Source: Sphingomonas changbaiensis NBRC 104936 (GTDB lineage Bacteria > Pseudomonadota > Alphaproteobacteria > Sphingomonadales > Sphingomonadaceae). Taken from it: 64,000 bases of DNA. Location of the stretch: the NCBI RefSeq assembly GCF_000974765.1, contig NZ_BBWU01000042.1, positions 1 through 64,000 on the forward strand, written 5' to 3'. Shown here piece after piece: positions 1 through 64,000 of the stretch. Position 1 is the stretch's first letter. Each line of letters begins with the position of its first letter. The position numbers and the translations under genes were made by a program. The notes below the pieces were generated by a model, which was not told the DNA's origin, made no database searches, and saw only the letters and a program-made list of their open reading frames with translations.

Positions 1-64
1 GACTCTCACGCTCGCTGCGCTTAGCTCTGGCCCCCTCACCCCGCTCGCGCTGGCGCGCGAGTCG

Positions 65-87
65 CCCTCTCCCCGTCGGGGAGAGGG
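65..87. repeat. GC-rich hairpin downstream of the first CDS
   Basis: A perfect 10-bp stem (CCCTCTCCCC, 3-nt loop, GGGGAGAGGG). It lies just beyond the stop of the minus-strand gene at 124-540 and could act as its terminator, although no T-run follows. The flanking 1-64 sequence is C-rich repeat-like DNA with no gene that I can support. Confidence 0.5.
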
Positions 88-123
88 GCTGCGTCCGCTA
101 ACCACCCATAGCCGCCGTTCGGG

Positions 124-540
124 CTATGCCGGAGCGGACTTGCATCTCATTGACGTCCTGCTGTGTCCCGAATGGCGCGGCGGCAGGTGTTTCACCGCCC
201 AGCCTTGGCCATCCTGTGCGCGAACGAAGATCGCATCGCACGTCAGCCGGTCTGGCGCGGGCTCGCCGAGAATTGTTTTCACGCCTCCATCCCGCGAAAG
301 AACGAAGGTGCAGCGGTAGCCTTCAGTGCGGCTGCGGCAGGCAAGGTTCTGGATGTGCAGGTCCGGGTTCGCGGGGTCATCGCTCCCAGCATTGTACCAA
401 AGCGATGCTATCCAGGCGCCGTTGCCGATCCAGGCGTTGAGCTGCAGATCATTCCATATTGACGCCCTCAGCTGCCTTGCCAGCGGTTCGTCCGATGCGA
501 TTAGGGCAGCTGCGGCGACAAGGGCGACAAGCGAAAGCAC
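124..540 (-). CDS. Hypothetical secreted protein
   Basis: A 138-residue protein I do not recognise. It starts at a GTG with a hydrophobic N-terminal segment (about residues 1-16, Leu/Val/Ala-rich) resembling a signal peptide, though without the usual basic N-terminus. The mature part has three Cys residues that could form disulfides and no motif I can name. The gene runs opposite to ctaB, in the place where cox operons of related bacteria often carry coxB and coxA. The GTG has only a weak ribosome binding site, so the start is uncertain. Normal codon use suggests it is real. Confidence 0.55.
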
Positions 541-687
541 CGGAGCAGATTACATGGGCAGCTCCCTGTTTCCACCCGGACCTCATCCGCGACACTGCCA
601 TCGCCCAGCTTTTCGCGGGTTCGGAGCGCCGTGGGTGCGGCAAAGCTTTCCCTTCGGCGCGCAGCCGCTTATAGGGCGGCCAACTCC

Positions 688-1593
688 ATGATCGTGGCCG
701 AGTCTTCCGTTCCCTTGCCCGCCGATTGGCGTGATCTGTTTGCGCTGACGAAGCCGCGCGTGATGTCGCTTGTCGTGTTCACGGCGTTGTGCGGATTGCT
801 GGCGTCGCGCGCGGCCATCGATCCGGTGCTGGGCTTTACCGCGATCCTGTGCATCGCGCTGGGCGCCGGTGCATCCGGCGCGCTCAACCAGTGGTACGAG
901 GCCGATCTCGACGCGAAGATGAAGCGCACCGCCAAGCGGCCGCTTCCCGCCGGCCGGGTCGACCGGCAGACGGCGCTGCACTTCGGCGTCGGGCTGGCCG
1001 CTTTTTCGGTGCTGATGCTGGGGCTGGCGACCAACTGGCTGGCGGCGGCGATCCTGGCTTTTTCGATCTTTTTCTACGCCGTCGTCTACACCGTCTGGCT
1101 GAAGCCGAACACGCCGCAGAACATCGTCATCGGCGGCGCCGCCGGTGCGTTTCCGCCGTTGCTCGGCTGGGCGGCGGCCAGCGGCCATGTCACGACGCTG
1201 CCGGCCCTGCTGTTCGCGATCATCTTCCTGTGGACGCCGCCCCATTTCTGGGCGCTCGCGCTGTTCGTGCGCACCGATTATGCCGCAGCCGGCATCCCGA
1301 TGCTGCCGGTGACCGCCGGCGTGCGGGCGACGCGGCAGCAGATCCTGCTCTACAGCCTGGTGCTGGCCGCCGCGGCGGTCGCGCCCTGGGCGCTGGGGCT
1401 GACGGGCGCGATCTATGGCCTGACGGCGGCGGTGCTGAGCGCCGTGTTCGTGGTTCTGGCGGTGCGTGTCTGGCGCAACCGGGCAACCGATGCCGCAGAG
1501 ATGCGGCCGGAAAAGTCGCTGTTCGGCTTTTCGATCCTGTATCTCTTCATCCTGTTCGGCGCGCTGGTTGCCGACCGATTGCTGCTCGCATGA
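688..1593 (+). CDS. ctaB: Protoheme IX farnesyltransferase (heme O synthase)
   Basis: An integral membrane prenyltransferase that adds farnesyl to heme b to make heme O, the precursor of heme a for cytochrome oxidase. The 301-residue product has the UbiA-family Asp-rich site (N67, D73, D75, followed by [12 protein letters not shown]) and a second conserved loop around [17 protein letters not shown], with about eight hydrophobic segments. I chose the ATG at 688 over an upstream in-frame start at 631 because the family begins shortly before [15 protein letters not shown]. Its stop overlaps the start of coxF. It is the first gene of the cox assembly operon here. Confidence 0.95.
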
Positions 1594-1730
1594 TCGACCC
1601 CGATCGCCAGGACGAGATTCGCGCGCGGCAGCGTTCGCGGGCGCGCATGATGGCGCTGATCCTCGCGTGCCTGGCCGTGCTGTTCTTCTTCGTCACCATC
1701 GCCAAGATCAAAGGGATGCACGGCGCATGA
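1590..1730 (+). CDS. coxF: CoxF-like small membrane protein
   Basis: A 46-residue protein with a charged N-terminus (about residues 1-20, rich in Arg and Asp) followed by one transmembrane helix (about 21-37). Such small proteins sit between ctaB and ctaG in alphaproteobacterial cytochrome oxidase operons and are called CoxF. Their exact role is not established. Start and stop both overlap the neighbours by ATGA-type junctions (1590-1593 and 1727-1730), so translation is probably coupled. Confidence 0.85.
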
Positions 1731-2281
1731 CAGAACTTGCCGTCCGAAACCGCCGCGCGGCGGCCATTGCCGGGCTGATCGCGCTCGGCACCCTCGGGCT
1801 CGGCTTCGCATCGGTGCCGCTGTACCGCGTCTTCTGCCAGGCGACCGGCCTGAACGGCACCACCAGCCGCGTCTCCGAAGCCGATCTGCCGAAGCAGATT
1901 TCGGGCGAGACGGTGATGGTCCGCTTCGACGCGAATACGCAGCCGGACCTGCCCTGGGTGTTCCGCCCGGAAAAGCCGCTCCAGCAGGTGCGGATCGGCG
2001 AGCGCAACATGGCGTTCTTCATCGCCGAGAATCTCGGCAAGACGGAAATCACCGGCCGCGCCGCCTTCAACGTCCAGCCCGACCAGGCGGGCCGCTTCTT
2101 CAAGAAAATCCAGTGCTTCTGCTTCACCGAGCAGACGCTCAAGCCCGGCGAGCGCGTACGCATGCCGGTCATCTTCTTCGTCGAGCCCGGCATGCGCCAG
2201 GACCCCGACGCGAAGGACATTCAGCAGATCACGCTCAGCTACACTTTCTACCCGGTGGATTCGCCGGCAAAGGGAAGCTAG
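1727..2281 (+). CDS. ctaG: Cytochrome c oxidase assembly protein CtaG/Cox11
   Basis: A copper chaperone that inserts CuB into subunit I of cytochrome c oxidase. The 184-residue protein has an N-terminal membrane anchor (about residues 10-30) and a periplasmic domain with the copper-binding C130-F-C132-F motif, followed by PVIFFVEP. The ending LSYTFYPVD is typical of Cox11. The start overlaps the coxF stop by 4 nt. Length and motifs fit the family well. Confidence 0.95.
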   Translation: MTELAVRNRRAAAIAGLIALGTLGLGFASVPLYRVFCQATGLNGTTSRVSEADLPKQISGETVMVRFDANTQPDLPWVFRPEKPLQQVRIGERNMAFFIAENLGKTEITGRAAFNVQPDQAGRFFKKIQCFCFTEQTLKPGERVRMPVIFFVEPGMRQDPDAKDIQQITLSYTFYPVDSPAKGS

Positions 2282-2312
2282 AGGGCGATCAGGGATCAAT
2301 CAGGGACAGACC

Positions 2313-3158
2313 ATGGCCGGCGCCAAGAATCACGAATATCACATCCTTCCGCCCGACCCGATGCCGATCATCGGCGCTTTTTCGGCGCTGATCATGGCCG
2401 CGGGCGGCATCATGTGGATGCACAGCTATGCCTATGGCGGCTGGATCTTCTTCCTCGGCGTCGCCTGCGTGCTGTTCACCATGTACCAATGGTGGTCGAA
2501 CGTGATTCGCGAGGCGCATGCCGGCGATCACACGCCGGTCGTGTCGCTGCACCTGCGCTATGGCATGATCCTGTTCATCGCCTCGGAGGTGATGTTCTTC
2601 GTCGGCTGGTTCTGGGCGTGGTTCGACTTCGCGCTCTTCCCCTCGCCGGTCGAAGTGAAGGACGGCGTCGTCTCGCTGGTCGAGGGCGCCGCGCAGTGGC
2701 CGCCCAAGGGTCTGGCGGTCATCGACCCGTTCGCCTTCCCGCTGTTGAACACGATGATCCTGCTCTGCTCGGGCACCACCGTCACCTGGGCGCACCATGC
2801 GCTGATCCATGGCGACCGCGAGGGGCTGAAGAAGGGCCTGTGGCTGACGATCATCCTGGGCCTGCTGTTCACCTCGATCCAGGCGTTCGAATACGCCCAT
2901 GCGCCGTTCCCCTTTAAGGGCCTGAACTACGGCTCGTCCTTCTTCATGGCGACCGGCTTCCACGGCTTCCACGTGATCGTCGGCACGATCTTCCTGAGCG
3001 TGTGCCTGGTCCGTGCCTATCGCGGCGACTTCACCCCGCGCCAGCATTTCGGCTTCGAAGCCGCGGCCTGGTACTGGCACTTCGTCGACGTGGTGTGGCT
3101 GTTCCTGTTCATCTCGATCTATGTCTGGGGTGGCTGGGGCGCGCCGCACGCCGGCTGA
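2313..3158 (+). CDS. ctaE: Cytochrome c oxidase subunit III
   Basis: Subunit III of the aa3-type terminal oxidase, a membrane protein beside the catalytic subunits. The 281-residue sequence begins MAGAKNHEYHILPPDP, typical of alphaproteobacterial CoxC, and has about seven transmembrane helices including SEVMFFVGWFWAWF, TGFHGFHVIVG and the C-terminal WHFVDVVWLFLF. It follows ctaG by 31 nt. Subunits I and II are not in the window, so this operon segment is separated from them or they lie upstream of position 1. Confidence 0.97.
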   Translation: MAGAKNHEYHILPPDPMPIIGAFSALIMAAGGIMWMHSYAYGGWIFFLGVACVLFTMYQWWSNVIREAHAGDHTPVVSLHLRYGMILFIASEVMFFVGWFWAWFDFALFPSPVEVKDGVVSLVEGAAQWPPKGLAVIDPFAFPLLNTMILLCSGTTVTWAHHALIHGDREGLKKGLWLTIILGLLFTSIQAFEYAHAPFPFKGLNYGSSFFMATGFHGFHVIVGTIFLSVCLVRAYRGDFTPRQHFGFEAAAWYWHFVDVVWLFLFISIYVWGGWGAPHAG

Positions 3159-3181
3159 GGACATTGGTTGAGGGGACGGGC

Positions 3182-3754
3182 GTGAGACGAATCCCGCTCG
3201 TCCCCACCGTGCTGGTCGCCGCCGCGGTCGCGGTGATGATCGGCCTCGGCGTCTGGCAGATTCAGCGGCTGCACTGGAAAGAGGGGCTGCTCGCCCGCTA
3301 CGCCGCCGCGCAGGGCCTGCCGCCGATCGCCTTTCCGGCCGTGCCAGACGCCAACAACCCGCCGCTGTTCCGCCGCGCGTCGGCCATGTGTCAGTCCGTC
3401 GCCAGCTGGCGCGCTCAAAGCGGGCGAAACCTGCAGGACGAGCCCGGCTGGATCCACATCGCCGCGTGCCGGACGGGCGCGGAGGGCCCCGGCTTCCAGG
3501 CGGAAATGGGCTGGTCGGCCAAGCCTGACAAGCCGGCGTGGCGCGGCGGCCCCGTGACCGGAATCATCGGCGCCGATCGGGTGCATGTTATCCGCCTGAT
3601 CGCGGCCGATCCCGCGCCGGGCCTGAAGCCCGCCAAGCCGCCGTCGCTCGACGACGTGCCCAACAACCACCTGTTCTACGCGATCCAGTGGTTCTTCTTT
3701 GCGGCCGCAGCGGCGGTGATCTACTTGCTGGCGCTTCGCAAGCGCAGCCGTTAA
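3182..3754 (+). CDS. SURF1-like cytochrome oxidase biogenesis protein
   Basis: SURF1 proteins help heme a insertion into cytochrome c oxidase. The 190-residue product has the two-helix layout of the family: an N-terminal helix leading into GLGVWQIQRLHWK (the conserved G-WQ-R-WK motif), a periplasmic loop, and a C-terminal motif NNHLFYAIQWFFFA that starts the second helix. It is shorter than the usual 230-250 residues, so the loop is reduced. The GTG at 3182 was chosen because GAGGGG precedes it; a TTG about 15 nt upstream is possible. Confidence 0.85.
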   Translation: MRRIPLVPTVLVAAAVAVMIGLGVWQIQRLHWKEGLLARYAAAQGLPPIAFPAVPDANNPPLFRRASAMCQSVASWRAQSGRNLQDEPGWIHIAACRTGAEGPGFQAEMGWSAKPDKPAWRGGPVTGIIGADRVHVIRLIAADPAPGLKPAKPPSLDDVPNNHLFYAIQWFFFAAAAAVIYLLALRKRSR

Positions 3755-3765
3755 GGCCGCCCGCG

Positions 3766-5157
3766 ATGCGGTATCGGAGCACGCGGGGAACGGGCGCGAC
3801 GCTCGATTTCGAACAGGTGACGCTGACCGGACTGGCACCGGACGGCGGCCTTTATGTGCCGGAGGCCTGGCCGCAGCTGTCGCGCGCGGAGATCGCCGCG
3901 CTCGCCGGCCTGTCCTATGTCGAAACGGCGGTGCGGGTGATGCGGCCGTTCGTGGGCGGCGCGCTGTCCGACGACGAGCTCCGCACTCTCTGCACCCAGG
4001 CCTATGGCCGCTTCGCGCATAAGGCGGTGACGCCGCTCGTCCAGCTCGACGAGCGGCACTGGCTGCTGGAACTGTTCCACGGGCCCACGCTCGCGTTCAA
4101 GGACGTGGCGCTGCAGCTGCTGGGGCTGCTGTTCGAGCGTTTTCTAAGCGACCGCGACACCCACCTGACCGTGATCGGCGCGACCTCGGGCGATACCGGC
4201 TCTGCCGCGATCGACGCGCTCGCCGGGCGCGCCAAGGTTGACATCTTCATGCTCCATCCGCTCGGCCGCGTGTCGGACGTGCAGCGGCGGCAGATGACGA
4301 CGGTGAAGGCGCCCAACGTCCACAACATCGCGATCGAGGGGACATTCGACGACGCCCAGGCGCTGGTGAAGGCGATGTTCGCGGACCAGGGATTTGCCGG
4401 GCGCTTCACCCTGTCCGCGGTCAACTCGATCAACTGGGCGCGGCTGATGGCCCAGATCGTCTATTATTTCTACGCCGCGGTCCGGCTCGGCGCGCCCGAG
4501 CGGCCGGTCGCCTTCTCGGTCCCGACCGGCAATTTCGGCGACGTGTTCGCGGGCTATGCGGCGGCGAAGATGGGACTGCCGATCGCGAAGCTGATCGTCG
4601 CAACCAACGTCAACGACATCGTCGCGCGCGCGCTGTCGGCGGGCGACTATTCGGCCGGCGAGGTCACGGCCACCGCGGCGCCGTCGATGGATATCCAGGT
4701 CAGCTCGAATTTCGAGCGGCTGCTGTTCGACCTGGACGCCGAAGCCGTGCCCGCGCAGATGGCGGCCTTCGCGCGCGACCGCGCCATGCAGCTGACCGAT
4801 GTGCAACGGGGTGGCGCAGGCGCGCTCTTTGCCGGCGTCCGCGTCGACGCGGATGAAATGGCGCTGGCGATGCGCTGGGCCTGCGAGGGATCGGGCCAGG
4901 TGATCGATCCGCATACCGCGATCGGCCTTGCCGCGGCGCGGGCGACGGAGCTTCCGGCCGAGATTCCGGTGGTCACGCTCGCGACCGCCCACCCCGGCAA
5001 ATTCCGCGATGCCGTCGAGCGCGCGACCGGCGTGCGGCCGGCCCTGCCCTCGCGGGTCGGATCGCTGTTCGAGCGCGAGGAACGCTACGACGTGCTGCCG
5101 GCCGAGCTGGGAGCAGTGACGACCTATATTTCGGAACGCGCCACGCCCGGTGCCTGA
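3766..5157 (+). CDS. thrC: Threonine synthase
   Basis: A PLP enzyme that converts O-phosphohomoserine to threonine, the last step of threonine synthesis. The 463-residue protein carries the PLP lysine at about residue 112 in FHGPTLAFKD, the ATSGDTGSAA phosphate-binding segment and the SVPTGNFGD loop. The length matches bacterial long-form threonine synthases. The ATG lies 11 nt after the SURF1 gene. The cox-thrC linkage is common in sphingomonads and probably reflects one transcript. The stop overlaps the next gene. Confidence 0.96.
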   Translation: MRYRSTRGTGATLDFEQVTLTGLAPDGGLYVPEAWPQLSRAEIAALAGLSYVETAVRVMRPFVGGALSDDELRTLCTQAYGRFAHKAVTPLVQLDERHWLLELFHGPTLAFKDVALQLLGLLFERFLSDRDTHLTVIGATSGDTGSAAIDALAGRAKVDIFMLHPLGRVSDVQRRQMTTVKAPNVHNIAIEGTFDDAQALVKAMFADQGFAGRFTLSAVNSINWARLMAQIVYYFYAAVRLGAPERPVAFSVPTGNFGDVFAGYAAAKMGLPIAKLIVATNVNDIVARALSAGDYSAGEVTATAAPSMDIQVSSNFERLLFDLDAEAVPAQMAAFARDRAMQLTDVQRGGAGALFAGVRVDADEMALAMRWACEGSGQVIDPHTAIGLAAARATELPAEIPVVTLATAHPGKFRDAVERATGVRPALPSRVGSLFEREERYDVLPAELGAVTTYISERATPGA

Positions 5158-6013
5158 ACTCGACACCCTGATCGCCGAGCCCTGGGCCGATTACGGGCTG
5201 CTCGATTCGGGGCATGGCCGCAAGCTCGAGCGCTACGGCCGGTTCCGTTTCATCCGGCCGGAGCCGCAGGCGATGTGGGCGCCGGCGGGCGAGGACTGGC
5301 GGGCGGACGCGGAATTCGTGCCCGGATCGGACGAGGAAGGCGGTGGACGCTGGCGTTTCGACCAGCTCGTCCCGCGTGAAGGCTGGCCGGTCCGCTGGGA
5401 AAAGGTGCGCTTCACCGCCTCGTGCACGCCGTTCCGCCACCTCGGCTTCTTTCCGGACATGGCGCCGGTCTGGACGTGGATGCGGGACATGGCGCCCAAA
5501 TCCGCGCTGAACCTGTTCGGCTATACCGGGGTCGGCACGCTCGCGCTGTCGGCCGCGGGCGCCGACATGGTGCATGTCGATGCGTCGAAGAAATCGGTCG
5601 AGGCCGCGCGCGCCAATGCAGCCCTGTCGGGAATGGCCGACCGGCCGGTGCGCTGGATCGTCGACGACGCTTCGAAATTCGTCGCGCGCGAGGTGCGGCG
5701 GGGCAAGCGCTATGACGGCATCGTCCTCGACCCGCCGAAGTTCGGGCGCGGCCCGGAAGGGGAGGTGTGGCGGCTGGAAGAGGGCTTGGCCCCGCTGATC
5801 GGCGATTGCCGCAAGCTGCTCGACCAGGACAGCCGCTTCCTGTTCCTGACCGTCTATGCGGTCCGCATGTCTGCGCTGGCGATCGGGGAGCTGGTATCCC
5901 AGGCCTTTGCCGACCTGCCCGGCCGCGTCGAAATGGGCGAGCTCGCCGTCCGCGAAGAAGCGCGCGGCTTGTTGTTGCCGACTGCGATCTGGGCGCGCTG
6001 GCGGAACGACTAG
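5150..6013 (+). CDS. Class I SAM-dependent methyltransferase, RlmI-like
   Basis: A 287-residue Rossmann methyltransferase. Visible motifs are the SAM-binding LNLFGYTGVGTLAL (about 120-133), an acidic HVDASKKSVEAARANA segment, and DPPKF (194-198) as in the RlmI/RlmK family of 23S rRNA cytosine methyltransferases. It lacks the N-terminal PUA domain of E. coli RlmI, so the substrate cannot be assigned from sequence. The GTG start overlaps the thrC stop by 8 nt, suggesting co-translation. An RNA base or a protein are both possible targets. Confidence 0.8.
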   Translation: MPELDTLIAEPWADYGLLDSGHGRKLERYGRFRFIRPEPQAMWAPAGEDWRADAEFVPGSDEEGGGRWRFDQLVPREGWPVRWEKVRFTASCTPFRHLGFFPDMAPVWTWMRDMAPKSALNLFGYTGVGTLALSAAGADMVHVDASKKSVEAARANAALSGMADRPVRWIVDDASKFVAREVRRGKRYDGIVLDPPKFGRGPEGEVWRLEEGLAPLIGDCRKLLDQDSRFLFLTVYAVRMSALAIGELVSQAFADLPGRVEMGELAVREEARGLLLPTAIWARWRND

Positions 6014-6648
6014 GTTCGGGCCGCCCTGAGCGCCGCCCCCGCCGCGAATGGCGCGCCGGCGGTCAGCAGCAGCGATACCGCAGCGAGCAGCTTCAACGCC
6101 GAGCCGCTGCCGTCATTCAGGACGCTGGCGCCGAAGATCAGCACCGGCACCGCGATCGGCAGCATCAGCAGTCCCCCGAGCGCACCCGCGCCGCGCAGGC
6201 CCGCTGTCAGCGCACTGACGGTCAGGCCAAGCGCGGCGAGCGCCGGCGTGCCGATCGCCAGCCCCGCTTCGAGCCGGAGCAGCGCATCGGCATCGATCCG
6301 CAGCAGCGCGGCGGCGGGCAGCACCGACAGCATCAGCGTCGGGCCGAAGCTCAGCCAGTGCGCAACGAGCTTGGCGGCGGCGACGCTCTCGTCCGAATGT
6401 CCGCGCACCGCAAGCTGGTCGAGGACGCCGCTCAGCCGGTCGGGCTCGATCAGGCGATCGACCGGCAGCAGCGCCGCCAGCAGCGCCGCCATCCACAGCA
6501 CCCCGCCACCGGTGCGGCCGAGCAGTTGCGCGTCGGGCCCCACCGCGAAGGCGAACAGCGTCGCGACCAGCAGAAAGAACACGACCGGCAGCATCGCCCC
6601 GCCCGCGCGCCAGGCCTGCGCGACATCGCGGCGGATCAGCGCCCACAT
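6010..6648 (-). CDS. ccmB: Heme exporter protein CcmB
   Basis: The membrane subunit of the CcmAB ABC transporter in cytochrome c maturation (System I), where it helps release holo-CcmE from CcmC. The 212-residue protein is almost entirely hydrophobic with about six helices. It begins MWALIRRDVAQAWRAGGAMLPVVFF, typical of CcmB. The ATG at 6648 lies 1 nt beyond the ccmA stop, so ccmA and ccmB are one transcript. The other ccm genes are not nearby. It converges with the methyltransferase gene, overlapping it by 4 nt. Confidence 0.92.
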   Translation of the reverse strand: MWALIRRDVAQAWRAGGAMLPVVFFLLVATLFAFAVGPDAQLLGRTGGGVLWMAALLAALLPVDRLIEPDRLSGVLDQLAVRGHSDESVAAAKLVAHWLSFGPTLMLSVLPAAALLRIDADALLRLEAGLAIGTPALAALGLTVSALTAGLRGAGALGGLLMLPIAVPVLIFGASVLNDGSGSALKLLAAVSLLLTAGAPFAAGAALRAART

Positions 6649-6649
6649 G

Positions 6650-7288
6650 TCACAGCCCCCCAAAGCCGTTCGCTTCGAGCGAAGTCGAGAAGCGTGTCTC
6701 GACTTCGCTCGACACGAACGGACTCAGGTTGACCGACCGTGAGGACGCGAGCGCGAAACCCTGATGCGTTGCCGCCAGCACAATCCCGCCCGCGGTCTGG
6801 TGCGCGGCGCACGCCTGCTCCAGCCGCCCCACCGATTCGGCGTCGAGCCCATTGGTCGGCTCATCGAGCAGCCAGATGTCCGCGCCGCTCGCGATCACGC
6901 GGGCGAGGGCGGCGCGCTTGCGTTGCCCGGTCGACAGCATCCGGACCGGCACCGGCGCCAGATGGGCGATTCCCATCGCCTCCATTGCCGCGGGAAGCGT
7001 ATCGCCACGCCGGTCCAGCCGGGCCCAGAAGCGCAGCGCCTTTTTCAGCGGGAGATCGCGGTCGAGCGCCACATTCTCATCCGCCAGCGCGACCATACCC
7101 TCGCGCACGACTGTTCCGGCCGCCGCTTCGAGCAAGCCCGCAGCCACGCGCAACAGGCTCGACTTGCCCGCGCCGTTCGGACCGGTGACGATCGCCGCTT
7201 CGCCGGGGCCGAGTGCAAACGACACGCCCTCGAACAGCAGCCGCCCGCCGCGCCAGCAGGCCACGTCATCGAAGCGGAGAGAACTCAC
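6650..7288 (-). CDS. ccmA: Cytochrome c biogenesis ATP-binding protein CcmA, with a repeat-encoded C-terminus
   Basis: The ATPase subunit of CcmAB. In the 212-residue product I see Walker A GPNGAGKS (36-43), signature LSTGQRKRAALAR (118-130), Walker B IWLLDEP (138-144) and the switch His in ATHQ. The normal family end would fall near SSRSVNL (182-188). Residues 190-208 are encoded by the dispersed palindrome at 6666-6721 and are not part of the usual fold. The GTG at 7288 overlaps the stop of the upstream protease gene (GTGA), so translation is coupled. Confidence 0.93.
   Translation of the reverse strand: MSSLRFDDVACWRGGRLLFEGVSFALGPGEAAIVTGPNGAGKSSLLRVAAGLLEAAAGTVVREGMVALADENVALDRDLPLKKALRFWARLDRRGDTLPAAMEAMGIAHLAPVPVRMLSTGQRKRAALARVIASGADIWLLDEPTNGLDAESVGRLEQACAAHQTAGGIVLAATHQGFALASSRSVNLSPFVSSEVETRFSTSLEANGFGGL
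6666..6721. repeat. Dispersed palindrome, copy 1 (inside the ccmA 3' end)
   Basis: A 56-bp, shortened copy of the repeat with arms CCGTTCGnTTCGAGCGAAG and the complement. It lacks about 17 nt of the central loop found in the other copies. It lies wholly within ccmA and encodes residues 190-208. The same first-arm reading frame (PFVSSEVE) is used by the copy in ribD. Confidence 0.9.
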
Positions 7289-7686
7289 CCGGCGGAGTCT
7301 TCGAGCGCGTGCATATCGGCATCGGACAGGCCGAAATGATGGCCGACCTCGTGCACCAGCACATGCGTGACCAGCGCTTCCAGCGACACGCCGGTTTCCG
7401 CCCACTCGTCGAGGATCGGCCGGCGATAGAGGTGGATGATGTCCGGCAGCGCACCGCTGTCGCTGGATGATTTGTCGCCGATCGGGCGGCCCGAATAGAG
7501 CCCGGTCAGGGCGAACGGGTCGTCGATTCCCATCTCGTCGAGCGTGGCGTCGTCGGCAAAATCGTCGATGCGGATCACGACGTCCGCCAGATGCGCGCGA
7601 AAGGCCGGCGGCAGCCGCTCCAGCGCCGCGCGCGCAAGCTGCTCGATCTGCGCCAGGTCGGGCGCGTAGGTTGCCGGGTCGGCCAT
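7285..7686 (-). CDS. Zincin-like metallopeptidase family protein
   Basis: A 133-residue minimal metalloprotease of the DUF1025/zincin type. The active-site helix HEVGHHFGLSD near the C-terminus gives the HExxH zinc ligands and a following acidic residue. These small proteases are widespread and their substrates are unknown. I chose the ATG at 7686 over a TTG at 7722 because the TTG would overlap the divergent phhB start. The stop overlaps the ccmA GTG, so this gene leads the ccmAB operon here, which is not an obvious functional pairing. Confidence 0.85.
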   Translation of the reverse strand: MADPATYAPDLAQIEQLARAALERLPPAFRAHLADVVIRIDDFADDATLDEMGIDDPFALTGLYSGRPIGDKSSSDSGALPDIIHLYRRPILDEWAETGVSLEALVTHVLVHEVGHHFGLSDADMHALEDSAG

Positions 7687-7721
7687 GGCGGTGACATAGG
7701 GCGAATGGGAGGACGCGGACA

Positions 7722-8015
7722 ATGGTCGAGCAACTGAACGAGGACGAGCGTGCCGCCGCGCTCGATCGGCTGGACGAGTGGGACTATGATGATGCGCGCG
7801 ACGCGCTGACCCGCAGCTTCCTGTTCGCGGATTTCTCCGAAGCGTTCGCGTTCATCACGCGGGTCGCGCTGCTGGCGGAAAAGGCCGACCACCATCCCGA
7901 ATGGTCGAACGTCTGGAACCGGGTCGACATCCTCCTCACCACGCATGATGCCGGAGGCTTGTCGCGGCGCGACGTGCGGATGGCCGAAGCGATCGACCTG
8001 CTGCAATCTTCTTAA
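7722..8015 (+). CDS. phhB: 4a-hydroxytetrahydrobiopterin dehydratase
   Basis: Pterin-4a-carbinolamine dehydratase, which regenerates the pterin cofactor after aromatic hydroxylation. The 97-residue protein contains the family signature [18 protein letters not shown] with the catalytic His pair, and it has the usual length. No phenylalanine hydroxylase gene is in the window, so its partner enzyme is elsewhere. It is transcribed away from the zincin gene, with only 35 nt between starts. Confidence 0.93.
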
Positions 8016-8064
8016 GGCTTTGCTCACCTCTTTTCCGCCATGCAGAGGCAAAAGAGGTCGCCGA

Positions 8065-8481
8065 ATGAAAGAGCATGTCGAAACGCTTTGCCGCCAGCAC
8101 GATGAGCTGCGCGCGCTGGCAACGCAGTATGAGCGCGAGCTGGACAAGGCGCAGCCCGACACGACGGCTCTGTCGAAGTGCCGCTGGACGCTGGCGCGGC
8201 TGATCAGCACGCATCTCGCCTATGAAGGCGCCCATCTCTATCCCGCGCTGGCCCGGAGCGGCGGCCAGGCGACGGAGACGGGCCGCAAAATGGCATCGGA
8301 GATGACGGAGCTGGGCGCGAAGCTGCAGAGTCATGTCCGGGAATGGACAGTGAACGCAATTGCGGACGATTGGGCCGGCTATCGCCGGTCGTCCAAGGCG
8401 CTGATCGCCCTGCTGCGCGCCCGCATGGAGTCGGAAGAAGCCAATCTCTTCCCGCTCGCCGAAATGGGAAGAGCCGCCTGA
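8065..8481 (+). CDS. Hemerythrin-domain protein
   Basis: A 138-residue four-helix protein with spaced metal-ligand candidates: an N-terminal HDELRAL, a central HLAYEGAHLYP, a later HVREW, and a C-terminal ARMESEEANLFP. This arrangement fits hemerythrin-like HHE domains that bind a di-iron centre and sense oxygen or nitric oxide, or handle iron. It follows phhB by 49 nt and precedes the predicted sigma-54 promoter. The exact role is not shown by the sequence. Confidence 0.75.
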   Translation: MKEHVETLCRQHDELRALATQYERELDKAQPDTTALSKCRWTLARLISTHLAYEGAHLYPALARSGGQATETGRKMASEMTELGAKLQSHVREWTVNAIADDWAGYRRSSKALIALLRARMESEEANLFPLAEMGRAA

Positions 8482-8525
8482 CCTTGGCGCATCTTCGGCC
8501 TATTTGGCAAAGATCACCACATTCG

Positions 8526-8548
8526 GCCTCGCCCGCGAGGCGCTTTCT
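8526..8548 (+). terminator. Predicted terminator after the hemerythrin gene
   Basis: A 6-bp GC stem (GCCTCG, loop CCCG, CGAGGC) at 8526-8541 followed by the T-rich GCTTTCTCT. It lies 44 nt after the stop and just upstream of the sigma-54-like promoter. It could instead be an upstream activator site. Confidence 0.5.
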
Positions 8549-8563
8549 CTCCTGAATCGCAAC

Positions 8564-8579
8564 TGGCACGGGCGATGCA
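8564..8579 (+). promoter_or_regulatory. Candidate sigma-54 (RpoN) promoter
   Basis: TGGCACGGGCGATGCA matches the -24/-12 consensus TGGCAC(G/A)N4TTGCA with correct GG-to-GC spacing (10 nt between the pairs). Both invariant dinucleotides are present, with one mismatch in the -12 element. It precedes the 37-residue peptide gene by 54 nt. psp genes of enterobacteria are sigma-54 dependent under PspF, which makes the site credible here. Confidence 0.72.
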
Positions 8580-8633
8580 TTGCCCCTGATGTCCGGCCGG
8601 ATGGTCCGACCGGCCAGTCAGGGAGTTTGAGAG

Positions 8634-8747
8634 ATGACCCGCTTTACTTCCATGTTCGACACCGTCGCTTCGGTCGTCGCCGCTGTTGCCGTCGCCACGA
8701 TGTTCGTTGTCGCCGCCGTCGGCCCCGCCGCGCTGCCGTTCGCGTAA
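8634..8747 (+). CDS. Small membrane peptide upstream of PspC
   Basis: A 37-residue ORF starting MTRFTSMFDTVASVV and continuing as one hydrophobic helix (about residues 9-34). A GGGAG ribosome binding site lies 8 nt upstream of the ATG. Codon use is normal. It sits between the predicted sigma-54 promoter and pspC, in the position that pspB-like small proteins occupy in psp operons, but it has no PspB similarity that I can see. It could be a membrane-stress peptide. The function is unknown. Confidence 0.7.
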   Translation: MTRFTSMFDTVASVVAAVAVATMFVVAAVGPAALPFA

Positions 8748-8774
8748 CCGCAACCGTATCCAGGAGTAATGCCA

Positions 8775-8951
8775 ATGTCTGCATTCCGTCTCGATCGCGG
8801 CAACGCCAAGCTGATGGGCGTGTGCGCGGGAGTGGGCAATGCAACCGGTATCGACCCGCTGCTGATCCGTCTCGCGCTGTTCGTCCTCACGCTGGTGTTG
8901 GGGCCGGTGATGATCCTCGGCTATTTCGTCGCGGCCTGGGCTGCGAACTGA
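8775..8951 (+). CDS. pspC: PspC-domain envelope-stress protein
   Basis: A 58-residue single PspC domain. RLDRGNAKLMGVCAGVGNATGIDPLLIRL is the conserved N-terminal motif, followed by a hydrophobic helix (FVLTLVLGPVMILGYFVAAW). PspC proteins act at the inner membrane in phage-shock or envelope-stress responses, usually with PspB and PspA. The second in-frame ATG (8775) was chosen because AGGAG at 8762-8766 is correctly spaced from it and too close to the ATG at 8769. No pspA, pspB or pspF is adjacent. Confidence 0.9.
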   Translation: MSAFRLDRGNAKLMGVCAGVGNATGIDPLLIRLALFVLTLVLGPVMILGYFVAAWAAN

Positions 8952-9013
8952 GATTTGGCATCCGGGCAAGGGGCGCTTAAGACAGGGGCGCCCCACGCCT
9001 GAGGAGCCGATCC

Positions 9014-9541
9014 ATGCTTCGTACTGCCCTTGCCCTGTCGCTGCTGATGTCGACCGCTCCCGCCTTTGCCGCCCTCAGCCCCGGCGCCACCGCGCCCGAT
9101 TTCTCGACCCAGGGCGCGCTGGCCGGCAAGCCGTTCAGCTTCTCGCTGAAGCAGGCGCTCAAGAAGGGCCCGGTGGTCCTCTATTTCTATCCCAAATCCT
9201 TCACGACCGGCTGCACGATCGAGGCGCACGACTTCGCGGAGGCAACGCCCGAGTTCAACAAGCTCGGCGCGACCGTGATCGGCATGTCCGGCGACGATAT
9301 CGACACGCTGAAGCGCTTTTCGACCGAGGAATGCCGCAACAAATTCGCGGTCGCCGCGGCGAGCCCCGAGGTGATCAAGAGCTACGACGTCACACTGCCG
9401 GTGATGTCGAGCCGGTCCAACCGCACCTCGTACGTGATCGCGCCCAACGGCAAGATCGTCTTCGCCTATACGGCGATGAACCCCGAGGGGCATGTGTCCG
9501 GGACACTGGATGCCGTGAAGAAGTGGAAGGGGTCTAGGTAA
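9014..9541 (+). CDS. Periplasmic peroxiredoxin (AhpC/TSA, Bcp-like)
   Basis: A 175-residue protein with a clear Sec signal peptide (MLRTALALSLLMSTAPAFA, cleavage near residue 20) followed by a thioredoxin-fold peroxiredoxin domain. The peroxidatic cysteine is in FTTGCTIEAHDF, corresponding to TPGCT of Bcp. It should reduce peroxides in the periplasm. There is a second Cys in TEECRNKF that could act as resolving cysteine. The gene ends 5 nt before a copy of the dispersed palindrome, facing ridA. Confidence 0.88.
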   Translation: MLRTALALSLLMSTAPAFAALSPGATAPDFSTQGALAGKPFSFSLKQALKKGPVVLYFYPKSFTTGCTIEAHDFAEATPEFNKLGATVIGMSGDDIDTLKRFSTEECRNKFAVAAASPEVIKSYDVTLPVMSSRSNRTSYVIAPNGKIVFAYTAMNPEGHVSGTLDAVKKWKGSR

Positions 9542-9546
9542 GAGAT

Positions 9547-9619
9547 CCGTTCGTTTCGAGCGAAGTCGAGAAACGACAGCTCCGAGCCTGCGCTTCTCGA
9601 CTTCGCTCGAAGCGAACGG
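9547..9619. repeat. Dispersed palindrome, copy 2
   Basis: A 73-bp copy with arms CCGTTCGTTTCGAGCGAAG and complement around an unpaired centre. It fills the gap between the convergent peroxiredoxin and ridA genes, 5 nt from one stop and 7 nt from the other. The position suggests a shared bidirectional terminator or transcript-end stabiliser. Confidence 0.9.
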
Positions 9620-9626
9620 CTTTCCT

Positions 9627-10085
9627 TTAAGGCCTGACCGCCACCACCGCGTCGATCTCGACCGCGACGCCCAGGGGCAGCGAAGGCACGCCGACGGCGC
9701 TCCGCGCATGCTTGCCCGCGTCGCCGAACACTTCGGCCATCAGGGTCGAGCAGCCATCGGCGACCTTCGGCTGATCGGTGAAATCGGCAGTCGAGTTCAC
9801 GAAGGCGCCCAGCTTCACCACGCGCGCGACGCGATCGAGCGAGCCCAGCGCCGCCTTCATCTGCGCGAGCAGCATGATGCCGCAGCTGCGCGCTGCCTCA
9901 CGGCCGGCGTCCAGATCCACGTCCCCGCCGAGCCGGCCGGTGATGCGCTGGCCGTCCTTCTGGCTGACCTGGCCGGAGATATAGAGCAGCCCGCCGGCCT
10001 CTACGGCAGGCACATAGGCGGCGACGGGGGCGGCGGGGGCGGGAAGCTCGATGCCGAGCTCTGCCAAGCGTTGTTCGATGCTCAT
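9627..10085 (-). CDS. RidA family protein
   Basis: A 152-residue member of the YjgF/YER057c/UK114 family, which hydrolyses reactive enamine and imine intermediates from PLP enzymes. Visible features are GLLYISGQVSQKDG near residue 32 and the C-terminal GVPSLPLGVAVEIDAVVAV; in the longer subfamily the catalytic Arg position is less conserved. The start overlaps the HAD hydrolase stop by 4 nt. The precise subgroup is uncertain. Confidence 0.88.
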   Translation of the reverse strand: MSIEQRLAELGIELPAPAAPVAAYVPAVEAGGLLYISGQVSQKDGQRITGRLGGDVDLDAGREAARSCGIMLLAQMKAALGSLDRVARVVKLGAFVNSTADFTDQPKVADGCSTLMAEVFGDAGKHARSAVGVPSLPLGVAVEIDAVVAVRP

Positions 10086-10735
10086 GCGCTCTCCCCAATC
10101 ATCGGCAGGGTCCGCGCGTCAAGCCCGGAGGTCAGCCGGGCGCGGATCCAGCCCTTTGCGTCCGCCCAATCGTCGATCCGGGCGTGAGCGGCCGGCGCTG
10201 GCGGCATGATCGCCGCAAGCTCGGGCTCGGCGACCATGTGCAGCCGGAACACCTGGGGCGCCGCCTTTTCGACCGAGGCGTGATGCAGCGCCAGATCGTC
10301 GACGAACACCGCCGCGCTCGGGGCATATTCGTCGAGCAGCTGGACGACCGGCGTGCCCTTGCCGCCCTGGTTGCACAACACCCGATGCTGGATGCCGACG
10401 GCCTCCAGCTGCGCGATCCGCCGCTCCTGATGTTCATCGAGCAGGTTGGTGAGCACCACGATGTCGGCGATACTCGCCAGCTCCGTCAGCGCCTCGCGGG
10501 CGTGCGGCACCAGCGTCTGGCGGTGCATCTCGGTCTCGAAAAAGCCGTTCAGGAGCGGCCAGGTTTCCTCGCGCGGCAGCGGCTCGCCGGTCTCGCGCCG
10601 CCGCACCGCGCGCGAATAGTCGCCCGCGGACAGATCGAAGTCGACGCCATGCGCCTCGTCCAGCCAGTCGCGGAAATGGCTGACCATGTGCAGCAGCACT
10701 TCGTCGCAATCGGTGATGAGAAGCGGTCGGCTCAT
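10082..10735 (-). CDS. HAD-superfamily hydrolase
   Basis: A 217-residue phosphatase-like protein. Motif I is LLITDCDEVLL near the N-terminus (D8 and D10), motif II is IVVLTNLLDEH (Thr in place of Ser), and the C-terminal acidic motif is VFVDDLALH. The substrate is unknown. It is the middle gene of a tightly overlapping set, DUF3572-HAD-ridA, with ATGA overlaps on both sides, so the three are probably co-translated. Confidence 0.82.
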   Translation of the reverse strand: MSRPLLITDCDEVLLHMVSHFRDWLDEAHGVDFDLSAGDYSRAVRRRETGEPLPREETWPLLNGFFETEMHRQTLVPHAREALTELASIADIVVLTNLLDEHQERRIAQLEAVGIQHRVLCNQGGKGTPVVQLLDEYAPSAAVFVDDLALHHASVEKAAPQVFRLHMVAEPELAAIMPPAPAAHARIDDWADAKGWIRARLTSGLDARTLPMIGESA

Positions 10736-11001
10736 GCCTCGAGCTCCGCGCGCGCGGCCACCAGCGCCTTGGGGTTCACGCCCAGATGGTCGGCGCAGGC
10801 GAGCAGGTCCGGCTCGTGCGCTTCCAGGAAGCCGAGCACTGCCGCCTGCAGCCCCGGCTCGGCCGCGCGGGCGCGAAGGTCATTCGTGGTTAACCCCGTG
10901 AGCGCAAGCAACCTCTCGGCGCGCCGCGAGTCTTCCAGGGACCAGGCCAGCGCAAGCAAGGCCAGCGTCGAAGGGTCGTTATTTGTTTCGGGACCGTGCA
11001 T
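10732..11001 (-). CDS. DUF3572 family protein
   Basis: An 89-residue alphaproteobacterial protein of unknown function. The LALLALAWSLEDSRRAERLLALTGL segment is the DUF3572 hallmark and is mostly helical. Its ATG is 44 nt from the divergent divK start. In many alphaproteobacteria this gene also stands next to divK, which suggests a shared promoter region rather than a known common role. Confidence 0.82.
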   Translation of the reverse strand: MHGPETNNDPSTLALLALAWSLEDSRRAERLLALTGLTTNDLRARAAEPGLQAAVLGFLEAHEPDLLACADHLGVNPKALVAARAELEA

Positions 11002-11045
11002 GCTCTATTGTGGATAAGGCTGGGGGCAGCGAGGATGTGTCGCTT

Positions 11046-11408
11046 GTGAGTAAGAAAGTGCTCGTTGTCGAGGACAACGAACTCAATCTGAAGCTGTTCT
11101 GCGACCTCCTGCGCGCCCATGACTATATCGCCGAGCCGGTCCGCGACGGACGGGAAGCGGTCGAACGGGCCCGCGCGTTCGAGCCCGACCTCGTCATCAT
11201 GGACATCCAGTTGCCAAACGTCAGCGGCCTGGAGCTGATCGAGACGTTGAAGGCCGACGCGCAGCTGAAGCCGATCCCGATCATGGCCGTCACCGCCTAT
11301 GCCGCGAAAGGCGACGAAGAACGCATCCGCGCCGCGGGGGCGGAGGCCTATGTGTCGAAACCGATCTCGGTGATGCGCTTTGTCGAGAGCGTCGAGTCGC
11401 TGGTTTAG
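11046..11408 (+). CDS. divK: DivK-like single-domain response regulator
   Basis: A 120-residue receiver domain with no output domain. The acidic pocket is VVEDNE, the phospho-acceptor Asp is in VIMDIQLP, the conserved Thr is in VTAYA and the Lys is in SKPI. DivK controls asymmetric division through DivJ, PleC and DivL in Caulobacter, and the sequence [18 protein letters not shown] fits that orthologue group. I chose the GTG at 11046; a GTG at 11037 is possible. pleD, the usual neighbour, is absent: the gene converges on ispG with overlapping stop codons. Confidence 0.88.
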
Positions 11409-12520
11409 GCGGCCTCGGCCTGATTGGTCGCCTCGATCTCGGCCGCTTTCGCTTCGACCAGCTTGACGATGTGATCGATCATGTCGGCGTCGTTCACATG
11501 ATGATCGGTGACGCCCGACAGATAAACCATGTGCTTGCCGGCGCCGCCGCCGGTCAGGCCGATATCGGTCTCGCGCGCCTCGCCGGGGCCATTGACGACG
11601 CAGCCGAGCACGCTCAATGACATCGGCGTGCGGATGTGCTGCAGCCGCGCCTCCAGCTTCTCGACCGTGCGGATCACGTCGAAACCCTGTCGCGCGCAGG
11701 ACGGGCAGGAGACAATGCGCACGCCGCGGTTGCGGATGCCGAGGCCTTTCAGGATCTCGAAGCCGACCCTCACTTCCTCTTCCGGCTCGGCGGAGAGGCT
11801 GACGCGAATGGTGTCGCCGATGCCGTACCAGAGCAGCGAGCCGATGCCGATCGCGCTCTTGACCGTGCCGCCGATCAGGCCGCCGGCTTCGGTGATGCCC
11901 AGATGCAGCGGACAATCGACCGCGTCCGCAAGCTGCTGATAGGCCGCGACCGCCAGGAACACGTCCGACGCCTTCACCGCGACCTTGTATTCGTGGAAAT
12001 CATGATCCTGCAGCAGCTTGATGTGATCGAGCGCCGACTCGACCAGAGCCTCGGGGCACGGCTCGCCATATTTTTCGAGCAGGTCTTTTTCGAGACTGCC
12101 GGCGTTGACCCCGATCCGGATCGCGCAGCCGTTCGCCTTTGCCGCACGCACCACTTCGGCAACGCGTTCGGATGAACCGATATTGCCCGGATTGATGCGC
12201 AGGCACGCGGCGCCCGCATCGGCGGCTTCGAGCGCTCGCTTGTAGTGGAAATGGATGTCGGCAACGAGCGGCACGCGGGCCGCGCGGGCGATCTGGCGGA
12301 ACGCCGTCGTGCTCTCGACGTCGGGACAGGAAACGCGGATGATGTCGGCGCCCGCTTCCTCGCAGCGGCGGATCTGGTCGATCGTCGCCTTCGCGTCCGC
12401 GGTCGGCGTGTTGGTCATGGTCTGGACCGTCACGGGCGCATTGCCGCCAACGGGCACATTTCCGACCATGATCTGACGCGATTGGCGGCGCACGATATCG
12501 CGCCAGGGACGAACCGACAT
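11405..12520 (-). CDS. ispG: (E)-4-hydroxy-3-methylbut-2-enyl-diphosphate synthase
   Basis: An iron-sulfur enzyme of the MEP isoprenoid pathway that converts MEcPP to HMBPP. The 371-residue protein has the TIM-barrel start ([21 protein letters not shown]) and the [4Fe-4S] ligands in CPSCAR and CVVNGPGE. The ATG at 12520 matches the family start ([11 protein letters not shown]); an in-frame extension upstream has no similarity. The stop overlaps the divK stop by 3 nt. It is divergent from the SDR gene. Confidence 0.97.
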
Positions 12521-12609
12521 GGGACTCTCTGCGTTGCTGCTCGGCCCCATATAGCGGTGGCGGCACCAAATCGGAACCGCTAAGCGCCCTGCACGCCCAA
12601 GGAGAAGCG

Positions 12610-13263
12610 ATGCCCACAATCCTGATCACCGGCGCGAACCGCGGCATCGGCCTTGAGTTCGCGCGTCAATATGCGGCAGATGGCTGGCGAGTCATCGCCG
12701 CCGCACGCCGGCCGGGCGAGGCGGAGGAGCTGAAGCAGCTGGGAGTCGAAGTCGAGCAGCTCGACGCGGCGGAGGGGGCAAGCATCCATGCTCTTGCCGA
12801 CCGTTTGAAGGGCCGCGCGATCGACGTGCTGATCGCCAATGCCGGCGTGCTGCCGCGCGGTGTCGACACGGCAGAATGGACGAAGGCGTTCGCGACCAAC
12901 TGCATCGGCCCGACGCTGCTGGCAAAGGCATTCAAGGCCCACATGGCCGCCGGCGGAAAGATGATCGCGATTACCAGCAAGATGGGCAGCATCGCCGACA
13001 ATGAGTCCGGCGGGGCGATCGCCTATCGCTCGTCCAAGGCGGCGCTGAATGCCGCGTGGCGGTCCTTGTCGATCGACTGGCGTGGGGACGACATTGCCCT
13101 CGCGATGCTCCATCCGGGCTGGGTGCAGACAGATATGGGCGGGGCGGGCGCGGCCATCGACCCGACGACCAGCGTATCGGGGATGCCGGCGACGATCGCC
13201 GGGCTGACGCGCGACCGCACCGGCAGCTTCCTCAATTATGACGGGCAGGAGCTGCCATGGTGA
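12610..13263 (+). CDS. SDR-family oxidoreductase
   Basis: A 217-residue short-chain dehydrogenase. The cofactor motif is TGANRGIG (7-14), the NAG motif is ANAGVL, and the catalytic residues are Ser in AITSKMGS and YRSSK (Tyr and Lys). The substrate is not evident. It resembles the C-factor-like subgroup of short SDRs. It has a good AGGAG before the ATG and overlaps the next gene's start by 7 nt. Confidence 0.88.
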
Positions 13264-14186
13264 GCGGTGCCGACTGGACTCTGGTCGTTCATGGCGGTGC
13301 CGGGATCATCGAGCAGGGCACGCTGGCGCCCGAGCAGGAAGCGGCGATCCGCGACGCCCTGGCGCGGGCGCTGGACGCGGGCGCGGCGATCCTGCGCGTC
13401 GGCGGCGCGGCGCTTGATGCCGTGGAAGCGGCCGTCAAAGTGCTGGAGGACGATCCTCATTTCAACTCCGGCCGCGGATCGGTCTTCACCTATGAAGGCC
13501 GGATCGAGATGGACGCGGCGGTGATGGACGGCCGCACGCGCGACGCCGGCGCGGTCACCGGCGTCACGGCGACACGCAACCCGGTCAGCCTTGCCCGCCG
13601 GGTGATGGAGGACAGCCCGCATGTTCTGCTGAGCCGCGAAGGCGCCGACCGGTTTTCGCGCGAGCGGGAGCTTGAGCAAGCCGGCGCCGACTGGCTCGAG
13701 ATTGCCGAGCGCCGCCGCCAGCTCGAGGAGCTGAAGGCGCGGGGCGCCGATCACTTCGACGTGGACATGAAATACGGGACGGTCGGCGCGGTCGCGCGCG
13801 ACAAGGCGGGGCACGTCGCCGCGGCGACCTCGACCGGCGGCATCACCGGCAAGCGCTGGGGCCGGATCGGCGATTCGCCGCTGATTGGGGCCGGCACCTA
13901 TGCGGACGACCGTGCCGGCGCGGTCTCGGCCACAGGCTCAGGCGAGTTCTTCATCCGCGCGGTCGTCGCGCACGAGATTTGCGCCCGCGCCCGGCTCGCC
14001 GGCCAGGATGTGCTGAGCGCCGCCCGCGCGACCATCGCCGATATGGGCGCTCTGGGCGGGACCGGCGGCGTGATCGTCGTCGGCCCGGACGGCCGCGGCG
14101 GCTGGGCCTTCAACTCGAAGGGCATGTACCGCGGGAAAGTCTCGAACGACCAGGACCCGGTGGTGGCACTGTTCGGGGAAGAATAG
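13257..14186 (+). CDS. iaaA: Isoaspartyl peptidase / L-asparaginase (Ntn hydrolase)
   Basis: A 309-residue precursor of the plant-type asparaginase family, which hydrolyses isoaspartyl dipeptides and L-asparagine. Autocleavage should occur before the Thr in KYGTVGAVA, giving alpha and beta subunits. WTLVVHGGAG at the N-terminus and GGITGKRWGRIGDSPLIGAGTYAD are family signatures. The last 50 bases form one arm of a long inverted repeat that ends the transcript. Confidence 0.93.
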   Translation: MVSGADWTLVVHGGAGIIEQGTLAPEQEAAIRDALARALDAGAAILRVGGAALDAVEAAVKVLEDDPHFNSGRGSVFTYEGRIEMDAAVMDGRTRDAGAVTGVTATRNPVSLARRVMEDSPHVLLSREGADRFSRERELEQAGADWLEIAERRRQLEELKARGADHFDVDMKYGTVGAVARDKAGHVAAATSTGGITGKRWGRIGDSPLIGAGTYADDRAGAVSATGSGEFFIRAVVAHEICARARLAGQDVLSAARATIADMGALGGTGGVIVVGPDGRGGWAFNSKGMYRGKVSNDQDPVVALFGEE

Positions 14187-14215
14187 CCCCGTCCACCGGG
14201 TCCCGCCGAGACTTT
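14136..14215. terminator. Long imperfect inverted repeat, bidirectional terminator
   Basis: Three nested perfect stems: AAAGTCTCG (14136-14144) with CGAGACTTT (14207-14215), GGACCCGGTGG (14153-14163) with CCACCGGGTCC (14193-14203), and CGGGG (14174-14178) with CCCCG (14187-14191). It spans the 3' end of iaaA and touches the pal stop, so both convergent transcripts could end on it. Confidence 0.75.
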
Positions 14216-14721
14216 TACTGGATCACCACCGTGACCGCGCGGCGGTTCTTTGCCCAGCTCGCTTCATCGGAACCGAGCGCTTCGGGCCGTTCCTTGCCGT
14301 AGCTGATGGTGTTCAGCCGCGACGGATCGATGCCGAGCGACGCGAGATAGTTCTTCGCCGCGTTCGCGCGCCGCTCGCCGAGCGCTAGGTTGTATTCGCG
14401 CGTGCCGCGTTCGTCGCAATGTCCTTCGATCGTCACCCGGACGTTCGGATATTGGCGCAGATACGCCGCCTGGCTTCTGAGCGTCGCCTGGCTCGGCGCG
14501 TCGATGTCGGACTTGTCGGTGTCGAAGAAGACGCGGTCGGACGCGACATTGGCGAGGAAATGCGCCTCGCTGCCCGGAACCGGGCCCATCTGGGCCGGCG
14601 GCGGGGCTTCGGCCGCGGGCGTTTCCTGCGGCGCGGGCGGCAGTTCCTTGGGCGGCTTCTTGGCGCAGCCTGCCACGGCGATCAGCGCAGTCGCGACCAT
14701 CAACGTGTGGCCAAGTTTCAT
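14215..14721 (-). CDS. pal: Peptidoglycan-associated lipoprotein Pal
   Basis: An outer-membrane lipoprotein that binds peptidoglycan and TolB and keeps the envelope joined at division. The 168-residue protein has a lipobox (IAVAGC, Cys near residue 19), a Pro-rich linker, and an OmpA-like domain with [19 protein letters not shown], which binds diaminopimelate. It is the last gene of the tol operon. Confidence 0.97.
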
Positions 14722-14745
14722 ATCATCCTCCTTTTTGACGTCGTT

Positions 14746-16110
14746 TCAGGGGAGCAACGGTCCCCAGGTCGGATCCGATCCATCGACCGGGGTTGGAATC
14801 TTGCGAATGTTGCGGCCGGTCAGATCGACCTGCCACACGCTCGACGTGCCCGAGCGGCCCGGAGTCGAGCGGAAGAACTGGATCACGCGGCCGTTGGGCG
14901 ACCAGGTCGGGCTTTCGTCCTGCCAGCCGCCACTGGTCAGCGCCCGCTCGCCGCCACCGGAGGGCGACATCACGCCGATATTGAAGCTGCCCAGCCGGGT
15001 ATAAGCGATCAGGTCGCCGCGCGGGCTCCATTCCGGCGTCGCGTAGGAGCCGCCGCCGAAGCTGATCCGGTGCTGGTCGGAGCCATCGGCATTCATCACG
15101 TAGAGCTGCTGCTTGCCCGACCGGTCGCTCTCGAACACGATCCGGCTGCCGTCAGGCGAGAAGCTGCCGCCGACGTCGATCCCCGGGGAGTTGGTCAGCC
15201 GGACGGGCGTGCCGCCGCCCGCGGGCATCTTGTAAATGTCGGTGTTGCCGCCCTGGCTCATCGAGAAGAGCAGCGTCCGCCCGTCTGGAGAGAAACGCGG
15301 CGCGATCACCTGGTTGGGCGTCGAGAGCACCAGCCGCTGCCTGCCCGTCCCGATATCGTAGACGAACACGTGCGGCCGGCGGTCCTGATAGCTCACATAG
15401 ACGATCGACTTGTAGTCGGGCGAAAAGCGCGGCGTCAGCACCAGGTTCTGGCCGTTGGTGAGGAAGCGGTGGTTGGCGCCGTCCGAATCCATGATCGCCA
15501 GCCGCTTGACGCGGTGATCCTTGGGCCCGGTTTCGGCGATATAGGCGATGCGGCTGTCGAAGAAGGGGCTTTCGCCGGACAGGCGGGAATAGATCATGTC
15601 CGCGCATTTGTGCGCCGCGCGCCGCCAATCGCGCGGAGCGACGACGAAGCCGGTGCGCTTCAGCTCCGACTTCAGGTTCACGTCGTAGAGATAGCAACCG
15701 ACGGTCAGGTTGCCGTCGCCTCCCGCGCGGACGAAGCCGCTGACCAAAGCCTCCGCCCCGGTCTGCGGCCAGATCGAGAAATTGGGCGCGTTCGCCTCGG
15801 CAAAGGTGACGGTCGGAATGCCCGACGGCCCCATCGGCCGGAACAGGCCGCTGCCGCGCAGGTCCGCCGCGATCACATCGGCGATCTGGCGGCCGAGCGC
15901 GTCGGTGGGGCCGGCGACCGTCTGGCGGATATCGTCGGTCGCGAGCACCGGCACCGCGATCTTCAGATCGTCACCCGCTTCTGCGGTGACATCGACGCTG
16001 AGGCCGGACGGCTGTGCCACCGGCGGCGGCGTCACCGGCTGCTGCGGCACACTCTGCTGCGCGACAGCTGCGGACGCGATGACGACAAGAGGAAAAGCGA
16101 AATACTTCAT
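14746..16110 (-). CDS. tolB: Tol-Pal system protein TolB
   Basis: A periplasmic beta-propeller protein that links Pal to TolA. The 454-residue precursor has a signal peptide (MKYFAFPLVVIASAAVAQ), an N-terminal alpha/beta domain and then WD40-like TolB repeats, for example RFSPDGRTLLFSM and SFSPDGSRIVFESDRSG. It starts immediately after the tolA stop and is followed 24 nt later by pal. Length and order match the family. Confidence 0.97.
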   Translation of the reverse strand: MKYFAFPLVVIASAAVAQQSVPQQPVTPPPVAQPSGLSVDVTAEAGDDLKIAVPVLATDDIRQTVAGPTDALGRQIADVIAADLRGSGLFRPMGPSGIPTVTFAEANAPNFSIWPQTGAEALVSGFVRAGGDGNLTVGCYLYDVNLKSELKRTGFVVAPRDWRRAAHKCADMIYSRLSGESPFFDSRIAYIAETGPKDHRVKRLAIMDSDGANHRFLTNGQNLVLTPRFSPDYKSIVYVSYQDRRPHVFVYDIGTGRQRLVLSTPNQVIAPRFSPDGRTLLFSMSQGGNTDIYKMPAGGGTPVRLTNSPGIDVGGSFSPDGSRIVFESDRSGKQQLYVMNADGSDQHRISFGGGSYATPEWSPRGDLIAYTRLGSFNIGVMSPSGGGERALTSGGWQDESPTWSPNGRVIQFFRSTPGRSGTSSVWQVDLTGRNIRKIPTPVDGSDPTWGPLLP

Positions 16111-16905
16111 CTAAAGGCCCTCGTAGAGCTGCGGCTTTATGGTCTTCCAGGCCGCGTAATAATCCTTGGGGAAATTGTACGGCGCGGCGAGCTTCACTGC
16201 TGCCAGCGCACGTTCGGCGAACAGGCTGGCCTGCGCCCGATTGCTGGGCGTCACGCCGGTTGGGCCGATCACGCGCGGCTGGCCAACGATCGTGCCGTCC
16301 AGCGCCAGGTTCGCGACGATCGTTACCCGCAATTTTTCGACATCCGCCCCGCTCGGCGGGCGCCAATGCGGCTTCAGCTGCCGCTTCAGCTCGGCGGCGA
16401 GCGACGCCTGCACCTTCGGGCCGATATTGGCGGCCGACGCTTCGGCGGTGCGGCTGGTGCTTGCCGCCTCAGTAATGCCCTTCAGGAAATCGGGGCCGAG
16501 CCGGGCGCCCCGCGCCTTATGCTCCGCGGGCTTGGAGGGCGCGGGCTTCGACGCCTCCGCCCGCTCGCGCACCGGCGGCTTGTTCGGCTTTGGCGTGGGC
16601 GTCGGCACCGGGGCCGGAGCCGGTTCGGCGGGCGCCGGCGCGGGCTCCGGCTGGTTTTGTGCCTCGGCGGGAGCGGCTTCCTCCGGCCGGCCGAATTCGG
16701 GCGCGACACTGGTCGCGGGCGGCTGCTGCGATGCGCGTGGCGCGGTCGCCTCCAGCCCGACCTCGTCGGTGAAGGTCACCTCGACGGGGTGCCGCTCGAT
16801 CTTCAGCGGATTGGGCGTCGCGAGAAAGCCGACCGAGAGCAGCCCGAACAGGACGACATGTCCCGCGGTCGCAGCCCCCAGCCCGAGTTTCTCCGCCCGG
16901 TCCAT
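16111..16905 (-). CDS. tolA: TolA-like envelope protein
   Basis: A 264-residue protein with one N-terminal membrane helix (about residues 10-29), a long Pro/Ala/Glu-rich linker (about 50-130) and a C-terminal TonB/TolA domain with KRQLKPHWRPPSG and an RVTIVANLALDGTI strand. In the Tol system it couples TolQR energy to TolB-Pal. Its position between tolR and tolB supports TolA rather than TonB. The leader contains copy 3 of the dispersed palindrome. Confidence 0.9.
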   Translation of the reverse strand: MDRAEKLGLGAATAGHVVLFGLLSVGFLATPNPLKIERHPVEVTFTDEVGLEATAPRASQQPPATSVAPEFGRPEEAAPAEAQNQPEPAPAPAEPAPAPVPTPTPKPNKPPVRERAEASKPAPSKPAEHKARGARLGPDFLKGITEAASTSRTAEASAANIGPKVQASLAAELKRQLKPHWRPPSGADVEKLRVTIVANLALDGTIVGQPRVIGPTGVTPSNRAQASLFAERALAAVKLAAPYNFPKDYYAAWKTIKPQLYEGL

Positions 16906-16914
16906 CTCTAGAAT

Positions 16915-16988
16915 CCGTTCGTTTCGAGCGCAGTCGAGAAACGCGCGTGCGTCCCTGCCGGCTTCTCGACTTCGCTCGAAGCGAACGG
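16915..16988. repeat. Dispersed palindrome, copy 3 (between tolR and tolA)
   Basis: A 74-bp copy lying in the 97-nt gap between the tolR stop and the tolA start, inside an otherwise compact operon. It could stabilise or attenuate the transcript and lower TolA relative to TolQR. Confidence 0.9.
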
Positions 16989-17002
16989 TGGGAGGGAATT
17001 TC

Positions 17003-17424
<422 letters not shown>

Positions 17425-17425
<1 letters not shown>

Positions 17426-18120
17426 CAGGCCTCTGCGTCCAGCTCGCGCGACAGGGTCGCGTGGAATTTGTCGGCAAAGCGCAGCAGCCGCGCCTCCAGC
17501 CGGTTCAGGCCGTGGCTGAAGCGGTTGTACGCGATCACCGCCGGGATCGCCGCGAACAGGCCGATCGCGGTCGCGAACAGCGCCTCGGCAATGCCGGGCG
17601 CCACGACGGCGAGCGACGAATTCTGCTCCGCCGCGATCGAGGTGAAGCTGCGCATGATGCCCCAGACAGTGCCGAACAGCCCGACAAAGGGCGCCACGCT
17701 GCCGATCGTCGCCAGCACGTTCAGCCGGCCGGACAAGGCGTCGATCTCGGCCGCGCTTGCGCTCGCCATCAGCGTCGCCAGGCGGGAGCGCACGCCTTCG
17801 GCATCGACCTTCTTCGCATTGGTCGATCGCCGCCATTCCTTGAGGCCGGCATCCAGAACGCGCGCAGTCGGCACATTTTCATTGCCACGCTTGTCGTGAA
17901 AACGGTCGATGTCCTGCGCAGTCCAGAAGTCGCGCTCGAACGCGTCGGACTGGGCGACATTGCGCCGCAACCGGAAGCCGAAGCCAATGATGATCGTCCA
18001 GGTCCAGATGCTGGCGAGCAACAGGCCCAGCATGACGAACTTCACCACCCAGTCGGCCTGGAGGAAAAGGCCGATCGGCGACAGGGTCGCCGCGTCCGCA
18101 TTCACGAAAAGCTGATCCAA
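17425..18120 (-). CDS. tolQ: Tol system protein TolQ (MotA/TolQ/ExbB)
   Basis: A 231-residue three-helix channel protein of the proton-driven TolQR motor. The helices are at about residues 25-47, 135-160 and 170-195, with [10 protein letters not shown] and [22 protein letters not shown] as signatures. The start appears to be a TTG at 18120, 2 nt after the ybgC stop; GGAGG lies about 10 nt upstream of it inside ybgC and no nearer ATG fits. The weak start codon may tie TolQ translation to ybgC. Confidence 0.95.
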
Positions 18121-18122
18121 GT

Positions 18123-18572
18123 CTAAACGTCCTCCAGCAATCCCTCGAAAATGGTGAGCCAGGCGCGGGGCTGGCGGCGCGGCTTGCCTCCGTTCGGTGC
18201 CACGAACGCCGCGAGCACCTCCGCCTCGGTCAGAACTTCCCGCTCCAACATGACTCGCTGATGAATGGTTGCACTCGCGGCCGTGAAACCGCCGAGCGTG
18301 CTGACCACGATCAGCGCGTCATCCAGCCTGGCCGGGCGACGGAACCGGATGCGCAGATCGGCGACCACATAGACGCCCTCGCCCGCTTCCCAGGCCTGGC
18401 GCTGGTCGATCCCGGACGCGGCCAGCATGTCCGACCGGGCCCGTTCCATGAAGCGCAGATAGTTTGCGTGATAGACGACACCGGACAGGTCGGTGTCCTC
18501 GAAGAACACCCGCACCGGAAAGCGATGCTCGCGGCCGACGAAGCGGCCCCGCTGAGGCGTGTCCAACGTCAT
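18123..18572 (-). CDS. ybgC: Tol-Pal associated acyl-CoA thioesterase YbgC
   Basis: A 149-residue hot-dog-fold thioesterase. The signature EDTDLSGVVYHANYLRFMERAR contains the catalytic Asp and the family Tyr and His. It heads the tolQRAB-pal operon as in most Proteobacteria. I chose the ATG at 18572 (MTLDTPQRG) over an upstream TTG, since the family starts near there. It follows ruvB by 50 nt. Confidence 0.92.
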   Translation of the reverse strand: MTLDTPQRGRFVGREHRFPVRVFFEDTDLSGVVYHANYLRFMERARSDMLAASGIDQRQAWEAGEGVYVVADLRIRFRRPARLDDALIVVSTLGGFTAASATIHQRVMLEREVLTEAEVLAAFVAPNGGKPRRQPRAWLTIFEGLLEDV

Positions 18573-18622
18573 ATGAACGGCCCTAACGGATGCAGACTCG
18601 GCATCCAACTCGTTTGGACCGG

Positions 18623-19645
18623 CTAATCGAACAGCCCGTCCTGCCCGTTCGAGGGCGGGTTGAGGCCCAGATGCTTCCAGCCGGGCCCGTTCAGGCAGCG
18701 CCCGCGGGCGGTCCGGGCGATCAGACCGAGCTGGATCAGGTAAGGCTCGATCACTTCCTCGATCGTATCGCGCGGCTCGCTGAGGCCGGCGGCAAGCGTC
18801 TCCACGCCGACCGGGCCGCCCTTGTAGATGTCGGCGATCATGTTGAGGTAGCGACGGTCCATCGCGTCGAGGCCCAGGTGATCAACCTCCAGCCGGTTGA
18901 GCGCCTTGTCCGCAACATCGGCGTGCACGACGCCCTCGCCCGCGACATTGGCAAAATCGCGCACCCGGCGCAGCAGCCGCCCGGCGATGCGCGGCGTGCC
19001 GCGCGAGCGCTTGGCGATCTCGTGCGCGCCGTCTTCGGCAATGCCGAGGTCGAGCAGGCTCGCAGCCCGCCTCACCACCTGCTCCAGCTCGTCCACGGTG
19101 TAGAAATTGAGGCGGATCGGGATACCGAACCGGTCACGGAGCGGCGTCGTCAGCAGCCCCTGCCGCGTCGTCGCGCCCACCAGCGTGAAGCGCGGCAGCT
19201 CGATCCGGACTGAGCGGGCCGAGGGCCCCTCGCCGATCATCAGGTCGAGCGCGCGATCCTCCATCGCCGGATACAGCACTTCCTCGACGGCGGGCGCGAG
19301 GCGGTGGATCTCGTCGATGAACAGGACGTCGCCGTCCTCCAGATTGGTGAGCAGCGCGGCAAGGTCGCCCGACTTGGCGATCACCGGCCCGGACGTGGCG
19401 CGAAAGCCGACGCCCATTTCTCGCGCGACGATCTGCGCCAGCGTCGTCTTGCCGAGCCCGGGCGGCCCGAAGAACAGCACATGATCGAGCGCATCGCCGC
19501 GCGCCTTGGCGGCCGCGATGAACACCCGCAGATTCTCCCGCGCCGCCTTCTGCCCGACGAACTCGTCGAGCCGCTTCGGCCGCAGCGCCGCGTCAATATC
19601 CTCCGGCTTGCGCCCGGCGGCGAGAAGGCGGTCGGTGTCGGTCAT
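18623..19645 (-). CDS. ruvB: Holliday junction branch migration helicase RuvB
   Basis: A 340-residue AAA+ motor that, with RuvA, moves Holliday junctions. Walker A is GPPGLGKTT, Walker B is LFIDEIHRL, sensor 1 is [10 protein letters not shown], and the C-terminal winged helix follows. It begins with an ATGA overlap on the hicA stop, so ruvB translation probably depends on passage through the toxin gene. Confidence 0.98.
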
Positions 19646-19860
19646 TTGAGCGCCGCCATAAGCTCATCCGCAGTCAGGCCCGATTGATTGAGAATAGCGG
19701 CAAGCGTGCCCAGCCGAATTTCCTTGTGCATCGGAACGACGCAGCCCCGGTCGCCGCGTCGTAGGACGACGTGGCTGCCGCGCTGACGCATTTGCCGGAA
19801 CCCAAGTTGTTCGAGTGCTTTGATAAGCTCGCGCCCGGACAGGCGCGGAAGCCTAGGCAT
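19642..19860 (-). CDS. hicA: HicA family mRNA-interferase toxin
   Basis: A 72-residue double-stranded-RNA-binding-fold toxin. The catalytic His is H30 in RGSHVVL and the segment [15 protein letters not shown] is the first helix of the family. HicA cleaves mRNA and is blocked by HicB. The gene overlaps hicB by 8 nt at its start and ruvB by 3 nt at its end, so it is embedded in the ruv operon. Confidence 0.9.
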
Positions 19861-20059
19861 GCTCCTTGACGTCGAGCATCGTCACGATCGGTGCGCCGGT
19901 CGGCTTCAAAGGAAACTCCTCAAGATAGAGTTCCACAGCTTCACGGAGATTAGCTAGCGCCTCCTCCAAGCTGTCGCCCTGGGTCGCGGTTCCAGTCTCC
20001 GGATTATAGGCGACATAGCCCCCGTCCTCGTCAGGCGTAAGCACAGCAGTCACTTGCAT
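19853..20059 (-). CDS. hicB: HicB family antitoxin
   Basis: A 68-residue partner of HicA. The sequence DEDGGYVAYNPETGTATQGDSLEEAL is the degenerate RNase H-like HicB domain. No C-terminal DNA-binding domain (HTH or RHH) is present after [10 protein letters not shown], so this short HicB may not autoregulate. The start is 23 nt after the ruvA stop. Confidence 0.88.
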   Translation of the reverse strand: MQVTAVLTPDEDGGYVAYNPETGTATQGDSLEEALANLREAVELYLEEFPLKPTGAPIVTMLDVKEHA

Positions 20060-20082
20060 GAACGGGTCCTTTCGCCTGACAT

Positions 20083-20679
20083 CTACCGCGCCGCCTTCTT
20101 TAAGGCCAGCCGAACCAGCGCGTCCAACGTCGCTCCATCCCCGAGCTCATCGTTCGCCGCCGCCACCGCCGCATTCGCCTCCGCAGGTCGAAAGCCGAGA
20201 TTGGTGAGGGCGGAGATGGCATCGTCGGCCGCGCTGCCGGCCGGGATCGCGGCGGGGGCGCCGGGGCCGAGGGCGATGCCGCCGACCTTGTCCTTCAGCT
20301 CGCGGACGATGCGTTCGGCGAGCTTCGGGCCGACGCCCTGCGCGCGGGCGACCATTGCCTTGTCGCCGCTCGCGACCGATTTTTGCAGCTCGTCCGCCGA
20401 CAGTGCCGACAGGATCGCGAGCGCGACGCGGCCGCCGACGCCCTGCACGCCGGTCAGCAGCCGGAACCAGTCCCGCTCAGCCGCCGAGCCGAAGCCGAAC
20501 AGCGTCATCGAATCCTCGCGGACCTGCAGCTCGGTGAACAAGGTCACCTGACCGCCGACCGGGCCGATCACGGACAGGGTGCGGCTCGACGCCTGCACCA
20601 GATAGCCGACGCCGGCGACGTCGATCACCGCGTGATCCGCCCCCGCCTCCGCCAATTGTCCTGCCAACCTTGCGATCAT
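20083..20679 (-). CDS. ruvA: Holliday junction DNA-binding protein RuvA
   Basis: A 198-residue protein with three domains: an OB fold (1-65), a helix-hairpin-helix region ([17 protein letters not shown] and [16 protein letters not shown]) and a short C-terminal domain that contacts RuvB (from about 150). A GC-rich linker joins the last two. It lies downstream of ruvC with a palindromic repeat between them. Confidence 0.97.
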
Positions 20680-20714
20680 GAGGGCACCCTAAAGGAACGA
20701 AACCGAAACACAAA

Positions 20715-20807
20715 CCGGTTTGGGCTGAGCCTGTCGAAGCCCTCCCTTTCCCCTGTGCTAGTCTAGAAGGAAGAAGGGAGGCCTTCGACAGGCTCAGGCC
20801 AAACCGG
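20715..20807. repeat. Second palindrome family, copy 1 (ruvC-ruvA)
   Basis: Arms with the core GGGCTGAGCCTGTCGAAGCC and its near-complement CCTTCGACAGGCTCAGGCC, around a short unpaired centre. It fills the gap between ruvC and ruvA and overlaps the ruvC 3' end. A second copy lies at 24500-24590. Confidence 0.88.
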
Positions 20808-21291
20808 CGCGGCTATTCCGCGCAAAGCTCAAATGATGCGCGTGGCAGATCGCGACCGCCAGCGCGTCGGCGGCATCGGGGCCGTCGATCCTGACGCCCG
20901 GCAGCAGGCGCGCGACCATCGCGTGCACCTGCGCCTTTTCGGCGGTGCCGGTGCCGACCACCGCCTTCTTGACCAGCGTCGGTGCGTATTCGCCGACGGT
21001 CAGGCCCGCCTTGGCCGCGCCGAGCAGCACGACGCCGCGCGCCTGGCCGAGCTTCAGCGTAGATTGCGGGTTCTTGTTGACGAATACGTCCTCGACCGCC
21101 GCAGCTTGGGGTGCGTATTCGGCGAGAAGTGACGCCAAGGCGCCATCCAGCGCCACCAGCCGGGCGCCGAGGTCCGCCTTCGCGTCCGTGGCGATCCGGC
21201 CGTTCGCGACATGCGCCAGCCGATTCCCCTCGGCGCGGATGACGCCCCAGCCCGTGGTGCCGAGGCCGGGGTCGAGACCGAGGATGATCAT
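20794..21291 (-). CDS. ruvC: Crossover junction endodeoxyribonuclease RuvC
   Basis: A 165-residue Holliday junction resolvase. The acidic catalytic residues are in [14 protein letters not shown] (first Asp), AVEDVFV (Glu) and the C-terminal [15 protein letters not shown]. The final residues (AGLA) and the stop codon lie inside the palindromic repeat at 20715-20807. Confidence 0.97.
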
Positions 21292-21297
21292 AGAAAA

Positions 21298-21424
21298 TCC
21301 TCCCCGGGACGGGGAGGGGGACCAGCCGAAGGCTGGTGGAGGGGGCCCGCCACCCGGTACGAGCGTGGGGGCCCCTCCACCACCGGGCTCCGCCCGGCGG
21401 TCCCCCTCCCCGTCCCGGGGAGGA
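21298..21424. repeat. Large GC-rich palindrome between yebC and ruvC
   Basis: A perfect 26-bp outer stem (21298-21323 with 21399-21424, starting TCCTCCCCGGGACGGGG) plus inner complementary segments such as CCACC/GGTGG. It fills almost the entire gap between yebC and ruvC and could end or attenuate transcription into the ruv-tol block. Confidence 0.88.
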
Positions 21425-21430
21425 TCAAGA

Positions 21431-22165
21431 TCACCCCAGCCGCTCCATCACCTCGTCGGGCACGTCGTAATTGCCCCAGACGGTCTGCACATCGTCGTCG
21501 TCGTCGAGCGCATCGATCATCTTCAGCAGCTGGCGCGCATCGTCTTCGGCGACGCCGACCTGCATATGCGGGCGCCAGGCGAGCTTAGCGCCTTCGGCCT
21601 CGCCCAGAGCCGGCTCCAGCGCGCGAACGACTTCGTGGAGCGAGTCGATCGCCGTCCAGATGCGGTGCTCTTCCTCGTCCGACTCCACGTCCTCTGCGCC
21701 CGCTTCCAGCGCCGCCTCGAATACTTTTTCCGCGTCGCCCGCCTTGGCCGGGTAGGTGATCAGCCCCAGCCGGTCGAAGCCATGCGACACCGTCGCCATG
21801 TTGCCGCCATTCTTGGTGACGGCGGTGCGGACGTTGGTCGCGGTGCGGTTGCGGTTATCGGTCAACGCCTCGACGATCAGCGAGGTGCCGCCGGGGCCGA
21901 ACGCCTCATAGCGCACTTCCTCGTAATTCTCGGCATCGCCCCGGCTCGCCTTGTCGATCGAGCGCTGGATATTGTCCTTGGGCATCGACACGGCCTTGGC
22001 CGCGTTGACGGCGGCGCGCAGGCGCGGGTTCATGTCCGGATCGGGCGTGCCCATCTTCGCCGCGACGGTGATTTCGCGGCTGAGCTTGGAAAAGGCGGCG
22101 GACCGCTTTTTATCCTGCGCACCCTTGCGGTGCATGATGTTCTTGAATTTGGAATGGCCGGCCAT
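21431..22165 (-). CDS. yebC: YebC/PmpR-family protein
   Basis: A 244-residue YebC/TACO1-family protein. [21 protein letters not shown] at the start and [23 protein letters not shown] in the middle are signatures. Family members act as transcription regulators or relieve ribosome stalling on proline stretches. It is commonly linked to ruvCAB, as here. Confidence 0.95.
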
Positions 22166-22180
22166 GGCCTGTCGTTTCCT

Positions 22181-22855
22181 TCAGCTTGATTGTTGCGCCG
22201 GCTGGCGGCGGCGTTCGAGGATCGCGGCGAACGTATCCCGCATCTCGCGCACGGTGCGGCCGCCGAGTTCGCTTGCAAAGGCCCGTTCACGATATCCTGC
22301 GAGCCCCGGCTGCTCGGCAACCAGTGCGCTGGTGCCGGCGATCGGATCGATCACGTCCATCAGCGAGAAGAGCGGCACCAGGATGCAGTCCGCGACCGTG
22401 GGGCTGTCGCCCGCGGCCCAGACATGGTTCGCGTCGCGCGCCTTCTCAAGCGCCGCGAGCCCGGTGCGGATGGTGCTGATCGCCTCGTCGACCAGCACCG
22501 GCTCGTTCCGCATCCCGAATACCTTGCAGACCATGATCGGACGCAGGCCGGCGAGTTCGTGGCTGGCGAGCGTCTCGATCGTCCGCGCACGGGCGCGATC
22601 GCGCGGGTTCTCCGGCAGCAGAGGCGGCCCGTCGAGCACGTCGTCGAGATAGCCGACGATCGCGGCCGATTCGGCCAGCGTCCAGCCGTCATCATCGAGC
22701 ACGGGCACGCGGCCCATCGGACTGATCGCCAGGAATTCGGGCGCCTGCATCGATCCGCCCGGAGGCAGCTCGACGGGAAGGTCATGGCCCTTGATGCGCC
22801 CGGCCATCAGCACACGCTGAACGAATGGCGACGCGATCGAACCATAGACCTTCAT
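22181..22855 (-). CDS. Glutathione S-transferase family protein
   Basis: A 224-residue GST. The thioredoxin-like N-terminal domain includes SPFVQRVLMAGRIKG (candidate active Ser) and the glutathione-binding PMGRVPVLDDDGWTLAESAAIVGYLD. The C-terminal helical domain follows. The substrate is unknown. It lies between gapR and yebC on the same strand, 15 nt before yebC. Confidence 0.9.
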   Translation of the reverse strand: MKVYGSIASPFVQRVLMAGRIKGHDLPVELPPGGSMQAPEFLAISPMGRVPVLDDDGWTLAESAAIVGYLDDVLDGPPLLPENPRDRARARTIETLASHELAGLRPIMVCKVFGMRNEPVLVDEAISTIRTGLAALEKARDANHVWAAGDSPTVADCILVPLFSLMDVIDPIAGTSALVAEQPGLAGYRERAFASELGGRTVREMRDTFAAILERRRQPAQQSS

Positions 22856-22866
22856 GTGAGCCTCCC

Positions 22867-23106
22867 TCAGTCGAGCCCCAGCGCGCTGCGATAGGTTTCC
22901 AGCAACGCGTCGGCTTCCTGCCGTGCATTCTTTTCCATGCGCCGCAGCCGCACGATCGCGCGCATCGTCTTGGTGTCGTAGCCGTTGGCCTTCGCCTCCA
23001 GATAGACGTCCTTCACGTCGTCGGCGATGCCCTTCTTCTCTTCTTCCAGCCGCTCGATGCGCTCGATGAACAGGCGCAATTGATCGGCGGCGACGTTGTC
23101 ACTCAT
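22867..23106 (-). CDS. gapR: GapR-like nucleoid-associated protein (DUF2312)
   Basis: A 79-residue protein with a long coiled-coil start ([30 protein letters not shown]) and a basic helix ([20 protein letters not shown]). This is the DUF2312/GapR pattern. Caulobacter GapR forms a dimer-of-dimers clamp around overtwisted DNA ahead of forks and polymerases. Length and motif agree closely. Confidence 0.93.
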
Positions 23107-23165
23107 TCTGCGAATCCTCGGGGGTTACGGTGAAGGCGCGGCCTTAGGCGAACCGGGCCTTCGCC

Positions 23166-24482
23166 TCAAGGCAAAGGCTGCCGCTGTCCGCCCAGCTTTT
23201 CGACCACGCCGTGGCGCATCACGAAATCGACGTGCTCGAGCCGCCGCACATCGTCGAGCGGACTTGCCGAGACGGCGATCACGTCGGCGAATTTGCCGGG
23301 TTCGAGCGTGCCGATCCGATCGGACTGGCCCAGCAGATCGGCGGCGCTGACGGTCGCCGCGCGGATCGCCTGCATCGGCGTCATCCCGGCCTGGACCATC
23401 AGCGCGAACTCCTTCGCATTCTCGCCGTGTTTCGACACGCCGGTGTCGGTGCCGAAGGCGATCTTCACGCCGGACGCGATCGCGCGCTTGTGGCTCGCCA
23501 GGGCCGCCGCCGCCGCTTCCTCGGCCTTCGGGATCGAGGCAGGCGGCAGCGCGCCCGACCGCGCCTGGGCGAGTGCGGCGACCGGCGCGAGCATCGTCGG
23601 CACCAGATAGGTGCCGTGCGCCTTGAACAGCTTGACTGTATTTTCGTCCTGGAATGTGCCGTGCTCGATCGAATCGGCGCCGGCTTCGATGGCCGCCTCG
23701 ATGCCTTCCTTGGCGTGGGCATGGACCGCGACCCTGCGGCCGAAGCTGTGCGCGGTCTCGACGATCGCCTTCATTTCCTCCGGCGTCATCTGCCGGCCGA
23801 GCCCGCCGGCCACGTTCGAGAGCACGCCGCCGGTCGCGGCGAACTTGATCACCAGCGCGCCCATCCGGATCTGGTCCCGCACCGCCCGCCGGCAATCGTC
23901 CGGGCCGTTGCAGACATTCACCTGATGCTGATGCTCGGCTTCGTAGAGGTCGCGATTGACGCCGTTGATGTCGCCGTGCCCGCCCGAGACGGAGATCATC
24001 TGCCCGGCATTGACGATCGACGGTCCTTCCAGATCGCCGCGGTCGATCGCATCGCGGAGCGCGCGGATGCCGCGCGGCTCCCCGCCCAGATCGCGCACGG
24101 TGGTGAAGCCCGCCTCGACCGTCTCGCGCGCATGGTTGGCGGCGAGCAGCACATTGTCCTCATAGTCGCGATTGGCCGCGGTCAGGCGCTCGTGCAGCGG
24201 ATCGCCGTCCGAATAGAAATGGACGTGCATGTCGATCAGGCCCGGCAGCACGAAGCCGTTGCGCAGATCGACCAAAGTGGCGCCCGCCTCCGGCGCGACG
24301 AAGCCGTCGCGCAGCTCGGCAATCTTGTCTCCGCGCACGATGATCGTGGTCGCACCGCGGGGCGCGGTTCCCGGCGTGGCGAGCACGGCGCCGGCCTGGA
24401 TATAGGTGACGCGCGGCGCGACCTGCGCAGGCGCGGCGCTCGCGAGTAGAACGGCCAACGCGGCGGTGACGAACGGCTTCAT
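23166..24482 (-). CDS. Secreted amidohydrolase / Xaa-Pro dipeptidase-like
   Basis: A 438-residue metal-dependent hydrolase with a signal peptide (MKPFVTAALAVLLASAAPAQ). Metal ligands are suggested by the HVHF motif, by a Lys in VIKFAATGG that may be carboxylated, by His residues in VAVHAH and by Asp in FGTDTGV. The family includes periplasmic imidazolonepropionase-like and prolidase-like enzymes, so the substrate may be a dipeptide or a lactone. It is probably monocistronic with a repeat upstream. Confidence 0.88.
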   Translation of the reverse strand: MKPFVTAALAVLLASAAPAQVAPRVTYIQAGAVLATPGTAPRGATTIIVRGDKIAELRDGFVAPEAGATLVDLRNGFVLPGLIDMHVHFYSDGDPLHERLTAANRDYEDNVLLAANHARETVEAGFTTVRDLGGEPRGIRALRDAIDRGDLEGPSIVNAGQMISVSGGHGDINGVNRDLYEAEHQHQVNVCNGPDDCRRAVRDQIRMGALVIKFAATGGVLSNVAGGLGRQMTPEEMKAIVETAHSFGRRVAVHAHAKEGIEAAIEAGADSIEHGTFQDENTVKLFKAHGTYLVPTMLAPVAALAQARSGALPPASIPKAEEAAAAALASHKRAIASGVKIAFGTDTGVSKHGENAKEFALMVQAGMTPMQAIRAATVSAADLLGQSDRIGTLEPGKFADVIAVSASPLDDVRRLEHVDFVMRHGVVEKLGGQRQPLP

Positions 24483-24499
24483 TAATAAGTCCCCCTCCT

Positions 24500-24590
24500 C
24501 GGTTCGGGCTGAGCCTGTCGAAGCCCTCCCTTTGATTTCTCCCGCGCCCTAAGAAGAAGGGAGGCCTTCGACAAGCTCAGGCCGAACCGG
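24500..24590. repeat. Second palindrome family, copy 2
   Basis: Same arms as 20715-20807 (GGCTGAGCCTGTCGAAGCCC and complement). It fills the gap between the DUF1244 stop and the amidohydrolase start. Confidence 0.88.
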
Positions 24591-24598
24591 GTGGAGGA

Positions 24599-24898
24599 TC
24601 ACAACCCCAGTTCCCGGTTCCGCCTCAGGCTCTCCTCCATCCGCGCCAGCTGCTCCGGTGTCGCGGCGCTCTGATGCGCCGCTTTCCACTCCGTATATGG
24701 CATTCCGTAGACCGCCTCGCGTCCCTGGTCCCGGGTCAGCGCGCCCTCGCTCGCTTCGGACAGCCAATCGCCCAGGCAATTGCGGCAGAAGCCGGCCAGG
24801 CCCATCAGATCGACGTTCTGGGCGTCGGTACGCTGCTGCAGGTGATGGACCAGCCTTCGGAACGCAGCGGCGGCCGCCGCATCGCTATATTCGACCAT
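24599..24898 (-). CDS. DUF1244 domain protein
   Basis: A 99-residue, largely helical protein. The motif NVDLMGLAGFCRNCLGDWL with two cysteines and the following GMPYTEWKAAHQ are typical of DUF1244. The function is unknown. It diverges from pyk with 72 nt between starts. Confidence 0.88.
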   Translation of the reverse strand: MVEYSDAAAAAAFRRLVHHLQQRTDAQNVDLMGLAGFCRNCLGDWLSEASEGALTRDQGREAVYGMPYTEWKAAHQSAATPEQLARMEESLRRNRELGL

Positions 24899-24970
24899 CC
24901 GATCCTCCTCCGGGTTGATCCGCGGCGGATAGCCGGTAGGACGCCGCTGTCCAACGGGAAGCGAGAACAC

Positions 24971-26428
24971 ATGGCGACAAGCGTCGAACCCCGGTCCCGC
25001 AAGGTCCGCATCCTGGCGACGCTGGGCCCTGCCAGCCGCAGTCCGGAGATGATCGAGCGGCTGTTCCGCGCCGGCGCCGATGCGTTCCGCGTGAACATGA
25101 GCCACGGTGCCCAGGCCGATCACGCGCAGACGATCGCCAACATCCGCGCGCTCGAAAAGACGCTGGGCCGACCGACGACGATCCTGGTCGACCTGCAGGG
25201 ACCGAAGCTGCGCGTCGGCACGTTCGCCGATGGCATGGCGATGCTGAAGACGGGGCAGGAGTTCGTGCTCGACCGCGACACTGCACCGGGCGATGCGAAC
25301 CGGGTATGCCTGCCCCACCGCGAGCTGTTCATCGCGCTGGAAGCCGGATCGCGCCTGCTGCTCGACGACGGCAAGCTCGTGCTGCGCGTGACCAGCGCCA
25401 CGCATGACCGGATCGAGACAAAGGTCGAAGTCGGCGGCGCGCTCAGCAACAACAAGGGACTGAACGTCCCCGACGTGGTGGTGCCGCTCGCGGCGTTGAC
25501 GGAAAAGGACCGCTCCGACCTCGCCTTCGCGCTCGATCACGATATCGACTGGGTGGCGCTGAGCTTCGTGCAGCGGCCCGAGGATGTGGCCGAGGCGCGG
25601 CGCATGATTCAGGGCCGGGCGGCCTTGCTCGCGAAGATCGAGAAGCCGGCGGCGCTGGAACGGCTGGAGCCGATCCTGGAACTCGCCGACGCCGTGATGG
25701 TCGCGCGCGGCGATCTGGGCGTGGAGCTGCCGCCGCAGGACGTGCCGCCGATGCAAAAGCGGATCGTCGAATGCGCAAGGCGGATGGGCCGCCCGGTCGT
25801 GGTCGCGACGCAGATGCTCGAATCGATGATCAAGTCGCCGACGCCGACCCGCGCCGAAGTGTCGGACGTTGCGACCGCGATTTACGACGGCGCCGACGCG
25901 GTGATGCTGTCGGCCGAAAGCGCGGCCGGCGACTGGCCCGAGGAATCGGTCGCGATGATGAATTCGATCGCGAACGCGGTCGAGCGCGATCCCGGCTATG
26001 CCGCGCGCGTCCATTTCACCGAAACCCGGCCGGACCCGACCACCGCCGACGCGCTGGCGGAAGCCGCCGGCGCGATCGCCAAGACGGTGTCGGCGGCGGC
26101 GATCATCTGCTTCACCTCCTCAGGCTCGACCGCGCGGCGGATCGCGCGCGAGCGGCCGTCGGTGCCGCTGCTGGTGCTCACCCCGAAGCTGGAGACGGCG
26201 CGGCGCCTTGGCATCCTCTGGGGCGTGCACGCGGTGCGCACCAAGGACGTCGTCTCGTTCGAAGACATGATCGCCAAGTCTAAACGCATGGCGCTCCGTC
26301 ACAACATGGCGAAGGCCGGCGACCGCGTGATCGTCATGGCCGGCGTGCCGTTCGGGACGCCGGGATCGACCAACGTTCTCCACGTCGCCCGGATCGTCGG
26401 CGACGAGCTGAAGCGCCACCAAGGCTAG
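24971..26428 (+). CDS. pyk: Pyruvate kinase
   Basis: A 485-residue glycolytic enzyme making pyruvate and ATP from phosphoenolpyruvate and ADP. KVRILATLGPASRS opens the barrel, and the active-site segments include FRVNMSHG, LLAKIEKP, VMVARGDLGVELPP and QMLESMI. The C-terminal allosteric domain ends at KRHQG. The ATG at 24971 is the family start. A palindrome copy follows 14 nt after the stop. Confidence 0.97.
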   Translation: MATSVEPRSRKVRILATLGPASRSPEMIERLFRAGADAFRVNMSHGAQADHAQTIANIRALEKTLGRPTTILVDLQGPKLRVGTFADGMAMLKTGQEFVLDRDTAPGDANRVCLPHRELFIALEAGSRLLLDDGKLVLRVTSATHDRIETKVEVGGALSNNKGLNVPDVVVPLAALTEKDRSDLAFALDHDIDWVALSFVQRPEDVAEARRMIQGRAALLAKIEKPAALERLEPILELADAVMVARGDLGVELPPQDVPPMQKRIVECARRMGRPVVVATQMLESMIKSPTPTRAEVSDVATAIYDGADAVMLSAESAAGDWPEESVAMMNSIANAVERDPGYAARVHFTETRPDPTTADALAEAAGAIAKTVSAAAIICFTSSGSTARRIARERPSVPLLVLTPKLETARRLGILWGVHAVRTKDVVSFEDMIAKSKRMALRHNMAKAGDRVIVMAGVPFGTPGSTNVLHVARIVGDELKRHQG

Positions 26429-26442
26429 TTGGCCCCCAAAAT

Positions 26443-26515
26443 CCGTTCGCTTCGAGCGCAGTCGAGAAGCGAGATCCCGGAGCAGCCGTTTCTCGACTTC
26501 GCTCGAAACGAACGG
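26443..26515. repeat. Dispersed palindrome, copy 4
   Basis: A 73-bp copy between the convergent pyk and lipoprotein genes, 14 nt from one stop and 7 nt from the other. It has the same placement as copy 2. Confidence 0.9.
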
Positions 26516-26522
26516 CGCCGGC

Positions 26523-26885
26523 TTACCTCTTCTTCGCCGCGATCAGGGCGGCGACGCAGCTTGCGCGGTCGATATCGCGGCCGTCGGGCTGGCGGGCATC
26601 GACATAGGTGACGACCGGCTCGTGCCGCCCCTTGGGGTAAAGATAGGCATCGAGCACGCAGATCGGTCCGGCGAACTGGAGCTTGCGGCCCGGGCCTTCG
26701 CGCACGTCGAGGTCGGGCTCGCCGAACAGGGCCTCCAGGCTGCGCGCATCATGCCCTAGCACCCGTTCGAGGCCTGCGGTCGAGATCACCGGCGGCGTCG
26801 GCTCGGGCCCCTGGATCGCCTGGGGCGCCGAAACGCAGCCCGCGAGCAGCAGGGCCGAACCTCCGATTGTGATCGCGCTACGCAT
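26523..26885 (-). CDS. Hypothetical lipoprotein
   Basis: A 120-residue protein with a lipoprotein signal (GGSALLLAGC, Cys at about 17). It shares the pattern LEALFGEPDLDVREGPGRKLQFAGPICVLDAYLY with SmpA-like envelope proteins of alphaproteobacteria, in which a short alpha/beta domain follows. I cannot name the function. The PEP/PTPPV stretch after the Cys is a linker. Confidence 0.78.
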   Translation of the reverse strand: MRSAITIGGSALLLAGCVSAPQAIQGPEPTPPVISTAGLERVLGHDARSLEALFGEPDLDVREGPGRKLQFAGPICVLDAYLYPKGRHEPVVTYVDARQPDGRDIDRASCVAALIAAKKR

Positions 26886-26997
26886 TCCCCCGATCACCAC
26901 GAGCGACCGGCGGGCGCAAGGGCCTGCATGACCAAGCGGTTTGACCTGCCGCCAATCCGCATTATGCGCACGCCCAAGTCCATATCCGGAGAAACGA

Positions 26998-27996
26998 GTG
27001 ACCCCCGCCACCTATGATGTCGTCGCGATCGGCAACGCGATCGTCGACGTGATCGCCCGCGCCGACGATGCTTTCATTGCCGAAAACGGCTTGCGCAAAG
27101 GCTCGATGCAGCTGCTGTTTTCGACCGACGAAGCCGAGGCGCTGTACGAGCGGATGGGGCCGGGGATCGAGACCAGCGGCGGATCGGCCGCGAACACGCT
27201 CGCGGGCCTGGCCGCGCTGGGGTTGAACTGCGGGTTCATCGGCCAGGTCGCCGACGATCAGCTGGGCACCGTCTTCACCCACGACATGCGCGCCCAGGGC
27301 GTCCGCTTCGACACGAGCCCGCGACCGGGCGACCCGCCGACCGCGCGCTGCCTGATCGTCGTGACGCCCGACGGCCAGCGGACGATGAACACCTTTTTGG
27401 GCGCATCGCAGTTCCTGCCGGCAGGCGCGCTCAGCCACGATCTGATCTCGGACGCGGCGATCCTCTACCTGGAAGGCTATCTCTGGGATCCGGAAGAACC
27501 CCGCGGCGCGATGCGGCGGGCGATCGAGACCGCCAAGCAGGCCGGCCGCCGCGTGGCCTTCACCCTGTCAGACGTGTTCTGCATCGAGCGGCACCGCGCC
27601 GACTTCCTGAGCCTGATCGCCGACGGATCGATCGACATCCTGTTCGCCAACGAGAACGAATTGCTTTCGCTTGAGGAAAGCGAGGATTTCGAGGGCGCGG
27701 TCGCTTCCCTGTCGGCGCGCGTGCCGCTGCTGGTCGTGACGCGCAGCGAGCATGGCGCGATCGCGGTGAAGAATGGCGAGCGCGCCGCGGTTCCCGCCGA
27801 GCCGATCGACGCGGTCGTCGACACGACGGGCGCGGGTGATCTGTTCGCGGCGGGCTTTCTCGCCGGTCAGGCCCGCGGGCGCTCGCTTGAGGACAGCCTG
27901 ACGATCGGCGCCATCTGTGCGGCCGAAGTGATCAGCCATGTCGGCCCGCGCCCGCAGGCCGACATCAAGGCGATGGTGGAAGCGCGGCTGGGCTGA
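26998..27996 (+). CDS. PfkB-family kinase, probable adenosine kinase
   Basis: A 332-residue carbohydrate/nucleoside kinase. GGSAANTLAGLAALG binds substrate and DTTGAGDLFAAGFLAG is the PfkB motif with the catalytic Asp. The sequence resembles alphaproteobacterial adenosine kinases, but ribokinase-type substrates cannot be excluded. The GTG start is preceded by GGAGA. Confidence 0.88.
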   Translation: MTPATYDVVAIGNAIVDVIARADDAFIAENGLRKGSMQLLFSTDEAEALYERMGPGIETSGGSAANTLAGLAALGLNCGFIGQVADDQLGTVFTHDMRAQGVRFDTSPRPGDPPTARCLIVVTPDGQRTMNTFLGASQFLPAGALSHDLISDAAILYLEGYLWDPEEPRGAMRRAIETAKQAGRRVAFTLSDVFCIERHRADFLSLIADGSIDILFANENELLSLEESEDFEGAVASLSARVPLLVVTRSEHGAIAVKNGERAAVPAEPIDAVVDTTGAGDLFAAGFLAGQARGRSLEDSLTIGAICAAEVISHVGPRPQADIKAMVEARLG

Positions 27997-28006
27997 TCCA
28001 GTGTAA

Positions 28007-28030
28007 GCCCCTCCCCTTCAGGGGAGGGGC
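28007..28030. terminator. Bidirectional hairpin
   Basis: A perfect 10-bp stem (GCCCCTCCCC, loop TTCA, GGGGAGGGGC) followed by TAGTTTT. It lies between the convergent PfkB kinase and permease genes. Confidence 0.75.
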
Positions 28031-28040
28031 TAGTTTTGGC

Positions 28041-29582
28041 TTACTCCGCCGGCTTCTGCGCCAGTTCCGGCTGCAGGTTCGGATCGGAATCCACCTCGAC
28101 GATGCCGCGGCCGACGTGGCTGCGGCTCCGGCTGTAGGCGAAATAGATTACGAGGCCGACGGCACCCCACACGATCAGGACCAGCTTGGCCAGGGTCGGC
28201 AGGTTCAGGTACAGGCCGATGCAGCCGATAATCGCCAGCGGCGCGACGATGTTGACGGCCGGCGTGCGGAACGGCCGATGGCGGGCAGGATCCCTGCGCC
28301 GGAGGACCATCACTGCCAGCGCGACCATCGCGAACGCGAACAGCGTGCCCGAATTCGAATAGTCCGCGAGCTTGCCGACCGGCAGGAACGCCGCCGCCAA
28401 TGTCACGACGATGCCGGTGAAGGCGGTCACGACGTGCGGGGTCTTGAACTTCGGGTGGACGCTGGCGAGCTTGCCCGGGAGCAGACCGTCGCGCGCCATG
28501 ACGAAGAAAATGCGGGTCTGGCCGAACATCATCATCAGCACGACGGACGGCAACGCGACGAAGGCCGCGATGCCCATCAGATCGCCAATCCGCTGGTATC
28601 CGACCGAGCGCAGCACGTGCGCCAGCGCTTCCTTCGAGCAGACGAGCGGCTCTGCCAGGCCGGTGGCCACCACCGACTGGCACTTTGCGGTCAGTTCGCT
28701 GGTCCCCGGCGCGAGGACCGCGCCGGCTGCATCCCGAAGCGGCTGCGCGCCCAGCGGCGAGCCGATCGCGCCGGCCGCGACCAGCAGATAGAAGACGGTG
28801 CAGAACAGCAGCGATCCGATCAAGCCGATCGGCACGTTGCGCTGCGGATTCACGGTCTCTTCGGCAGCGGTCGAGACCGCGTCGAAGCCGACATAGGCGA
28901 AGAAGATCGAGGCCGCGGCGCCGACCACGCCATAGGTGCCCCATCCGTTCGGAATGAACGGTTCGAAATGGGCGCCGTTCAGCACCGGCAATGTGAGCGC
29001 GACGAACACCGTCAGCGCGACCACCTTCACCAGCACGAGAATGGCGGTGACGCGGGCGCTTTCCTGCGTGCCTACGATCAGCAGGCCGGTGATCAGCAGC
29101 GAGATCACGACGGCCGGGAGATTGAGGATGCCGCCGCCGTCTGGGCCCGCGGCCAGTGCGAGGGGAATGTCCAATCCCCAACTCTTCATCAGGCCGACGA
29201 AATAGCCGGACCAGCCGACCGCGACCGCGCTGGCGCCGACCGCATATTCGAGGATCAGCGCCCAGCCGACCATCCAGGCGAGCAGCTCGCCCATCACCGC
29301 ATAGGTGTAGGTGTAGGCCGATCCCGCGACCGGCACCATCGAGGCAAGCTCGGAATAGCAGAGCGCCGCGACTGCGCAGACCGCACCCGCGATCACGAAG
29401 CTGATCATCATCGCCGGGCCGGCCTTTTGCGCGGCTTCGGCAGTGAGCACGAAAATACCGGTGCCGATCACCGCACCGATGCCGAGCAAGGTCAGCTGGA
29501 AAGCGCCGAGCGAGCGGTGCAGGCCTTTCTTTTCGGCGGTTGCGAGAATGGCGTCGAGTGACTTGGTGCGCCCGAATAACAT
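28041..29582 (-). CDS. APC-family amino acid permease
   Basis: A 513-residue transporter with about twelve hydrophobic helices. GIGAVIGTGIFVLTAEAA near the start and FFAYVGFDAVSTAAEE mark the cationic amino acid transporter-like APC group. The substrate is unknown. A 58-residue loop with two Cys (about residues 290-330) is a periplasmic insertion seen in related proteins. It is transcribed alone. Confidence 0.92.
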   Translation of the reverse strand: MLFGRTKSLDAILATAEKKGLHRSLGAFQLTLLGIGAVIGTGIFVLTAEAAQKAGPAMMISFVIAGAVCAVAALCYSELASMVPVAGSAYTYTYAVMGELLAWMVGWALILEYAVGASAVAVGWSGYFVGLMKSWGLDIPLALAAGPDGGGILNLPAVVISLLITGLLIVGTQESARVTAILVLVKVVALTVFVALTLPVLNGAHFEPFIPNGWGTYGVVGAAASIFFAYVGFDAVSTAAEETVNPQRNVPIGLIGSLLFCTVFYLLVAAGAIGSPLGAQPLRDAAGAVLAPGTSELTAKCQSVVATGLAEPLVCSKEALAHVLRSVGYQRIGDLMGIAAFVALPSVVLMMMFGQTRIFFVMARDGLLPGKLASVHPKFKTPHVVTAFTGIVVTLAAAFLPVGKLADYSNSGTLFAFAMVALAVMVLRRRDPARHRPFRTPAVNIVAPLAIIGCIGLYLNLPTLAKLVLIVWGAVGLVIYFAYSRSRSHVGRGIVEVDSDPNLQPELAQKPAE

Positions 29583-29687
29583 GCCTTACGATCCCCTAGT
29601 CGCGCGCCGGAGGCGCCGCGCGTTTGTGGCGGAGAAACCTAGAGGCTATTTGGGCACACGCAACATTTATCGGCGCTGAAGCGCCTT

Positions 29688-30065
29688 CTAACGAGCCAGC
29701 ATCGGTCCAAGCGGCCGGCCACCGAAGATGTGCACATGCAGGTGCGGCACTTCCTGATGGCTGTCCGGGCCGGTATTCGCCAGCAGCCGATACCCCGGTT
29801 CGACCAGGCCGGCATCGCGGGCGATCCGGCCGACCGCACGCACGAAACCGGCAATCTCCGCCTCGCTCGCCTTCGAGGAGAAATCGTCCCACGACACATA
29901 GGCGCCTTTCGGGATCACCAGGATGTGCTGCGGCGCCTGCGGGTTGATGTCGTGAAAGGCGAGCGCGTGCTCGTCTTCATAGACTTTGCTGCAGGGAATC
30001 TCGCCGCGCAGGATGCGCGCGAAAATGTTTTCGGGATCGTAAGCGACCGTCGCGTCAACCGGCAT
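29688..30065 (-). CDS. HIT-family hydrolase
   Basis: A 125-residue histidine-triad protein. HLHVHIFGG near the C-terminus is the catalytic triad, and IFARILRGEIPCSKVYED is the family start. It should hydrolyse adenosine phosphoramidates or similar nucleotide conjugates. The ATG overlaps the stop of the preceding membrane-protein gene by 11 nt. Confidence 0.94.
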   Translation of the reverse strand: MPVDATVAYDPENIFARILRGEIPCSKVYEDEHALAFHDINPQAPQHILVIPKGAYVSWDDFSSKASEAEIAGFVRAVGRIARDAGLVEPGYRLLANTGPDSHQEVPHLHVHIFGGRPLGPMLAR

Positions 30066-30507
30066 TGGCCTTCCTCGCCTCCATTCGGCGAATGCGGTAA
30101 TGGCGTTTCAGCAAACGGTCCACGCTGTCGTCGGCAGTCTTCTGCTTGTCCTGCGCATCGCCGACTTCCTTTTCCAGCGCGTCCCGGATTTCGCAGATTT
30201 CCAGATCGGTCAGATGCTCGATGCCGATGAACTGCTCGCGCGCCTTGTCGACAGAGCGGATCAGTTCGTCGAGCTTCGCCTGCATGGCCGAGGCGTCGCG
30301 ATTCTGGCTGTTCTGGATCAGGAACACCATCAGGAAGGTGACGACCGTCGTCGCCGTGTTCACGATCAGCTGCCACGTGTCCGAATAGTGGAAGACCGGG
30401 CCCGTCGCGGCCCAGACGATGATGAGCCCCAGCGCGAAGACGAACGTGATTGGCTGACCCGAAGCGTTCGCGATCCGGGTGGCGATATGCGTGAAAATCT
30501 TGTCCAT
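30055..30507 (-). CDS. Low-affinity iron permease family protein
   Basis: A 150-residue protein with two N-terminal helices (about 15-40 and 45-65), the motif VNTATTVVTFLMVFLIQNSQNRD, and a charged helical C-terminus. This pattern matches the low-affinity iron permease (Fet4-like) family in bacteria, but bacterial members are short and iron transport has not been shown for most. It lies downstream of the HerA-like ATPase gene. Confidence 0.8.
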   Translation of the reverse strand: MDKIFTHIATRIANASGQPITFVFALGLIIVWAATGPVFHYSDTWQLIVNTATTVVTFLMVFLIQNSQNRDASAMQAKLDELIRSVDKAREQFIGIEHLTDLEICEIRDALEKEVGDAQDKQKTADDSVDRLLKRHYRIRRMEARKANAG

Positions 30508-30571
30508 TTTGCAGGCGTCCGATCGGTCGTAACGCCTGTGCAACGCATATCTTGAGAATCGGTGCCGCGCG

Positions 30572-32239
30572 TCAGCGTCCCTGGCTGCGCCAGCGCTTGA
30601 TCGTGCGGGCGACGCTGTCTTCCTCGCCGCCGGTCCGCTTCCACAGTTCCGAGAACAGCGGATCGCCCGATGCCGGCCGCTTATGCTCCTCCAGCGTGTC
30701 GAGCGCGACACGGATCGGGATCGACACGCCTTCGCCGCAGATGACTGCCTCGCGGTTGCGGAGCGCCGGAATCGAATCGAGGAAGCCGCGCGACCCTTCG
30801 GGCATCGCCGCCTTCACGAACGCCTGGTCGCGTTCGTTGTTGAGGCGCATCGCGATGATCGTGCCGCACTGCGACAGCACGCCTTCGGCCAGATCCGACG
30901 GCCGTTGCGTGATCAGGCCCAGCGAGACGCCGTATTTGCGGCCTTCCTTCGCGATCCGGCTGAGGATGCGGCCGACCGACGAGCCGTCGGCATTGCGCTC
31001 GCTCGGCACATAGCGGTGCGCTTCCTCGCACACCAGCAACACCGGCCGCTGCTGCTCTCCGCGCGACCAGATCGCGTGATCGAACACCATCCGGCTGAGC
31101 ACGGCGACCACCACGGACGTGATTTCGGACGGGACGCCCGACACGTCGATGATCGAGATCGGCTTGCCGTTGCCGGGCAGGCGGAACACGCGCGAGATGA
31201 ACTCGGCCATCGTGTCCGCCACCAGCATGCCGGAGAACATGAAGCTGTAGCGTGGATCGGCCTTGATCTCGTCGATCTTGGTCTTGAGCCTGAGATAGGG
31301 GGCGCTGTCGCCCGCCTTGTCCAGCTTACCCATTTCGAGCTGGATCAGGTTGGTGAGGTCGCTCAGCAAATAGGGAATCGGCGAATCGACCGTCAGCTTG
31401 GCGACGCCCTCGGCCGCACGGTTCTTCGACTTGGCCGCGAGAATGCACTTGGCGAGAATGTCCGCGTCCATCTGGCGATTCGAGCCCGACGAGGTGACGA
31501 ACACCTCGCAATGTTCTTCGAAGTTCATCAGCCAATAGGGCATCGCCAAATTGCTGACGTCGTAGATCGCGCCATTGCCTTCGAACGCTGCCGAATATTC
31601 GCCGTGCGGGTCGATCATCACGATATGGCCCTCGGGCGCCATGTCGCAGATCCGGTGGAGGATCAGCGCGGCGGAGGTCGACTTGCCAGTGCCGGTCGAG
31701 CCCAGCAGCGCGAAATGCTTGCCGAGCAGCGCGTCGACGAACAGCGCGCCGCGGATGTCGCGGGTCGGGAACACGGTGCCGACCTCGATGTGCGGGCGCT
31801 CCGCCGCGGCGTACATTTCCTTCATGTCGAGGCTGCTGACCGGATGGACCTCGGCGCCTGGCGCGGGATAGCGGGTGACGCCGCGCCGGAATTTGTACAA
31901 TCGCCCGGTCAGCCGCTCCTCATCGCCTTCGCCTAGAAAGTCGACCTGCGCCATGATCGCGCCGCTGGGCGGATCGAGCCGCAGCGAGCGCACGCTCGCC
32001 ACCAGCCATACCGCGCCGACCTTGATCTTGACCTGCGCCCCGACCTGACCGCTCATCGCGACGCTTGGGTCCGGATGCCCGGCCAGTCCGTCGATCACGT
32101 GCTTGTGAAGCAGGATCTGCGAATTGGACCCGGCGATCTCGAACACCGATCCGATCGCCGTGCTGGCCGCCGCGGCATGACCCGCGGCTTCGTTGCTGGC
32201 GTCGTCCTGGAACTGGGCCGGGCTGGGTGTGAGATCCAT
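30572..32239 (-). CDS. HerA-like ATP-binding protein (DUF87)
   Basis: A 555-residue FtsK/HerA-superfamily ATPase. A beta-barrel-like N-terminus (about 25-140) precedes Walker A GSTGTGKST and the HerA segment MIDPHGEYSAAF; Walker B is LLVCEEAHRY and the sensor is LITQRP. HerA works with the nuclease NurA in archaea and with SIR2 or other effectors in some defence systems, but no nuclease lies nearby here. The ATG at 32239 follows an upstream in-frame start with no support. Confidence 0.88.
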   Translation of the reverse strand: MDLTPSPAQFQDDASNEAAGHAAAASTAIGSVFEIAGSNSQILLHKHVIDGLAGHPDPSVAMSGQVGAQVKIKVGAVWLVASVRSLRLDPPSGAIMAQVDFLGEGDEERLTGRLYKFRRGVTRYPAPGAEVHPVSSLDMKEMYAAAERPHIEVGTVFPTRDIRGALFVDALLGKHFALLGSTGTGKSTSAALILHRICDMAPEGHIVMIDPHGEYSAAFEGNGAIYDVSNLAMPYWLMNFEEHCEVFVTSSGSNRQMDADILAKCILAAKSKNRAAEGVAKLTVDSPIPYLLSDLTNLIQLEMGKLDKAGDSAPYLRLKTKIDEIKADPRYSFMFSGMLVADTMAEFISRVFRLPGNGKPISIIDVSGVPSEITSVVVAVLSRMVFDHAIWSRGEQQRPVLLVCEEAHRYVPSERNADGSSVGRILSRIAKEGRKYGVSLGLITQRPSDLAEGVLSQCGTIIAMRLNNERDQAFVKAAMPEGSRGFLDSIPALRNREAVICGEGVSIPIRVALDTLEEHKRPASGDPLFSELWKRTGGEEDSVARTIKRWRSQGR

Positions 32240-32295
32240 GATCGGGTCCTTGGGGCAAATGACCCGTCGCACTTACTTCGTGGCGGTAAAGAAAA

Positions 32296-33051
32296 TCAGA
32301 ACCGCCGGAACAGCGCCCCCGCAGCCCAGCCGAGCCCGATCGAAAGCGCGACGGCAACGATTCCATAGATGAAGCCATGGTCCGCGGCCGCACGTGCGAC
32401 ATATTGCTCGAACCCCGACTTCTGGATGTTGATGTCGCGGACCGCCGCTGCGATCACGCGGCCGTCCTGGATCAGGAAGGTTTCCGCCGTGTAGGTGCCG
32501 ACGGGCACCCGCGCCGGAATGCGGATGCGCGCGCGGTAGAGAACGCCGTCGGTGATCCGAACCGCCCCCGGCTGCTGGTCGTAGAGATTGTTGCGCTGGC
32601 GCAGATCGACCAGGCCATTCTCGAACCGGTTGGCCTTGTCCGGCGTGTCGGCGTCGGCGGGCGAGAGCTGCAGGTTGCGAATGCCGAGCTCGTAGATCGC
32701 CGCGGTGCGCTCATCGACCAGCTGTTCCAGCGGACGCGACGTCGCGACAGCGTAGAAGGACGGCGCCGAGCGGAAGCTCGCGCTGTCGGCGTTGACCCAG
32801 ATGCCGGCGACCTTCTGCTTTTCGCGCACCCGGATCGGCTCGACCGGGCCTTTGACGACAACGGCGATATCGGCCGGCCGATCGGGCGTCCGGCCGCCCG
32901 GATAGACGATCGCGCCGAACAGCAGCAGCTCCGCCCCGGTAAAGCTATAGACGATCTGGATGTCGCGCTGCGACACGTCGGGCACCAGCACCGGCTTTGC
33001 CGCGCCGAGCAGGGTTGGCGCGAACAGCGCAAGCGCCGCGATCCGCTTCAC
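32296..33051 (-). CDS. TIGR02186 family membrane-anchored protein
   Basis: A 251-residue protein with a signal-like N-terminus (about 1-18), a periplasmic beta-rich domain (VLVPDVSQRDIQIVYSFTGAELLLFGAI) and one C-terminal helix (about 225-247). This is the TIGR02186 pattern, an alphaproteobacterial family usually encoded next to TauE/SafE exporters. The GTG start overlaps the exporter stop by GTGA. The function is not known. Confidence 0.87.
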   Translation of the reverse strand: MKRIAALALFAPTLLGAAKPVLVPDVSQRDIQIVYSFTGAELLLFGAIVYPGGRTPDRPADIAVVVKGPVEPIRVREKQKVAGIWVNADSASFRSAPSFYAVATSRPLEQLVDERTAAIYELGIRNLQLSPADADTPDKANRFENGLVDLRQRNNLYDQQPGAVRITDGVLYRARIRIPARVPVGTYTAETFLIQDGRVIAAAVRDINIQKSGFEQYVARAAADHGFIYGIVAVALSIGLGWAAGALFRRF

Positions 33052-33962
33052 GACGCCTGCACCGTGTAGATCTCGTCCGGCCGCCAGCCGAGCCCGATCG
33101 CCATCCGGATCGCCACGACCAGCACCAGCGCCGCGAGCAGCAGGCGCAGGAAGTCGGGCTTGACCCGCTGGGCCAGGATCGCGCCCAATTGCGCGCCGAC
33201 CACCGAGCCGATCAGCAGCAGCGCCGCCAGCACGATATCGACCGCGTGGGTCGTGATCGAATGGATCAGCGTCGTCGCCGCCGTCACGAACAGGATCTGG
33301 AACAAGGATGTGCCGACCACCACCCGCGTGCCCATGCCGAGCAGATAGATCATCGCCGGGACCATGATGAACCCGCCGCCGATGCCCAGCAGCACCGTCA
33401 TGATACCCGTGACGACGCCGAGCAGCATCGGCGCGAGCGGAGAAATGTAGAGGCCGGACGCGTAGAAGCGCCAGCGCAGCGGCAGTGCGGCGACTAAAGC
33501 GTGGTGGCGACGCTTCAACGCGGGGGGGGCATCCTCCCGGCGCACGGCGCGCAAGGTGCGGATCGCATCGCGCATCATCAGACCGCCGATGCCGCCCAGC
33601 AGCACGACGTAAAGCAGGTTGATGACGGTATCGATCTGTCCCGTCGCCTGCAGCAGGCGGAACAGGAAGGCGCCCAGCAGCGAGCCGATCAGGCCGCCCC
33701 CGACCAGCACCCAGCCCATCTGCGTGTCGACCCCGCCGCGACGGAAATGTGCGAACACGCCGGAGACGCTGGCGCCGGTCACCTGGCTTGCCGCCGATGC
33801 CGCAGCGACGGTCGGCGGGATGCCGTAGAAGATCAGGAGCGGCGTCGTCAGGAATCCGCCGCCGACACCGAACAGGCCGGAGAGCACGCCCACGCCCAAT
33901 CCCAGCGCGACGATGACGAGCGCGTTCACGGACAGGTTCGCGATCGGCAGGTAAAGGTCCAT
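33048..33962 (-). CDS. TauE/SafE family sulfite/sulfonate exporter
   Basis: A 304-residue membrane protein with about eight helices. GLGVGVLSGLFGVGGGFLTTPLLIFYGIP and the repeat GVVTGIMTVLLGIGGGFIMVPAMIYLLG are the two TauE motifs. Members export sulfite, sulfoacetate or related anions. It is coupled to the TIGR02186 gene. The ATG at 33962 starts at the family N-terminus. Confidence 0.92.
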   Translation of the reverse strand: MDLYLPIANLSVNALVIVALGLGVGVLSGLFGVGGGFLTTPLLIFYGIPPTVAAASAASQVTGASVSGVFAHFRRGGVDTQMGWVLVGGGLIGSLLGAFLFRLLQATGQIDTVINLLYVVLLGGIGGLMMRDAIRTLRAVRREDAPPALKRRHHALVAALPLRWRFYASGLYISPLAPMLLGVVTGIMTVLLGIGGGFIMVPAMIYLLGMGTRVVVGTSLFQILFVTAATTLIHSITTHAVDIVLAALLLIGSVVGAQLGAILAQRVKPDFLRLLLAALVLVVAIRMAIGLGWRPDEIYTVQAS

Positions 33963-34020
33963 GCGCTCCCCGTTACGGCTGCTTCGTCCTATCGGGCCGA
34001 ACGCCCAAGCGGAAGCGCGA

Positions 34021-34992
34021 TCAGAAATCCGCGCCGATCGACAGCGCCGGCCCGGAGCCCGGCAGTGCGTGACCCGCAATGCGCGCGCGCCACTCGGCGC
34101 CGACGCGCAGGCCGCCGTTCCCGACCGGCACATGCGCAACGAGCTGCGGGCCGATATCGAGCCGCGCCGCGCCCGGCTGGGCGCCGCCCCAGGCGCCGGC
34201 GCCCGCCGCGATCCTCAACCTGCCGGTTCCCAACAAGGCCCGCTCGACCCGGAGCGCGCCGTCAACGTAAGGATCGCGCCGCCGCAGCCCGACCAGGCCC
34301 GCCTGTCCATAGCCGTCGATCCGGGCGTCCAGGGGCAGCGCCACGTCGATGCCGCCGAACAGCCCTGCGGCAAACGCACCCCGCCCGCCGCGATCCAGGC
34401 CTGCGCGCCGCTCGATCGTGAAGGTCAGCGGCACGCGCCGGATCGGCCGCCAGTCCAGCGCCACCGCCGCTTCCTTGCCGAACCGCGAACGCAGCGGGCC
34501 GGAGACCCGGACCGCCGCCGCCAATCCCGATCCGAGGTCGTAGCGCACGCGCACGCCGGTCTGGCTGCCGCCTAACTGCCCGGCAGAGGCGAGCCCCGGC
34601 CCAGCCGTGCCGCGCAGGATTGCCCAGGCCGAGACACTGACGCGATGCTGCTGTTTCGGTGCCGGCAACGGTTGCGGAAGATAGATCGGCGCCAGCTGCT
34701 GTCGCGGCACATCCGGCTGAATCGGACGGGCTGGCGATGCGGCCGCGAGTGGCTGCTGGGATGACGTCACCACCGCTGCCAGAACAGCGGTCGCTTCCTG
34801 TCGGTCAAGCACCAGCATTGCGGGCGGCGACAGCTCAGCCGGGGGCGGCGCCGGGACCGACGTCAGCGCAGGCTGCCAGGCGATCTGCCGTGGCCTGTCG
34901 GGGGCGCTCCGCTCCGGCCACAGCATCACCGTCCGCACCGCCGCCCAGCCGGCCGCGACGGCGAACAGGAATGCGACCGGGCCGAGCTTCAT
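34021..34992 (-). CDS. Hypothetical barrel-like partner of the NfrB-like glycosyltransferase
   Basis: A 323-residue protein with one N-terminal helix or signal anchor (about 5-22), a Pro-rich linker (to about 115) and a C-terminal part of alternating hydrophobic and polar strands ending in Phe (SIGADF). That ending and pattern suggest an outer-membrane beta-barrel, like the C-terminal region of NfrA. The TPR part of NfrA is missing. The ATGA overlap with the upstream glycosyltransferase gene shows co-translation. Function is inferred from context. Confidence 0.6.
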   Translation of the reverse strand: MKLGPVAFLFAVAAGWAAVRTVMLWPERSAPDRPRQIAWQPALTSVPAPPPAELSPPAMLVLDRQEATAVLAAVVTSSQQPLAAASPARPIQPDVPRQQLAPIYLPQPLPAPKQQHRVSVSAWAILRGTAGPGLASAGQLGGSQTGVRVRYDLGSGLAAAVRVSGPLRSRFGKEAAVALDWRPIRRVPLTFTIERRAGLDRGGRGAFAAGLFGGIDVALPLDARIDGYGQAGLVGLRRRDPYVDGALRVERALLGTGRLRIAAGAGAWGGAQPGAARLDIGPQLVAHVPVGNGGLRVGAEWRARIAGHALPGSGPALSIGADF

Positions 34993-36359
34993 TCGGCGGG
35001 CATCGCCTTGGGAAAGCGATGGTCGGTCTTGTCCCAGACCAAAGGCGCGCCGCGCGCGAGACGCAAATAGGATTGCAGCGCCCGTCGGGCCGACGCCATC
35101 GCAATGAAGTTCCCGAGCAGCACGCGCGGGATCGAGCGCAACCCTTCGCCAACACCATAAGCATGGGCGACAAAAGCGGCACGGATGAGCAGGCGCCAGA
35201 GCATCAAGCCGGTGCAGAGACCGAACAACATCTCTTCAACGGGGCCGAAAGCCGGCGCCTGGCCCGTCCAGTTCAATACCGCCCAGCTTGCGCCCGAGAG
35301 ATAAGCGCAGAGCAGAACCAAAGCAGCGAGGATCGCGCGCCGGTCTCGGAAACGCATCCAATGCTCGGCAAGGTTGCCGCGCCAGCCGAGCCGCGTCCAG
35401 CCGGAGAGCGCGATGCCCGCCTGCCACCGCGCTTTCTGTCGAACGGCGGCTGGAACCGTATCGGGAAAATGCGCGCGCACCGCGACCGCGGCGCCGCCCT
35501 TCCTGCCCGGCAACCGCACGAAAATACCGCGCCCGCCCATCTCGCGGATGCGCAACCCCAGCTCGTAATCCTCGGTGACGCTGCCCTCGTCGAACGGTGC
35601 GCCATGGGCTTCCGCGATTCGGTCGAGCGCAGCGCGCGCGAAGCCACACCCCACGCCCGCCGACGGCACGGCTGCCCCAATCGCCTCGCGCACGATCAGC
35701 TGTTTGCCGTGGCTCTCTGCAAACTCGTCGGCATAGGTGGAGGACACCGCGCGCGCCCACCATCCGCGCCCGCGCTCGATCAGCGGCAGCACTGGTAGCT
35801 GCACCAGGTCGAAGCGCCCGCAGAGCGCGGCATAGATGCCGATCTCGGCCGCATGGACCACATCTTCGGCGTCGTGCAGCGCGACCGCGACGACGTCGAT
35901 CTCGTCGTCGAGCAGCGCGCGCCACACCGCGTTGAGGTTATCCGCCTTGGTCGTGGGGCCCGGCCGCGAATTGAGCACGGGGCGGACCTTCGCGTCGCCC
36001 GCGGCAACGTGCTGGACGGCCGCCCAGGTCTCCGAGTCATTGGGATAGCAACCGACATAGATGCGGCAATCGGCGTCGGCCCACCGGGCGAGCGCTGTTT
36101 CCAGCATCGGTCCGATCACCGCCCCTTCCTTCCACGCCGGCACGAACACCGCGACGGTTCCGCGACCCGAGAGCCGTTCAGCATCGGCGCGTTTGTGGCG
36201 CGTGTAGACGGCGAGGCGGCGCCACAGCGTCCGCGCCAGCCAGATCAGGTCGATCGCAAGATCGTCGACCCCGCCCAGCGCGATTCCCACCGCCGCGAAC
36301 AGCGCCAGTTCATGCGTCGCCTGGGCGATTGCCCAGACGGCTCCTTCGGCAGCCCCCAT
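34989..36359 (-). CDS. NfrB-like membrane glycosyltransferase
   Basis: A 456-residue family-2 glycosyltransferase. The sequence includes AVFVPAWKEGAVIGPML, CYPNDSET, RPGPTTKADNLN, the NfrB-type HDAEDVVHAAEI, SAGVGCGFARAAL, TEDYELGLRI and QKARWQAGI (QxxRW motif), with a membrane helix at the start and two or three at the end. E. coli NfrB makes a surface glycan and has a C-terminal c-di-GMP-binding MshEN domain; this protein ends before that domain. Acceptor and sugar are unknown. Confidence 0.85.
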   Translation of the reverse strand: MGAAEGAVWAIAQATHELALFAAVGIALGGVDDLAIDLIWLARTLWRRLAVYTRHKRADAERLSGRGTVAVFVPAWKEGAVIGPMLETALARWADADCRIYVGCYPNDSETWAAVQHVAAGDAKVRPVLNSRPGPTTKADNLNAVWRALLDDEIDVVAVALHDAEDVVHAAEIGIYAALCGRFDLVQLPVLPLIERGRGWWARAVSSTYADEFAESHGKQLIVREAIGAAVPSAGVGCGFARAALDRIAEAHGAPFDEGSVTEDYELGLRIREMGGRGIFVRLPGRKGGAAVAVRAHFPDTVPAAVRQKARWQAGIALSGWTRLGWRGNLAEHWMRFRDRRAILAALVLLCAYLSGASWAVLNWTGQAPAFGPVEEMLFGLCTGLMLWRLLIRAAFVAHAYGVGEGLRSIPRVLLGNFIAMASARRALQSYLRLARGAPLVWDKTDHRFPKAMPAE

Positions 36360-36417
36360 GCCGATCCCCCTGCTTCGTTACGGGGTCATCACGAGCTTTG
36401 ACCGACAAAGCAAGCCC

Positions 36418-37551
36418 TTAGCGGGCGAGCGCCTCTTCGGCGGCGGTGAAGGCAGAGCGGCCCTTCGGCGCATTGTCGGGAACGGCGGTCACGAAATAGG
36501 CGACGCCGCGCCCACTCTGCCGATCGATCCAGAGGCCGGAGCGCAGACCATAGGCATCGCCTGAATGCCCGACACGCCTGATCCCATCACCGAACGGATC
36601 GTCCCGGCAGCCAGGCGTCGCAAGGCTATGCACGGCGAGGCCATAGGTGCAGTAATAGCCCTTCTCGGTCTCGCCATTGCGGCCGTCGAACCGCCACTCC
36701 GGCCCGATCAGCAGCGCGACCGACGCGGGCGACAGGAAGCCATCGCCGTCCTTCAGCAGCATCTGCCCGATCCGCGCGAGTCCCGCCGCCGAAATACGCG
36801 CGCCGCCCTGCGGGCTGAACAGCGCGCCATTGCTGCCGGGAACGTAGCGGGTAAGGTCGCACGCCGGATCAGGCGACAGCACCGGGCAATCCGGACGTGT
36901 GCCGTTCAGATCGTCGCGGACGACCGCGCCGTGGCCGTCGCGCAGCACCACCGCGTGCGCGACGGCGGTGTCGCTGCATGTCGTCCAGTTGAAGCAGGCG
37001 TCGATCGCGAGCGGCTCGAACACCAGCCGCGCCATCAAGGCATCGAACCGCTCGCCCGTTGCCGCCTCCATCACCGAGGCGACCACCGGGAAATTGATAT
37101 TGCCGTATCGAAAGAAGCTGCCGGGGGGATGTTCGGCATCCCAGGCCTTTGGGTCGGCCAGCGCCTCGCGGATGGTCTTTCCGAGCGGAATCGCGTAATC
37201 GACATCGTCCTTCAGGCTGGAGCGGTGCGACAGCAACAGCCGAAGCGTGATCGGCCGATCGGGAAAGTTCGGGTTGTGCAGGCTCCAGCCGAGCCAGCGC
37301 GACACGTCGCTGTCGAGGTCGAGCGTCCCTGCCTCGACGAGTCGCATCACGCCCAGCGCGGTGATCAGCTTCGAAATCGACGCGACCCGAACCGGATCGT
37401 CAGCGCCCGCGCCGCGCGCGCTGACTCCGGTGATGCGGTCCCGGTCAAACGCGACCCGCACGGCGACGCTGGCCGGGCTCGGCCGCGGCAGCGAGGCGCA
37501 GGCCGACAGCAAAGCGGTTGCGGCGAGGATCAGGAGCCTTATGCGCATCAT
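36418..37551 (-). CDS. Serine hydrolase / beta-lactamase-fold lipoprotein
   Basis: A 377-residue class C beta-lactamase-like (penicillin-binding-protein-fold) hydrolase. The lipobox is LLSACAS, the active-site Ser is in SISKL (SxxK) and the second motif is YGN. The family includes esterases and D-amino-acid peptidases, so beta-lactam activity should not be assumed. Two adjacent ATG codons (37551 and 37548) are possible starts. It is divergent from the MBL-fold gene, 25 nt apart. Confidence 0.87.
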   Translation of the reverse strand: MMRIRLLILAATALLSACASLPRPSPASVAVRVAFDRDRITGVSARGAGADDPVRVASISKLITALGVMRLVEAGTLDLDSDVSRWLGWSLHNPNFPDRPITLRLLLSHRSSLKDDVDYAIPLGKTIREALADPKAWDAEHPPGSFFRYGNINFPVVASVMEAATGERFDALMARLVFEPLAIDACFNWTTCSDTAVAHAVVLRDGHGAVVRDDLNGTRPDCPVLSPDPACDLTRYVPGSNGALFSPQGGARISAAGLARIGQMLLKDGDGFLSPASVALLIGPEWRFDGRNGETEKGYYCTYGLAVHSLATPGCRDDPFGDGIRRVGHSGDAYGLRSGLWIDRQSGRGVAYFVTAVPDNAPKGRSAFTAAEEALAR

Positions 37552-37576
37552 TTCGGGCGGAGAATGGCGACAGAGC

Positions 37577-38752
37577 ATGGGGCGCGCAATCGGTCGGGTG
37601 TTGAAGTGGCTTGGCACAAGCGTGCTGTTCGCGATCATCGCGGCGTGCCTCGCGATCGTGCTGGTGCCGCCCTTCCTCGACCGCGTCTATTATCGCGGGC
37701 CCGTCAGCAGCCATTTCGACGGCCAGCGCTTCTTCAATCCGGACGGCGACGACACCTTCCGGCCACCAGCAGGACGGAGCCGCGGCGGCTTCCTGCTGCG
37801 GTTCGTGACCGGCAGCGACGACCGCCCGGCCTGGCCCGACAGCGTTCCGGTGACGCCAAGCCGCCCGCCGGCCCGCGTAGAGGGCGAACGGATGCTCGTC
37901 ACCTGGATCGGTCATTCGTCAGTCCTGGTGCAGACCGCCGGCCTCAATATCCTGACCGACCCGGTGTGGAGCGAAACCGCAGGCCCGTTCGGCTTCGGCC
38001 CCCGCCGCGTGACCCGGCCGGGCGTGCGCTTCGAGGACCTGCCCAGGATCGACCTCGTCCTCCTCAGCCACAATCACTACGATCATTTCGACCTGGCGAC
38101 GCTCGAGCGGCTGTGGAAACGCGACCGGCCGCTGATCGTCACGCCGCTCGGCAACGACGCGATCCTGCGCAGCCGCGGCATAGCAAGCTTGGAGCGGGAT
38201 TGGGCCGGACGCGTTCGCGGCCATGGCGGGATCGACGTGGTGGTCACCCGCAACCACCATTGGGATAGCCGCTGGTTCACCGATCGCAACCGTGCGCTCT
38301 GGTCGAGCTTCGTCGTGCGGCTGCCAAGCGGCGGCAATTTGTTTTTCGCCGGCGACACCGGGCTGGGCGACGGTAAATGGCCCGAGGAGGCTGCACGCTA
38401 CGGCCCGATACGCCTTGCGCTCATCCCGATCGGCGCCTTCCGGTTCGAGCCGCACCAGATGTCGATCGGCAGCCATATCGGCCCGATCGACGCCGCGACC
38501 GTGTTCCAGCGCCTCGGCGCCGCCCGCGCGATCGGCATCCATTGGGGCACGTTCCGCCTCAGCTACGAAGCCTATGACACGCCGCCGAAGCTGCTGCGCG
38601 AAGTGATGCGCTGCCGGGGCTATCCGGCGGGCCTGTTCGGCACGGTTGCGATCGGCCGTCCGGTCGAGATCGCACCCTACGCCCCGCCGCCTGCACCGCA
38701 CCCGCTCGGCCCCGCTTGCCTCGACAGCCCGGCCGTGCAAGCGCTCCGCTGA
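37577..38752 (+). CDS. Metallo-beta-lactamase-fold hydrolase
   Basis: A 391-residue membrane-anchored enzyme. One N-terminal helix (about 10-30) precedes an MBL domain with TWIGHSSVLVQ, SHNHYDHFD (metal HxHxDH), HHWDSRW, FAGDTGLGD and GIHWGTF. The pattern matches the UlaG/NAPE-PLD-like group, some members of which cleave phospholipid amides. It is on the opposite strand to the serine hydrolase and precedes the EamA gene by 2 nt. Confidence 0.87.
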   Translation: MGRAIGRVLKWLGTSVLFAIIAACLAIVLVPPFLDRVYYRGPVSSHFDGQRFFNPDGDDTFRPPAGRSRGGFLLRFVTGSDDRPAWPDSVPVTPSRPPARVEGERMLVTWIGHSSVLVQTAGLNILTDPVWSETAGPFGFGPRRVTRPGVRFEDLPRIDLVLLSHNHYDHFDLATLERLWKRDRPLIVTPLGNDAILRSRGIASLERDWAGRVRGHGGIDVVVTRNHHWDSRWFTDRNRALWSSFVVRLPSGGNLFFAGDTGLGDGKWPEEAARYGPIRLALIPIGAFRFEPHQMSIGSHIGPIDAATVFQRLGAARAIGIHWGTFRLSYEAYDTPPKLLREVMRCRGYPAGLFGTVAIGRPVEIAPYAPPPAPHPLGPACLDSPAVQALR

Positions 38753-38754
38753 TC

Positions 38755-39654
38755 ATGCCGTCGTCCAGGTCCATTGCGCTTCCGTTCGCTGCCGCGTGCC
38801 TGGGCATTGCCAGCTACACGGCGATGGACGCGGTGATGAAGGGCCTCTCGCTCTCCATCGGCGCCTATAATGCGACCTTCTGGCGCACGGTCGCCGGCTC
38901 GGTGCTCGGCGGCGCCCTGTTCTTCGGCCGCGGCCTCCCGCTTCCGCCGCGAAGCACGCTGAAGCTGCACTTCCTTCGCGGCGGAATCGTCTCGGTGATG
39001 GCGATCCTATGGTTCTGGGGCATCGCCCGTGTGCCATTGGCAGAGGCGATCGCGCTGTCCTTCATCGCGCCGTTGATCGCGCTCTATCTCGCCAGCCTGA
39101 TCCTCGGCGAGAATATCCGGCCGCAGGCCGTGCTGGGGTCCGTGCTTGGCCTCGCCGGCGTCTCGGTGATGCTGGCGACGCGCGCCGGTGGCCATTACGG
39201 CGCCGACGCGCTGACCGGCGCAGGGGCCATTCTCTGCTCGGCCGTGCTCTACGCCTTCAATCTCGTTTTGATGCGCAAGCAGGCGCTGGTCGCCTCGCCG
39301 GTCGAAGTTGGCTTTTTCCAGAACCTGACGACCGCGCTGTTCCTGCTGCTCGCCGCGCCCTTCTTCGCGGTTGTGCCGGCAATCGAGCATGCGCCGCCGA
39401 TCCTGCTGGCGGCGAGCCTTGCGCTTCTGTCGCTGCTGGTCCTGTCCTGGGCCTATGCGCGCGCCGAGGCGCAGTCGCTGCTGGTCGTCGAATATACCGG
39501 CTTCGGCTGGGGCGCCTTTTTCGGCTGGCTGGTGTTCGGCGAGGCGATCCGCCCGGCCGTGCTCGCCGGGACCGCGCTCATCATTTTCGGCTGCTACATC
39601 GCGGTCCGCGCGCCGCGCAGCCCCAAGGAAATGGCTCTGGAGGCAAATCTGTGA
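38755..39654 (+). CDS. EamA/DMT-family transporter
   Basis: A 299-residue permease with ten hydrophobic helices in two repeated EamA halves (about 5-140 and 150-290). Conserved pieces include MDAVMKGLSLSIG, PLAEAIALSFIAPLIALYLA and LVFGEAIRP. The substrate is unknown. The start follows the MBL gene directly and the stop overlaps the GNAT start (GTGA). Confidence 0.88.
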   Translation: MPSSRSIALPFAAACLGIASYTAMDAVMKGLSLSIGAYNATFWRTVAGSVLGGALFFGRGLPLPPRSTLKLHFLRGGIVSVMAILWFWGIARVPLAEAIALSFIAPLIALYLASLILGENIRPQAVLGSVLGLAGVSVMLATRAGGHYGADALTGAGAILCSAVLYAFNLVLMRKQALVASPVEVGFFQNLTTALFLLLAAPFFAVVPAIEHAPPILLAASLALLSLLVLSWAYARAEAQSLLVVEYTGFGWGAFFGWLVFGEAIRPAVLAGTALIIFGCYIAVRAPRSPKEMALEANL

Positions 39655-40130
39655 CGCTCGACATCCGTTCTGCTCGGCCCGGCGACGAAGCGCAGGTGCT
39701 GCGCCTGATCAAGGCGCTCGCCGCCTATGAGCGCGAACCCGACGCGGTCGAGGCGACCGAAGAGACGCTTCGCGAGACTCTGTTCGGCCCCGGCGCTCAG
39801 GTGTTCGCCTTTCTCGCGGAACGGGACGGCAAGGTCGTCGGCCTGGCGCTGTGGTTCCTCACTTATTCGACCTGGACCGGCCGGCCGAGCCTGTATCTGG
39901 AAGATCTGTTCGTCGACGGTGCCGCGCGCGGGCACGGCGTTGCCCGCGCGCTGATGACTCGGCTCGCGCAGGAAGCGAAGGCGCGGAACTGCGCCCGGAT
40001 GGACTGGGCCGTGCTCGACTGGAACGTCGATGCAATGGCCTTCTACGAGCGGCTCGGCGCGCGTCGGCAGACGGGTTGGGAACCATGGCGGCTGCACGGC
40101 GCGGCGCTCGATCAGCTGGCGGACAGCTGA
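39651..40130 (+). CDS. GNAT-family N-acetyltransferase
   Basis: A 159-residue acetyltransferase. LDIRSARPGDEAQVLRLIKALAAYE opens the fold, LYLEDLFVDGAARGHGVARALM binds acetyl-CoA, and FYERLGARR is the C-terminal motif. It resembles the diamine/thialysine acetyltransferase group (SSAT-like), but the acceptor is not certain. It overlaps both neighbours by 4 and 1 nt. Confidence 0.87.
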   Translation: MTLDIRSARPGDEAQVLRLIKALAAYEREPDAVEATEETLRETLFGPGAQVFAFLAERDGKVVGLALWFLTYSTWTGRPSLYLEDLFVDGAARGHGVARALMTRLAQEAKARNCARMDWAVLDWNVDAMAFYERLGARRQTGWEPWRLHGAALDQLADS

Positions 40131-40444
40131 TGGCCTGGGCGCTGCTGATCCTCGGCGGATTGTTCGAAGTCGGCTTCACCACCTGCCTGCGCTTCGTCGA
40201 GGGGTTCCGCAACCTGCCCTGGACCTTGGGCTTCCTCGTCTCGGTCAGCCTGTCGATGGGGCTGCTGGAAGTCGCCTCGCGCTCGATCCCGATGGGGACG
40301 GCCTATGCGGTCTGGGGCGGGATCGGCGCGGTCGGCACGGTGCTGGTCGGCATCTGGTTCTTCGGCGAGGCGGCGACGCCGGTGCGGATCCTGCTGATCT
40401 TCGGCATCGTCGCCTGCATCGCCGGCCTCAAGCTGATCGCCTGA
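40130..40444 (+). CDS. SMR-family efflux protein, SugE/Gdx-like
   Basis: A 104-residue four-helix small multidrug resistance protein. The essential Glu is in GGLFEVGFTTCLRF and the Gdx-type helix-3 motif is MGTAYAVWGGIGAVGT. SugE/Gdx proteins export guanidinium. I see no guanidine riboswitch; the gene instead overlaps the GNAT stop by 1 nt as the last gene of this operon. Confidence 0.85.
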   Translation: MAWALLILGGLFEVGFTTCLRFVEGFRNLPWTLGFLVSVSLSMGLLEVASRSIPMGTAYAVWGGIGAVGTVLVGIWFFGEAATPVRILLIFGIVACIAGLKLIA

Positions 40445-40964
40445 CGAGGCCCGAGTCCCGCCGTGCGATCAGCGCGATCGGCAGCCCGACCAGCACCATG
40501 TGGGTGAACAGCGTCCCGATCAGCAACGGCAGATTGTTCCTCGGCTTGATCGCGCTGAAGCTGTCGCGCAACCGCGCCAGGAGCTCGCCGCCTTCGGGAG
40601 GAAACTGCCCGCTCGGATGCGCCGCCGAAAGCGGTGCGACGACATAGTTCATCGCCACATACAGGCCGAAGCCATAGATCAGCCCCCACAAAACCGGCCG
40701 TGCGATCAGCGCGGGCCAGTGCCGGGCGGCCCACACGAACACCGCGGCCATGCAGATCGCAATGCCGAAATGGGTGATGAGGCCCAGCAGCGCAGTCGCC
40801 CAGCCGCCCGCCATCGCCTCCGGCCGCCCCAGCCAGCCGGCGGCGACCGACTGCAGCACCTGCTCCGGCGTCAGCCCGAATGGCGGCATGCCGTAGACGA
40901 TGAAGGCGTAGAAAATATCGAGCGCACCCGCGACCAGGCCGCCTTTGATGATTGCCGAACGCAT
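40428..40964 (-). CDS. Hypothetical membrane protein
   Basis: A 178-residue protein with about four helices (near 5-25, 50-80, 90-110, 150-170). The sequence GMPPFGLTPEQVLQSVAAGWLG and LYVAMNYVVAPLSA recurs in uncharacterised proteobacterial membrane proteins. No function is known to me. Its 3' end overlaps the SMR gene by 17 nt on the other strand. Confidence 0.7.
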   Translation of the reverse strand: MRSAIIKGGLVAGALDIFYAFIVYGMPPFGLTPEQVLQSVAAGWLGRPEAMAGGWATALLGLITHFGIAICMAAVFVWAARHWPALIARPVLWGLIYGFGLYVAMNYVVAPLSAAHPSGQFPPEGGELLARLRDSFSAIKPRNNLPLLIGTLFTHMVLVGLPIALIARRDSGLVRRSA

Positions 40965-41068
40965 TGCCCCTCCCCCCTGTGGTGTCGGCGCACGCTAACG
41001 GCGGGCGAACGGACTGCACGAGCCGTTCGACGAACGACATGGGGAGTCGGGCGAAGGTCGGGAGGGGG

Positions 41069-41089
41069 CGGCGTGGCCGAGCCACGCCG
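41069..41089. repeat. Perfect 9-bp hairpin
   Basis: CGGCGTGGC, loop CGA, GCCACGCCG. It lies in the gap between the membrane-protein gene and the tRNA. Confidence 0.6.
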
Positions 41090-41132
41090 TCGGTCCTCGC
41101 TGAGGCGAGGCCGGCCGAGCTTGCGCATGGTC

Positions 41133-41153
41133 GAAATAGCTGCAGGCTATTTC
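41133..41153. terminator. Hairpin downstream of tRNA-Gly
   Basis: An 8-bp perfect stem (GAAATAGC, loop TGCAG, GCTATTTC) 15 nt past the tRNA 3' end on the minus strand. No strong T-run follows, so its role as terminator is moderate. Confidence 0.55.
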
Positions 41154-41168
41154 TCGCCTGCGCTGCGC

Positions 41169-41243
<75 letters not shown>

Positions 41244-41369
41244 TCTGGCGTCAGCCCCGGACAAGCGGGGCGGGTGAGGCGGCGCCAATAGCGGGGTCCG
41301 TCCCCCCACGCAAGCCCCTTGGCAGCGCGCCCCTTTCCACCACATAGGGGCGGCAACAACGGAGCAGAC

Positions 41370-42281
41370 ATGGCCAGTTTGGGACTGAGCGCCGCCGAGA
41401 AGGAAGCGATCGACGCATTCAAGCGCGACGTCGTCGAGCCATCGATGACGCAGCTCGTCATCCTCGATTTCTGGGCGGAATGGTGCGGGCCATGCAAGGC
41501 GCTGACGCCGGTGCTGGAGAAGGTCGCGGCCGACTATGCCGATCGCGGCGTGGTGCTGAAGAAGATCAACGTCGATGAGAATCAGATGATCGCGGCGCAA
41601 TTCCGCGTTCAGTCGATCCCGACCGTCTATGCGCTGTTCCAGGGCCAGCTGGTCGCGGACCTGACCCCAGCGCGCACCGAAAAGCAGCTCGGCCAGTATC
41701 TCGACCAGCTGCTGAAGCAGCTGCCGATCCAGGGCGAGGCGCAGGCGCTTGAGGCCGAGCTGGAGCCGCTGATCGCGATGGGCGAGCAGGTGCTGGCCGA
41801 GGGCGATTCGGAGCGCGCCGTCGGCATCTTCAGCCAGCTGCGCGAGATGGCGCCCGAGGACCCGGCGGTAATCTCCGGCCTCGCACGCGCGCTGGTCGGC
41901 ACCGGCCAGGCCGACGAGGCCGCCGCCGTGGTCGAGGCGCTTCCCGAAGCAGCGCGCAAGGACGCGGCCGTGGCGCGCGCGGAAAGCGCGATCGCCCTCG
42001 CCCGCGAAGCCCGGCCGGTCGACGATCTCGCGCCGCTGCAACAGCGCGTGACTGCCAATCCGGCCGATCTCGACGCGCGCTATGAGCTCGCCGGCGGTCT
42101 GATGGCGGCGGGCGATCGCGACGGCGCTGCCGACCAGCTGCTCGCGATCATCGAGGCGGACAAGGGCTGGAACGAAGGCGCCGCGCGCAGCCGGCTGCTG
42201 AAGCTGATGGAGGTCGTCGGCCTGGAAGACCCCTGGACCGCCGCCACCCGTCGCCGTCTCTCCGCGCTGCTGTTCACCTGA
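41370..42281 (+). CDS. cnoX: Thioredoxin-fold co-chaperone with TPR (CnoX/YbbN-like)
   Basis: A 303-residue protein with an N-terminal thioredoxin domain and a C-terminal helical TPR-like region (about 130-300). The CXXC motif is WCGPCK, so the catalytic site is intact, unlike E. coli CnoX (SXXC). Family members protect proteins from bleach oxidation and pass them to GroEL. The stop overlaps the next start by 1 nt. Confidence 0.88.
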   Translation: MASLGLSAAEKEAIDAFKRDVVEPSMTQLVILDFWAEWCGPCKALTPVLEKVAADYADRGVVLKKINVDENQMIAAQFRVQSIPTVYALFQGQLVADLTPARTEKQLGQYLDQLLKQLPIQGEAQALEAELEPLIAMGEQVLAEGDSERAVGIFSQLREMAPEDPAVISGLARALVGTGQADEAAAVVEALPEAARKDAAVARAESAIALAREARPVDDLAPLQQRVTANPADLDARYELAGGLMAAGDRDGAADQLLAIIEADKGWNEGAARSRLLKLMEVVGLEDPWTAATRRRLSALLFT

Positions 42282-42910
42282 TGGGCGAGATCACGCGCCT
42301 GTCCATCTTCCCCTTGGGCGGTGCGCTGCTGTTTCCGCGCATGCAGCTGCCGCTGCACATTTTCGAGCCGCGCTACCGCGCCCTGGTCAGCGATGCGATG
42401 GCGCGCGACCGCCGCATCGGCATGATCCAGCCACGTCCCGGGCCGGAAGGCGACGAGTCGCCGCCCTTGTTCGACGTGGGCTGCCTTGGCCGCATCGCCC
42501 ATGTCGAGGCGCTTGACGACGGCCGCTACAATATCGTGCTGGAAGGCGTGGCGAAGTTCCGCCTCCGTTCCGAGCTCGCCGTCACGACGCCGTTCCGCCA
42601 GATCGAAGCCGAGCTGGAGGAAGACGTGCCCGCCGAACCCCTGGCGCTCGCCCAACGCGCCTCGCTGGAAGCCGAATCGCGCCGCTACGCCGACGCCCAG
42701 GGCTATGCGGTCGACTGGAACGCCGTCTCGCGCCTGGACGATGAGTCGCTGGTCAACGGGATCGCCCAGATCGCGCCGTTCGACGTCGCGGCCAAGCAGG
42801 CGCTGCTGGAAGCTGCCAATCTGGAGGAGCGCACCGAGCTGGTCATCCAGCTGATGCAGTTCTTCGGCCGCCACGCCGGCGACCATGACGATCCGGTGAC
42901 GCTGCAATGA
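42281..42910 (+). CDS. LON peptidase substrate-binding domain protein
   Basis: A 209-residue protein made of the N-terminal domain of Lon proteases alone. [31 protein letters not shown] is the family start. It has no ATPase or protease domain. The role is unknown, possibly in proteolysis adaptors. It overlaps both neighbours and belongs to the cnoX operon. Confidence 0.9.
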
Positions 42911-43098
42911 TCGACGAAAAGCTGCTCGACATCCTGGTCTGCCCCGTCACGCGCACCAGGCTGCGCTATGACGAAGCCGCGCAGGAGCTGATCTCCGAAG
43001 CCGCCGGCCTGGCGTATCCCATCCGCGACGGCGTGCCCGTCATGCTGCCGGACGAAGCGCGGCACCTGGCTTCCCCTCCCGCTTGCGGGAGGGGCTAG
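42907..43098 (+). CDS. Trm112 family protein (YcaR-like), with a repeat-encoded tail
   Basis: A 63-residue protein. [25 protein letters not shown] and the ending [17 protein letters not shown] are typical, though only one Cys of the zinc-binding pattern is visible. The last eight residues (SPPACGRG) and the stop lie in the palindromic repeat at 43073-43172. Family members partner methyltransferases. The ATG overlaps the previous stop. Confidence 0.87.
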
Positions 43099-43172
43099 GG
43101 GAGGGAACACTTCTTCCGCTCCGTCCAATTGACGGCTGGCCCACCCCCGCCCCTCCCGCAAGCGGGAGGGGA
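43073..43172. repeat. Paired GC-rich palindromes after the Trm112 gene
   Basis: Two inverted copies of CCCTCCCGCTTGCGGGAGGG flank a 50-bp centre. The left copy supplies the Trm112 tail and stop; the right copy ends 3 nt before the ubiH stop. The same core recurs at 56799-56816. Confidence 0.85.
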
Positions 43173-43174
43173 GA

Positions 43175-44380
43175 TTACACCGTCAGCCCGCTCAGCAGTT
43201 TCGGCTTGTCGCCATATTCGCCGCGGGCTTCGGCCATGAAGAAGCTTTTCAGCGGCGTGATCCGCTGCACCGCGGACAGCCCGAACCGCCGCACGGCGGA
43301 GGCTGCGTCGCCCGGGATGCCGAACAGGCGGGCGAGGCCGTCGGTCGAGGCCGCGACCAGGAACGTGTCGAGACTGCGCCAGCGTTCGTAGCGCTTCAGC
43401 AGCTGCGCGTCGCCGAGATCGAGGCCGAGGCGCGCGCCTTCGACCAGCACTTCGGTCAGCGCCGCCGCGTCGCGCAGGCCGAGATTCAGGCCTTGCCCGG
43501 CGATCGGGTGGATGCCGTGCGCGGCGTCGCCCACCAGGGCCAAGCGCTGATCCGTGATCCGGCCTGCGTGATGGAAGCCGAGCGGATAAGTGGCCAACGG
43601 CGCGAGCAGGCTCAATTTGCCGAGCAGCCCGCCCATTTTCGCCTCAAGCTCGACGGCAAAGCCGCGGGGGCCGAGCTTCAGATAGCCCGGCGCATCCTCC
43701 TTCGCGACCGACCACACCAGAGCCGAGCGGTTGCCGGGCAGCATCGGCAGGATCGCGAACGGGCCGGTCGGATAGAAGATCTCGTAGGCGATATTCTCGT
43801 GCGGCTTTTCGTGCTCGACCGCGGCGATGATCGCGCTGTGCTCATATTGCCAGCGTGCGACCGTGATGCCGGCGGCTTCGCGCGTGGGCGAGTTGCGGCC
43901 CTCGGCGGCGATCAGCAACGGCGCGGTCAGTTCGCGTCCGTCCGCCAGGCGCACTGTGACGCCATGATCGCGGCGCACTGTCTCGACGGGGCGCGCGGGC
44001 ATCAAAAGTTCGACCCGTTTGGCCTTCACCGCTGCGGCGTGGAGCGTCTGCCGGAGCAGCCGGTTCTCGAACATGATGCCGAGCGCGCCCTCGTCGGCGG
44101 CCGGTTCAAAATCGAGGGCGCCGGGTTTCAGGCCGTCGCTGACGCGGATCTGCGCGATCGGGCAGCCCTTTCCCTCCAGCCGCTCGTCCAGCCCGATCGC
44201 CTGCAGCATCTTCCAGCTCGCGCTCGCGATCGCCGAGGCGCGTCCGTCGAAGCCGGGCGCCAGCACGGTTTCCGGATTGGCGGGATCGATCACCGTCGCA
44301 CTCAGTCCATGCGCGTCGAGCGCCAATGCGAGGGTCAGGCCCACCAGCCCGCCGCCCAGGATGATCACATCGCTCTGCAT
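43175..44380 (-). CDS. UbiH/UbiF/VisC-family FAD monooxygenase
   Basis: A 401-residue flavoprotein hydroxylase of ubiquinone synthesis. VIILGGGLVGLTLALAL binds FAD, RLALVGDAAHGIHPIAGQGLNLGL is the second FAD motif, and the C-terminal region ends KLLSGLTV. Which ring position it hydroxylates (C1, C5 or C6) cannot be told from sequence. The gene diverges from ftsK. Confidence 0.9.
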   Translation of the reverse strand: MQSDVIILGGGLVGLTLALALDAHGLSATVIDPANPETVLAPGFDGRASAIASASWKMLQAIGLDERLEGKGCPIAQIRVSDGLKPGALDFEPAADEGALGIMFENRLLRQTLHAAAVKAKRVELLMPARPVETVRRDHGVTVRLADGRELTAPLLIAAEGRNSPTREAAGITVARWQYEHSAIIAAVEHEKPHENIAYEIFYPTGPFAILPMLPGNRSALVWSVAKEDAPGYLKLGPRGFAVELEAKMGGLLGKLSLLAPLATYPLGFHHAGRITDQRLALVGDAAHGIHPIAGQGLNLGLRDAAALTEVLVEGARLGLDLGDAQLLKRYERWRSLDTFLVAASTDGLARLFGIPGDAASAVRRFGLSAVQRITPLKSFFMAEARGEYGDKPKLLSGLTV

Positions 44381-44474
44381 ATCTGTGCCTTAACGCGGCA
44401 ACCGCTTGACGGGGAGTCCGGCAGCAGCGAATTAGCGGAATAGAACATTTAGCGCACAACGCGGGGTGGAGCGC

Positions 44475-46784
44475 ATGGCGACGCGGGTCGCACCTGAAGA
44501 CAGTGCCGGCTGGCGCGATGCGGTCGCGCGCGGCTTTGCACGAAGCTGGGCACTGGCTGGGGCGATTGCGCTCGCAGCCTTTACGTTCCTGATCGGTCTC
44601 GCGCTGGTGAGCTATCACCCGAGCGATGCCGCGCTGAACACCGCCGCGGGCGGCACGCCGCAGAACTGGGTCGGCAGCGCGGGCGCATGGACCTCGGACC
44701 TGCTGCTGTCGCTATTCGGCCCGGCGATCGGCTTGGTCCTGCCGCTGTTGCTGATCATGGCGCTGCGCCTGTGGCATGACCGCTATGTCGGGCGCTGGCG
44801 CCGCAACCTGCCGCTCGCGGTGATCGGGATCGTGCTGGTCGGCACCGCGCTGGCCCTGATCCGCGACACGGCGATCGCGGGCCTTCCCGGTGGGCTCGGC
44901 GGCGCGATCGGCTTTCTCGGTGCGCAGCTGGCGGGCGTCGGCCTCAGCGCCATTCCCGATCCCGTCATTCGCTGGTGGGTCGAAGCGGCGGTCATCTTCG
45001 TGGTCGGGCTTGGCGGATTAATGCTGTGGGCCGTCGCCCTGGAGCTGGACGAGATCGAGCGGGAGTGGCTGTTCCGCCGCCGCGAGCCGGACCTGGACGC
45101 GCCGCGACCGGTGAAAGCCCCGAAGCAGCCCAAGCCCGTCGCCGAGAAGCGGCCGCGCGTCGAAGCCGATGATCGGCCGCCGCCGGTCATTTCCGTGCCC
45201 GAGGGCAAGGGCGCACCGCCGGCCCGAAAGCCTGCAAACGGCCCGGTCCAGACCAGCTTCGACCTGCGCGATCGCTATACGTTGCCGCCGCTGGACCTGC
45301 TGAAGCCGGCACCGCCGTCCACCGGCGGCCCGCTTGACAAGGCGGCGCTGGAGCGCAACGCCCGGCTGCTCGAAAGCGTGCTCGACGATTTCCATGTGAA
45401 GGGCTCGATCGTCGAGGTCCGGCCCGGTCCGGTCGTCACCATGTATGAGCTGGAGCCGGCCGCCGGCATCAAGGCCAGCCGCGTGATCCAGCTGGCCGAC
45501 GACATTGCCCGCAACATGTCGGCACTGTCCGCGCGCGTCGCGACGATTCCAGGCCGCAGCGTGATCGGTATCGAGCTGCCGAACCAGATGCGCGAATCGG
45601 TGGTCTTGCATGAGCTGGTCGGCAGCGACGTGTTCGAGGACCAGGGTGGATCGCTGCCGATCATCCTGGGCAAGAACATCGCCGGCGATCCGGTGATCGC
45701 GGACCTGGCGCCGATGCCGCATCTGCTCGTCGCTGGCACCACCGGCTCGGGCAAGTCGGTCGGTTTGAACGCCATGATCCTGTCGCTGCTCTACCGGCTG
45801 ACGCCGGACCAGTGCCGGATGATCATGATCGATCCGAAGATGCTGGAACTGAGCATCTACGACGACATTCCGCACCTGCTGTCGCCGGTCGTCACCGACC
45901 CGCCCAAGGCGATCCGCGCGCTGCGCTGGGCTGTCGAGCAGATGGAAGAGCGCTACCGGATGATGGCCTCCGTCAGCGTCCGCTCGCTCGCCAGCTTCAA
46001 CGACAAGGTGCGCGTCGCCAAGGCCAAGGGCCAGCCGCTCGGCCGCCGGGTTCAGACCGGTTACGATGCCGAGACCGGGCAGCCGATCTACGAGGAAGAG
46101 CAGCTGAGCTTCGAGCCGCTGCCGCAGATCGTCGTCATCGTGGACGAGCTTGCCGACCTGATGATGACGGCGGGGAAGGAAGTCGAATTCCTGATCCAGC
46201 GCCTTGCGCAAAAGGCGCGCGCGGCCGGCATTCACCTGATCATGGCGACGCAGCGCCCGTCGGTCGACGTGATCACCGGCGTGATCAAGGCGAACCTGCC
46301 GACCCGTATCTCGTTCCAGGTCACGTCCAAGATCGACAGCCGCACGATCCTGGGCGAGCAGGGCGCCGAGCAGCTGCTGGGCAAAGGCGACATGCTCTAT
46401 ATGCCGGGCGGCAAGCAGATCGTCCGCGTGCACGGCCCCTTCGTGTCGGACGATGAGGTCCGCGCGGTCGCCGACCATTGGCGCGCGCAGGGCACGCCCG
46501 ACTATATCCAGGCCGTCACCGAGGAGCCGGAAGACGGCCAGTTCGAGTTCGACGGCGCGCCCAAGGGCGACGACAGCCCCGAGGACGCGCTGTACCGCAA
46601 GGCAGTCCAGATCGTCGCCGAAAGCCAGAAGGCGTCGACGTCCTACGTCCAGCGGCAGCTTCGCGTCGGCTACAACAGCGCCGCCCGCCTGATCGAGCGC
46701 ATGGAACAGGAAGGAAAGGTCAGCCGCCCCGACCATGTCGGCCGCCGCGAAGTGCTGATCGACACGACCGGTGAGCCGATCTGA
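44475..46784 (+). CDS. ftsK: DNA translocase FtsK
   Basis: A 769-residue septal DNA motor. The N-terminal membrane domain has about four helices (to about residue 190), followed by a Pro/Lys-rich linker, the RecA-like motor with Walker A VAGTTGSGKSVG and Walker B IVVIVDELADL, and the C-terminal gamma domain with TSYVQRQLRVGYNSAARLIERME that reads KOPS. The linker is short, as in SpoIIIE-like forms. I chose the ATG at 44475 over a GTG at 44466. It stands alone. Confidence 0.95.
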   Translation: MATRVAPEDSAGWRDAVARGFARSWALAGAIALAAFTFLIGLALVSYHPSDAALNTAAGGTPQNWVGSAGAWTSDLLLSLFGPAIGLVLPLLLIMALRLWHDRYVGRWRRNLPLAVIGIVLVGTALALIRDTAIAGLPGGLGGAIGFLGAQLAGVGLSAIPDPVIRWWVEAAVIFVVGLGGLMLWAVALELDEIEREWLFRRREPDLDAPRPVKAPKQPKPVAEKRPRVEADDRPPPVISVPEGKGAPPARKPANGPVQTSFDLRDRYTLPPLDLLKPAPPSTGGPLDKAALERNARLLESVLDDFHVKGSIVEVRPGPVVTMYELEPAAGIKASRVIQLADDIARNMSALSARVATIPGRSVIGIELPNQMRESVVLHELVGSDVFEDQGGSLPIILGKNIAGDPVIADLAPMPHLLVAGTTGSGKSVGLNAMILSLLYRLTPDQCRMIMIDPKMLELSIYDDIPHLLSPVVTDPPKAIRALRWAVEQMEERYRMMASVSVRSLASFNDKVRVAKAKGQPLGRRVQTGYDAETGQPIYEEEQLSFEPLPQIVVIVDELADLMMTAGKEVEFLIQRLAQKARAAGIHLIMATQRPSVDVITGVIKANLPTRISFQVTSKIDSRTILGEQGAEQLLGKGDMLYMPGGKQIVRVHGPFVSDDEVRAVADHWRAQGTPDYIQAVTEEPEDGQFEFDGAPKGDDSPEDALYRKAVQIVAESQKASTSYVQRQLRVGYNSAARLIERMEQEGKVSRPDHVGRREVLIDTTGEPI

Positions 46785-46812
46785 GGCGATCGGTCCAAGC
46801 GCCGCGGTGCGC

Positions 46813-48330
46813 CTAGCTGATCCGGTCCCGCAGCTCCCGTTTCAGCACTTTGCCGATCGGGCTGCGCGGCAGCTGATCCATCACGTGTAGCGCTGAGAGC
46901 CGCTGCATCCTGCCGAGCTTGCCGTTGGCGGCCGTGAGCACGTCGCGCCTGTCCGCGCCGGGCCGGAGCACGACGAAGCCGACCGGCGTCTCGCCCCAAT
47001 CCGGGTGCGGCACGCCCACCACGGCCGCCTCGATCACGCCAGGATCGGCGGCGAGCACGGCTTCCAGATCGCTCGGGAAGATGTTGAACCCGCCCGAGAT
47101 GATCATGTCCTTGGTGCGGTCCATCAGGATCAGGAAGCCGTCCTCGTCGAAGCGGCCGACATCGCCGTGGCGGATGAAGCGGCGGCCGCCTGCGTCGAAC
47201 CATTCGGCGGCGCGGGTCGCCTCCGGACGGCCGTTATAGCCGTTCATCATCATCGGCCCGCGCCCGACGACTTCGCCGACGCCGCCCGGCGCGACTTCGT
47301 TGCCGTCTTCGTCGATCAGCTTCATCTCGCTGTTCGGCGCGACCTGACCGACCGTATGCAATTTGTCCGGATGTTCGTGCGCGACGAGCACGCACGACGC
47401 GCCGCCCTCGGTCATGCCATAGAATTCGACCAGTCCGCCCGGCCAGCGATCGAGGATGTCGCGCTTCAGCTCGGCCGCGAATGGGGCGCTGGTGCAGAAT
47501 TTGGCGCGGTAGCTGGACAGGTCGAAGCTCTCGAAATCGGGCAGCGCCATGATCCGCCGGTACTGGACCGGCACCAGCATCGTGTGGGTGACGCGGTGGC
47601 GCTCAGACAGCTCAAGGAAGCGGCGCGCCTCGAACTTCTTCATCAGCACCGCCGTTCCCCCAGCGCCGAGGCACGGCAGGAAGCTGACCAAAGTCGTGTT
47701 CGAATAGAGCGGCGTCGACAGCAGCGCGACCGACTCCGGGCCGTACACGGCCGTCCGCGCGAGATAATTCCAGCGCATCCGGTGCGACTGGACGATCCCC
47801 TTGGGTGTGCCGGTGGTGCCGGACGAATAGATGATGTTGAACGGGTCTTCCGGTGCGACGGTCACCGGCTGCGGCCGCGCGCTCTCGGGCGGCAGCCACG
47901 CATCCAGATCATGGAGCGAGATGCGTTCGACACCGGGCGGCACGGCCAGCTCGATTCCGGGATCGGCGAACAGGTGTTTCGCCCTGCTGTCCGCCAGCAT
48001 TGCCGTCAGCGCTTCGGGCGTGGCGGAGGTGGTCAGCGGCGCGGCCGCGGCGCCGGTGCGGACCGCGGCGAGGAACACCGCGGCATAGGCGATCGAGTTG
48101 CTGCCGACGATCGCGACCGCGCCGCCCCGCCCGACGCCTTCCGCCTGCAAGCGCGCGGCGATGCGGTCGACCAGCGCGTCGAGTTCGCCCCAGCTGATCC
48201 GGCCTTCTTCGTCGGCAATCGCGACCTTGTCCGGCTGCTCGGCCGCGTGCGCGCGGAACAGGTCCGAATGGTCGGCGAACTCTGCAGCCAGCAGCTCAGC
48301 GGACGAGCGTGACAAAGCTGTATCCCCCAT
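46813..48330 (-). CDS. AMP-dependent acyl-CoA ligase
   Basis: A 505-residue ANL-superfamily enzyme that activates an acid with ATP and CoA. The P-loop is IIYSSGTTGTPKG, the A5 motif is EFYGMTEGG, the hinge DRTKDMIISGGFNIFP is typical, and the catalytic Lys is in SPIGKVLK. It resembles long-chain fatty-acid CoA ligases; the substrate is not certain. The 5' end overlaps the end of the DHFR gene by 35 nt on the same strand. Confidence 0.88.
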   Translation of the reverse strand: MGDTALSRSSAELLAAEFADHSDLFRAHAAEQPDKVAIADEEGRISWGELDALVDRIAARLQAEGVGRGGAVAIVGSNSIAYAAVFLAAVRTGAAAAPLTTSATPEALTAMLADSRAKHLFADPGIELAVPPGVERISLHDLDAWLPPESARPQPVTVAPEDPFNIIYSSGTTGTPKGIVQSHRMRWNYLARTAVYGPESVALLSTPLYSNTTLVSFLPCLGAGGTAVLMKKFEARRFLELSERHRVTHTMLVPVQYRRIMALPDFESFDLSSYRAKFCTSAPFAAELKRDILDRWPGGLVEFYGMTEGGASCVLVAHEHPDKLHTVGQVAPNSEMKLIDEDGNEVAPGGVGEVVGRGPMMMNGYNGRPEATRAAEWFDAGGRRFIRHGDVGRFDEDGFLILMDRTKDMIISGGFNIFPSDLEAVLAADPGVIEAAVVGVPHPDWGETPVGFVVLRPGADRRDVLTAANGKLGRMQRLSALHVMDQLPRSPIGKVLKRELRDRIS

Positions 48331-48757
48331 GATCCTCGCGGGCCGATTCGCGCCAGCCGGTAAAGGGCGGCATCACCGTGTCACCTTCGGGGCGGCCATG
48401 CACTTCCGTCAACTCGATCCGGTCGGCGACCGGCAGGAACAGCCGGTAAATCTCGGCCCCGCCGATCACCGAAACGCGGGGGCCATCCACCAACGCCAGC
48501 GCATCCTCAATCGTGCGCGCGACCTCGGCACCCTCGGCCTGCCACCGCCGACGCGTCAGCACGATGTGCCGGCGGCCCGGGAGCAGCTTCGGCAGGCTCT
48601 CGAACGTCTTGCGCCCCATGATCATCGGCGCGCCCATCGTCAGCGCCTTGAAGCGCCTCAGATCCTCCGGAAGCCGCCACGGCAGGCCGCCATCCCGGCC
48701 GATCACGCCATTCTCGGCGCGGGCAATGACGAAGACGATCTCGGGACGGCCATGCAT
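48296..48757 (-). CDS. folA: Dihydrofolate reductase
   Basis: A 153-residue NADPH-dependent enzyme that makes tetrahydrofolate. IARAENGVIGRDGGLPWRLPEDLRRFKALTMG and IMGRKTFESLP are diagnostic, with the catalytic acidic residue in PEDL. The ATG at 48757 follows a palindrome copy; a longer in-frame extension reads through that repeat and has no DHFR similarity. thyA lies upstream with an aldo/keto reductase between them. Confidence 0.96.
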   Translation of the reverse strand: MHGRPEIVFVIARAENGVIGRDGGLPWRLPEDLRRFKALTMGAPMIMGRKTFESLPKLLPGRRHIVLTRRRWQAEGAEVARTIEDALALVDGPRVSVIGGAEIYRLFLPVADRIELTEVHGRPEGDTVMPPFTGWRESAREDHGGYSFVTLVR

Positions 48758-48769
48758 GCCATCCTCATG

Positions 48770-48842
48770 CCGTTCGTTTCGAGCGAAGTCGAGAAACGGC
48801 CGCTCCGAGCCAGCGCTTCTCGACTTCGCTGGAAGCGAACGG
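48770..48842. repeat. Dispersed palindrome, copy 5
   Basis: A 73-bp copy filling the 94-bp gap between the aldo/keto reductase stop and the folA start, with one arm mismatch. It is 12 nt from the folA ATG and likely affects the folA transcript leader. Confidence 0.9.
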
Positions 48843-48851
48843 AGCTGGGAG

Positions 48852-49898
48852 CTAGGCGCCGCGCGGCTTCTGGGCGAGCTGTTCGGCCCGGTAGCTGCCC
48901 TGGCGCTCGAGCATCCAGCCCGGATATTCGGCGGGCGGGCGGCTTGCGTCGTCCAGCTTCGCCAGTTCGTCAGCGGTGAAGTCGATCTGCGTCGCGGCGA
49001 TGTTGTCGGCCAGCTGATCGACCCGCTTCGCGCCGACAATCACGCTGCTGACCGCCCGCTGGTGGAGCAGCCAGGCCAGCGCGATCTGCGCGACCGAGAC
49101 GCCGCGGGCTTGGGCGATCGGCCTCATGACGTCAATCACGTCATAGGCGCGGTCCTTGTTCACCGGCGGGAAGTCGAACACCGCGCGGCGGCCTTCACCG
49201 CTCTTTTCGTCGTCGCGGCTGTATTTGCCGGAGAGCAGTCCGCCGGCGAGCGGGCTCCAGACCATCAGCCCGACGCCTTCCGATTGCAGCAACGGAACGA
49301 TCTCGCGCTCCAGGTCGCGGCCGGCGATCGTGTAATAGGCCTGCAGGCTTTCGAACCGGGCGAGGCCGAGCCGTTCGGACGTGCCCAGCGCCTTCATGAT
49401 CGCCCAGGCCGCCCAGTTCGACACGCCGATATAGCGGACCAGGCCGCGCTGGACGAGATTGTCGAGCGCGTAAAGCGTCTCCTCGATCGGCGTCGCCGCG
49501 TCCCAGCCATGCACCTGATAGAGATCGATATGGTCGAGCTGCAGCCGCTGCAGGCTGGCTTCAACCTGGTTCATGATGTGGTAGCGCGACAGGCCGCGGT
49601 CGTTCGGGCCGGTCCCCATCGGTCCCATCGCCTTGGTTGCGATCACGACTTGGTCGCGCGCGATGCCCAGATTGCGGAGCGCCTGGCCCGTGATCCGTTC
49701 CGACAGCCCTTCCGAATAGACATTTGCCGTGTCGATGAAGTTGATACCCGCATCGATGGCCGTCTTCACCAGCGCGTCCGAGTCGGATTGGTCGAGCTGC
49801 CCGATCGCGGTCCACATGCCCTGGCCGCCGAAGGTCATCGTGCCGAGGCAGAGTTCGGAAACATAGAGGCCGGTGCGGCCGAGCTTGTTGTAGCGCAT
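48852..49898 (-). CDS. Aldo/keto reductase
   Basis: A 348-residue NADPH-dependent reductase. The tetrad is visible as Asp in NFIDTANVYSEGLSE, the nearby Tyr, Lys in VIATKAMG and His in YQVHGWD. IGVSNWAAW and the C-terminal segment SVIVGAKRVDQLADN bind cofactor. The length suggests the Kv-beta-like or YajO-type group; the substrate is unknown. It follows thyA by 11 nt. Confidence 0.92.
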   Translation of the reverse strand: MRYNKLGRTGLYVSELCLGTMTFGGQGMWTAIGQLDQSDSDALVKTAIDAGINFIDTANVYSEGLSERITGQALRNLGIARDQVVIATKAMGPMGTGPNDRGLSRYHIMNQVEASLQRLQLDHIDLYQVHGWDAATPIEETLYALDNLVQRGLVRYIGVSNWAAWAIMKALGTSERLGLARFESLQAYYTIAGRDLEREIVPLLQSEGVGLMVWSPLAGGLLSGKYSRDDEKSGEGRRAVFDFPPVNKDRAYDVIDVMRPIAQARGVSVAQIALAWLLHQRAVSSVIVGAKRVDQLADNIAATQIDFTADELAKLDDASRPPAEYPGWMLERQGSYRAEQLAQKPRGA

Positions 49899-49909
49899 GC
49901 AGCTTCTCC

Positions 49910-50806
49910 TCAGACCGCGACCGGCGCGGCGATGTGCGGGTGTGGGTCGTAGCCAGTGATCGCGACGTCCTCGAGCCGATAGTCGAAGATGCTGGCCGGC
50001 CGGCGCGTGAAATCGAGCTTCGGAAAGGGCCGCGGCGCACGCGCGACCTGCTCCGCGACCAGATGCTCGTGGTTCAGGTACACGTGCACGTCGGCGCCCA
50101 TCCAGACGATCTCGCCCGGCTCAAGGCCGCATTGCTGGGCAAGCATGCGGAGCAGCAACGCCGCCTCGAAGATGTTGAAGCCGAAGCCAAGGCCCAGGTC
50201 GCACGAGCGCTGATAGAGAATGCCCGACAGTCGCCCATCCGCGACGTGGTATTGATAGGTCATGTGGCACGGCGGCAGCGCCATCCGGTCCAGCTCCGCC
50301 ACATTCCAGCCGGTGAAGATGTGGCGCCGTGACGCCGGATTGTTGCGCAAGCCGTCCACCAGCTGTGCGATCTGGTTGATCGTGCCGCCTTTGCCGTCGG
50401 GCCAGGCGACCCATTGCTTGCCGTAGACGGGGCCGAGATCGCCCCATTCGCGCGCGAATTGGTCATCGGCAATAATCCGCGCCTCGAAGGCGCCGCGGTC
50501 GATCGCCTCGTCGGTCTCACGGCGATAGCGGTCGAGCGGCCAGTCGGTCCAGATATGGACGCCCTGCTCGACCAGGGGCCGGATGTTGGTGTCGCCGGAG
50601 AGGAACCAGATCAGCTCCTTCACCGCCGACTTCCAGAAGATGCGCTTGGTGGTCAGCAGCGGCACCGTGCCGTCGGACAGGTCGAAACGCATCGTCACGC
50701 CGAACAGCGAACGCGTGCCGACGCCGGTGCGGTCCCGTCGCTCGCTGCCCTCGGCCCAGGCGCGGGCCATTGCGTCCAGATATTGTTCTTCGGGATGGGA
50801 TGTCAT
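49910..50806 (-). CDS. thyA: Thymidylate synthase
   Basis: The folate-dependent enzyme that makes dTMP from dUMP. The catalytic Cys (about residue 180) is in LPPCHMTYQ, with RSCDLGLGFGFNI and the FPKLDFTRRP segment typical of the family. I chose MTSHPEEQYLDAM (ATG at 50806), which starts at the conserved N-terminus; an in-frame GTG at 50839 has a GGGAAG upstream and remains possible. A Zur-like operator lies 55 nt upstream of this ATG. Confidence 0.95.
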   Translation of the reverse strand: MTSHPEEQYLDAMARAWAEGSERRDRTGVGTRSLFGVTMRFDLSDGTVPLLTTKRIFWKSAVKELIWFLSGDTNIRPLVEQGVHIWTDWPLDRYRRETDEAIDRGAFEARIIADDQFAREWGDLGPVYGKQWVAWPDGKGGTINQIAQLVDGLRNNPASRRHIFTGWNVAELDRMALPPCHMTYQYHVADGRLSGILYQRSCDLGLGFGFNIFEAALLLRMLAQQCGLEPGEIVWMGADVHVYLNHEHLVAEQVARAPRPFPKLDFTRRPASIFDYRLEDVAITGYDPHPHIAAPVAV

Positions 50807-50860
50807 CGTCGCCAGCATTGCGCGAGCGCGGGCACTCACGCAACTTCCCGCTTGCGTTTA

Positions 50861-50877
50861 ATGTTATATTGTAACAT
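50861..50877. promoter_or_regulatory. Candidate Zur operator
   Basis: ATGTTATATTGTAACAT differs in one position from the palindrome ATGTTATA-N-TATAACAT known for Zur in Proteobacteria. It lies between divergent thyA and the tonB-like gene, 46 nt before the latter's ATG. An AT-rich stretch like this stands out strongly in GC-rich DNA. Confidence 0.75.
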
Positions 50878-50922
50878 CCTATTGCTACGGCCCTTAGAGG
50901 CCGCCCATGAAGGAGGCGATGC

Positions 50923-51585
50923 ATGACCGCAGACGGATTCCTTGCCCAAAAACACGGCCACCCGCTGGCGATGACGGCGGCGATCGCGATCAACGCTGCA
51001 GCGGTGACCGCACTGATGCTGGCGAAAACCGGTGTCGTGCACCTGCCGCCCGACATCTTCATAGCCTATCCGGTGCCGATGCCGTCACCGCCGCCGGAGC
51101 ATGTCGAGCAACCGAAGCCCAAGCAGCAGGCGCCGGAGACCCGGCCAGTGTTCCAGCCCAAGCCGATCGAGAAAGCCGAAGCGCCCACGAGGCCTGACAT
51201 CGCTGATACGACCGAGTTTCCGGTCAAGATTGACGATCCGATCAGGCCGATCATTGTCGATCCAGGCCTCGTGCTACCGAAAGAGCCGTCCAAGCCGGTT
51301 GTGGTCGAAGCCACGCCCGACAGCCGCTTTGCCGGCGAGTTCCAACCCCCTTATCCATCGCAGCTGTTGCGCACCGGCATCGAAGGCAAGGCAGTGGTAA
51401 AAGTGCTGATCGGCACCGACGGACGCGTGAAGCAGGTGGTCATCGTCTCCGCCGACGATCCGCTGTTCGCCGACGCGTCCGAGCGCCAGGCGCTCCGCCG
51501 CTGGCGCTTCAGGCCCGCGACGCGCGACGGCGTGCCGATCGAAAGCTGGAAGCAGATGACGGTGCGGTTCGAGATTCGCGCGTAA
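50923..51585 (+). CDS. TonB-like energy transducer
   Basis: A 220-residue protein with an N-terminal membrane helix (about 18-36), a Pro/Lys/Glu-rich periplasmic linker (about 50-110) and a C-terminal TonB domain with PPYPSQLLRTGIEGKAVVKVLIGTDG and ALRRWRFRPATRDG. It should couple proton motive force to TonB-dependent receptors. The ATG has a strong AAGGAGG 6 nt upstream. No exbB or exbD is adjacent. The Zur-like site suggests zinc control. Confidence 0.9.
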   Translation: MTADGFLAQKHGHPLAMTAAIAINAAAVTALMLAKTGVVHLPPDIFIAYPVPMPSPPPEHVEQPKPKQQAPETRPVFQPKPIEKAEAPTRPDIADTTEFPVKIDDPIRPIIVDPGLVLPKEPSKPVVVEATPDSRFAGEFQPPYPSQLLRTGIEGKAVVKVLIGTDGRVKQVVIVSADDPLFADASERQALRRWRFRPATRDGVPIESWKQMTVRFEIRA

Positions 51586-51624
51586 GGGTGGCAAGCGGGA
51601 CGGAGGGCGCCTATCTTCGGCCCC

Positions 51625-51975
51625 ATGTCCCGCTTCCGCCGCTACAACCCGCTGTCGGGCTTGAGAGACCTGCGTCTCTTCCTCCATTCGCGCCAGAAGC
51701 ACGAGTTGGTGTTCGCATTCCTGGCGGTGCTGACGACGGTCGTGGTGATCACCGGCTTCCTGGTTGATACGAACGACCTGAAGGCGCCCTATGAACGCGA
51801 CATCCAATATGTGCAGAGCTGGCCGCTGAACCGCACCGACGCGGAGATCGTCGCCGCGCAAAAGGCCGACATGAAGACGCGCGCCGCCGAGGAAGCGAAG
51901 GAAAAGGAGCGCCAGGCCAAGAATCATGCGGAGCTGAAGCGGCTCGACGACGCGCTGACCCGGTGGGGCTTCTGA
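51625..51975 (+). CDS. Hypothetical membrane protein
   Basis: A 116-residue protein with one helix (about 28-47) and a long charged C-terminal tail rich in Lys, Glu and Ala (about 75-110), likely helical. It has the sequence RDIQYVQSWPLNRTDAEIVAAQ. It resembles a conserved sphingomonad gene before ribD, but I know no function. The ribD start overlaps its end by 13 nt. Confidence 0.72.
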   Translation: MSRFRRYNPLSGLRDLRLFLHSRQKHELVFAFLAVLTTVVVITGFLVDTNDLKAPYERDIQYVQSWPLNRTDAEIVAAQKADMKTRAAEEAKEKERQAKNHAELKRLDDALTRWGF

Positions 51976-53006
51976 GCGATCGGGACGACGCGCGCTGGAT
52001 GGGCGCGGCGCTGGCGCTGGCCGAGCGCGGCCGCGGCCGGACCGCACCCAATCCCAATGTCGGCTGTGTAATCGTCAGGGAAGGCCGCGTCGTCGGACGC
52101 GGCTGGACGCAGCCGGGCGGACGGCCGCACGCCGAAGCGATGGCGCTGGCGGAAGCCGGCGCGGAGTCGCGCAGCGCGACTTTGTACGTCACGCTGGAAC
52201 CGTGCGCGCACCGTAGCGAGCGCGGGCCCGCCTGCGCCGACCTGATCGTCGAAGCCGGGCTGGCGCGGGTCATCGCGGCGGTCGAGGACCCCGATCCGCG
52301 CACCGCCGGCGGCGGGTTCGAGCAGCTGCGCGACGCCGGAATCGCGGTGAGCAAGGGTGTGCGCGAGAGCGAAGCGCTGCGATCGTTCGCCGGGTTTATC
52401 GCGCGTCGGCGCTATGGGCGGCCGCATGGGACGCTGAAGATCGCACTGTCGCTCGACGGCCGCATCGCGCTTTGCGACGGGAGCAGCCGCTGGATCACCG
52501 GCGAACCCGCTCGCGCTCACGCCCATCTGGAGCGCAGCCGCCACGAAGCGATCCTGGTCGGGCGCGGGACTTGGGAAGCGGACGCGCCGAAGCTGGACGT
52601 GCGGTTGGAGGGGCTTGAGGATCGGTCGCCTCAGCGCGTCGTCTTGACCTCGAGTCCGTTCGTTTCGAGCGAAGTCGAGAAACGGTCAGGTGCCGAGCAG
52701 TCGCTTCTCGACTGCGCTCGAAGCGAACGGGGTTGGACTGCGATCGGTTCGCCCGACCAAATCGCCACTCTCCCCGCCGACCACCTGCTCGTCGAAGGCG
52801 GCGCCGAGACCGCCGCCGCTTTCCTCCGCGCCGACCTGATCGATCGCCTGCTCCTCTACCGCGCGCCGATTCTGATCGGCGCCGGCAAGAGCGCGATCGG
52901 CGACATCGGTCTTGCGGACCTCGCCGCCGCGCACGGGTGGTGGGAAATGGTGGACGCGCGCCAGCTTGGCAGCGACCGGCTCGAAGTCTACGAGCGGCGC
53001 CGATAA
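51963..53006 (+). CDS. ribD: Riboflavin biosynthesis deaminase/reductase RibD, with a palindrome-encoded insert
   Basis: A bifunctional enzyme: the N-terminal cytidine-deaminase fold has H56-A-E58 and C81/C91 as zinc ligands, and the C-terminal reductase starts near LKIALSLDGRIA. Residues 232-256 are encoded by a 75-bp copy of the dispersed palindrome (52656-52730), exactly 25 codons with no frameshift. The insert sits after RVVLTSS and before WTAIGSPDQIATLPADHLLVEGG, in a loop region of the reductase. The GTG at 51963 is the most likely start. Confidence 0.93.
   Translation: MGLLSDRDDARWMGAALALAERGRGRTAPNPNVGCVIVREGRVVGRGWTQPGGRPHAEAMALAEAGAESRSATLYVTLEPCAHRSERGPACADLIVEAGLARVIAAVEDPDPRTAGGGFEQLRDAGIAVSKGVRESEALRSFAGFIARRRYGRPHGTLKIALSLDGRIALCDGSSRWITGEPARAHAHLERSRHEAILVGRGTWEADAPKLDVRLEGLEDRSPQRVVLTSSPFVSSEVEKRSGAEQSLLDCARSERGWTAIGSPDQIATLPADHLLVEGGAETAAAFLRADLIDRLLLYRAPILIGAGKSAIGDIGLADLAAAHGWWEMVDARQLGSDRLEVYERRR
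52656..52730. repeat. Dispersed palindrome, copy 6 (in frame in ribD)
   Basis: A 75-bp copy, 2 bp longer than the usual 73 bp and the only one fully inside the middle of a coding region. Its length is a multiple of three. The first arm encodes PFVSSEVEKR, the same frame as in ccmA copy 1. Confidence 0.93.
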
Positions 53007-53617
53007 TGTTCACCGGGATCATCACAGACGTCGGAGCGATCGACTCCGTCGAAACGCGGGGCGACACGCGCGTCGTCATCAGCACCGCTTACGACACCAG
53101 CACCGTCGACCTCGGCGCATCAATCGCCTGCTCGGGCGTGTGCCTGACGGTCGTCGACAAGGGACCGGGCTGGTTCGCGGTCGATGTATCCGGCGAGACG
53201 ATCAGCCGCACCGCCCAGGGCCAGTGGGGCGCCGGCCGCAAACTCAATCTCGAACGCGCGATGAAGCTGGGCGAGGAACTGGGCGGCCACATCGTCACCG
53301 GCCATGTCGACGGCATCGCCGAAGTGGTCGGCATCCGCCCGGAAGGCGATTCGAAGCGGATCGGCTTTCGCGTGCCCTCCGACCTCGCGCCGTTCATCGC
53401 GCCCAAGGGCTCGATCACCGTCGACGGCGTGTCGCTGACCGTCAACGAGGTGCAGGACCAGGCGGACGGCTCGACGCATTTCTCCGTGAACCTGATCCCG
53501 CACACCCAGGCGGTCACCACATTGGGCACGCTCGGGCAGGGCCAGGCGGTGAATATCGAAATCGACGTGCTCGCTCGCTATTTGCAACGCATGGAGGCCT
53601 ATCGTGGCACACGCTGA
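53006..53617 (+). CDS. ribE: Riboflavin synthase alpha subunit
   Basis: A 203-residue protein that dismutates two lumazines to riboflavin. MFTGII at the start is the canonical N-terminus, followed by two lumazine-binding repeats (for example GVCLTVVD and GVSLTVNE, GGHIVTGHVDG). The ATG overlaps the ribD stop by 1 nt and the 3' end overlaps ribB. Confidence 0.96.
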   Translation: MFTGIITDVGAIDSVETRGDTRVVISTAYDTSTVDLGASIACSGVCLTVVDKGPGWFAVDVSGETISRTAQGQWGAGRKLNLERAMKLGEELGGHIVTGHVDGIAEVVGIRPEGDSKRIGFRVPSDLAPFIAPKGSITVDGVSLTVNEVQDQADGSTHFSVNLIPHTQAVTTLGTLGQGQAVNIEIDVLARYLQRMEAYRGTR

Positions 53618-54752
53618 AGTCAGCCGGCTCCGCCACGGCTATCTGTCGGCGCCCGAAGAGATCATCGACGAGGCGCGCAACGGCCGCATGTTCATCCTGG
53701 TCGACGATGAGGACCGGGAGAATGAAGGCGACCTCGTCATTCCCGCGCAGATGGCGACGCCGGACGCGGTTAATTTCATGGCGAAGCATGGCCGCGGCCT
53801 GATCTGCCTCGCACTCGCCAAAAGCCGGGTCGACCAGCTCGGCCTCAACCTGATGAGCCGCAACAACGGCACGCGGCACGAAACCGCCTTCACCGTTTCG
53901 ATCGAGGCGCGTCAGGGCGTCACCACCGGCATTTCGGCGGCCGACCGCGCGCGCACCATCTCCGTCGCGATCGACGGCACCAAGGGCGCCGACGACATCG
54001 TGACTCCCGGCCATGTCTTCCCGCTGGTCGCGCGCGAAGGCGGCGTGCTGGTGCGCGCCGGGCACACCGAAGCAGCCGTGGATGTATCGCGGCTGGCCGG
54101 CCTCAACCCCTCCGGCGTGATCTGCGAGATCATGAAGGACGACGGCACGATGGCGCGGCTGGACGACCTCGTCGCCTTCGCCCAGCTCCACAACCTGAAG
54201 ATCGGCACGATCCGCGACCTGATCGCCTACCGCCGCCGCCACGATCATCTGGTCGAACGCCGCGCGGAGATGAACTTTCACAGCCGCTGGGGCGGGGACT
54301 GGAAGGCGATCACGTTCGTCAACAAGGTGACCGGCGACGAACTGATCGCGCTTCAGAAGGGCAAGGTCGATCCCGCCAAGCCGACGCTGGTGCGGATGCA
54401 CACCATGTCGATGTTCGTCGATGTGTTCGGCGAGGAGAATGAACGCTCAGGCCTTCTTCCGCAGTCGATGCAGGCGATCGGCGAAGCGGGCGCAGGCGTG
54501 GTGGTCGTGATCAACAAGCCGATGAAGGGAATCGTCAGCCGCTTCATGCAGCTGCGCGCCGAGGGCAAGGGCGCGGGCGATCCGCAGATCGAGGAATTGC
54601 GCGACTATGGCATCGGCGCCCAAATTCTCGCCGAGCTGGGCGTCCACGACATGGTGCTGCTGACCAACACGCATCACACGCTGGTCGGCCTTGAAGGCTA
54701 TGGCCTATCGATCGTCGGCGAGCAGCCGATCCCGGGCACGGGCGGGGAATAG
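53604..54752 (+). CDS. ribB: 3,4-dihydroxy-2-butanone-4-phosphate synthase with a degenerate GTP cyclohydrolase II domain
   Basis: A 382-residue two-domain protein. The DHBP synthase part (1-205) has DDEDRENEGDL and the typical HGRGLICLA, and is complete. The second part (from about 206) resembles GTP cyclohydrolase II, but the zinc Cys residues of CLTGD..SLRCDCG are replaced by SMFVDVFGEENERSG and there is no Cys anywhere in this domain. It is probably not a cyclohydrolase. The GTG start overlaps ribE. Confidence 0.93.
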   Translation: MAHAEVSRLRHGYLSAPEEIIDEARNGRMFILVDDEDRENEGDLVIPAQMATPDAVNFMAKHGRGLICLALAKSRVDQLGLNLMSRNNGTRHETAFTVSIEARQGVTTGISAADRARTISVAIDGTKGADDIVTPGHVFPLVAREGGVLVRAGHTEAAVDVSRLAGLNPSGVICEIMKDDGTMARLDDLVAFAQLHNLKIGTIRDLIAYRRRHDHLVERRAEMNFHSRWGGDWKAITFVNKVTGDELIALQKGKVDPAKPTLVRMHTMSMFVDVFGEENERSGLLPQSMQAIGEAGAGVVVVINKPMKGIVSRFMQLRAEGKGAGDPQIEELRDYGIGAQILAELGVHDMVLLTNTHHTLVGLEGYGLSIVGEQPIPGTGGE

Positions 54753-54759
54753 GTCCAAT

Positions 54760-54845
54760 CGTCACCCCGGACTTGATCCGGGGTCCACCTTCTTGGCGGG
54801 GTGGAGCGAGAAAAAGGTGGATGCCGGATCAAGTCCGGCATGACG
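54760..54845. repeat. Palindrome of the CGTCACCCCGGACTTGATCC type
   Basis: Imperfect long arms, starting CGTCACCCCGGACTTGATCC and ending AAGTCCGGCATGACG. It lies between ribB and ribH, 10 nt before the ribH ATG; its end abuts the ribH ribosome binding site GGAGGG. Confidence 0.88.
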
Positions 54846-54855
54846 GAGGGAGTTG

Positions 54856-55278
54856 ATGGCGAAAATCCTAATCGTCGAAGCGCGGTTTTACGATCATCTG
54901 AACGACCTGCTGCTCGAAGGCGCGCGCACGGCGATCGAAGCGGCGGGGCATGAGCATGAGACGATCACCGTGCCCGGCGCGCTCGAAGTGCCTGCGGCGA
55001 TCGCGCTGGCGGCGGAGTCCGGGCGTTATGACGCGTTCGTCGCGCTGGGCGTCGTGATCCGCGGCGAAACCTATCATTTCGAGATCGTCTCGAACGAAAG
55101 CGCGCGCGGGATCATGGCCCTGACCCTCGACGGCCTCGCGATCGGCAACGGCATCCTGACGGTCGAGGACGAAGCCCAGGCCCTCGCCCGCGCGCGCCGG
55201 ACGGAGAAGGACAAAGGCGGCGAAGCGGCCAAGGCGGCGCTTGCGATGCTGGCGCTGAAAGAGCGGTTTGGCGGGTAA
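54856..55278 (+). CDS. ribH: 6,7-dimethyl-8-ribityllumazine synthase
   Basis: A 140-residue enzyme giving the lumazine precursor of riboflavin; it forms icosahedral or pentameric shells. [11 protein letters not shown] and [20 protein letters not shown] are diagnostic; the catalytic His is in YHFE. The ATG at 54856 is preceded by GGAGGG. It is the last gene of the rib operon. Confidence 0.95.
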
Positions 55279-55284
55279 AAAATC

Positions 55285-55357
55285 CCGTTCGTTTCGAGCG
55301 AAGTCGAGAAACCGGGCACGGCAGCCAGCGCTTCTCGACTTCGCTCGAAGCGAACGG
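55285..55357. repeat. Dispersed palindrome, copy 7
   Basis: A 73-bp copy starting 6 nt after the ribH stop, upstream of the P450 gene. It may end the rib transcript. Confidence 0.9.
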
Positions 55358-55420
55358 ATTCGGGTTGTGAACTCGATGCGCCACAACTTATACTCCTGTC
55401 AGTAGCACCGGAGTCCGCCG

Positions 55421-56794
55421 ATGGCGCTTGCCCACAGGATCGAAGCCAATCCGCATTGGCTGCCGCGCAACCCGAAGCATGCGACCGACCGCATTCCGGG
55501 CGAGGATGGCTGGCCGGTTTTCGGCAACACCTTCCCGCTGCTGAAGGACCCGCCGGGGTTCGCGCGGCGGATGGTCGGCAAATACGGTCTCGTCTACCGC
55601 AACAACGCGTTCGGCGGGCGCCAGGTGAACCTGGTCGGGCCCGAGGCCAACGAGCTGGTGCTGTTCGACCGCGACAAGCTGTTTTCATCTGAACAAGGCT
55701 GGGGGCCGACGCTGAACCTGGTGTTCCCGCGCGGCCTGATGCTGATGGATTTCGACAAGCATCGCGCGGACCGGCGGACGCTCTCCGTCGCGTTCAAGCC
55801 CGAGCCGATGCGCCATTATGCCGAGCAGCTGAACAGCGGCATTGCCGAGGCGGTCACGGGCTGGGCCAACCGCCCGATCCGCTTTTATGACGCGATCAAG
55901 CAGTTGAGCCTCGACCTCGCCGCGACCAGCTTTCTCGGCATGCCGCTCGGGCCCGAGTCCCAGCGCATCAACAAGGCGTTCGTCGACGAGGTCCAGGCCT
56001 CGATCGCGCCCATCCGCTCGCCGATTCCGGGCACCGCGATGCACCGGGGCGTCAAGGCGCGCGACTATCTGATCGACCTGTTCCTGCGCGAGATACCGGC
56101 GCGGCGAACCGGCGACGGGCAGGATTTCTTTTCGCAATTCTGCCGGGCGGTCGATGAGGACGGGCAGCCGCTCTCCGACCAGGCGATCGCCGATCACATG
56201 AACTTCCTGATGATGGCGGCGCACGACACGATCACCTCGTCCGCGACCAGCCTGGTCATGCTGCTCGGTCGCAACGCGGAATGGCAGGACCGGCTGCGCG
56301 AGGAGATCGCATCGCTCGGCCTCAATGACGACGAGGGCATTCCCTATGGCCAGCTGGATCGCCTGGTGCTGACCGAATATGCGTTCAAGGAAGCGCTCAG
56401 GATCATGCCGCCGGTGCCCTCGATGCCACGCCGGGCGCTGAGAGACTTCGAGTTCCGCGGCTACCGCATCCCGGCCGGCACCTTCATCGGCATCAATATC
56501 GGCTACACGCACCATATGCCGGAGCACTGGCCCGATCCGGACAGGTTCGACCCGATGCGCTTCACGCCCGAAGCATCGCGGGGACGGCACAAATATGCGT
56601 GGGTGCCGTTCGGCGGCGGCGCGCACATGTGCCTGGGCCTGCATTTCGCGACGATGCAGGTGCGCATCCTGATGACGCACCTGCTGCGCCGCTACCGGAT
56701 CGAGCTCGAGCCGGGCGCCGGGGAGAAATGGCAATATTTCCCGATTCCGCGCCCGAAGGATGGGCTGCCGGTCCGGATGGTCGCGTTGAACTAA
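55421..56794 (+). CDS. Cytochrome P450
   Basis: A 457-residue soluble P450. The heme-binding loop is FGGGAHMCLG with the Cys ligand, the I-helix has AAHDTITSS (acid-alcohol pair) and the K-helix ExxR is in KEALRIMPP. The N-terminus has the usual proline-rich IPGEDGWPVFGNT. No redox partner gene is next to it. The substrate is unknown; CYP26/CYP51-like folds are the nearest in general look. Confidence 0.93.
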   Translation: MALAHRIEANPHWLPRNPKHATDRIPGEDGWPVFGNTFPLLKDPPGFARRMVGKYGLVYRNNAFGGRQVNLVGPEANELVLFDRDKLFSSEQGWGPTLNLVFPRGLMLMDFDKHRADRRTLSVAFKPEPMRHYAEQLNSGIAEAVTGWANRPIRFYDAIKQLSLDLAATSFLGMPLGPESQRINKAFVDEVQASIAPIRSPIPGTAMHRGVKARDYLIDLFLREIPARRTGDGQDFFSQFCRAVDEDGQPLSDQAIADHMNFLMMAAHDTITSSATSLVMLLGRNAEWQDRLREEIASLGLNDDEGIPYGQLDRLVLTEYAFKEALRIMPPVPSMPRRALRDFEFRGYRIPAGTFIGINIGYTHHMPEHWPDPDRFDPMRFTPEASRGRHKYAWVPFGGGAHMCLGLHFATMQVRILMTHLLRRYRIELEPGAGEKWQYFPIPRPKDGLPVRMVALN

Positions 56795-56798
56795 TCCC

Positions 56799-56816
56799 TC
56801 TCCCGCTTGCGGGAGA
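56799..56816. terminator. Hairpin between convergent genes
   Basis: A palindrome TCTCCCGCTTGCGGGAGA between the P450 and OYE stops. It shares the core CTCCCGCTTGCGGGAG with the repeat at 43073-43172. Confidence 0.65.
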
Positions 56817-56827
56817 AGGCCAAGTTG

Positions 56828-57913
56828 CTAAGCCGCCTTCGCCAGCGTCGGATAGTCGATGTATCCCTCCGGCCCCTGGCTGTACCAGGTCGCCATATTG
56901 TCGGGCTGGAGCGGCGCGCCGACGCGGAGGCGCTCGACCAGATCGGGGTTCGAGATGAACGGACGCCCGAACGCGATCGCGTCCGCAAGTCCGTCCGCAA
57001 GGTCCGCTTCGGCGCGCGCCAGGTCATAATCCTGGTTCAGCACCAGCGGGCGATCGAACACCGGCCGGATCGCGGGCGAGACTTTGGCCTGGTCCGACTT
57101 GCCGAAAGTGCCGTCCGGGCCCTGCTCACGCAATTCCAGGAACGCGATGCCGATCTCGTTCAGCGCCCTGGCGGCGGGCACGAACACGGCCGCGGGATCG
57201 CTGTCCTCGACGCCCTGGCTGTTGCCGTTCGGCGAGAAGCGGACCGCCGTGCGATCGGCCCCCATCTCGCCCGCGACCGCTTCGGCGATCTCACGGAGCA
57301 GGCGAATGCGGTTCTCTGGCGTGCCGCCATAGCGGTCGGTGCGTAGATTCGCGCTCTCGCGCAGGAATTGGTCGATCAGATAACCATTGGCGGCATGGAT
57401 CTGGACGCCGTCGAACCCCGCTGCCTTCGCGTTGCGGGTCGCGCGGCGATAATCCTCGAGCAATCGCGGCACTTCGGCCACGTCCAGCGGCCGCGCCTCG
57501 GCATAGGGCTGCTTGCCGTCATAGGTGTGGGCATTGGCCGGCGCAGTCGTCGCCGAAGAGGAGACCGGCTTTTCGCCGCCCAGGAAGCTCGGATGGACGA
57601 TCCGGCCCATATGCCAGAGCTGGACGAAGATCCGGCCGCCTTCCTTGTGCACGGCGTCTGTGACCGGCTTCCACGCCTCCACCTGCTCGTCGCTCCAAAT
57701 GCCCGGCGCATAAGGCCAGCCGAGCCCTTCACGACTGATCCCGGTCGCTTCGGTGATGATCAGCCCGGCATCCGCGCGTTGCGCATAATAGTCGGGCATC
57801 AGCGCGCTGGGCACATGCTCCCGGCTCGAACGGCCGCGGGTCAGCGGCGCCATCAGGATGCGGTTGGGGGCGGCGACCGCCCCAAGCTGTATCGGATCGA
57901 AAAGACTCGCCAT
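56828..57913 (-). CDS. Alkene reductase (old yellow enzyme, NemA-like)
   Basis: A 361-residue FMN enzyme that reduces activated alkenes or nitro compounds. The FMN barrel has FVQLWHMGRIVHPS, GVQIHAANGYLIDQFLRESANLRTDRYGG (His-Asn substrate pair) and AIAFGRPFISNPDLVERL. The ATG at 57913 is the family start. It converges on the P450 gene and diverges from the EamA gene. Confidence 0.93.
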   Translation of the reverse strand: MASLFDPIQLGAVAAPNRILMAPLTRGRSSREHVPSALMPDYYAQRADAGLIITEATGISREGLGWPYAPGIWSDEQVEAWKPVTDAVHKEGGRIFVQLWHMGRIVHPSFLGGEKPVSSSATTAPANAHTYDGKQPYAEARPLDVAEVPRLLEDYRRATRNAKAAGFDGVQIHAANGYLIDQFLRESANLRTDRYGGTPENRIRLLREIAEAVAGEMGADRTAVRFSPNGNSQGVEDSDPAAVFVPAARALNEIGIAFLELREQGPDGTFGKSDQAKVSPAIRPVFDRPLVLNQDYDLARAEADLADGLADAIAFGRPFISNPDLVERLRVGAPLQPDNMATWYSQGPEGYIDYPTLAKAA

Positions 57914-57960
57914 CGCTCGGTCTCCTTTTGCAAGCGGGAGATAGGAGACTAAGGGGCCGC

Positions 57961-58899
57961 ATGCACGGGTCCGCTCATTCAAAAAAAAGTTTTGCCGGCG
58001 AAAGCAGCCTCGCGTTCGTGGCGTTGCTGGCCGGCAATGTCGCTCTGGCATTCGGCCCGCTGTTCGTGCGCATGGCGAGCACCGACGCGCATATCGGGCC
58101 GGTTGCCGCCGCGTTCTGGCGGCTTCTGCTCGCCGCGCCGTTGCTGTTGTTGATGACACGCGTGACCCGCCAGCCGATCGGCCGCCTCGCTCCGGCGATG
58201 TGGGTGACGGTCGTGCTGGCCGGCATCTTTTTCGCAGGCGACCTCGGCACCTGGCATCTGGGCATCCTCAAGACCAAGCTCGCCAACGCGACGCTGATCG
58301 GCAATTGCGCCAGCCTGATGTTCCCGCTCTACGGGTTCGTGGTCGCGCGGGCCTGGCCGTCGCGGGGGCAGGCGCTGGCGCTGTTGCTCGCCGCGCTGGG
58401 TGCCGGACTGATGATGGGCCGCTCTTATGAACTGTCGCCGCAGAACCTGGTCGGCGACCTGCTGTGCCTGCTCGCGGGCATCCTCTACACTTTCTACCTG
58501 ATCGCGATCGACCGTGCCCGCGGGCGGCTGCAGCCCTGGCCGGTGCTCGCGCTCTCGACGGTTTTCGGCGTCCTGCCGCTGCTGATCTTCGCCTGGGGTC
58601 TAGGCGAGCGGATCTGGCCCGATGCCTGGGGCCCGCTGATCGCGCTCGCATTGGTCAGCCAGCTGATCGGGCAGGGACTTCTCGTCTACGCGATGGGCCA
58701 TGTCCGGCCGCTGGTGACCGGATTGACCTTCCTGCTGCAGCCAGCCATTGCGGCGGCGATCGGCTGGATCGGATATGGCGAAGAGCTGGCCGCGGCCGAC
58801 TGGATCGGCGCTGCCCTGGTTGCGGCCGCAATCGTCGCCGTACGGCGACCAGCGGCGATCTCTGCGCCGCCGGCCGCCCAGGATCACACGGCCAGATAG
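57961..58899 (+). CDS. EamA/DMT-family transporter
   Basis: A 312-residue permease of ten helices. Conserved parts include NVALAFGPLFVRMA, KTKLANATLIGNCASLMFPLYG and PLVTGLTFLLQPAIAAAIGW. The substrate is unknown. It differs from the EamA protein at 38755 in sequence. The ATG at 57961 is preceded by a weak ribosome binding site. Its 3' end overlaps the PuuD-like gene by 16 nt. Confidence 0.88.
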   Translation: MHGSAHSKKSFAGESSLAFVALLAGNVALAFGPLFVRMASTDAHIGPVAAAFWRLLLAAPLLLLMTRVTRQPIGRLAPAMWVTVVLAGIFFAGDLGTWHLGILKTKLANATLIGNCASLMFPLYGFVVARAWPSRGQALALLLAALGAGLMMGRSYELSPQNLVGDLLCLLAGILYTFYLIAIDRARGRLQPWPVLALSTVFGVLPLLIFAWGLGERIWPDAWGPLIALALVSQLIGQGLLVYAMGHVRPLVTGLTFLLQPAIAAAIGWIGYGEELAAADWIGAALVAAAIVAVRRPAAISAPPAAQDHTAR

Positions 58900-59477
58900 G
58901 CCTGCGTCACCATGCAATAGAGCATCGGGATCGACAGCAGGGTGTTGGTCCGCGATGCGATCAGCCCGATCGTGGCGGAGCGCGCCTTGCTTGCGTCATC
59001 AGCGGCGACCAGGCCGAGCACGCGCTTCTGGTTGGGCCAGATCACGAACCAGACATTGGCGGCCATGATGATCGCCAGCCACATGCCGGTGCCGATCACG
59101 CGATAGGGCGGCTGGAACGTCAATGCCTCGGCGACGTAGGGATCGCGCCCCGGCCAGGGCGTGCCCGCGACGATCAGGCCGGTGACCAGCGTCCAGATCG
59201 CTCCCCAGCGGAACCAGAACAAAGCTTCCGGCGCGATATATTTGGAAACGCCCGGCTTCAGCTCTGCCGGCACCCTCGGCATGATCGGCGTCTGCACGAA
59301 GTTGAAATAATAGAGCAGGCCGATCCACATGATCCCGCCCAGCACATGCAGGAACAGGAAAAAGCTTCGCCAATAATCGCCGACCATCTTGTCGCGGTGC
59401 AGGACGAACATGACGATGACGAGCAACACGACGCTGACGGCGATGACTGCTTTCAGGTTGGCAAAGAATTTAGCCAT
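58884..59477 (-). CDS. PuuD-like integral membrane protein (urate hydroxylase-type domain)
   Basis: A 197-residue protein with about five helices. FLFLHVLGGIMWIGLLYYFNFVQTPIMP and WFRWGAIWTLVTGLIVAGTP are PuuD-family motifs. PuuD enzymes convert urate to 5-hydroxyisourate and have a C-terminal cytochrome c domain, which is missing here. The role may therefore differ. Confidence 0.75.
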   Translation of the reverse strand: MAKFFANLKAVIAVSVVLLVIVMFVLHRDKMVGDYWRSFFLFLHVLGGIMWIGLLYYFNFVQTPIMPRVPAELKPGVSKYIAPEALFWFRWGAIWTLVTGLIVAGTPWPGRDPYVAEALTFQPPYRVIGTGMWLAIIMAANVWFVIWPNQKRVLGLVAADDASKARSATIGLIASRTNTLLSIPMLYCMVTQAYLAV

Positions 59478-59604
59478 GACGAGCCCCTCTTATGTCGTTG
59501 ATGGCGCGAAACGATTAGCATGGGCGGCGAATCCTGTCACCGCCCCGTTCGACGGCCGCGGCGTCGCTCGGGACAGGCTTGGCCCCGGCGACTGGAAGGC
59601 CTAG

Positions 59605-60276
59605 ATGAGACCCATGGCCGATCTGCACGCCGATCCGACCCTTGACGAAGTGCGCGCCCATCTCGCGCCGCTGCTGCCTGCCCACGCCGCCTTTGACGGC
59701 TGGAGCCCGGAGGCGGTGACGCTCGCGGCCGGGCAGGCCGGGGTCGATCCGGACATTGCCCGCCTCGCCTTCAAGGACGGCGCGGTCCAGATGATCGACG
59801 CCTGGTTTCGATCGATCGATCACCGCATGGCCGAGAAGCTTCCGGCCGAGACGCTCGCCGCGATGAAAATCCGCGAACGGATCACGGAGCTGGTCTGGGC
59901 ACGGATAGCGATTGTCGCGCCCGATCGCGAAGCGCTGCGGCGCGCGCTCGCGATTCTGGCGATGCCGCAAAACGCGTCCAGGGCGGCACGGATGGGCTGG
60001 CGGGCGGTCGACCTGATGTGGCAGCTGGCCGGCGACAAGGCGACCGACTTTAATCACTATACCAAGCGCGTCACGCTGGGCGCGGTCTACGCCTCGACCG
60101 TGCTCGCGCTGCTCGACGATGAAACGGCGGACCTGAGCGACACCCGTGCATTCCTTGAGCGCCGGATCGAGAACGTCATGCGGTTCGAGCGCTTCAAGGC
60201 GGATTTCAAGGCCCGCGCCGAGCATCGGCCCAGCCTCTCCCGGTTCATCGGCCGGCTGCGCTATCCCGCTATTTAG
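59605..60276 (+). CDS. COQ9-family protein
   Basis: A 223-residue protein of ubiquinone synthesis. The C-terminal motif IENVMRFERFKADFKARAE and the TetR-like helical middle with DLMWQLAGDKATDFNHYTKRVTLGAVYASTV are COQ9 hallmarks. COQ9 binds lipid and aids COQ7. The ATG at 59605 has GGAAGG 5 nt upstream. Confidence 0.93.
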   Translation: MRPMADLHADPTLDEVRAHLAPLLPAHAAFDGWSPEAVTLAAGQAGVDPDIARLAFKDGAVQMIDAWFRSIDHRMAEKLPAETLAAMKIRERITELVWARIAIVAPDREALRRALAILAMPQNASRAARMGWRAVDLMWQLAGDKATDFNHYTKRVTLGAVYASTVLALLDDETADLSDTRAFLERRIENVMRFERFKADFKARAEHRPSLSRFIGRLRYPAI

Positions 60277-60280
60277 CGTT

Positions 60281-60293
60281 ATTGATAATCAAT
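60281..60293. promoter_or_regulatory. Candidate Fur operator
   Basis: ATTGATAATCAAT is a perfect 13-bp palindrome and contains TGATAATCA, the centre of the Fur box. It lies 23 nt before the feoA ATG and just after the COQ9 stop. AT-rich in a GC-rich region. Confidence 0.65.
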
Positions 60294-60316
60294 CGCAGCA
60301 AGCTTATTGAAGGCTC

Positions 60317-60556
60317 ATGCGTCTCAGTGACCTTCCGCTGCGCAAGGCCGCGCACATCAGCGAGATCGACTGGTCGTCGCTCGGCGAGGCCGAGGCAAAG
60401 CGGCTGCGCGAGCTCGGCTTCGACGAGGGCGTGGCGATCGAGGCCCTGCACAGCGGCAGCTTCTTCAGCCGCGATCCGATCGCCTTTCGCGTCGGCCGCA
60501 TGACGGTTGCGATTCGCCGCGCCCAGGCAAGCGCGATCCGCGTCGCGCTCGCATGA
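60317..60556 (+). CDS. feoA: Ferrous iron transport protein A
   Basis: A 79-residue SH3-like protein that assists FeoB. LRELGFDEGVAIEALHSG and DPIAFRVGRMTVAIRRAQA are family motifs. It overlaps feoB by 4 nt. GAAGG is just upstream. Confidence 0.9.
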   Translation: MRLSDLPLRKAAHISEIDWSSLGEAEAKRLRELGFDEGVAIEALHSGSFFSRDPIAFRVGRMTVAIRRAQASAIRVALA

Positions 60557-62409
60557 ACCCCGCGCCGCTGGTCGCGCTGGTCGGCAATCCCAATGCCGGC
60601 AAGTCCTCGCTGTTCAACGCATTGACCGGCGCGCGCCAGAAGGTCGGCAATTATCCCGGCGTCACCGTTGAGCGCCATTCCGGCCGGTTCGCGCTTCAGG
60701 ATGGCCGCCCGGTCGAGCTGGTCGACCTGCCCGGCGCCTATAGCCTCGAGCCCGCCAGCCCCGACGAGGCGGTGACCCGCGACGTGATCCTGGGCCAGCA
60801 GGCCGGCGAACGCCTGCCCGCCGCGCTGATCGTGGTGCTCGACGCGTCGAATCTGGACAACCATCTGCGCTTTGCGATGCAGCTGATCGGCCTTGGCCTG
60901 CCGATCGTGATCGCCCTGAACATGATCGATCTTGCCAAGCGCGACGGGCTGGAGATCGACACCGCCGTGCTCGCCAGAGAACTTGGCGTGCCGGTGATCG
61001 AAACGGTCGCAGTGCGCCGCCGCGGGCTCGAGGAGCTGAAGGCTGCGCTTGCCGAAGCGGTCGGCGACGGCACGCTGAAGCTGCGTGCCGGGCACGGCTT
61101 TGTCCATGAGGATCTGGCGACCGTGCAGCGCCGCGCGCGCGCGCTCGCCGTCAAGGCGATCGTGTCGGAAAGCCCGGCGCGGCGCATCACTCATTCGCTC
61201 GACGGCATCGCGCTGCACCCGGTGTTCGGGCCGCTGATCCTGGCCGGCCTGCTGTTCGTGATGTTCCAGGCGGTGTTCAGCTGGAGCCAGGTGCCCGCCG
61301 ATTGGCTGCAGGCGCAATTCGACGCGCTCGGAGGATGGATCAGCGCGACGCTGCCGGCAGGCTTTGTCCGTTCGTTGCTGGTCGAAGGCGTGATCGCCGG
61401 CGTCGGCGCGGTCGTCGTCTTTCTGCCCCAGATCCTGATCCTGTTCCTGTTCATCCTGATCCTGGAGGCGAGCGGCTACATGGTTCGCGCCGCGTTCCTG
61501 ATGGACCGCATGATGGCGCGCGTGGGCCTGTCGGGCCGTGCGTTCATCCCGCTCCTCTCGTCCTTCGCCTGCGCGGTGCCGGGCATCATGGCGACGCGCA
61601 CGATCGACGATCCGAAGGACCGGCTGACGACGATCCTGATCGCGCCGCTGATGACCTGCTCGGCGCGGCTTCCGGTCTACACGCTGATCATCTCCGCCTT
61701 CATTCCAGAGCGCGCGGTGGTTCCCGGCGTCGGGCTGCAGGGGCTGGTGCTGTTCTGCCTCTACATCGCCGGCGTCAGCGGCGCGTTCGTTGCTGCCCTG
61801 GTGCTGCGCCGGACGGTCACCAAAGGCCGCGGCTCGGGCTTCATGATGGAAATGCCCAAATATCAATGGCCGCGCTGGCAGGACGTGGCGCTGGGCCTTG
61901 TCACCCGCGCACAGATCTTCCTGAAGCGCGCCGGCACCATCATCCTGTTCACGACCGTGCTGCTCTGGGCGCTCGCATCCTTCCCGCAGGCGCCGGCGGG
62001 AGTAAAGCAAAGCGAATATTCAGTTGCCGGACGCATCGCGAGCGGCGTCGAGACGGTGGTCAGACCGATCGGCTTCAACCACGACATCGCCCTCGCCCTG
62101 ATCCCGGCGATGGCGGCGCGCGAAGTGGCGGTGTCGGCGATCGCGACCGTCTACGCGATCGACGCCAATGGCGATGCGGCCGCCAGCCAGCAGCTCGAGA
62201 CCCGCCTCGGTGCTGCCTGGCCGCTGCCGACCGCGCTCGCCTTCCTCGCCTGGTTCGTGTTCGCGCCGCAGTGCATCTCAACGATCGCCGTCACCAGGCG
62301 GGAGACCAACGGCTGGAAATGGCCCGGCTTCATGGTCGCCTATCTTTTTGCGGTGGCCTATGTCGCGGCCGGCCTCACCTACTGGACCGCAACCGCGCTC
62401 GGCCTCTAA
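60553..62409 (+). CDS. feoB: Ferrous iron transporter B
   Basis: A 618-residue membrane transporter with a G domain. G1 is GNPNAGKSS (11-19), G3 is DLPGAYS and G4 is NMID. The membrane part has two Gate domains with about ten helices. It imports ferrous iron. There is no FeoC gene. The feoAB pair with a Fur-like operator upstream suggests iron control. Confidence 0.97.
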   Translation: MNPAPLVALVGNPNAGKSSLFNALTGARQKVGNYPGVTVERHSGRFALQDGRPVELVDLPGAYSLEPASPDEAVTRDVILGQQAGERLPAALIVVLDASNLDNHLRFAMQLIGLGLPIVIALNMIDLAKRDGLEIDTAVLARELGVPVIETVAVRRRGLEELKAALAEAVGDGTLKLRAGHGFVHEDLATVQRRARALAVKAIVSESPARRITHSLDGIALHPVFGPLILAGLLFVMFQAVFSWSQVPADWLQAQFDALGGWISATLPAGFVRSLLVEGVIAGVGAVVVFLPQILILFLFILILEASGYMVRAAFLMDRMMARVGLSGRAFIPLLSSFACAVPGIMATRTIDDPKDRLTTILIAPLMTCSARLPVYTLIISAFIPERAVVPGVGLQGLVLFCLYIAGVSGAFVAALVLRRTVTKGRGSGFMMEMPKYQWPRWQDVALGLVTRAQIFLKRAGTIILFTTVLLWALASFPQAPAGVKQSEYSVAGRIASGVETVVRPIGFNHDIALALIPAMAAREVAVSAIATVYAIDANGDAAASQQLETRLGAAWPLPTALAFLAWFVFAPQCISTIAVTRRETNGWKWPGFMVAYLFAVAYVAAGLTYWTATALGL

Positions 62410-62439
62410 AGAACTCCGAACCCCAGTCAGGAGCAGGAC

Positions 62440-62970
62440 GTGGCAGGCAGCGTGAACAAGGTGATTCTGGTCGGCAATCTCGGCGCCGATCCGGAATCGC
62501 GGGCGATGAACAGCGGCGGCGAGGTGGTGAACTTCAACGTCGCCACCAGCGAGCGCTGGAAGGACCGCGACGGCAACCAACAGGAAAAGACCGAGTGGCA
62601 CCGCGTCGTGATCTTCAACGAAAATCTCGGCCGCGTCGCCAAGCAGTATCTGCGCAAGGGCTCCAGCGTCTATCTGGAAGGCCAGCTGCAGACCCGCAAA
62701 TGGACCGACCAGAACGGCCAGGACAAATACACGACCGAGGTGGTGCTGCAGCGCTTCCGCGGCGAGCTGGTGCTGCTCGGCGGCCGTGAAGGCGGCGGTT
62801 CGGGCGGTGGCGACTGGGGCAGCCAGGATCGCGGCAATTTCGGCGGCGGCGGCCAGACTCCGTCGGGCGGTTTCGGCGGCGGTCGCGGCAGCAGCGGCGG
62901 CGCCGGCGGAGGCGGCCGCGGCGGCCCAAGCCCGTTCGACAGCGATCTGGACGACGACGTCCCCTTCTAA
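62440..62970 (+). CDS. ssb: Single-stranded DNA-binding protein
   Basis: A 176-residue SSB. The OB fold (1-110) includes [14 protein letters not shown] and [25 protein letters not shown], followed by a Gly-rich linker and the acidic tip DDDVPF that binds partner proteins. The GTG start has AGGAG upstream. It does not share an operon with uvrA or rpsR here. Confidence 0.97.
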
Positions 62971-63041
62971 GACGGTCAACCGCGGAACAGCAGGCCCGAT
63001 TCGGGCGTCTCACAGGCAGTCGTTTGCTTGCGAGAGACCCC

Positions 63042-63287
63042 ATGGCCGGAATCGTCATCACTGCCCTGTTTGCGATCAGCATGTGGGCGGCGATCTGGCT
63101 GCTGGCGGGCCGCAAGCGGCGTGCCGAGCCCCCCGGCCCTCCGGGCCAGCTCACCCCCGCCGAGCGGCGGCGGCTTTACAAGCGGCTGGGGATCGACCCG
63201 GTGGTGATGGCGCGGCAACGCTCCTATGGCTGGACGGTCGCAAGGCCGCGGCCGGACGTGCAGCGGAAGCGCAGCACCCGCGCCTAA
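63042..63287 (+). CDS. Hypothetical small membrane protein
   Basis: An 81-residue protein with one N-terminal helix (about 3-23) followed by a basic tail with PAERRRLYKRLGIDP. The start is the ATG at 63042 rather than an upstream alternative. The 3' end overlaps the DUF177 gene on the other strand by 4 nt. The function is unknown. Confidence 0.65.
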   Translation: MAGIVITALFAISMWAAIWLLAGRKRRAEPPGPPGQLTPAERRRLYKRLGIDPVVMARQRSYGWTVARPRPDVQRKRSTRA

Positions 63288-63814
63288 TCGTCCTTCTGCA
63301 TCCGCTCCTTGAGCGCTCTCAGCGCGGCGAACGGCCCCATGTCGGCCTCGCCGCCCATTCCGGCCTCCTGCAATGCGGCATCGGCCCTTGCGGAGCGCGG
63401 AAACGGATCGAGCGCCAGCGCCAGCGTTTCCGCGGCCAGCTCGCCCAGGTCGATCCGACCGCCTTCGAGGGGCAACGTGTCGCAATCCTCAGCGCTCAGC
63501 TCCAGCTCCTCGTCGGCCGCGTGCGCATAGGCATCCGGCACGAAACGCACATTGAAGGGCGCGTCGACATGGGCCGGCAGCGGCTCGTCGGTCACGACGC
63601 AGCTTTGCACCACATCGGCCCGGACATGCCCGTCGGCGTGGAGGATGCCGGCGCGCCGAACCAGCCGCACGTCGGCCGACAGGCTGTCGATCGCCTTCAG
63701 CCCGAACCGGCCCGCAAGCCGCCGGCGCTCGGCCTCGTCGGCCGAAATCTCGACCTGCCGCGGCGCTTCGGAAATCGTGTCCGCGTCGACGGTGCGAGAG
63801 AACTCCGGGGTCAC
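63284..63814 (-). CDS. DUF177 (YceD-like) protein
   Basis: A 176-residue protein. The centre DVVQSCVVTDEPLPAHVDAPFNVRFVPD contains the DUF177 Cys, and IDLGELAAETLALALDPFPRS is its signature helix. YceD homologues act near 23S rRNA maturation and stand before rpmF and plsX in many bacteria; here it follows the CBP3-type gene. The GTG start overlaps that gene's stop. Confidence 0.9.
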   Translation of the reverse strand: MTPEFSRTVDADTISEAPRQVEISADEAERRRLAGRFGLKAIDSLSADVRLVRRAGILHADGHVRADVVQSCVVTDEPLPAHVDAPFNVRFVPDAYAHAADEELELSAEDCDTLPLEGGRIDLGELAAETLALALDPFPRSARADAALQEAGMGGEADMGPFAALRALKERMQKDD

Positions 63815-64000
63815 GGCAACATCCCGGCGACGATCGACTCGGCCGGTGCCGCATGCAGGCCAAGGTAGAGGGCGCGCAGTCGCTCGGCGGTGTGCTCGAG
63901 GGCGGCGGCCGGCGGCTCGACCCCGCGATACAGGTTGCGCACCAGCGCCGCCTCGAACTCGCCGGCACGCAGCCCTTCGCGATAGGCACCGATTCGCCCG
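63811..64000 (-). CDS. Ubiquinol-cytochrome c chaperone (CBP3-type), partial
   Basis: The 3' end of a gene cut by the window edge. About 62 residues are visible, including GAYREGLRAGEFEAAL, VRNLYRGVEPP and ALEHTAERLRALYLGL. This is the C-terminus of the CBP3/UQCC1-like chaperone that helps cytochrome bc1 assembly. Its stop overlaps the DUF177 start by GTGA. Confidence 0.85.
   Translation of the reverse strand, partial: GRIGAYREGLRAGEFEAALVRNLYRGVEPPAAALEHTAERLRALYLGLHAAPAESIVAGMLP

Follow-up and report, generated by a model that had tools for sequence, protein, structure and literature searches.

Results

A compact unit of two genes, encoding a 37-residue peptide and a minimal PspC, lies on the forward strand of the window, by which we mean the whole stretch of 64,000 nucleotides of Sphingomonas changbaiensis NBRC 104936 that was analysed. 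Its features are:

8502..8521, + strand: putative PspF enhancer (upstream activating sequence, UAS), the palindrome ATTTGGCAAAGATCACCACA, scoring 13.6 with a matrix from other genera
8564..8579, + strand: sigma-54 -24/-12 promoter TGGCACGGGCGATGCA, conserved in 33/33 loci with a short pspC
8593..8613, + strand: stem-loop with a GGAUGGUCC-type loop at the predicted mRNA 5′ end, from fold energy against shuffles
8620..8625, + strand: ribosome binding site AGGGAG of the peptide gene, from the sequence
8634..8747, + strand: single-helix peptide of 37 aa, MTRFTSMFDTVASVVAAVAVATMFVVAAVGPAALPFA (ATG 8634, stop 8745-8747)
8762..8766, + strand: ribosome binding site AGGAG of pspC, from the sequence
8775..8951, + strand: minimal PspC of 58 aa, PF04024 (ATG 8775, stop 8949-8951)

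The flanks (7722-8481 and 9014-9541) hold genes for a pterin-4a-carbinolamine dehydratase, a hemerythrin-domain protein and an AhpC/TSA peroxiredoxin, the last with a signal-like N-terminus, and in close relatives (L130-L132) these genes are kept beside the unit. The window also contains seven REP-like elements, with 14 matches against 0.04 expected:

6675-6712, 9556-9610, 16924-16979, 26452-26506, 48779-48833, 52665-52721 and 55294-55348: inverted CTCGACTTCGCTCGA pairs, REP-like

The downstream gene of the unit encodes only the membrane domain of PspC. The protein shares with PspC proteins the match to PF04024 (E 2.8e-13, 49.9 bits against a cut-off of 25, over positions 3-53), but with its 58 residues it stays below the equivalog cut-off of TIGR02978 (37.9 versus 104 bits), and the C-terminal half found in the PspC of the genome's own psp operon (126 aa) is absent. 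It is 95% identical to its counterpart in Sphingomonas horti MAH-20, and in an alignment with 23 relatives G15, V16, G19, D27, R32 and Y50 are invariant. AlphaFold, at low confidence (pLDDT 65), predicts a helix at 14-24 and a long helix at 28-57.

The product of the upstream gene matches no Pfam or NCBIfam model. Between the window and S. horti the gene shows 5 synonymous and 0 nonsynonymous changes, which supports it as coding, and the nonsynonymous rate was below the synonymous rate in every peptide pair tested. A first-pass annotation, made from the letters of this DNA, had described GG and GC dinucleotides at exact -24/-12 spacing, a good ribosome binding site followed by a one-helix peptide of 37 residues, and a 58-residue PspC; the first was found at 8564-8579, the second gained the coding support just given, and the third is borne out by PF04024.

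The promoter sequence TGGCACGGGCGATGCA is one base off TGGCACGNNNNTTGCW and is the only site with at most one mismatch in the whole window; transcription is predicted to start near 8590, in agreement with the first-pass annotation. A match taken by itself says little, however, as the 3.2-Mb genome has 9 exact copies of TGGCACGNNNNNTGCW and 6 of a reversed control pattern; what counts is position and conservation. Of the remaining exact -24/-12 matches in this genome, none is followed by such a peptide.

The source contig (C12) belongs to a genome of 3.2 Mb in 53 contigs, which contains rpoN and a true pspF (481 bits against a curated cut-off of 444). The latter lies on another contig (C53), divergent from a full psp operon composed of the site TGGCACGCCGCCTGCA, a 47-aa peptide, pspA, pspB, pspC and three further small ORFs; pspB thus stands in the same operon as a peptide of the family, which heads it. 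The three small ORFs after pspC (L019 2301-3123, minus strand) encode membrane or coiled-coil proteins, the second with a weak match to PspB (E 0.024), and are possibly diverged copies of PspB. Four further NtrC-type activators are encoded besides PspF. The first-pass annotation had remarked that no pspA, pspB or pspF adjoins the unit, as is indeed the case, all three being on C53, and had named rpoN, pspF and the same type of promoter before pspA as things to look for in the genome, where all of them are present.

Three PspC genes were found in the genome, the third of which (96 aa, on C25) lies downstream of a site of its own without a peptide. On C26 there is a fourth unit, in which the site TGGCACGGGCATTGCT is followed by a peptide of 39 aa and then by ORFs for an ABC ATPase (PF00005) and a permease-like protein. 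The coordinates of these units are:

G000:C25:30068-30205 (L020 2950-3239), - strand: third PspC unit, with its own -24/-12 site TGGCACAGCGCCTGCA, a strong enhancer match and no peptide
G000:C26:23671-25000 (L012, L024), and L121, L123: ABC-transporter unit, PspF-type, with one or two peptides, then ABC ATPase and permease-like ORF

Counterparts of the C25-type PspC, with sites, occur in three genomes of the same genus (L068-L070); the ABC-transporter type of unit is seen in three of its genomes.

An enhancer matrix was derived by expectation-maximisation from 25 promoters of other genera, taking the 150 bp in front of each, the window's own genus and the main operons being left out of the training. 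One palindrome of 20 bases, AGTTGGTGAAAATTCCCAAC, emerged without prior knowledge (log-likelihood 221 versus 61 and 65 for shuffled sequences); its start lies at -92 to -94 relative to the site in almost all of the 25 training promoters. The matrix also marks the pspA promoters of the genomes tested, and ranks AGTTAGCGAATTACACTAAC, the UAS between pspF and pspA of E. coli, first of 8964 positions (4.5 kb); in that species, the promoters of pspA and pspG have UAS elements that PspF binds (PMC3709507). In the genome of the window, the pspA promoter on C53 scores 18.2, the C25 unit 16.2, the window 13.6 and the C26 unit 9.8, and a score of 13.6 is reached by 1.6e-5 of window positions. Seven sigma-54-like sites were considered as controls, of which two (L013, L016) were left out and one (L012) is the real fourth unit; the other four, which were counted, all have enhancer scores below 0. 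In the window the enhancer stands at -62 instead of -93, a shift that is common to close relatives, and it is a weaker one than those of other genera. Given that the matrix picks out the pspA promoters as well as the UAS between pspF and pspA of E. coli, the palindrome is best explained by PspF control, under which the unit very likely stands.

Matches to PspC were found in 107 of 118 relatives. All second-unit loci from other genera that were chosen by PspC match (25/25) consist of a site, one to three peptides and a short pspC. An independent sample of 80 named sphingomonad loci was drawn using nothing but the PspC sequence; in it, every PspC gene of at most 75 aa (33/33) is preceded by a site scoring 10-12 of 12 with one to three peptides in between, whereas the long PspC genes (124-130 aa) lie in the main operon without a site of their own. 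Among 444 control stretches of 750 bases from the same loci, none scored 11 or more and 10 reached a score of 10. The joint conservation of promoter, peptide and pspC in sphingomonads, which the first-pass annotation had proposed to check, is seen in both samples.

Conversely, 48 loci were collected solely through matches to the peptide; 46 of them have a site scoring at least 10 and, at -91 to -102, an enhancer that scores above 5, and in the remaining two the site is slightly degenerate, reading TGGCACG-N4-TTG with the final C missing. Behind the peptides come pspC, the pspA operon or, over 1.5 kb, nothing that resembles PspC. The peptide-only units (L241, identical with L258, L243-L246, L250, L251 and L255) carry one to four tandem copies, up to four of them in L250, and the copies have diverged. 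One genome (G536) has the same peptide-only unit at two places (L250, L251) with identical first peptide and promoter. Tandem diverged copies and peptide-only units show that the peptide counts as a product of its own.

A profile built solely from second-unit peptides of other genera finds the peptide of the window at E 0.0024 among 3046 ORFs, where all higher-ranked matches are real, and puts several peptides leading pspA at the top of the same 3046 ORFs; the one leading pspA in the window's own genome has E 0.27. Once the peptide of the window is included in the profile, it scores E 9e-10 with chance matches from 0.2, and in the same search, with the same onset of chance, exactly three peptides of this genome have E of at most 1e-8. 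Matches occur in 78 of 246 genomes of the order, a lower bound given that genomes with such a unit were missed (for example G019, L104), and among the matches listed all are in the window's own family; across the class, 289 genomes gave one marginal match outside that family.

The peptides share a transmembrane core and a C-terminus of a hydrophobic residue followed by alanine. Alanine is the last residue in 85 of 104 distinct peptides, and 78 of the 104 have the hydrophobic-Ala end, compared with 2.2% of a background of 402 long ORFs; since the 104 include related sequences, these 78 are not independent events and a binomial figure overstates the evidence. The tail from a conserved proline to the C-terminus varies in length, so the C-terminus seems to be conserved in its own right. 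At least one lysine or arginine precedes the helix in 93 of the 104 peptides and none follows it in 91, from which, by the positive-inside rule, an N-in, C-out topology is predicted.

The stretch from about -4 to +32 (36 bases) was folded for 56 leaders of second units and ABC units, giving a mean of -13.6 kcal/mol versus -9.0 for shuffled sequences (z -13.8), with modest z-scores for single sequences. Loop centres cluster about 12 bases past the predicted start, often as AUGG loops, while stem sequences vary widely. Because the MAFFT alignment of these stem-loops was poor, presence of the stem was judged by shuffles. Main operons of other genera have shorter leaders, in which the stem is often absent. 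An Rfam search of the 5′ region gave nothing above chance. The stem-loop may plausibly serve to protect the mRNA 5′ end.

Discussion

The above results make it highly probable that the unit is a second PspF/sigma-54 transcription unit, producing a membrane peptide and a minimal PspC as likely effectors. Inhibition of PspF by PspA is established for E. coli only. We infer the course of events, from PspF binding and induction by stress to the mRNA ends, topology and effector role, from sequence, and the role of the peptide from its conservation. In the unstressed cell PspA would keep PspF inactive. Upon stress at the inner membrane, PspF would be released, bind the palindrome at 8502-8521 and contact the sigma-54 polymerase at 8564-8579, giving a two-gene mRNA from about 8590. 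This mRNA would begin with the stem-loop and then encode the transmembrane peptide, predicted to lie N-in with a short C-terminal tail outside that carries the hydrophobic-Ala end, followed by the bare membrane domain of PspC. Most likely, both products would act as membrane effectors adding to the PspABC response, and not as regulators of PspF.

The first-pass annotation had proposed a second compact membrane-stress unit under the same control as psp, with the peptide replacing PspB. The shared enhancer-like palindrome speaks for the first part, whereas the second does not stand: the peptide matches no PspB model, a family peptide and pspB coexist in the main operon, and other relatives of the peptide head an ABC-transporter unit or peptide-only units. 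Since peptide and PspB occur together, the peptide is an added member of the regulon and not a substitute.

Four alternatives to this explanation can be considered. In the first, the hydrophobic-Ala C-terminus would be a ligand or substrate of a PDZ envelope protease or of FtsH, so that PspF would tune membrane proteolysis, with the minimal PspC as a passenger. Nonpolar C-terminal tails are recognised by such proteases in other bacteria, and both the frequency of the hydrophobic-Ala end and the placing of lysine and arginine on the N side fit this idea; against it, shared ancestry weakens the count of 78, and 19 of the 104 peptides do not end in alanine. We regard it as unlikely as it stands, though it is a refinement of the effector explanation and does not exclude it. 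It is more doubtful still that the peptide is a leader tuning the downstream gene by attenuation or translational coupling, with no function of its product. The peptide is short, first in its unit and directly behind the stem-loop, as such a leader would be, but peptide-only units without PspC within 1.5 kb, tandem diverged copies, conservation of amino acids over synonymous sites and a hydrophobic-Ala end kept despite varying tail length all argue against this. Sigma-54 control by an activator other than PspF, for which the four additional NtrC-type activators and the shift of the enhancer to -62 could be invoked, is very improbable given that the enhancer is the same as before pspA and matches that between pspF and pspA of E. 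coli. A chance match to the sigma-54 consensus before ordinary genes, as the nine exact genome matches against six for the reversed control might suggest, is excluded by the conservation at fixed spacing (33/33, 25/25 and 46/48).

New here is the peptide family: across one bacterial family, almost all of the predicted PspF promoters that were examined have such a peptide behind them. Searches of the literature, largely outside subscription journals, turned up no description of the peptides, and neither the peptides nor any mention of sphingomonads were found in the main text of two large Psp surveys (PMC9239133, PMC11237479). The predicted sphingomonad regulon is cut differently, in that a micropeptide is what PspF-type promoters constantly yield. 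With a single enhancer motif, promoter type and peptide family, and several paralogous units in one genome, it offers a clean and testable set, in which natural peptide-only units allow the role of the peptide to be told apart from that of PspC. We tentatively suggest that in Sphingomonadaceae a family of PspF-induced transmembrane micropeptides, present in one to four tandem copies and at times with no psp gene next to them, might be main effectors of protection against membrane stress; their hydrophobic-Ala C-terminus might act on an envelope protease, or on the membrane itself.

The phage-shock response has been studied mainly in enterobacteria, where it comprises six or seven proteins. Among these, PspB and PspD of E. 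coli resemble the peptide as small psp membrane proteins, but PspB also has a part in the cytoplasm, and the genome of the window encodes it separately from the peptide. In Zymomonas mobilis, ZMO1062 (annotated as hypothetical or as pspD) is numbered between the psp gene ZMO1061 and pspA (ZMO1063) and is co-induced with them (PMC8645129, PMC3495753); ZMO1062 may be a counterpart of our peptide. The closest parallel is the E. coli PspF regulon, with its sigma-54 promoters, PspF enhancers and a second target, pspG, away from the main pspABCDE operon (PMC3709507, PMC9239133). The likeness to pspG is one of arrangement. Here the second unit encodes a peptide and PspC, and, unlike in E. coli, one peptide family heads both the second unit and the main operon. 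Like pspG in E. coli, the unit is best understood as one more, auxiliary output of the PspF switch.

Follow-up and report, generated by a model that had tools for sequence, protein, structure and literature searches.

Palindromic repeats of several families at one loop of RibD in sphingomonads

Introduction

Palindromes lying in frame within coding sequences were first reported as a feature of Rickettsia. According to a review (PMC10969869, referring to Ogata et al. 2000, 2002), the Rickettsia palindromic elements are about 150 bp long, and nearly half of their copies are located in open reading frames. They are in-frame palindromes in unrelated housekeeping genes, to whose products they add a peptide.

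The GTAG- and CGTC-tagged REPs are short palindromic units, often arranged as inverted dimers, which are dispersed and in most cases located immediately 3' of coding sequences (Di Nocera et al. 2013, PMC3733652). CGTC REPs were reported in alphaproteobacteria including S. wittichii, S. alaskensis and S. chlorophenolicum, and they have no dedicated known transposase (PMC3733652). Some intragenic REPs are in frame and encode 20–30 residues, and in a single case, recB in two Xanthomonas, different REPs were found at about one site (PMC3733652).

Here we analysed a stretch of 64,000 nucleotides from Sphingomonas changbaiensis (the window), in which a 75-bp palindrome lies inside the gene of a vitamin B2 enzyme, RibD. 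The case suggests that some protein sites repeatedly take up selfish DNA without being broken.

Results

The ribD gene and its insert

The gene of the bifunctional deaminase/reductase, ribD, is located at 51963..53006 on the plus strand, starts with GTG and encodes 347 aa. In a profile search the product matches TIGR00326 with E=9.4e-84 and a score of 281 bits (cut-off 156), and judged by this profile it is an intact RibD. The best structural matches of its model are PDB RibD chains with Z about 30. The palindromic element, a REP-like dimer of 75 bp without strand assignment, is located at 52656..52730 and runs CCGTTCG...CGAACGG. Two inverted arms of 29 nt flank a spacer of 17 nt. The left arm, CCGTTCGTTTCGAGCGAAGTCGAGAAACG, occupies 52656..52684 on the plus strand and is stop-free in all six frames, and the inverted right arm occupies 52702..52730 on the minus strand. 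The element is in frame and encodes residues 232–256 (PFVSSEVEKRSGAEQSLLDCARSER). This assignment, with codon boundaries on both sides, had been made in the initial annotation, and counting from the GTG start agrees with it: codon 232 begins at 52656 and codon 256 ends at 52730. A stop or a frameshift had been named there as counter-evidence; in the sequence given, the reading frame is open throughout, the insert included.

In the AlphaFold model of RibD (345 residues, in which the insert corresponds to residues 230–254), the mean pLDDT is 79, and the values fall below 50 at 232–253. The insert is located between the strands 222–226 and 256–259. It is thus predicted by the model to be a disordered loop between two strands, in agreement with its earlier tentative placement in a loop of the reductase domain. 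The corresponding region of E. coli RibD has extra residues, which indicates that its length varies naturally.

The repeat family and its copies inside genes

In the 3.2-Mb genome, 84 occurrences of the 19-nt half-site pattern were counted, and none of its reversed control. Therefore, the repeat is not due to chance. At or near these 84 exact half-sites, 66 copies were identified, and more diverged copies elsewhere would escape this count. They consist of 57 inverted dimers of 56–83 bp and nine single arms, and the lengths across the family range from 31 to 83 bp. The element had been described as a dispersed repeat, which these counts confirm. The lengths given earlier for the intergenic copies were reproduced on re-measurement: 73 bp at 9547..9619, 26443..26515, 48770..48842 (12 bp past a stop codon) and 55285..55357 (9 bp past a stop codon), and 74 bp at 16915..16988. 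At 54760..54845, after a ribBA-like ORF, the window also holds an intergenic CGTC-type repeat, and its family is the one occupying the RibD loop in a related genus (G033).

To place the flanks of each copy, we used a codon-likelihood model with the window as training sequence. According to this placement, 10 of the 66 copies are in frame inside genes, 17 are flanked by convergent genes, 4 by divergent genes and 35 by co-directional genes. In 33 of the 35 co-directional cases, the upstream gene terminates before or within the element, mostly 6–35 bp ahead of it. In a few of them the upstream frame enters the element and ends in it or just after it, producing C-terminal tails. Such tails are found in a ccmA-like ORF, whose 3' end is overlapped by a 56-bp copy at 6666..6721, and in a ccmD-like ORF at L140:1474-1529; both are cytochrome c maturation genes.

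For the ten copies inside genes, about 15% of the total, a single open coding frame is shared by both flanks. The hosts are ribD, mnmG and coaBC, the latter two confirmed against solved structures, and seven genes which, from recognition of their sequences rather than a profile search, we take to be ileS, tsaD, addA and homologues of sir2, iscS, phytoene synthase and hydantoinase/5-oxoprolinase. If frame were irrelevant, the probability that all ten are in frame would be about 1 in 59,000 (one third raised to the tenth power), a value that is indicative only, as the set was chosen by the open-frame test. The real evidence for frame selection is the absence of frameshifted copies. Among the 66 copies, classified by the codon model and the stop positions, none was found to split a gene out of frame; this test could overlook a frameshifted copy in a decayed gene. 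Selection for frame after insertion, as suggested in the initial annotation, is consistent with this result. The accompanying view that a length divisible by three singles out the ribD copy does not hold, since 13 of the 57 dimers are multiples of three. Intragenic copies of 56, 73 and 76 bp are likewise in frame. Thus, it is the net change at the site that counts, not the element length alone.

Taken together, the ten genes read the arms in all three frames. This indicates that no single peptide is selected genome-wide, and speaks for tolerance. The GTTCG-type left arms in RibD and CoaBC all read one frame (PFVSSEVE...). This could mean selection of the peptide at these two sites, and it may also reflect avoidance of very basic alternatives. 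Open reading in all six frames was observed for 70% of the dimers, a set of related and hence non-independent copies; the share was 24% among dinucleotide shuffles and 10% among random stretches of 73 bp. Arms that are stop-free in six frames would make it likelier that a copy persists within a coding sequence.

The RibD loop in related genomes

RibD profile matches were obtained in 380 of 398 Sphingomonadaceae genomes. Among the approximately 150 best matches listed, most have a span of about 945–966 bp, while in 19 it reaches about 990 bp or more. The 19 long loops were read, so that the following counts, taken from the best-ranked RibDs listed, are lower bounds. A long inverted repeat is present in at least 15 RibDs of five genera, no more than about 15 nt from a common point (G000, the window genome, G001, G003, G005; G033, G214, G259, G327, G357; G267, G385, G424; G247, G434; G407). 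Relics, one arm in G405 and a decayed arm in G154, were counted apart, and the long loops of G334 and G278, which showed no palindrome when read, were left out. The RibD match G057:C4:7337-8287 has one in-frame TGA, a possible frameshift or pseudogene.

Four types of insert were distinguished. The CCGTTCG (GTTCG) type is found in G000, G005, G247, G385 and the relic of G405. The CGTC REP type is found in G003, G033, G357, G327, G259, G424/G267, the outer part of G214, the relic of G154 and probably G001; the inserts of G033, G357, G327, G259, G424 and G267 start with CGTC. The CTCCGCG type is found in G407 and in the inner part of G214, and the CCCTCTCCC type in G434. In the G214 loop (L101), the CTCCGCG palindrome is apparently nested in a CGTC-type dimer. 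The inserts of G003, G001 and G033 are dispersed in their own genomes, with 24, 65 and 62 matches, respectively, and a further G357-type copy is located within 20 kb of the G357 ribD. The inserts start about 3 to 15 nt past the last conserved codon and differ in phase.

Orthologues lacking the insert residues and matching on both sides had been expected, and most sphingomonad RibDs are indeed of this kind. The closest relatives, however, are not empty: four members of the window's genus (G000, G001, G003, G005) carry four different inserts. The different palindromes in the closest relatives indicate a recurrently occupied site and not a single insertion.

A RibD tree was built without the loop. 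On this tree, the presence of an insert requires at least nine gains or losses, and the insert type requires 12 changes when empty is included as a state. The well-supported branches alone force four changes for the GTTCG type and five for the CGTC type. Within the window's genus, G001 (CGTC-like) branches first, then G005 (CCGTTCG variant), and then G000 (CCGTTCG) with G003 (CGTC). The tree and the differing starts and phases favour repeated events at the RibD site.

CoaBC, MnmG and the syntenic background

The interdomain linker of CoaBC carries dimers or arms of the same repeat family in G000, G001, G033, G032, G334, G327 and G385, and is short in others. In the CoaBC loci L178-L193 and L152:860-2089 the linker is repeatedly filled, and G003 and G005 keep an apparent 16-nt footprint of the element. 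The MnmG insert of the window genome is extra compared with the solved structures; G000 has its site occupied, and in G003, G001 and G005 the insert is absent. CoaBC therefore shows a RibD-like recurrence and MnmG does not. That recurrence follows the site is in line with structural tolerance. In a synteny scan, informative mainly over 46.8–64 kb (a small background) and blind to RibD because both sides are filled there, no other conserved gene with an insertion of 10 residues or more was found. The sole exception was one poorly aligned end with a stop.

Discussion

It is likely that REP-like elements insert widely, and that purifying selection leaves the in-frame ones at permissive loops and linkers. 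The ribD insert would be a member of a REP-like family of inverted repeats, non-autonomous and spread through the window genome. Its copies are located mostly just past stop codons, and some lie in genes. Those that cause a frameshift, introduce a stop or disturb a folded core would be lost by purifying selection, and in-frame copies in a loop or linker would persist and be translated, presumably as neutral peptides. The RibD loop after strand 222–226 and the CoaBC interdomain linker would be permissive sites that are filled repeatedly, the former by several palindrome families.

We infer the movement itself, since neither a Y1 transposase nor a target-site duplication was found in the window genome. 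PF01797 gave no match in G000, where control profiles did match, and flank matches of 2–9 nt around the 57 dimers are about as frequent as with shuffled flanks. Outside the arms, a weak CCC-AAAT preference or extension is seen. RAYT-like Y1 transposase genes are present in relatives (G005, L202:1736-2425 and L203:845-1528; G032, L204:1687-2394), and on reading these loci the window-type element was not found to flank them. Directly upstream of the L202 gene lies a long inverted repeat with GGGACAGTCCC, unrelated to the repeats under study.

Three other explanations were considered. That the insert is an ordinary coding expansion resembling the repeat, or an assembly artefact, is highly improbable. 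The genome is a draft of 53 contigs, which leaves room for an artefact, but the half-site counts against the reversed control already refute the coding-expansion form, and other dispersed repeats occupy the same place of RibD in close relatives. A second explanation is that the insert is itself selected, as a flexible peptide or as a strong mRNA/DNA hairpin in ribD that tunes expression or co-translational folding. In G424 and G267 (L093, L097), which have a common insert, the arms show 0 differences in 60 positions compared with 119 in 1310 (9%) in the flanks (Fisher p=0.008, for this one pair), and the spacer shows 5 in 31. The single reading frame prevailing at RibD and CoaBC points in the same direction. 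However, identical runs of about 100 bases are present elsewhere in this pair, most RibDs have no insert, the insert sequences are wholly different between sister species, and the copies are located in ten unrelated genes in three frames. We consider selection of the insert unlikely.

The differing inserts might also descend from one early ancestral palindrome in the RibD loop. Recombination, nested insertion and deletion would since have put later elements in its place and kept the site filled. The g1 subclade of G000, G001, G003 and G005 and six of the seven g29 genomes are occupied, as this would predict. The nested palindrome of G214 and the CoaBC of G003 and G005, in which apparently the final 16 nt of one arm of the element remain as a deletion footprint, indicate that turnover does happen. 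Against a single origin, the starts of the inserts vary by position and phase, empty sites are interspersed (G295, G364, G002), and the occupied g1, g29, g45, g118 and g52 lineages are parted by empty ones, although some of the deep forks are weak. An ancestral palindrome is thus possible but doubtful, and repeated insertion into a tolerant loop is the reading we prefer. On a more tentative reading, the RibD loop and the CoaBC linker may be standing niches for unrelated palindromes with continual insertion, replacement, nesting and deletion. Fast-changing selfish DNA would then supply the variable loop of a housekeeping enzyme, possibly with selection on hairpin or frame.

One free-living genome thus carries ten in-frame copies of one palindrome family, and the RibD loop, filled several times by four unrelated repeat families, offers natural replicates of insertion into a protein. 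They allow one to ask what kinds of site, frame and peptide are retained, and whether DNA of this sort truly yields new protein segments. Natural insertion-tolerant sites are marked in RibD and CoaBC. The results are also a warning that repeat-derived segments are present in predicted sphingomonad proteins.

Comparison with known systems

Like the CGTC and GTAG REPs, the window family is high-copy, dispersed and mostly intergenic just past stops (66 copies). Unlike them, its element starts with CCGTTCG and has no CGTC or GTAG terminal tag. The RibD inserts of several relatives start with CGTC and look like CGTC REPs. REPINs are mobilised by RAYT transposases. The inverted pair of REP-like hairpins with a short spacer, seen in 57 of the 66 window copies, is as in REPINs, whereas no Y1/RAYT gene was found in the window genome and the RAYT-like genes of relatives have no flanking element. 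With MITEs the window element shares small size, dispersal, terminal inverted repeats (29-nt arms) and the lack of a gene of its own; it differs in that no target-site duplication was detected and no parent transposon was identified for it.

The resemblance to the Rickettsia palindromic elements proposed in the initial annotation stands in kind, with in-frame copies in several unrelated genes (ten copies), but the nearer known relatives are REPs. In contrast to the Rickettsia elements, the window family measures 31–83 bp, belongs to free-living sphingomonads and is intragenic in about 15% of copies. A literature search, with most subscription papers outside its reach, gave no report on RibD inserts or on multi-family recurrence at one site, and no paper was found for the arm core sequence. 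Compared with the recB case of REPs, four families are found here at one RibD site in five genera. In-frame REPs and the Rickettsia elements are known; what appears to be new is that several families recur at a single enzyme loop.
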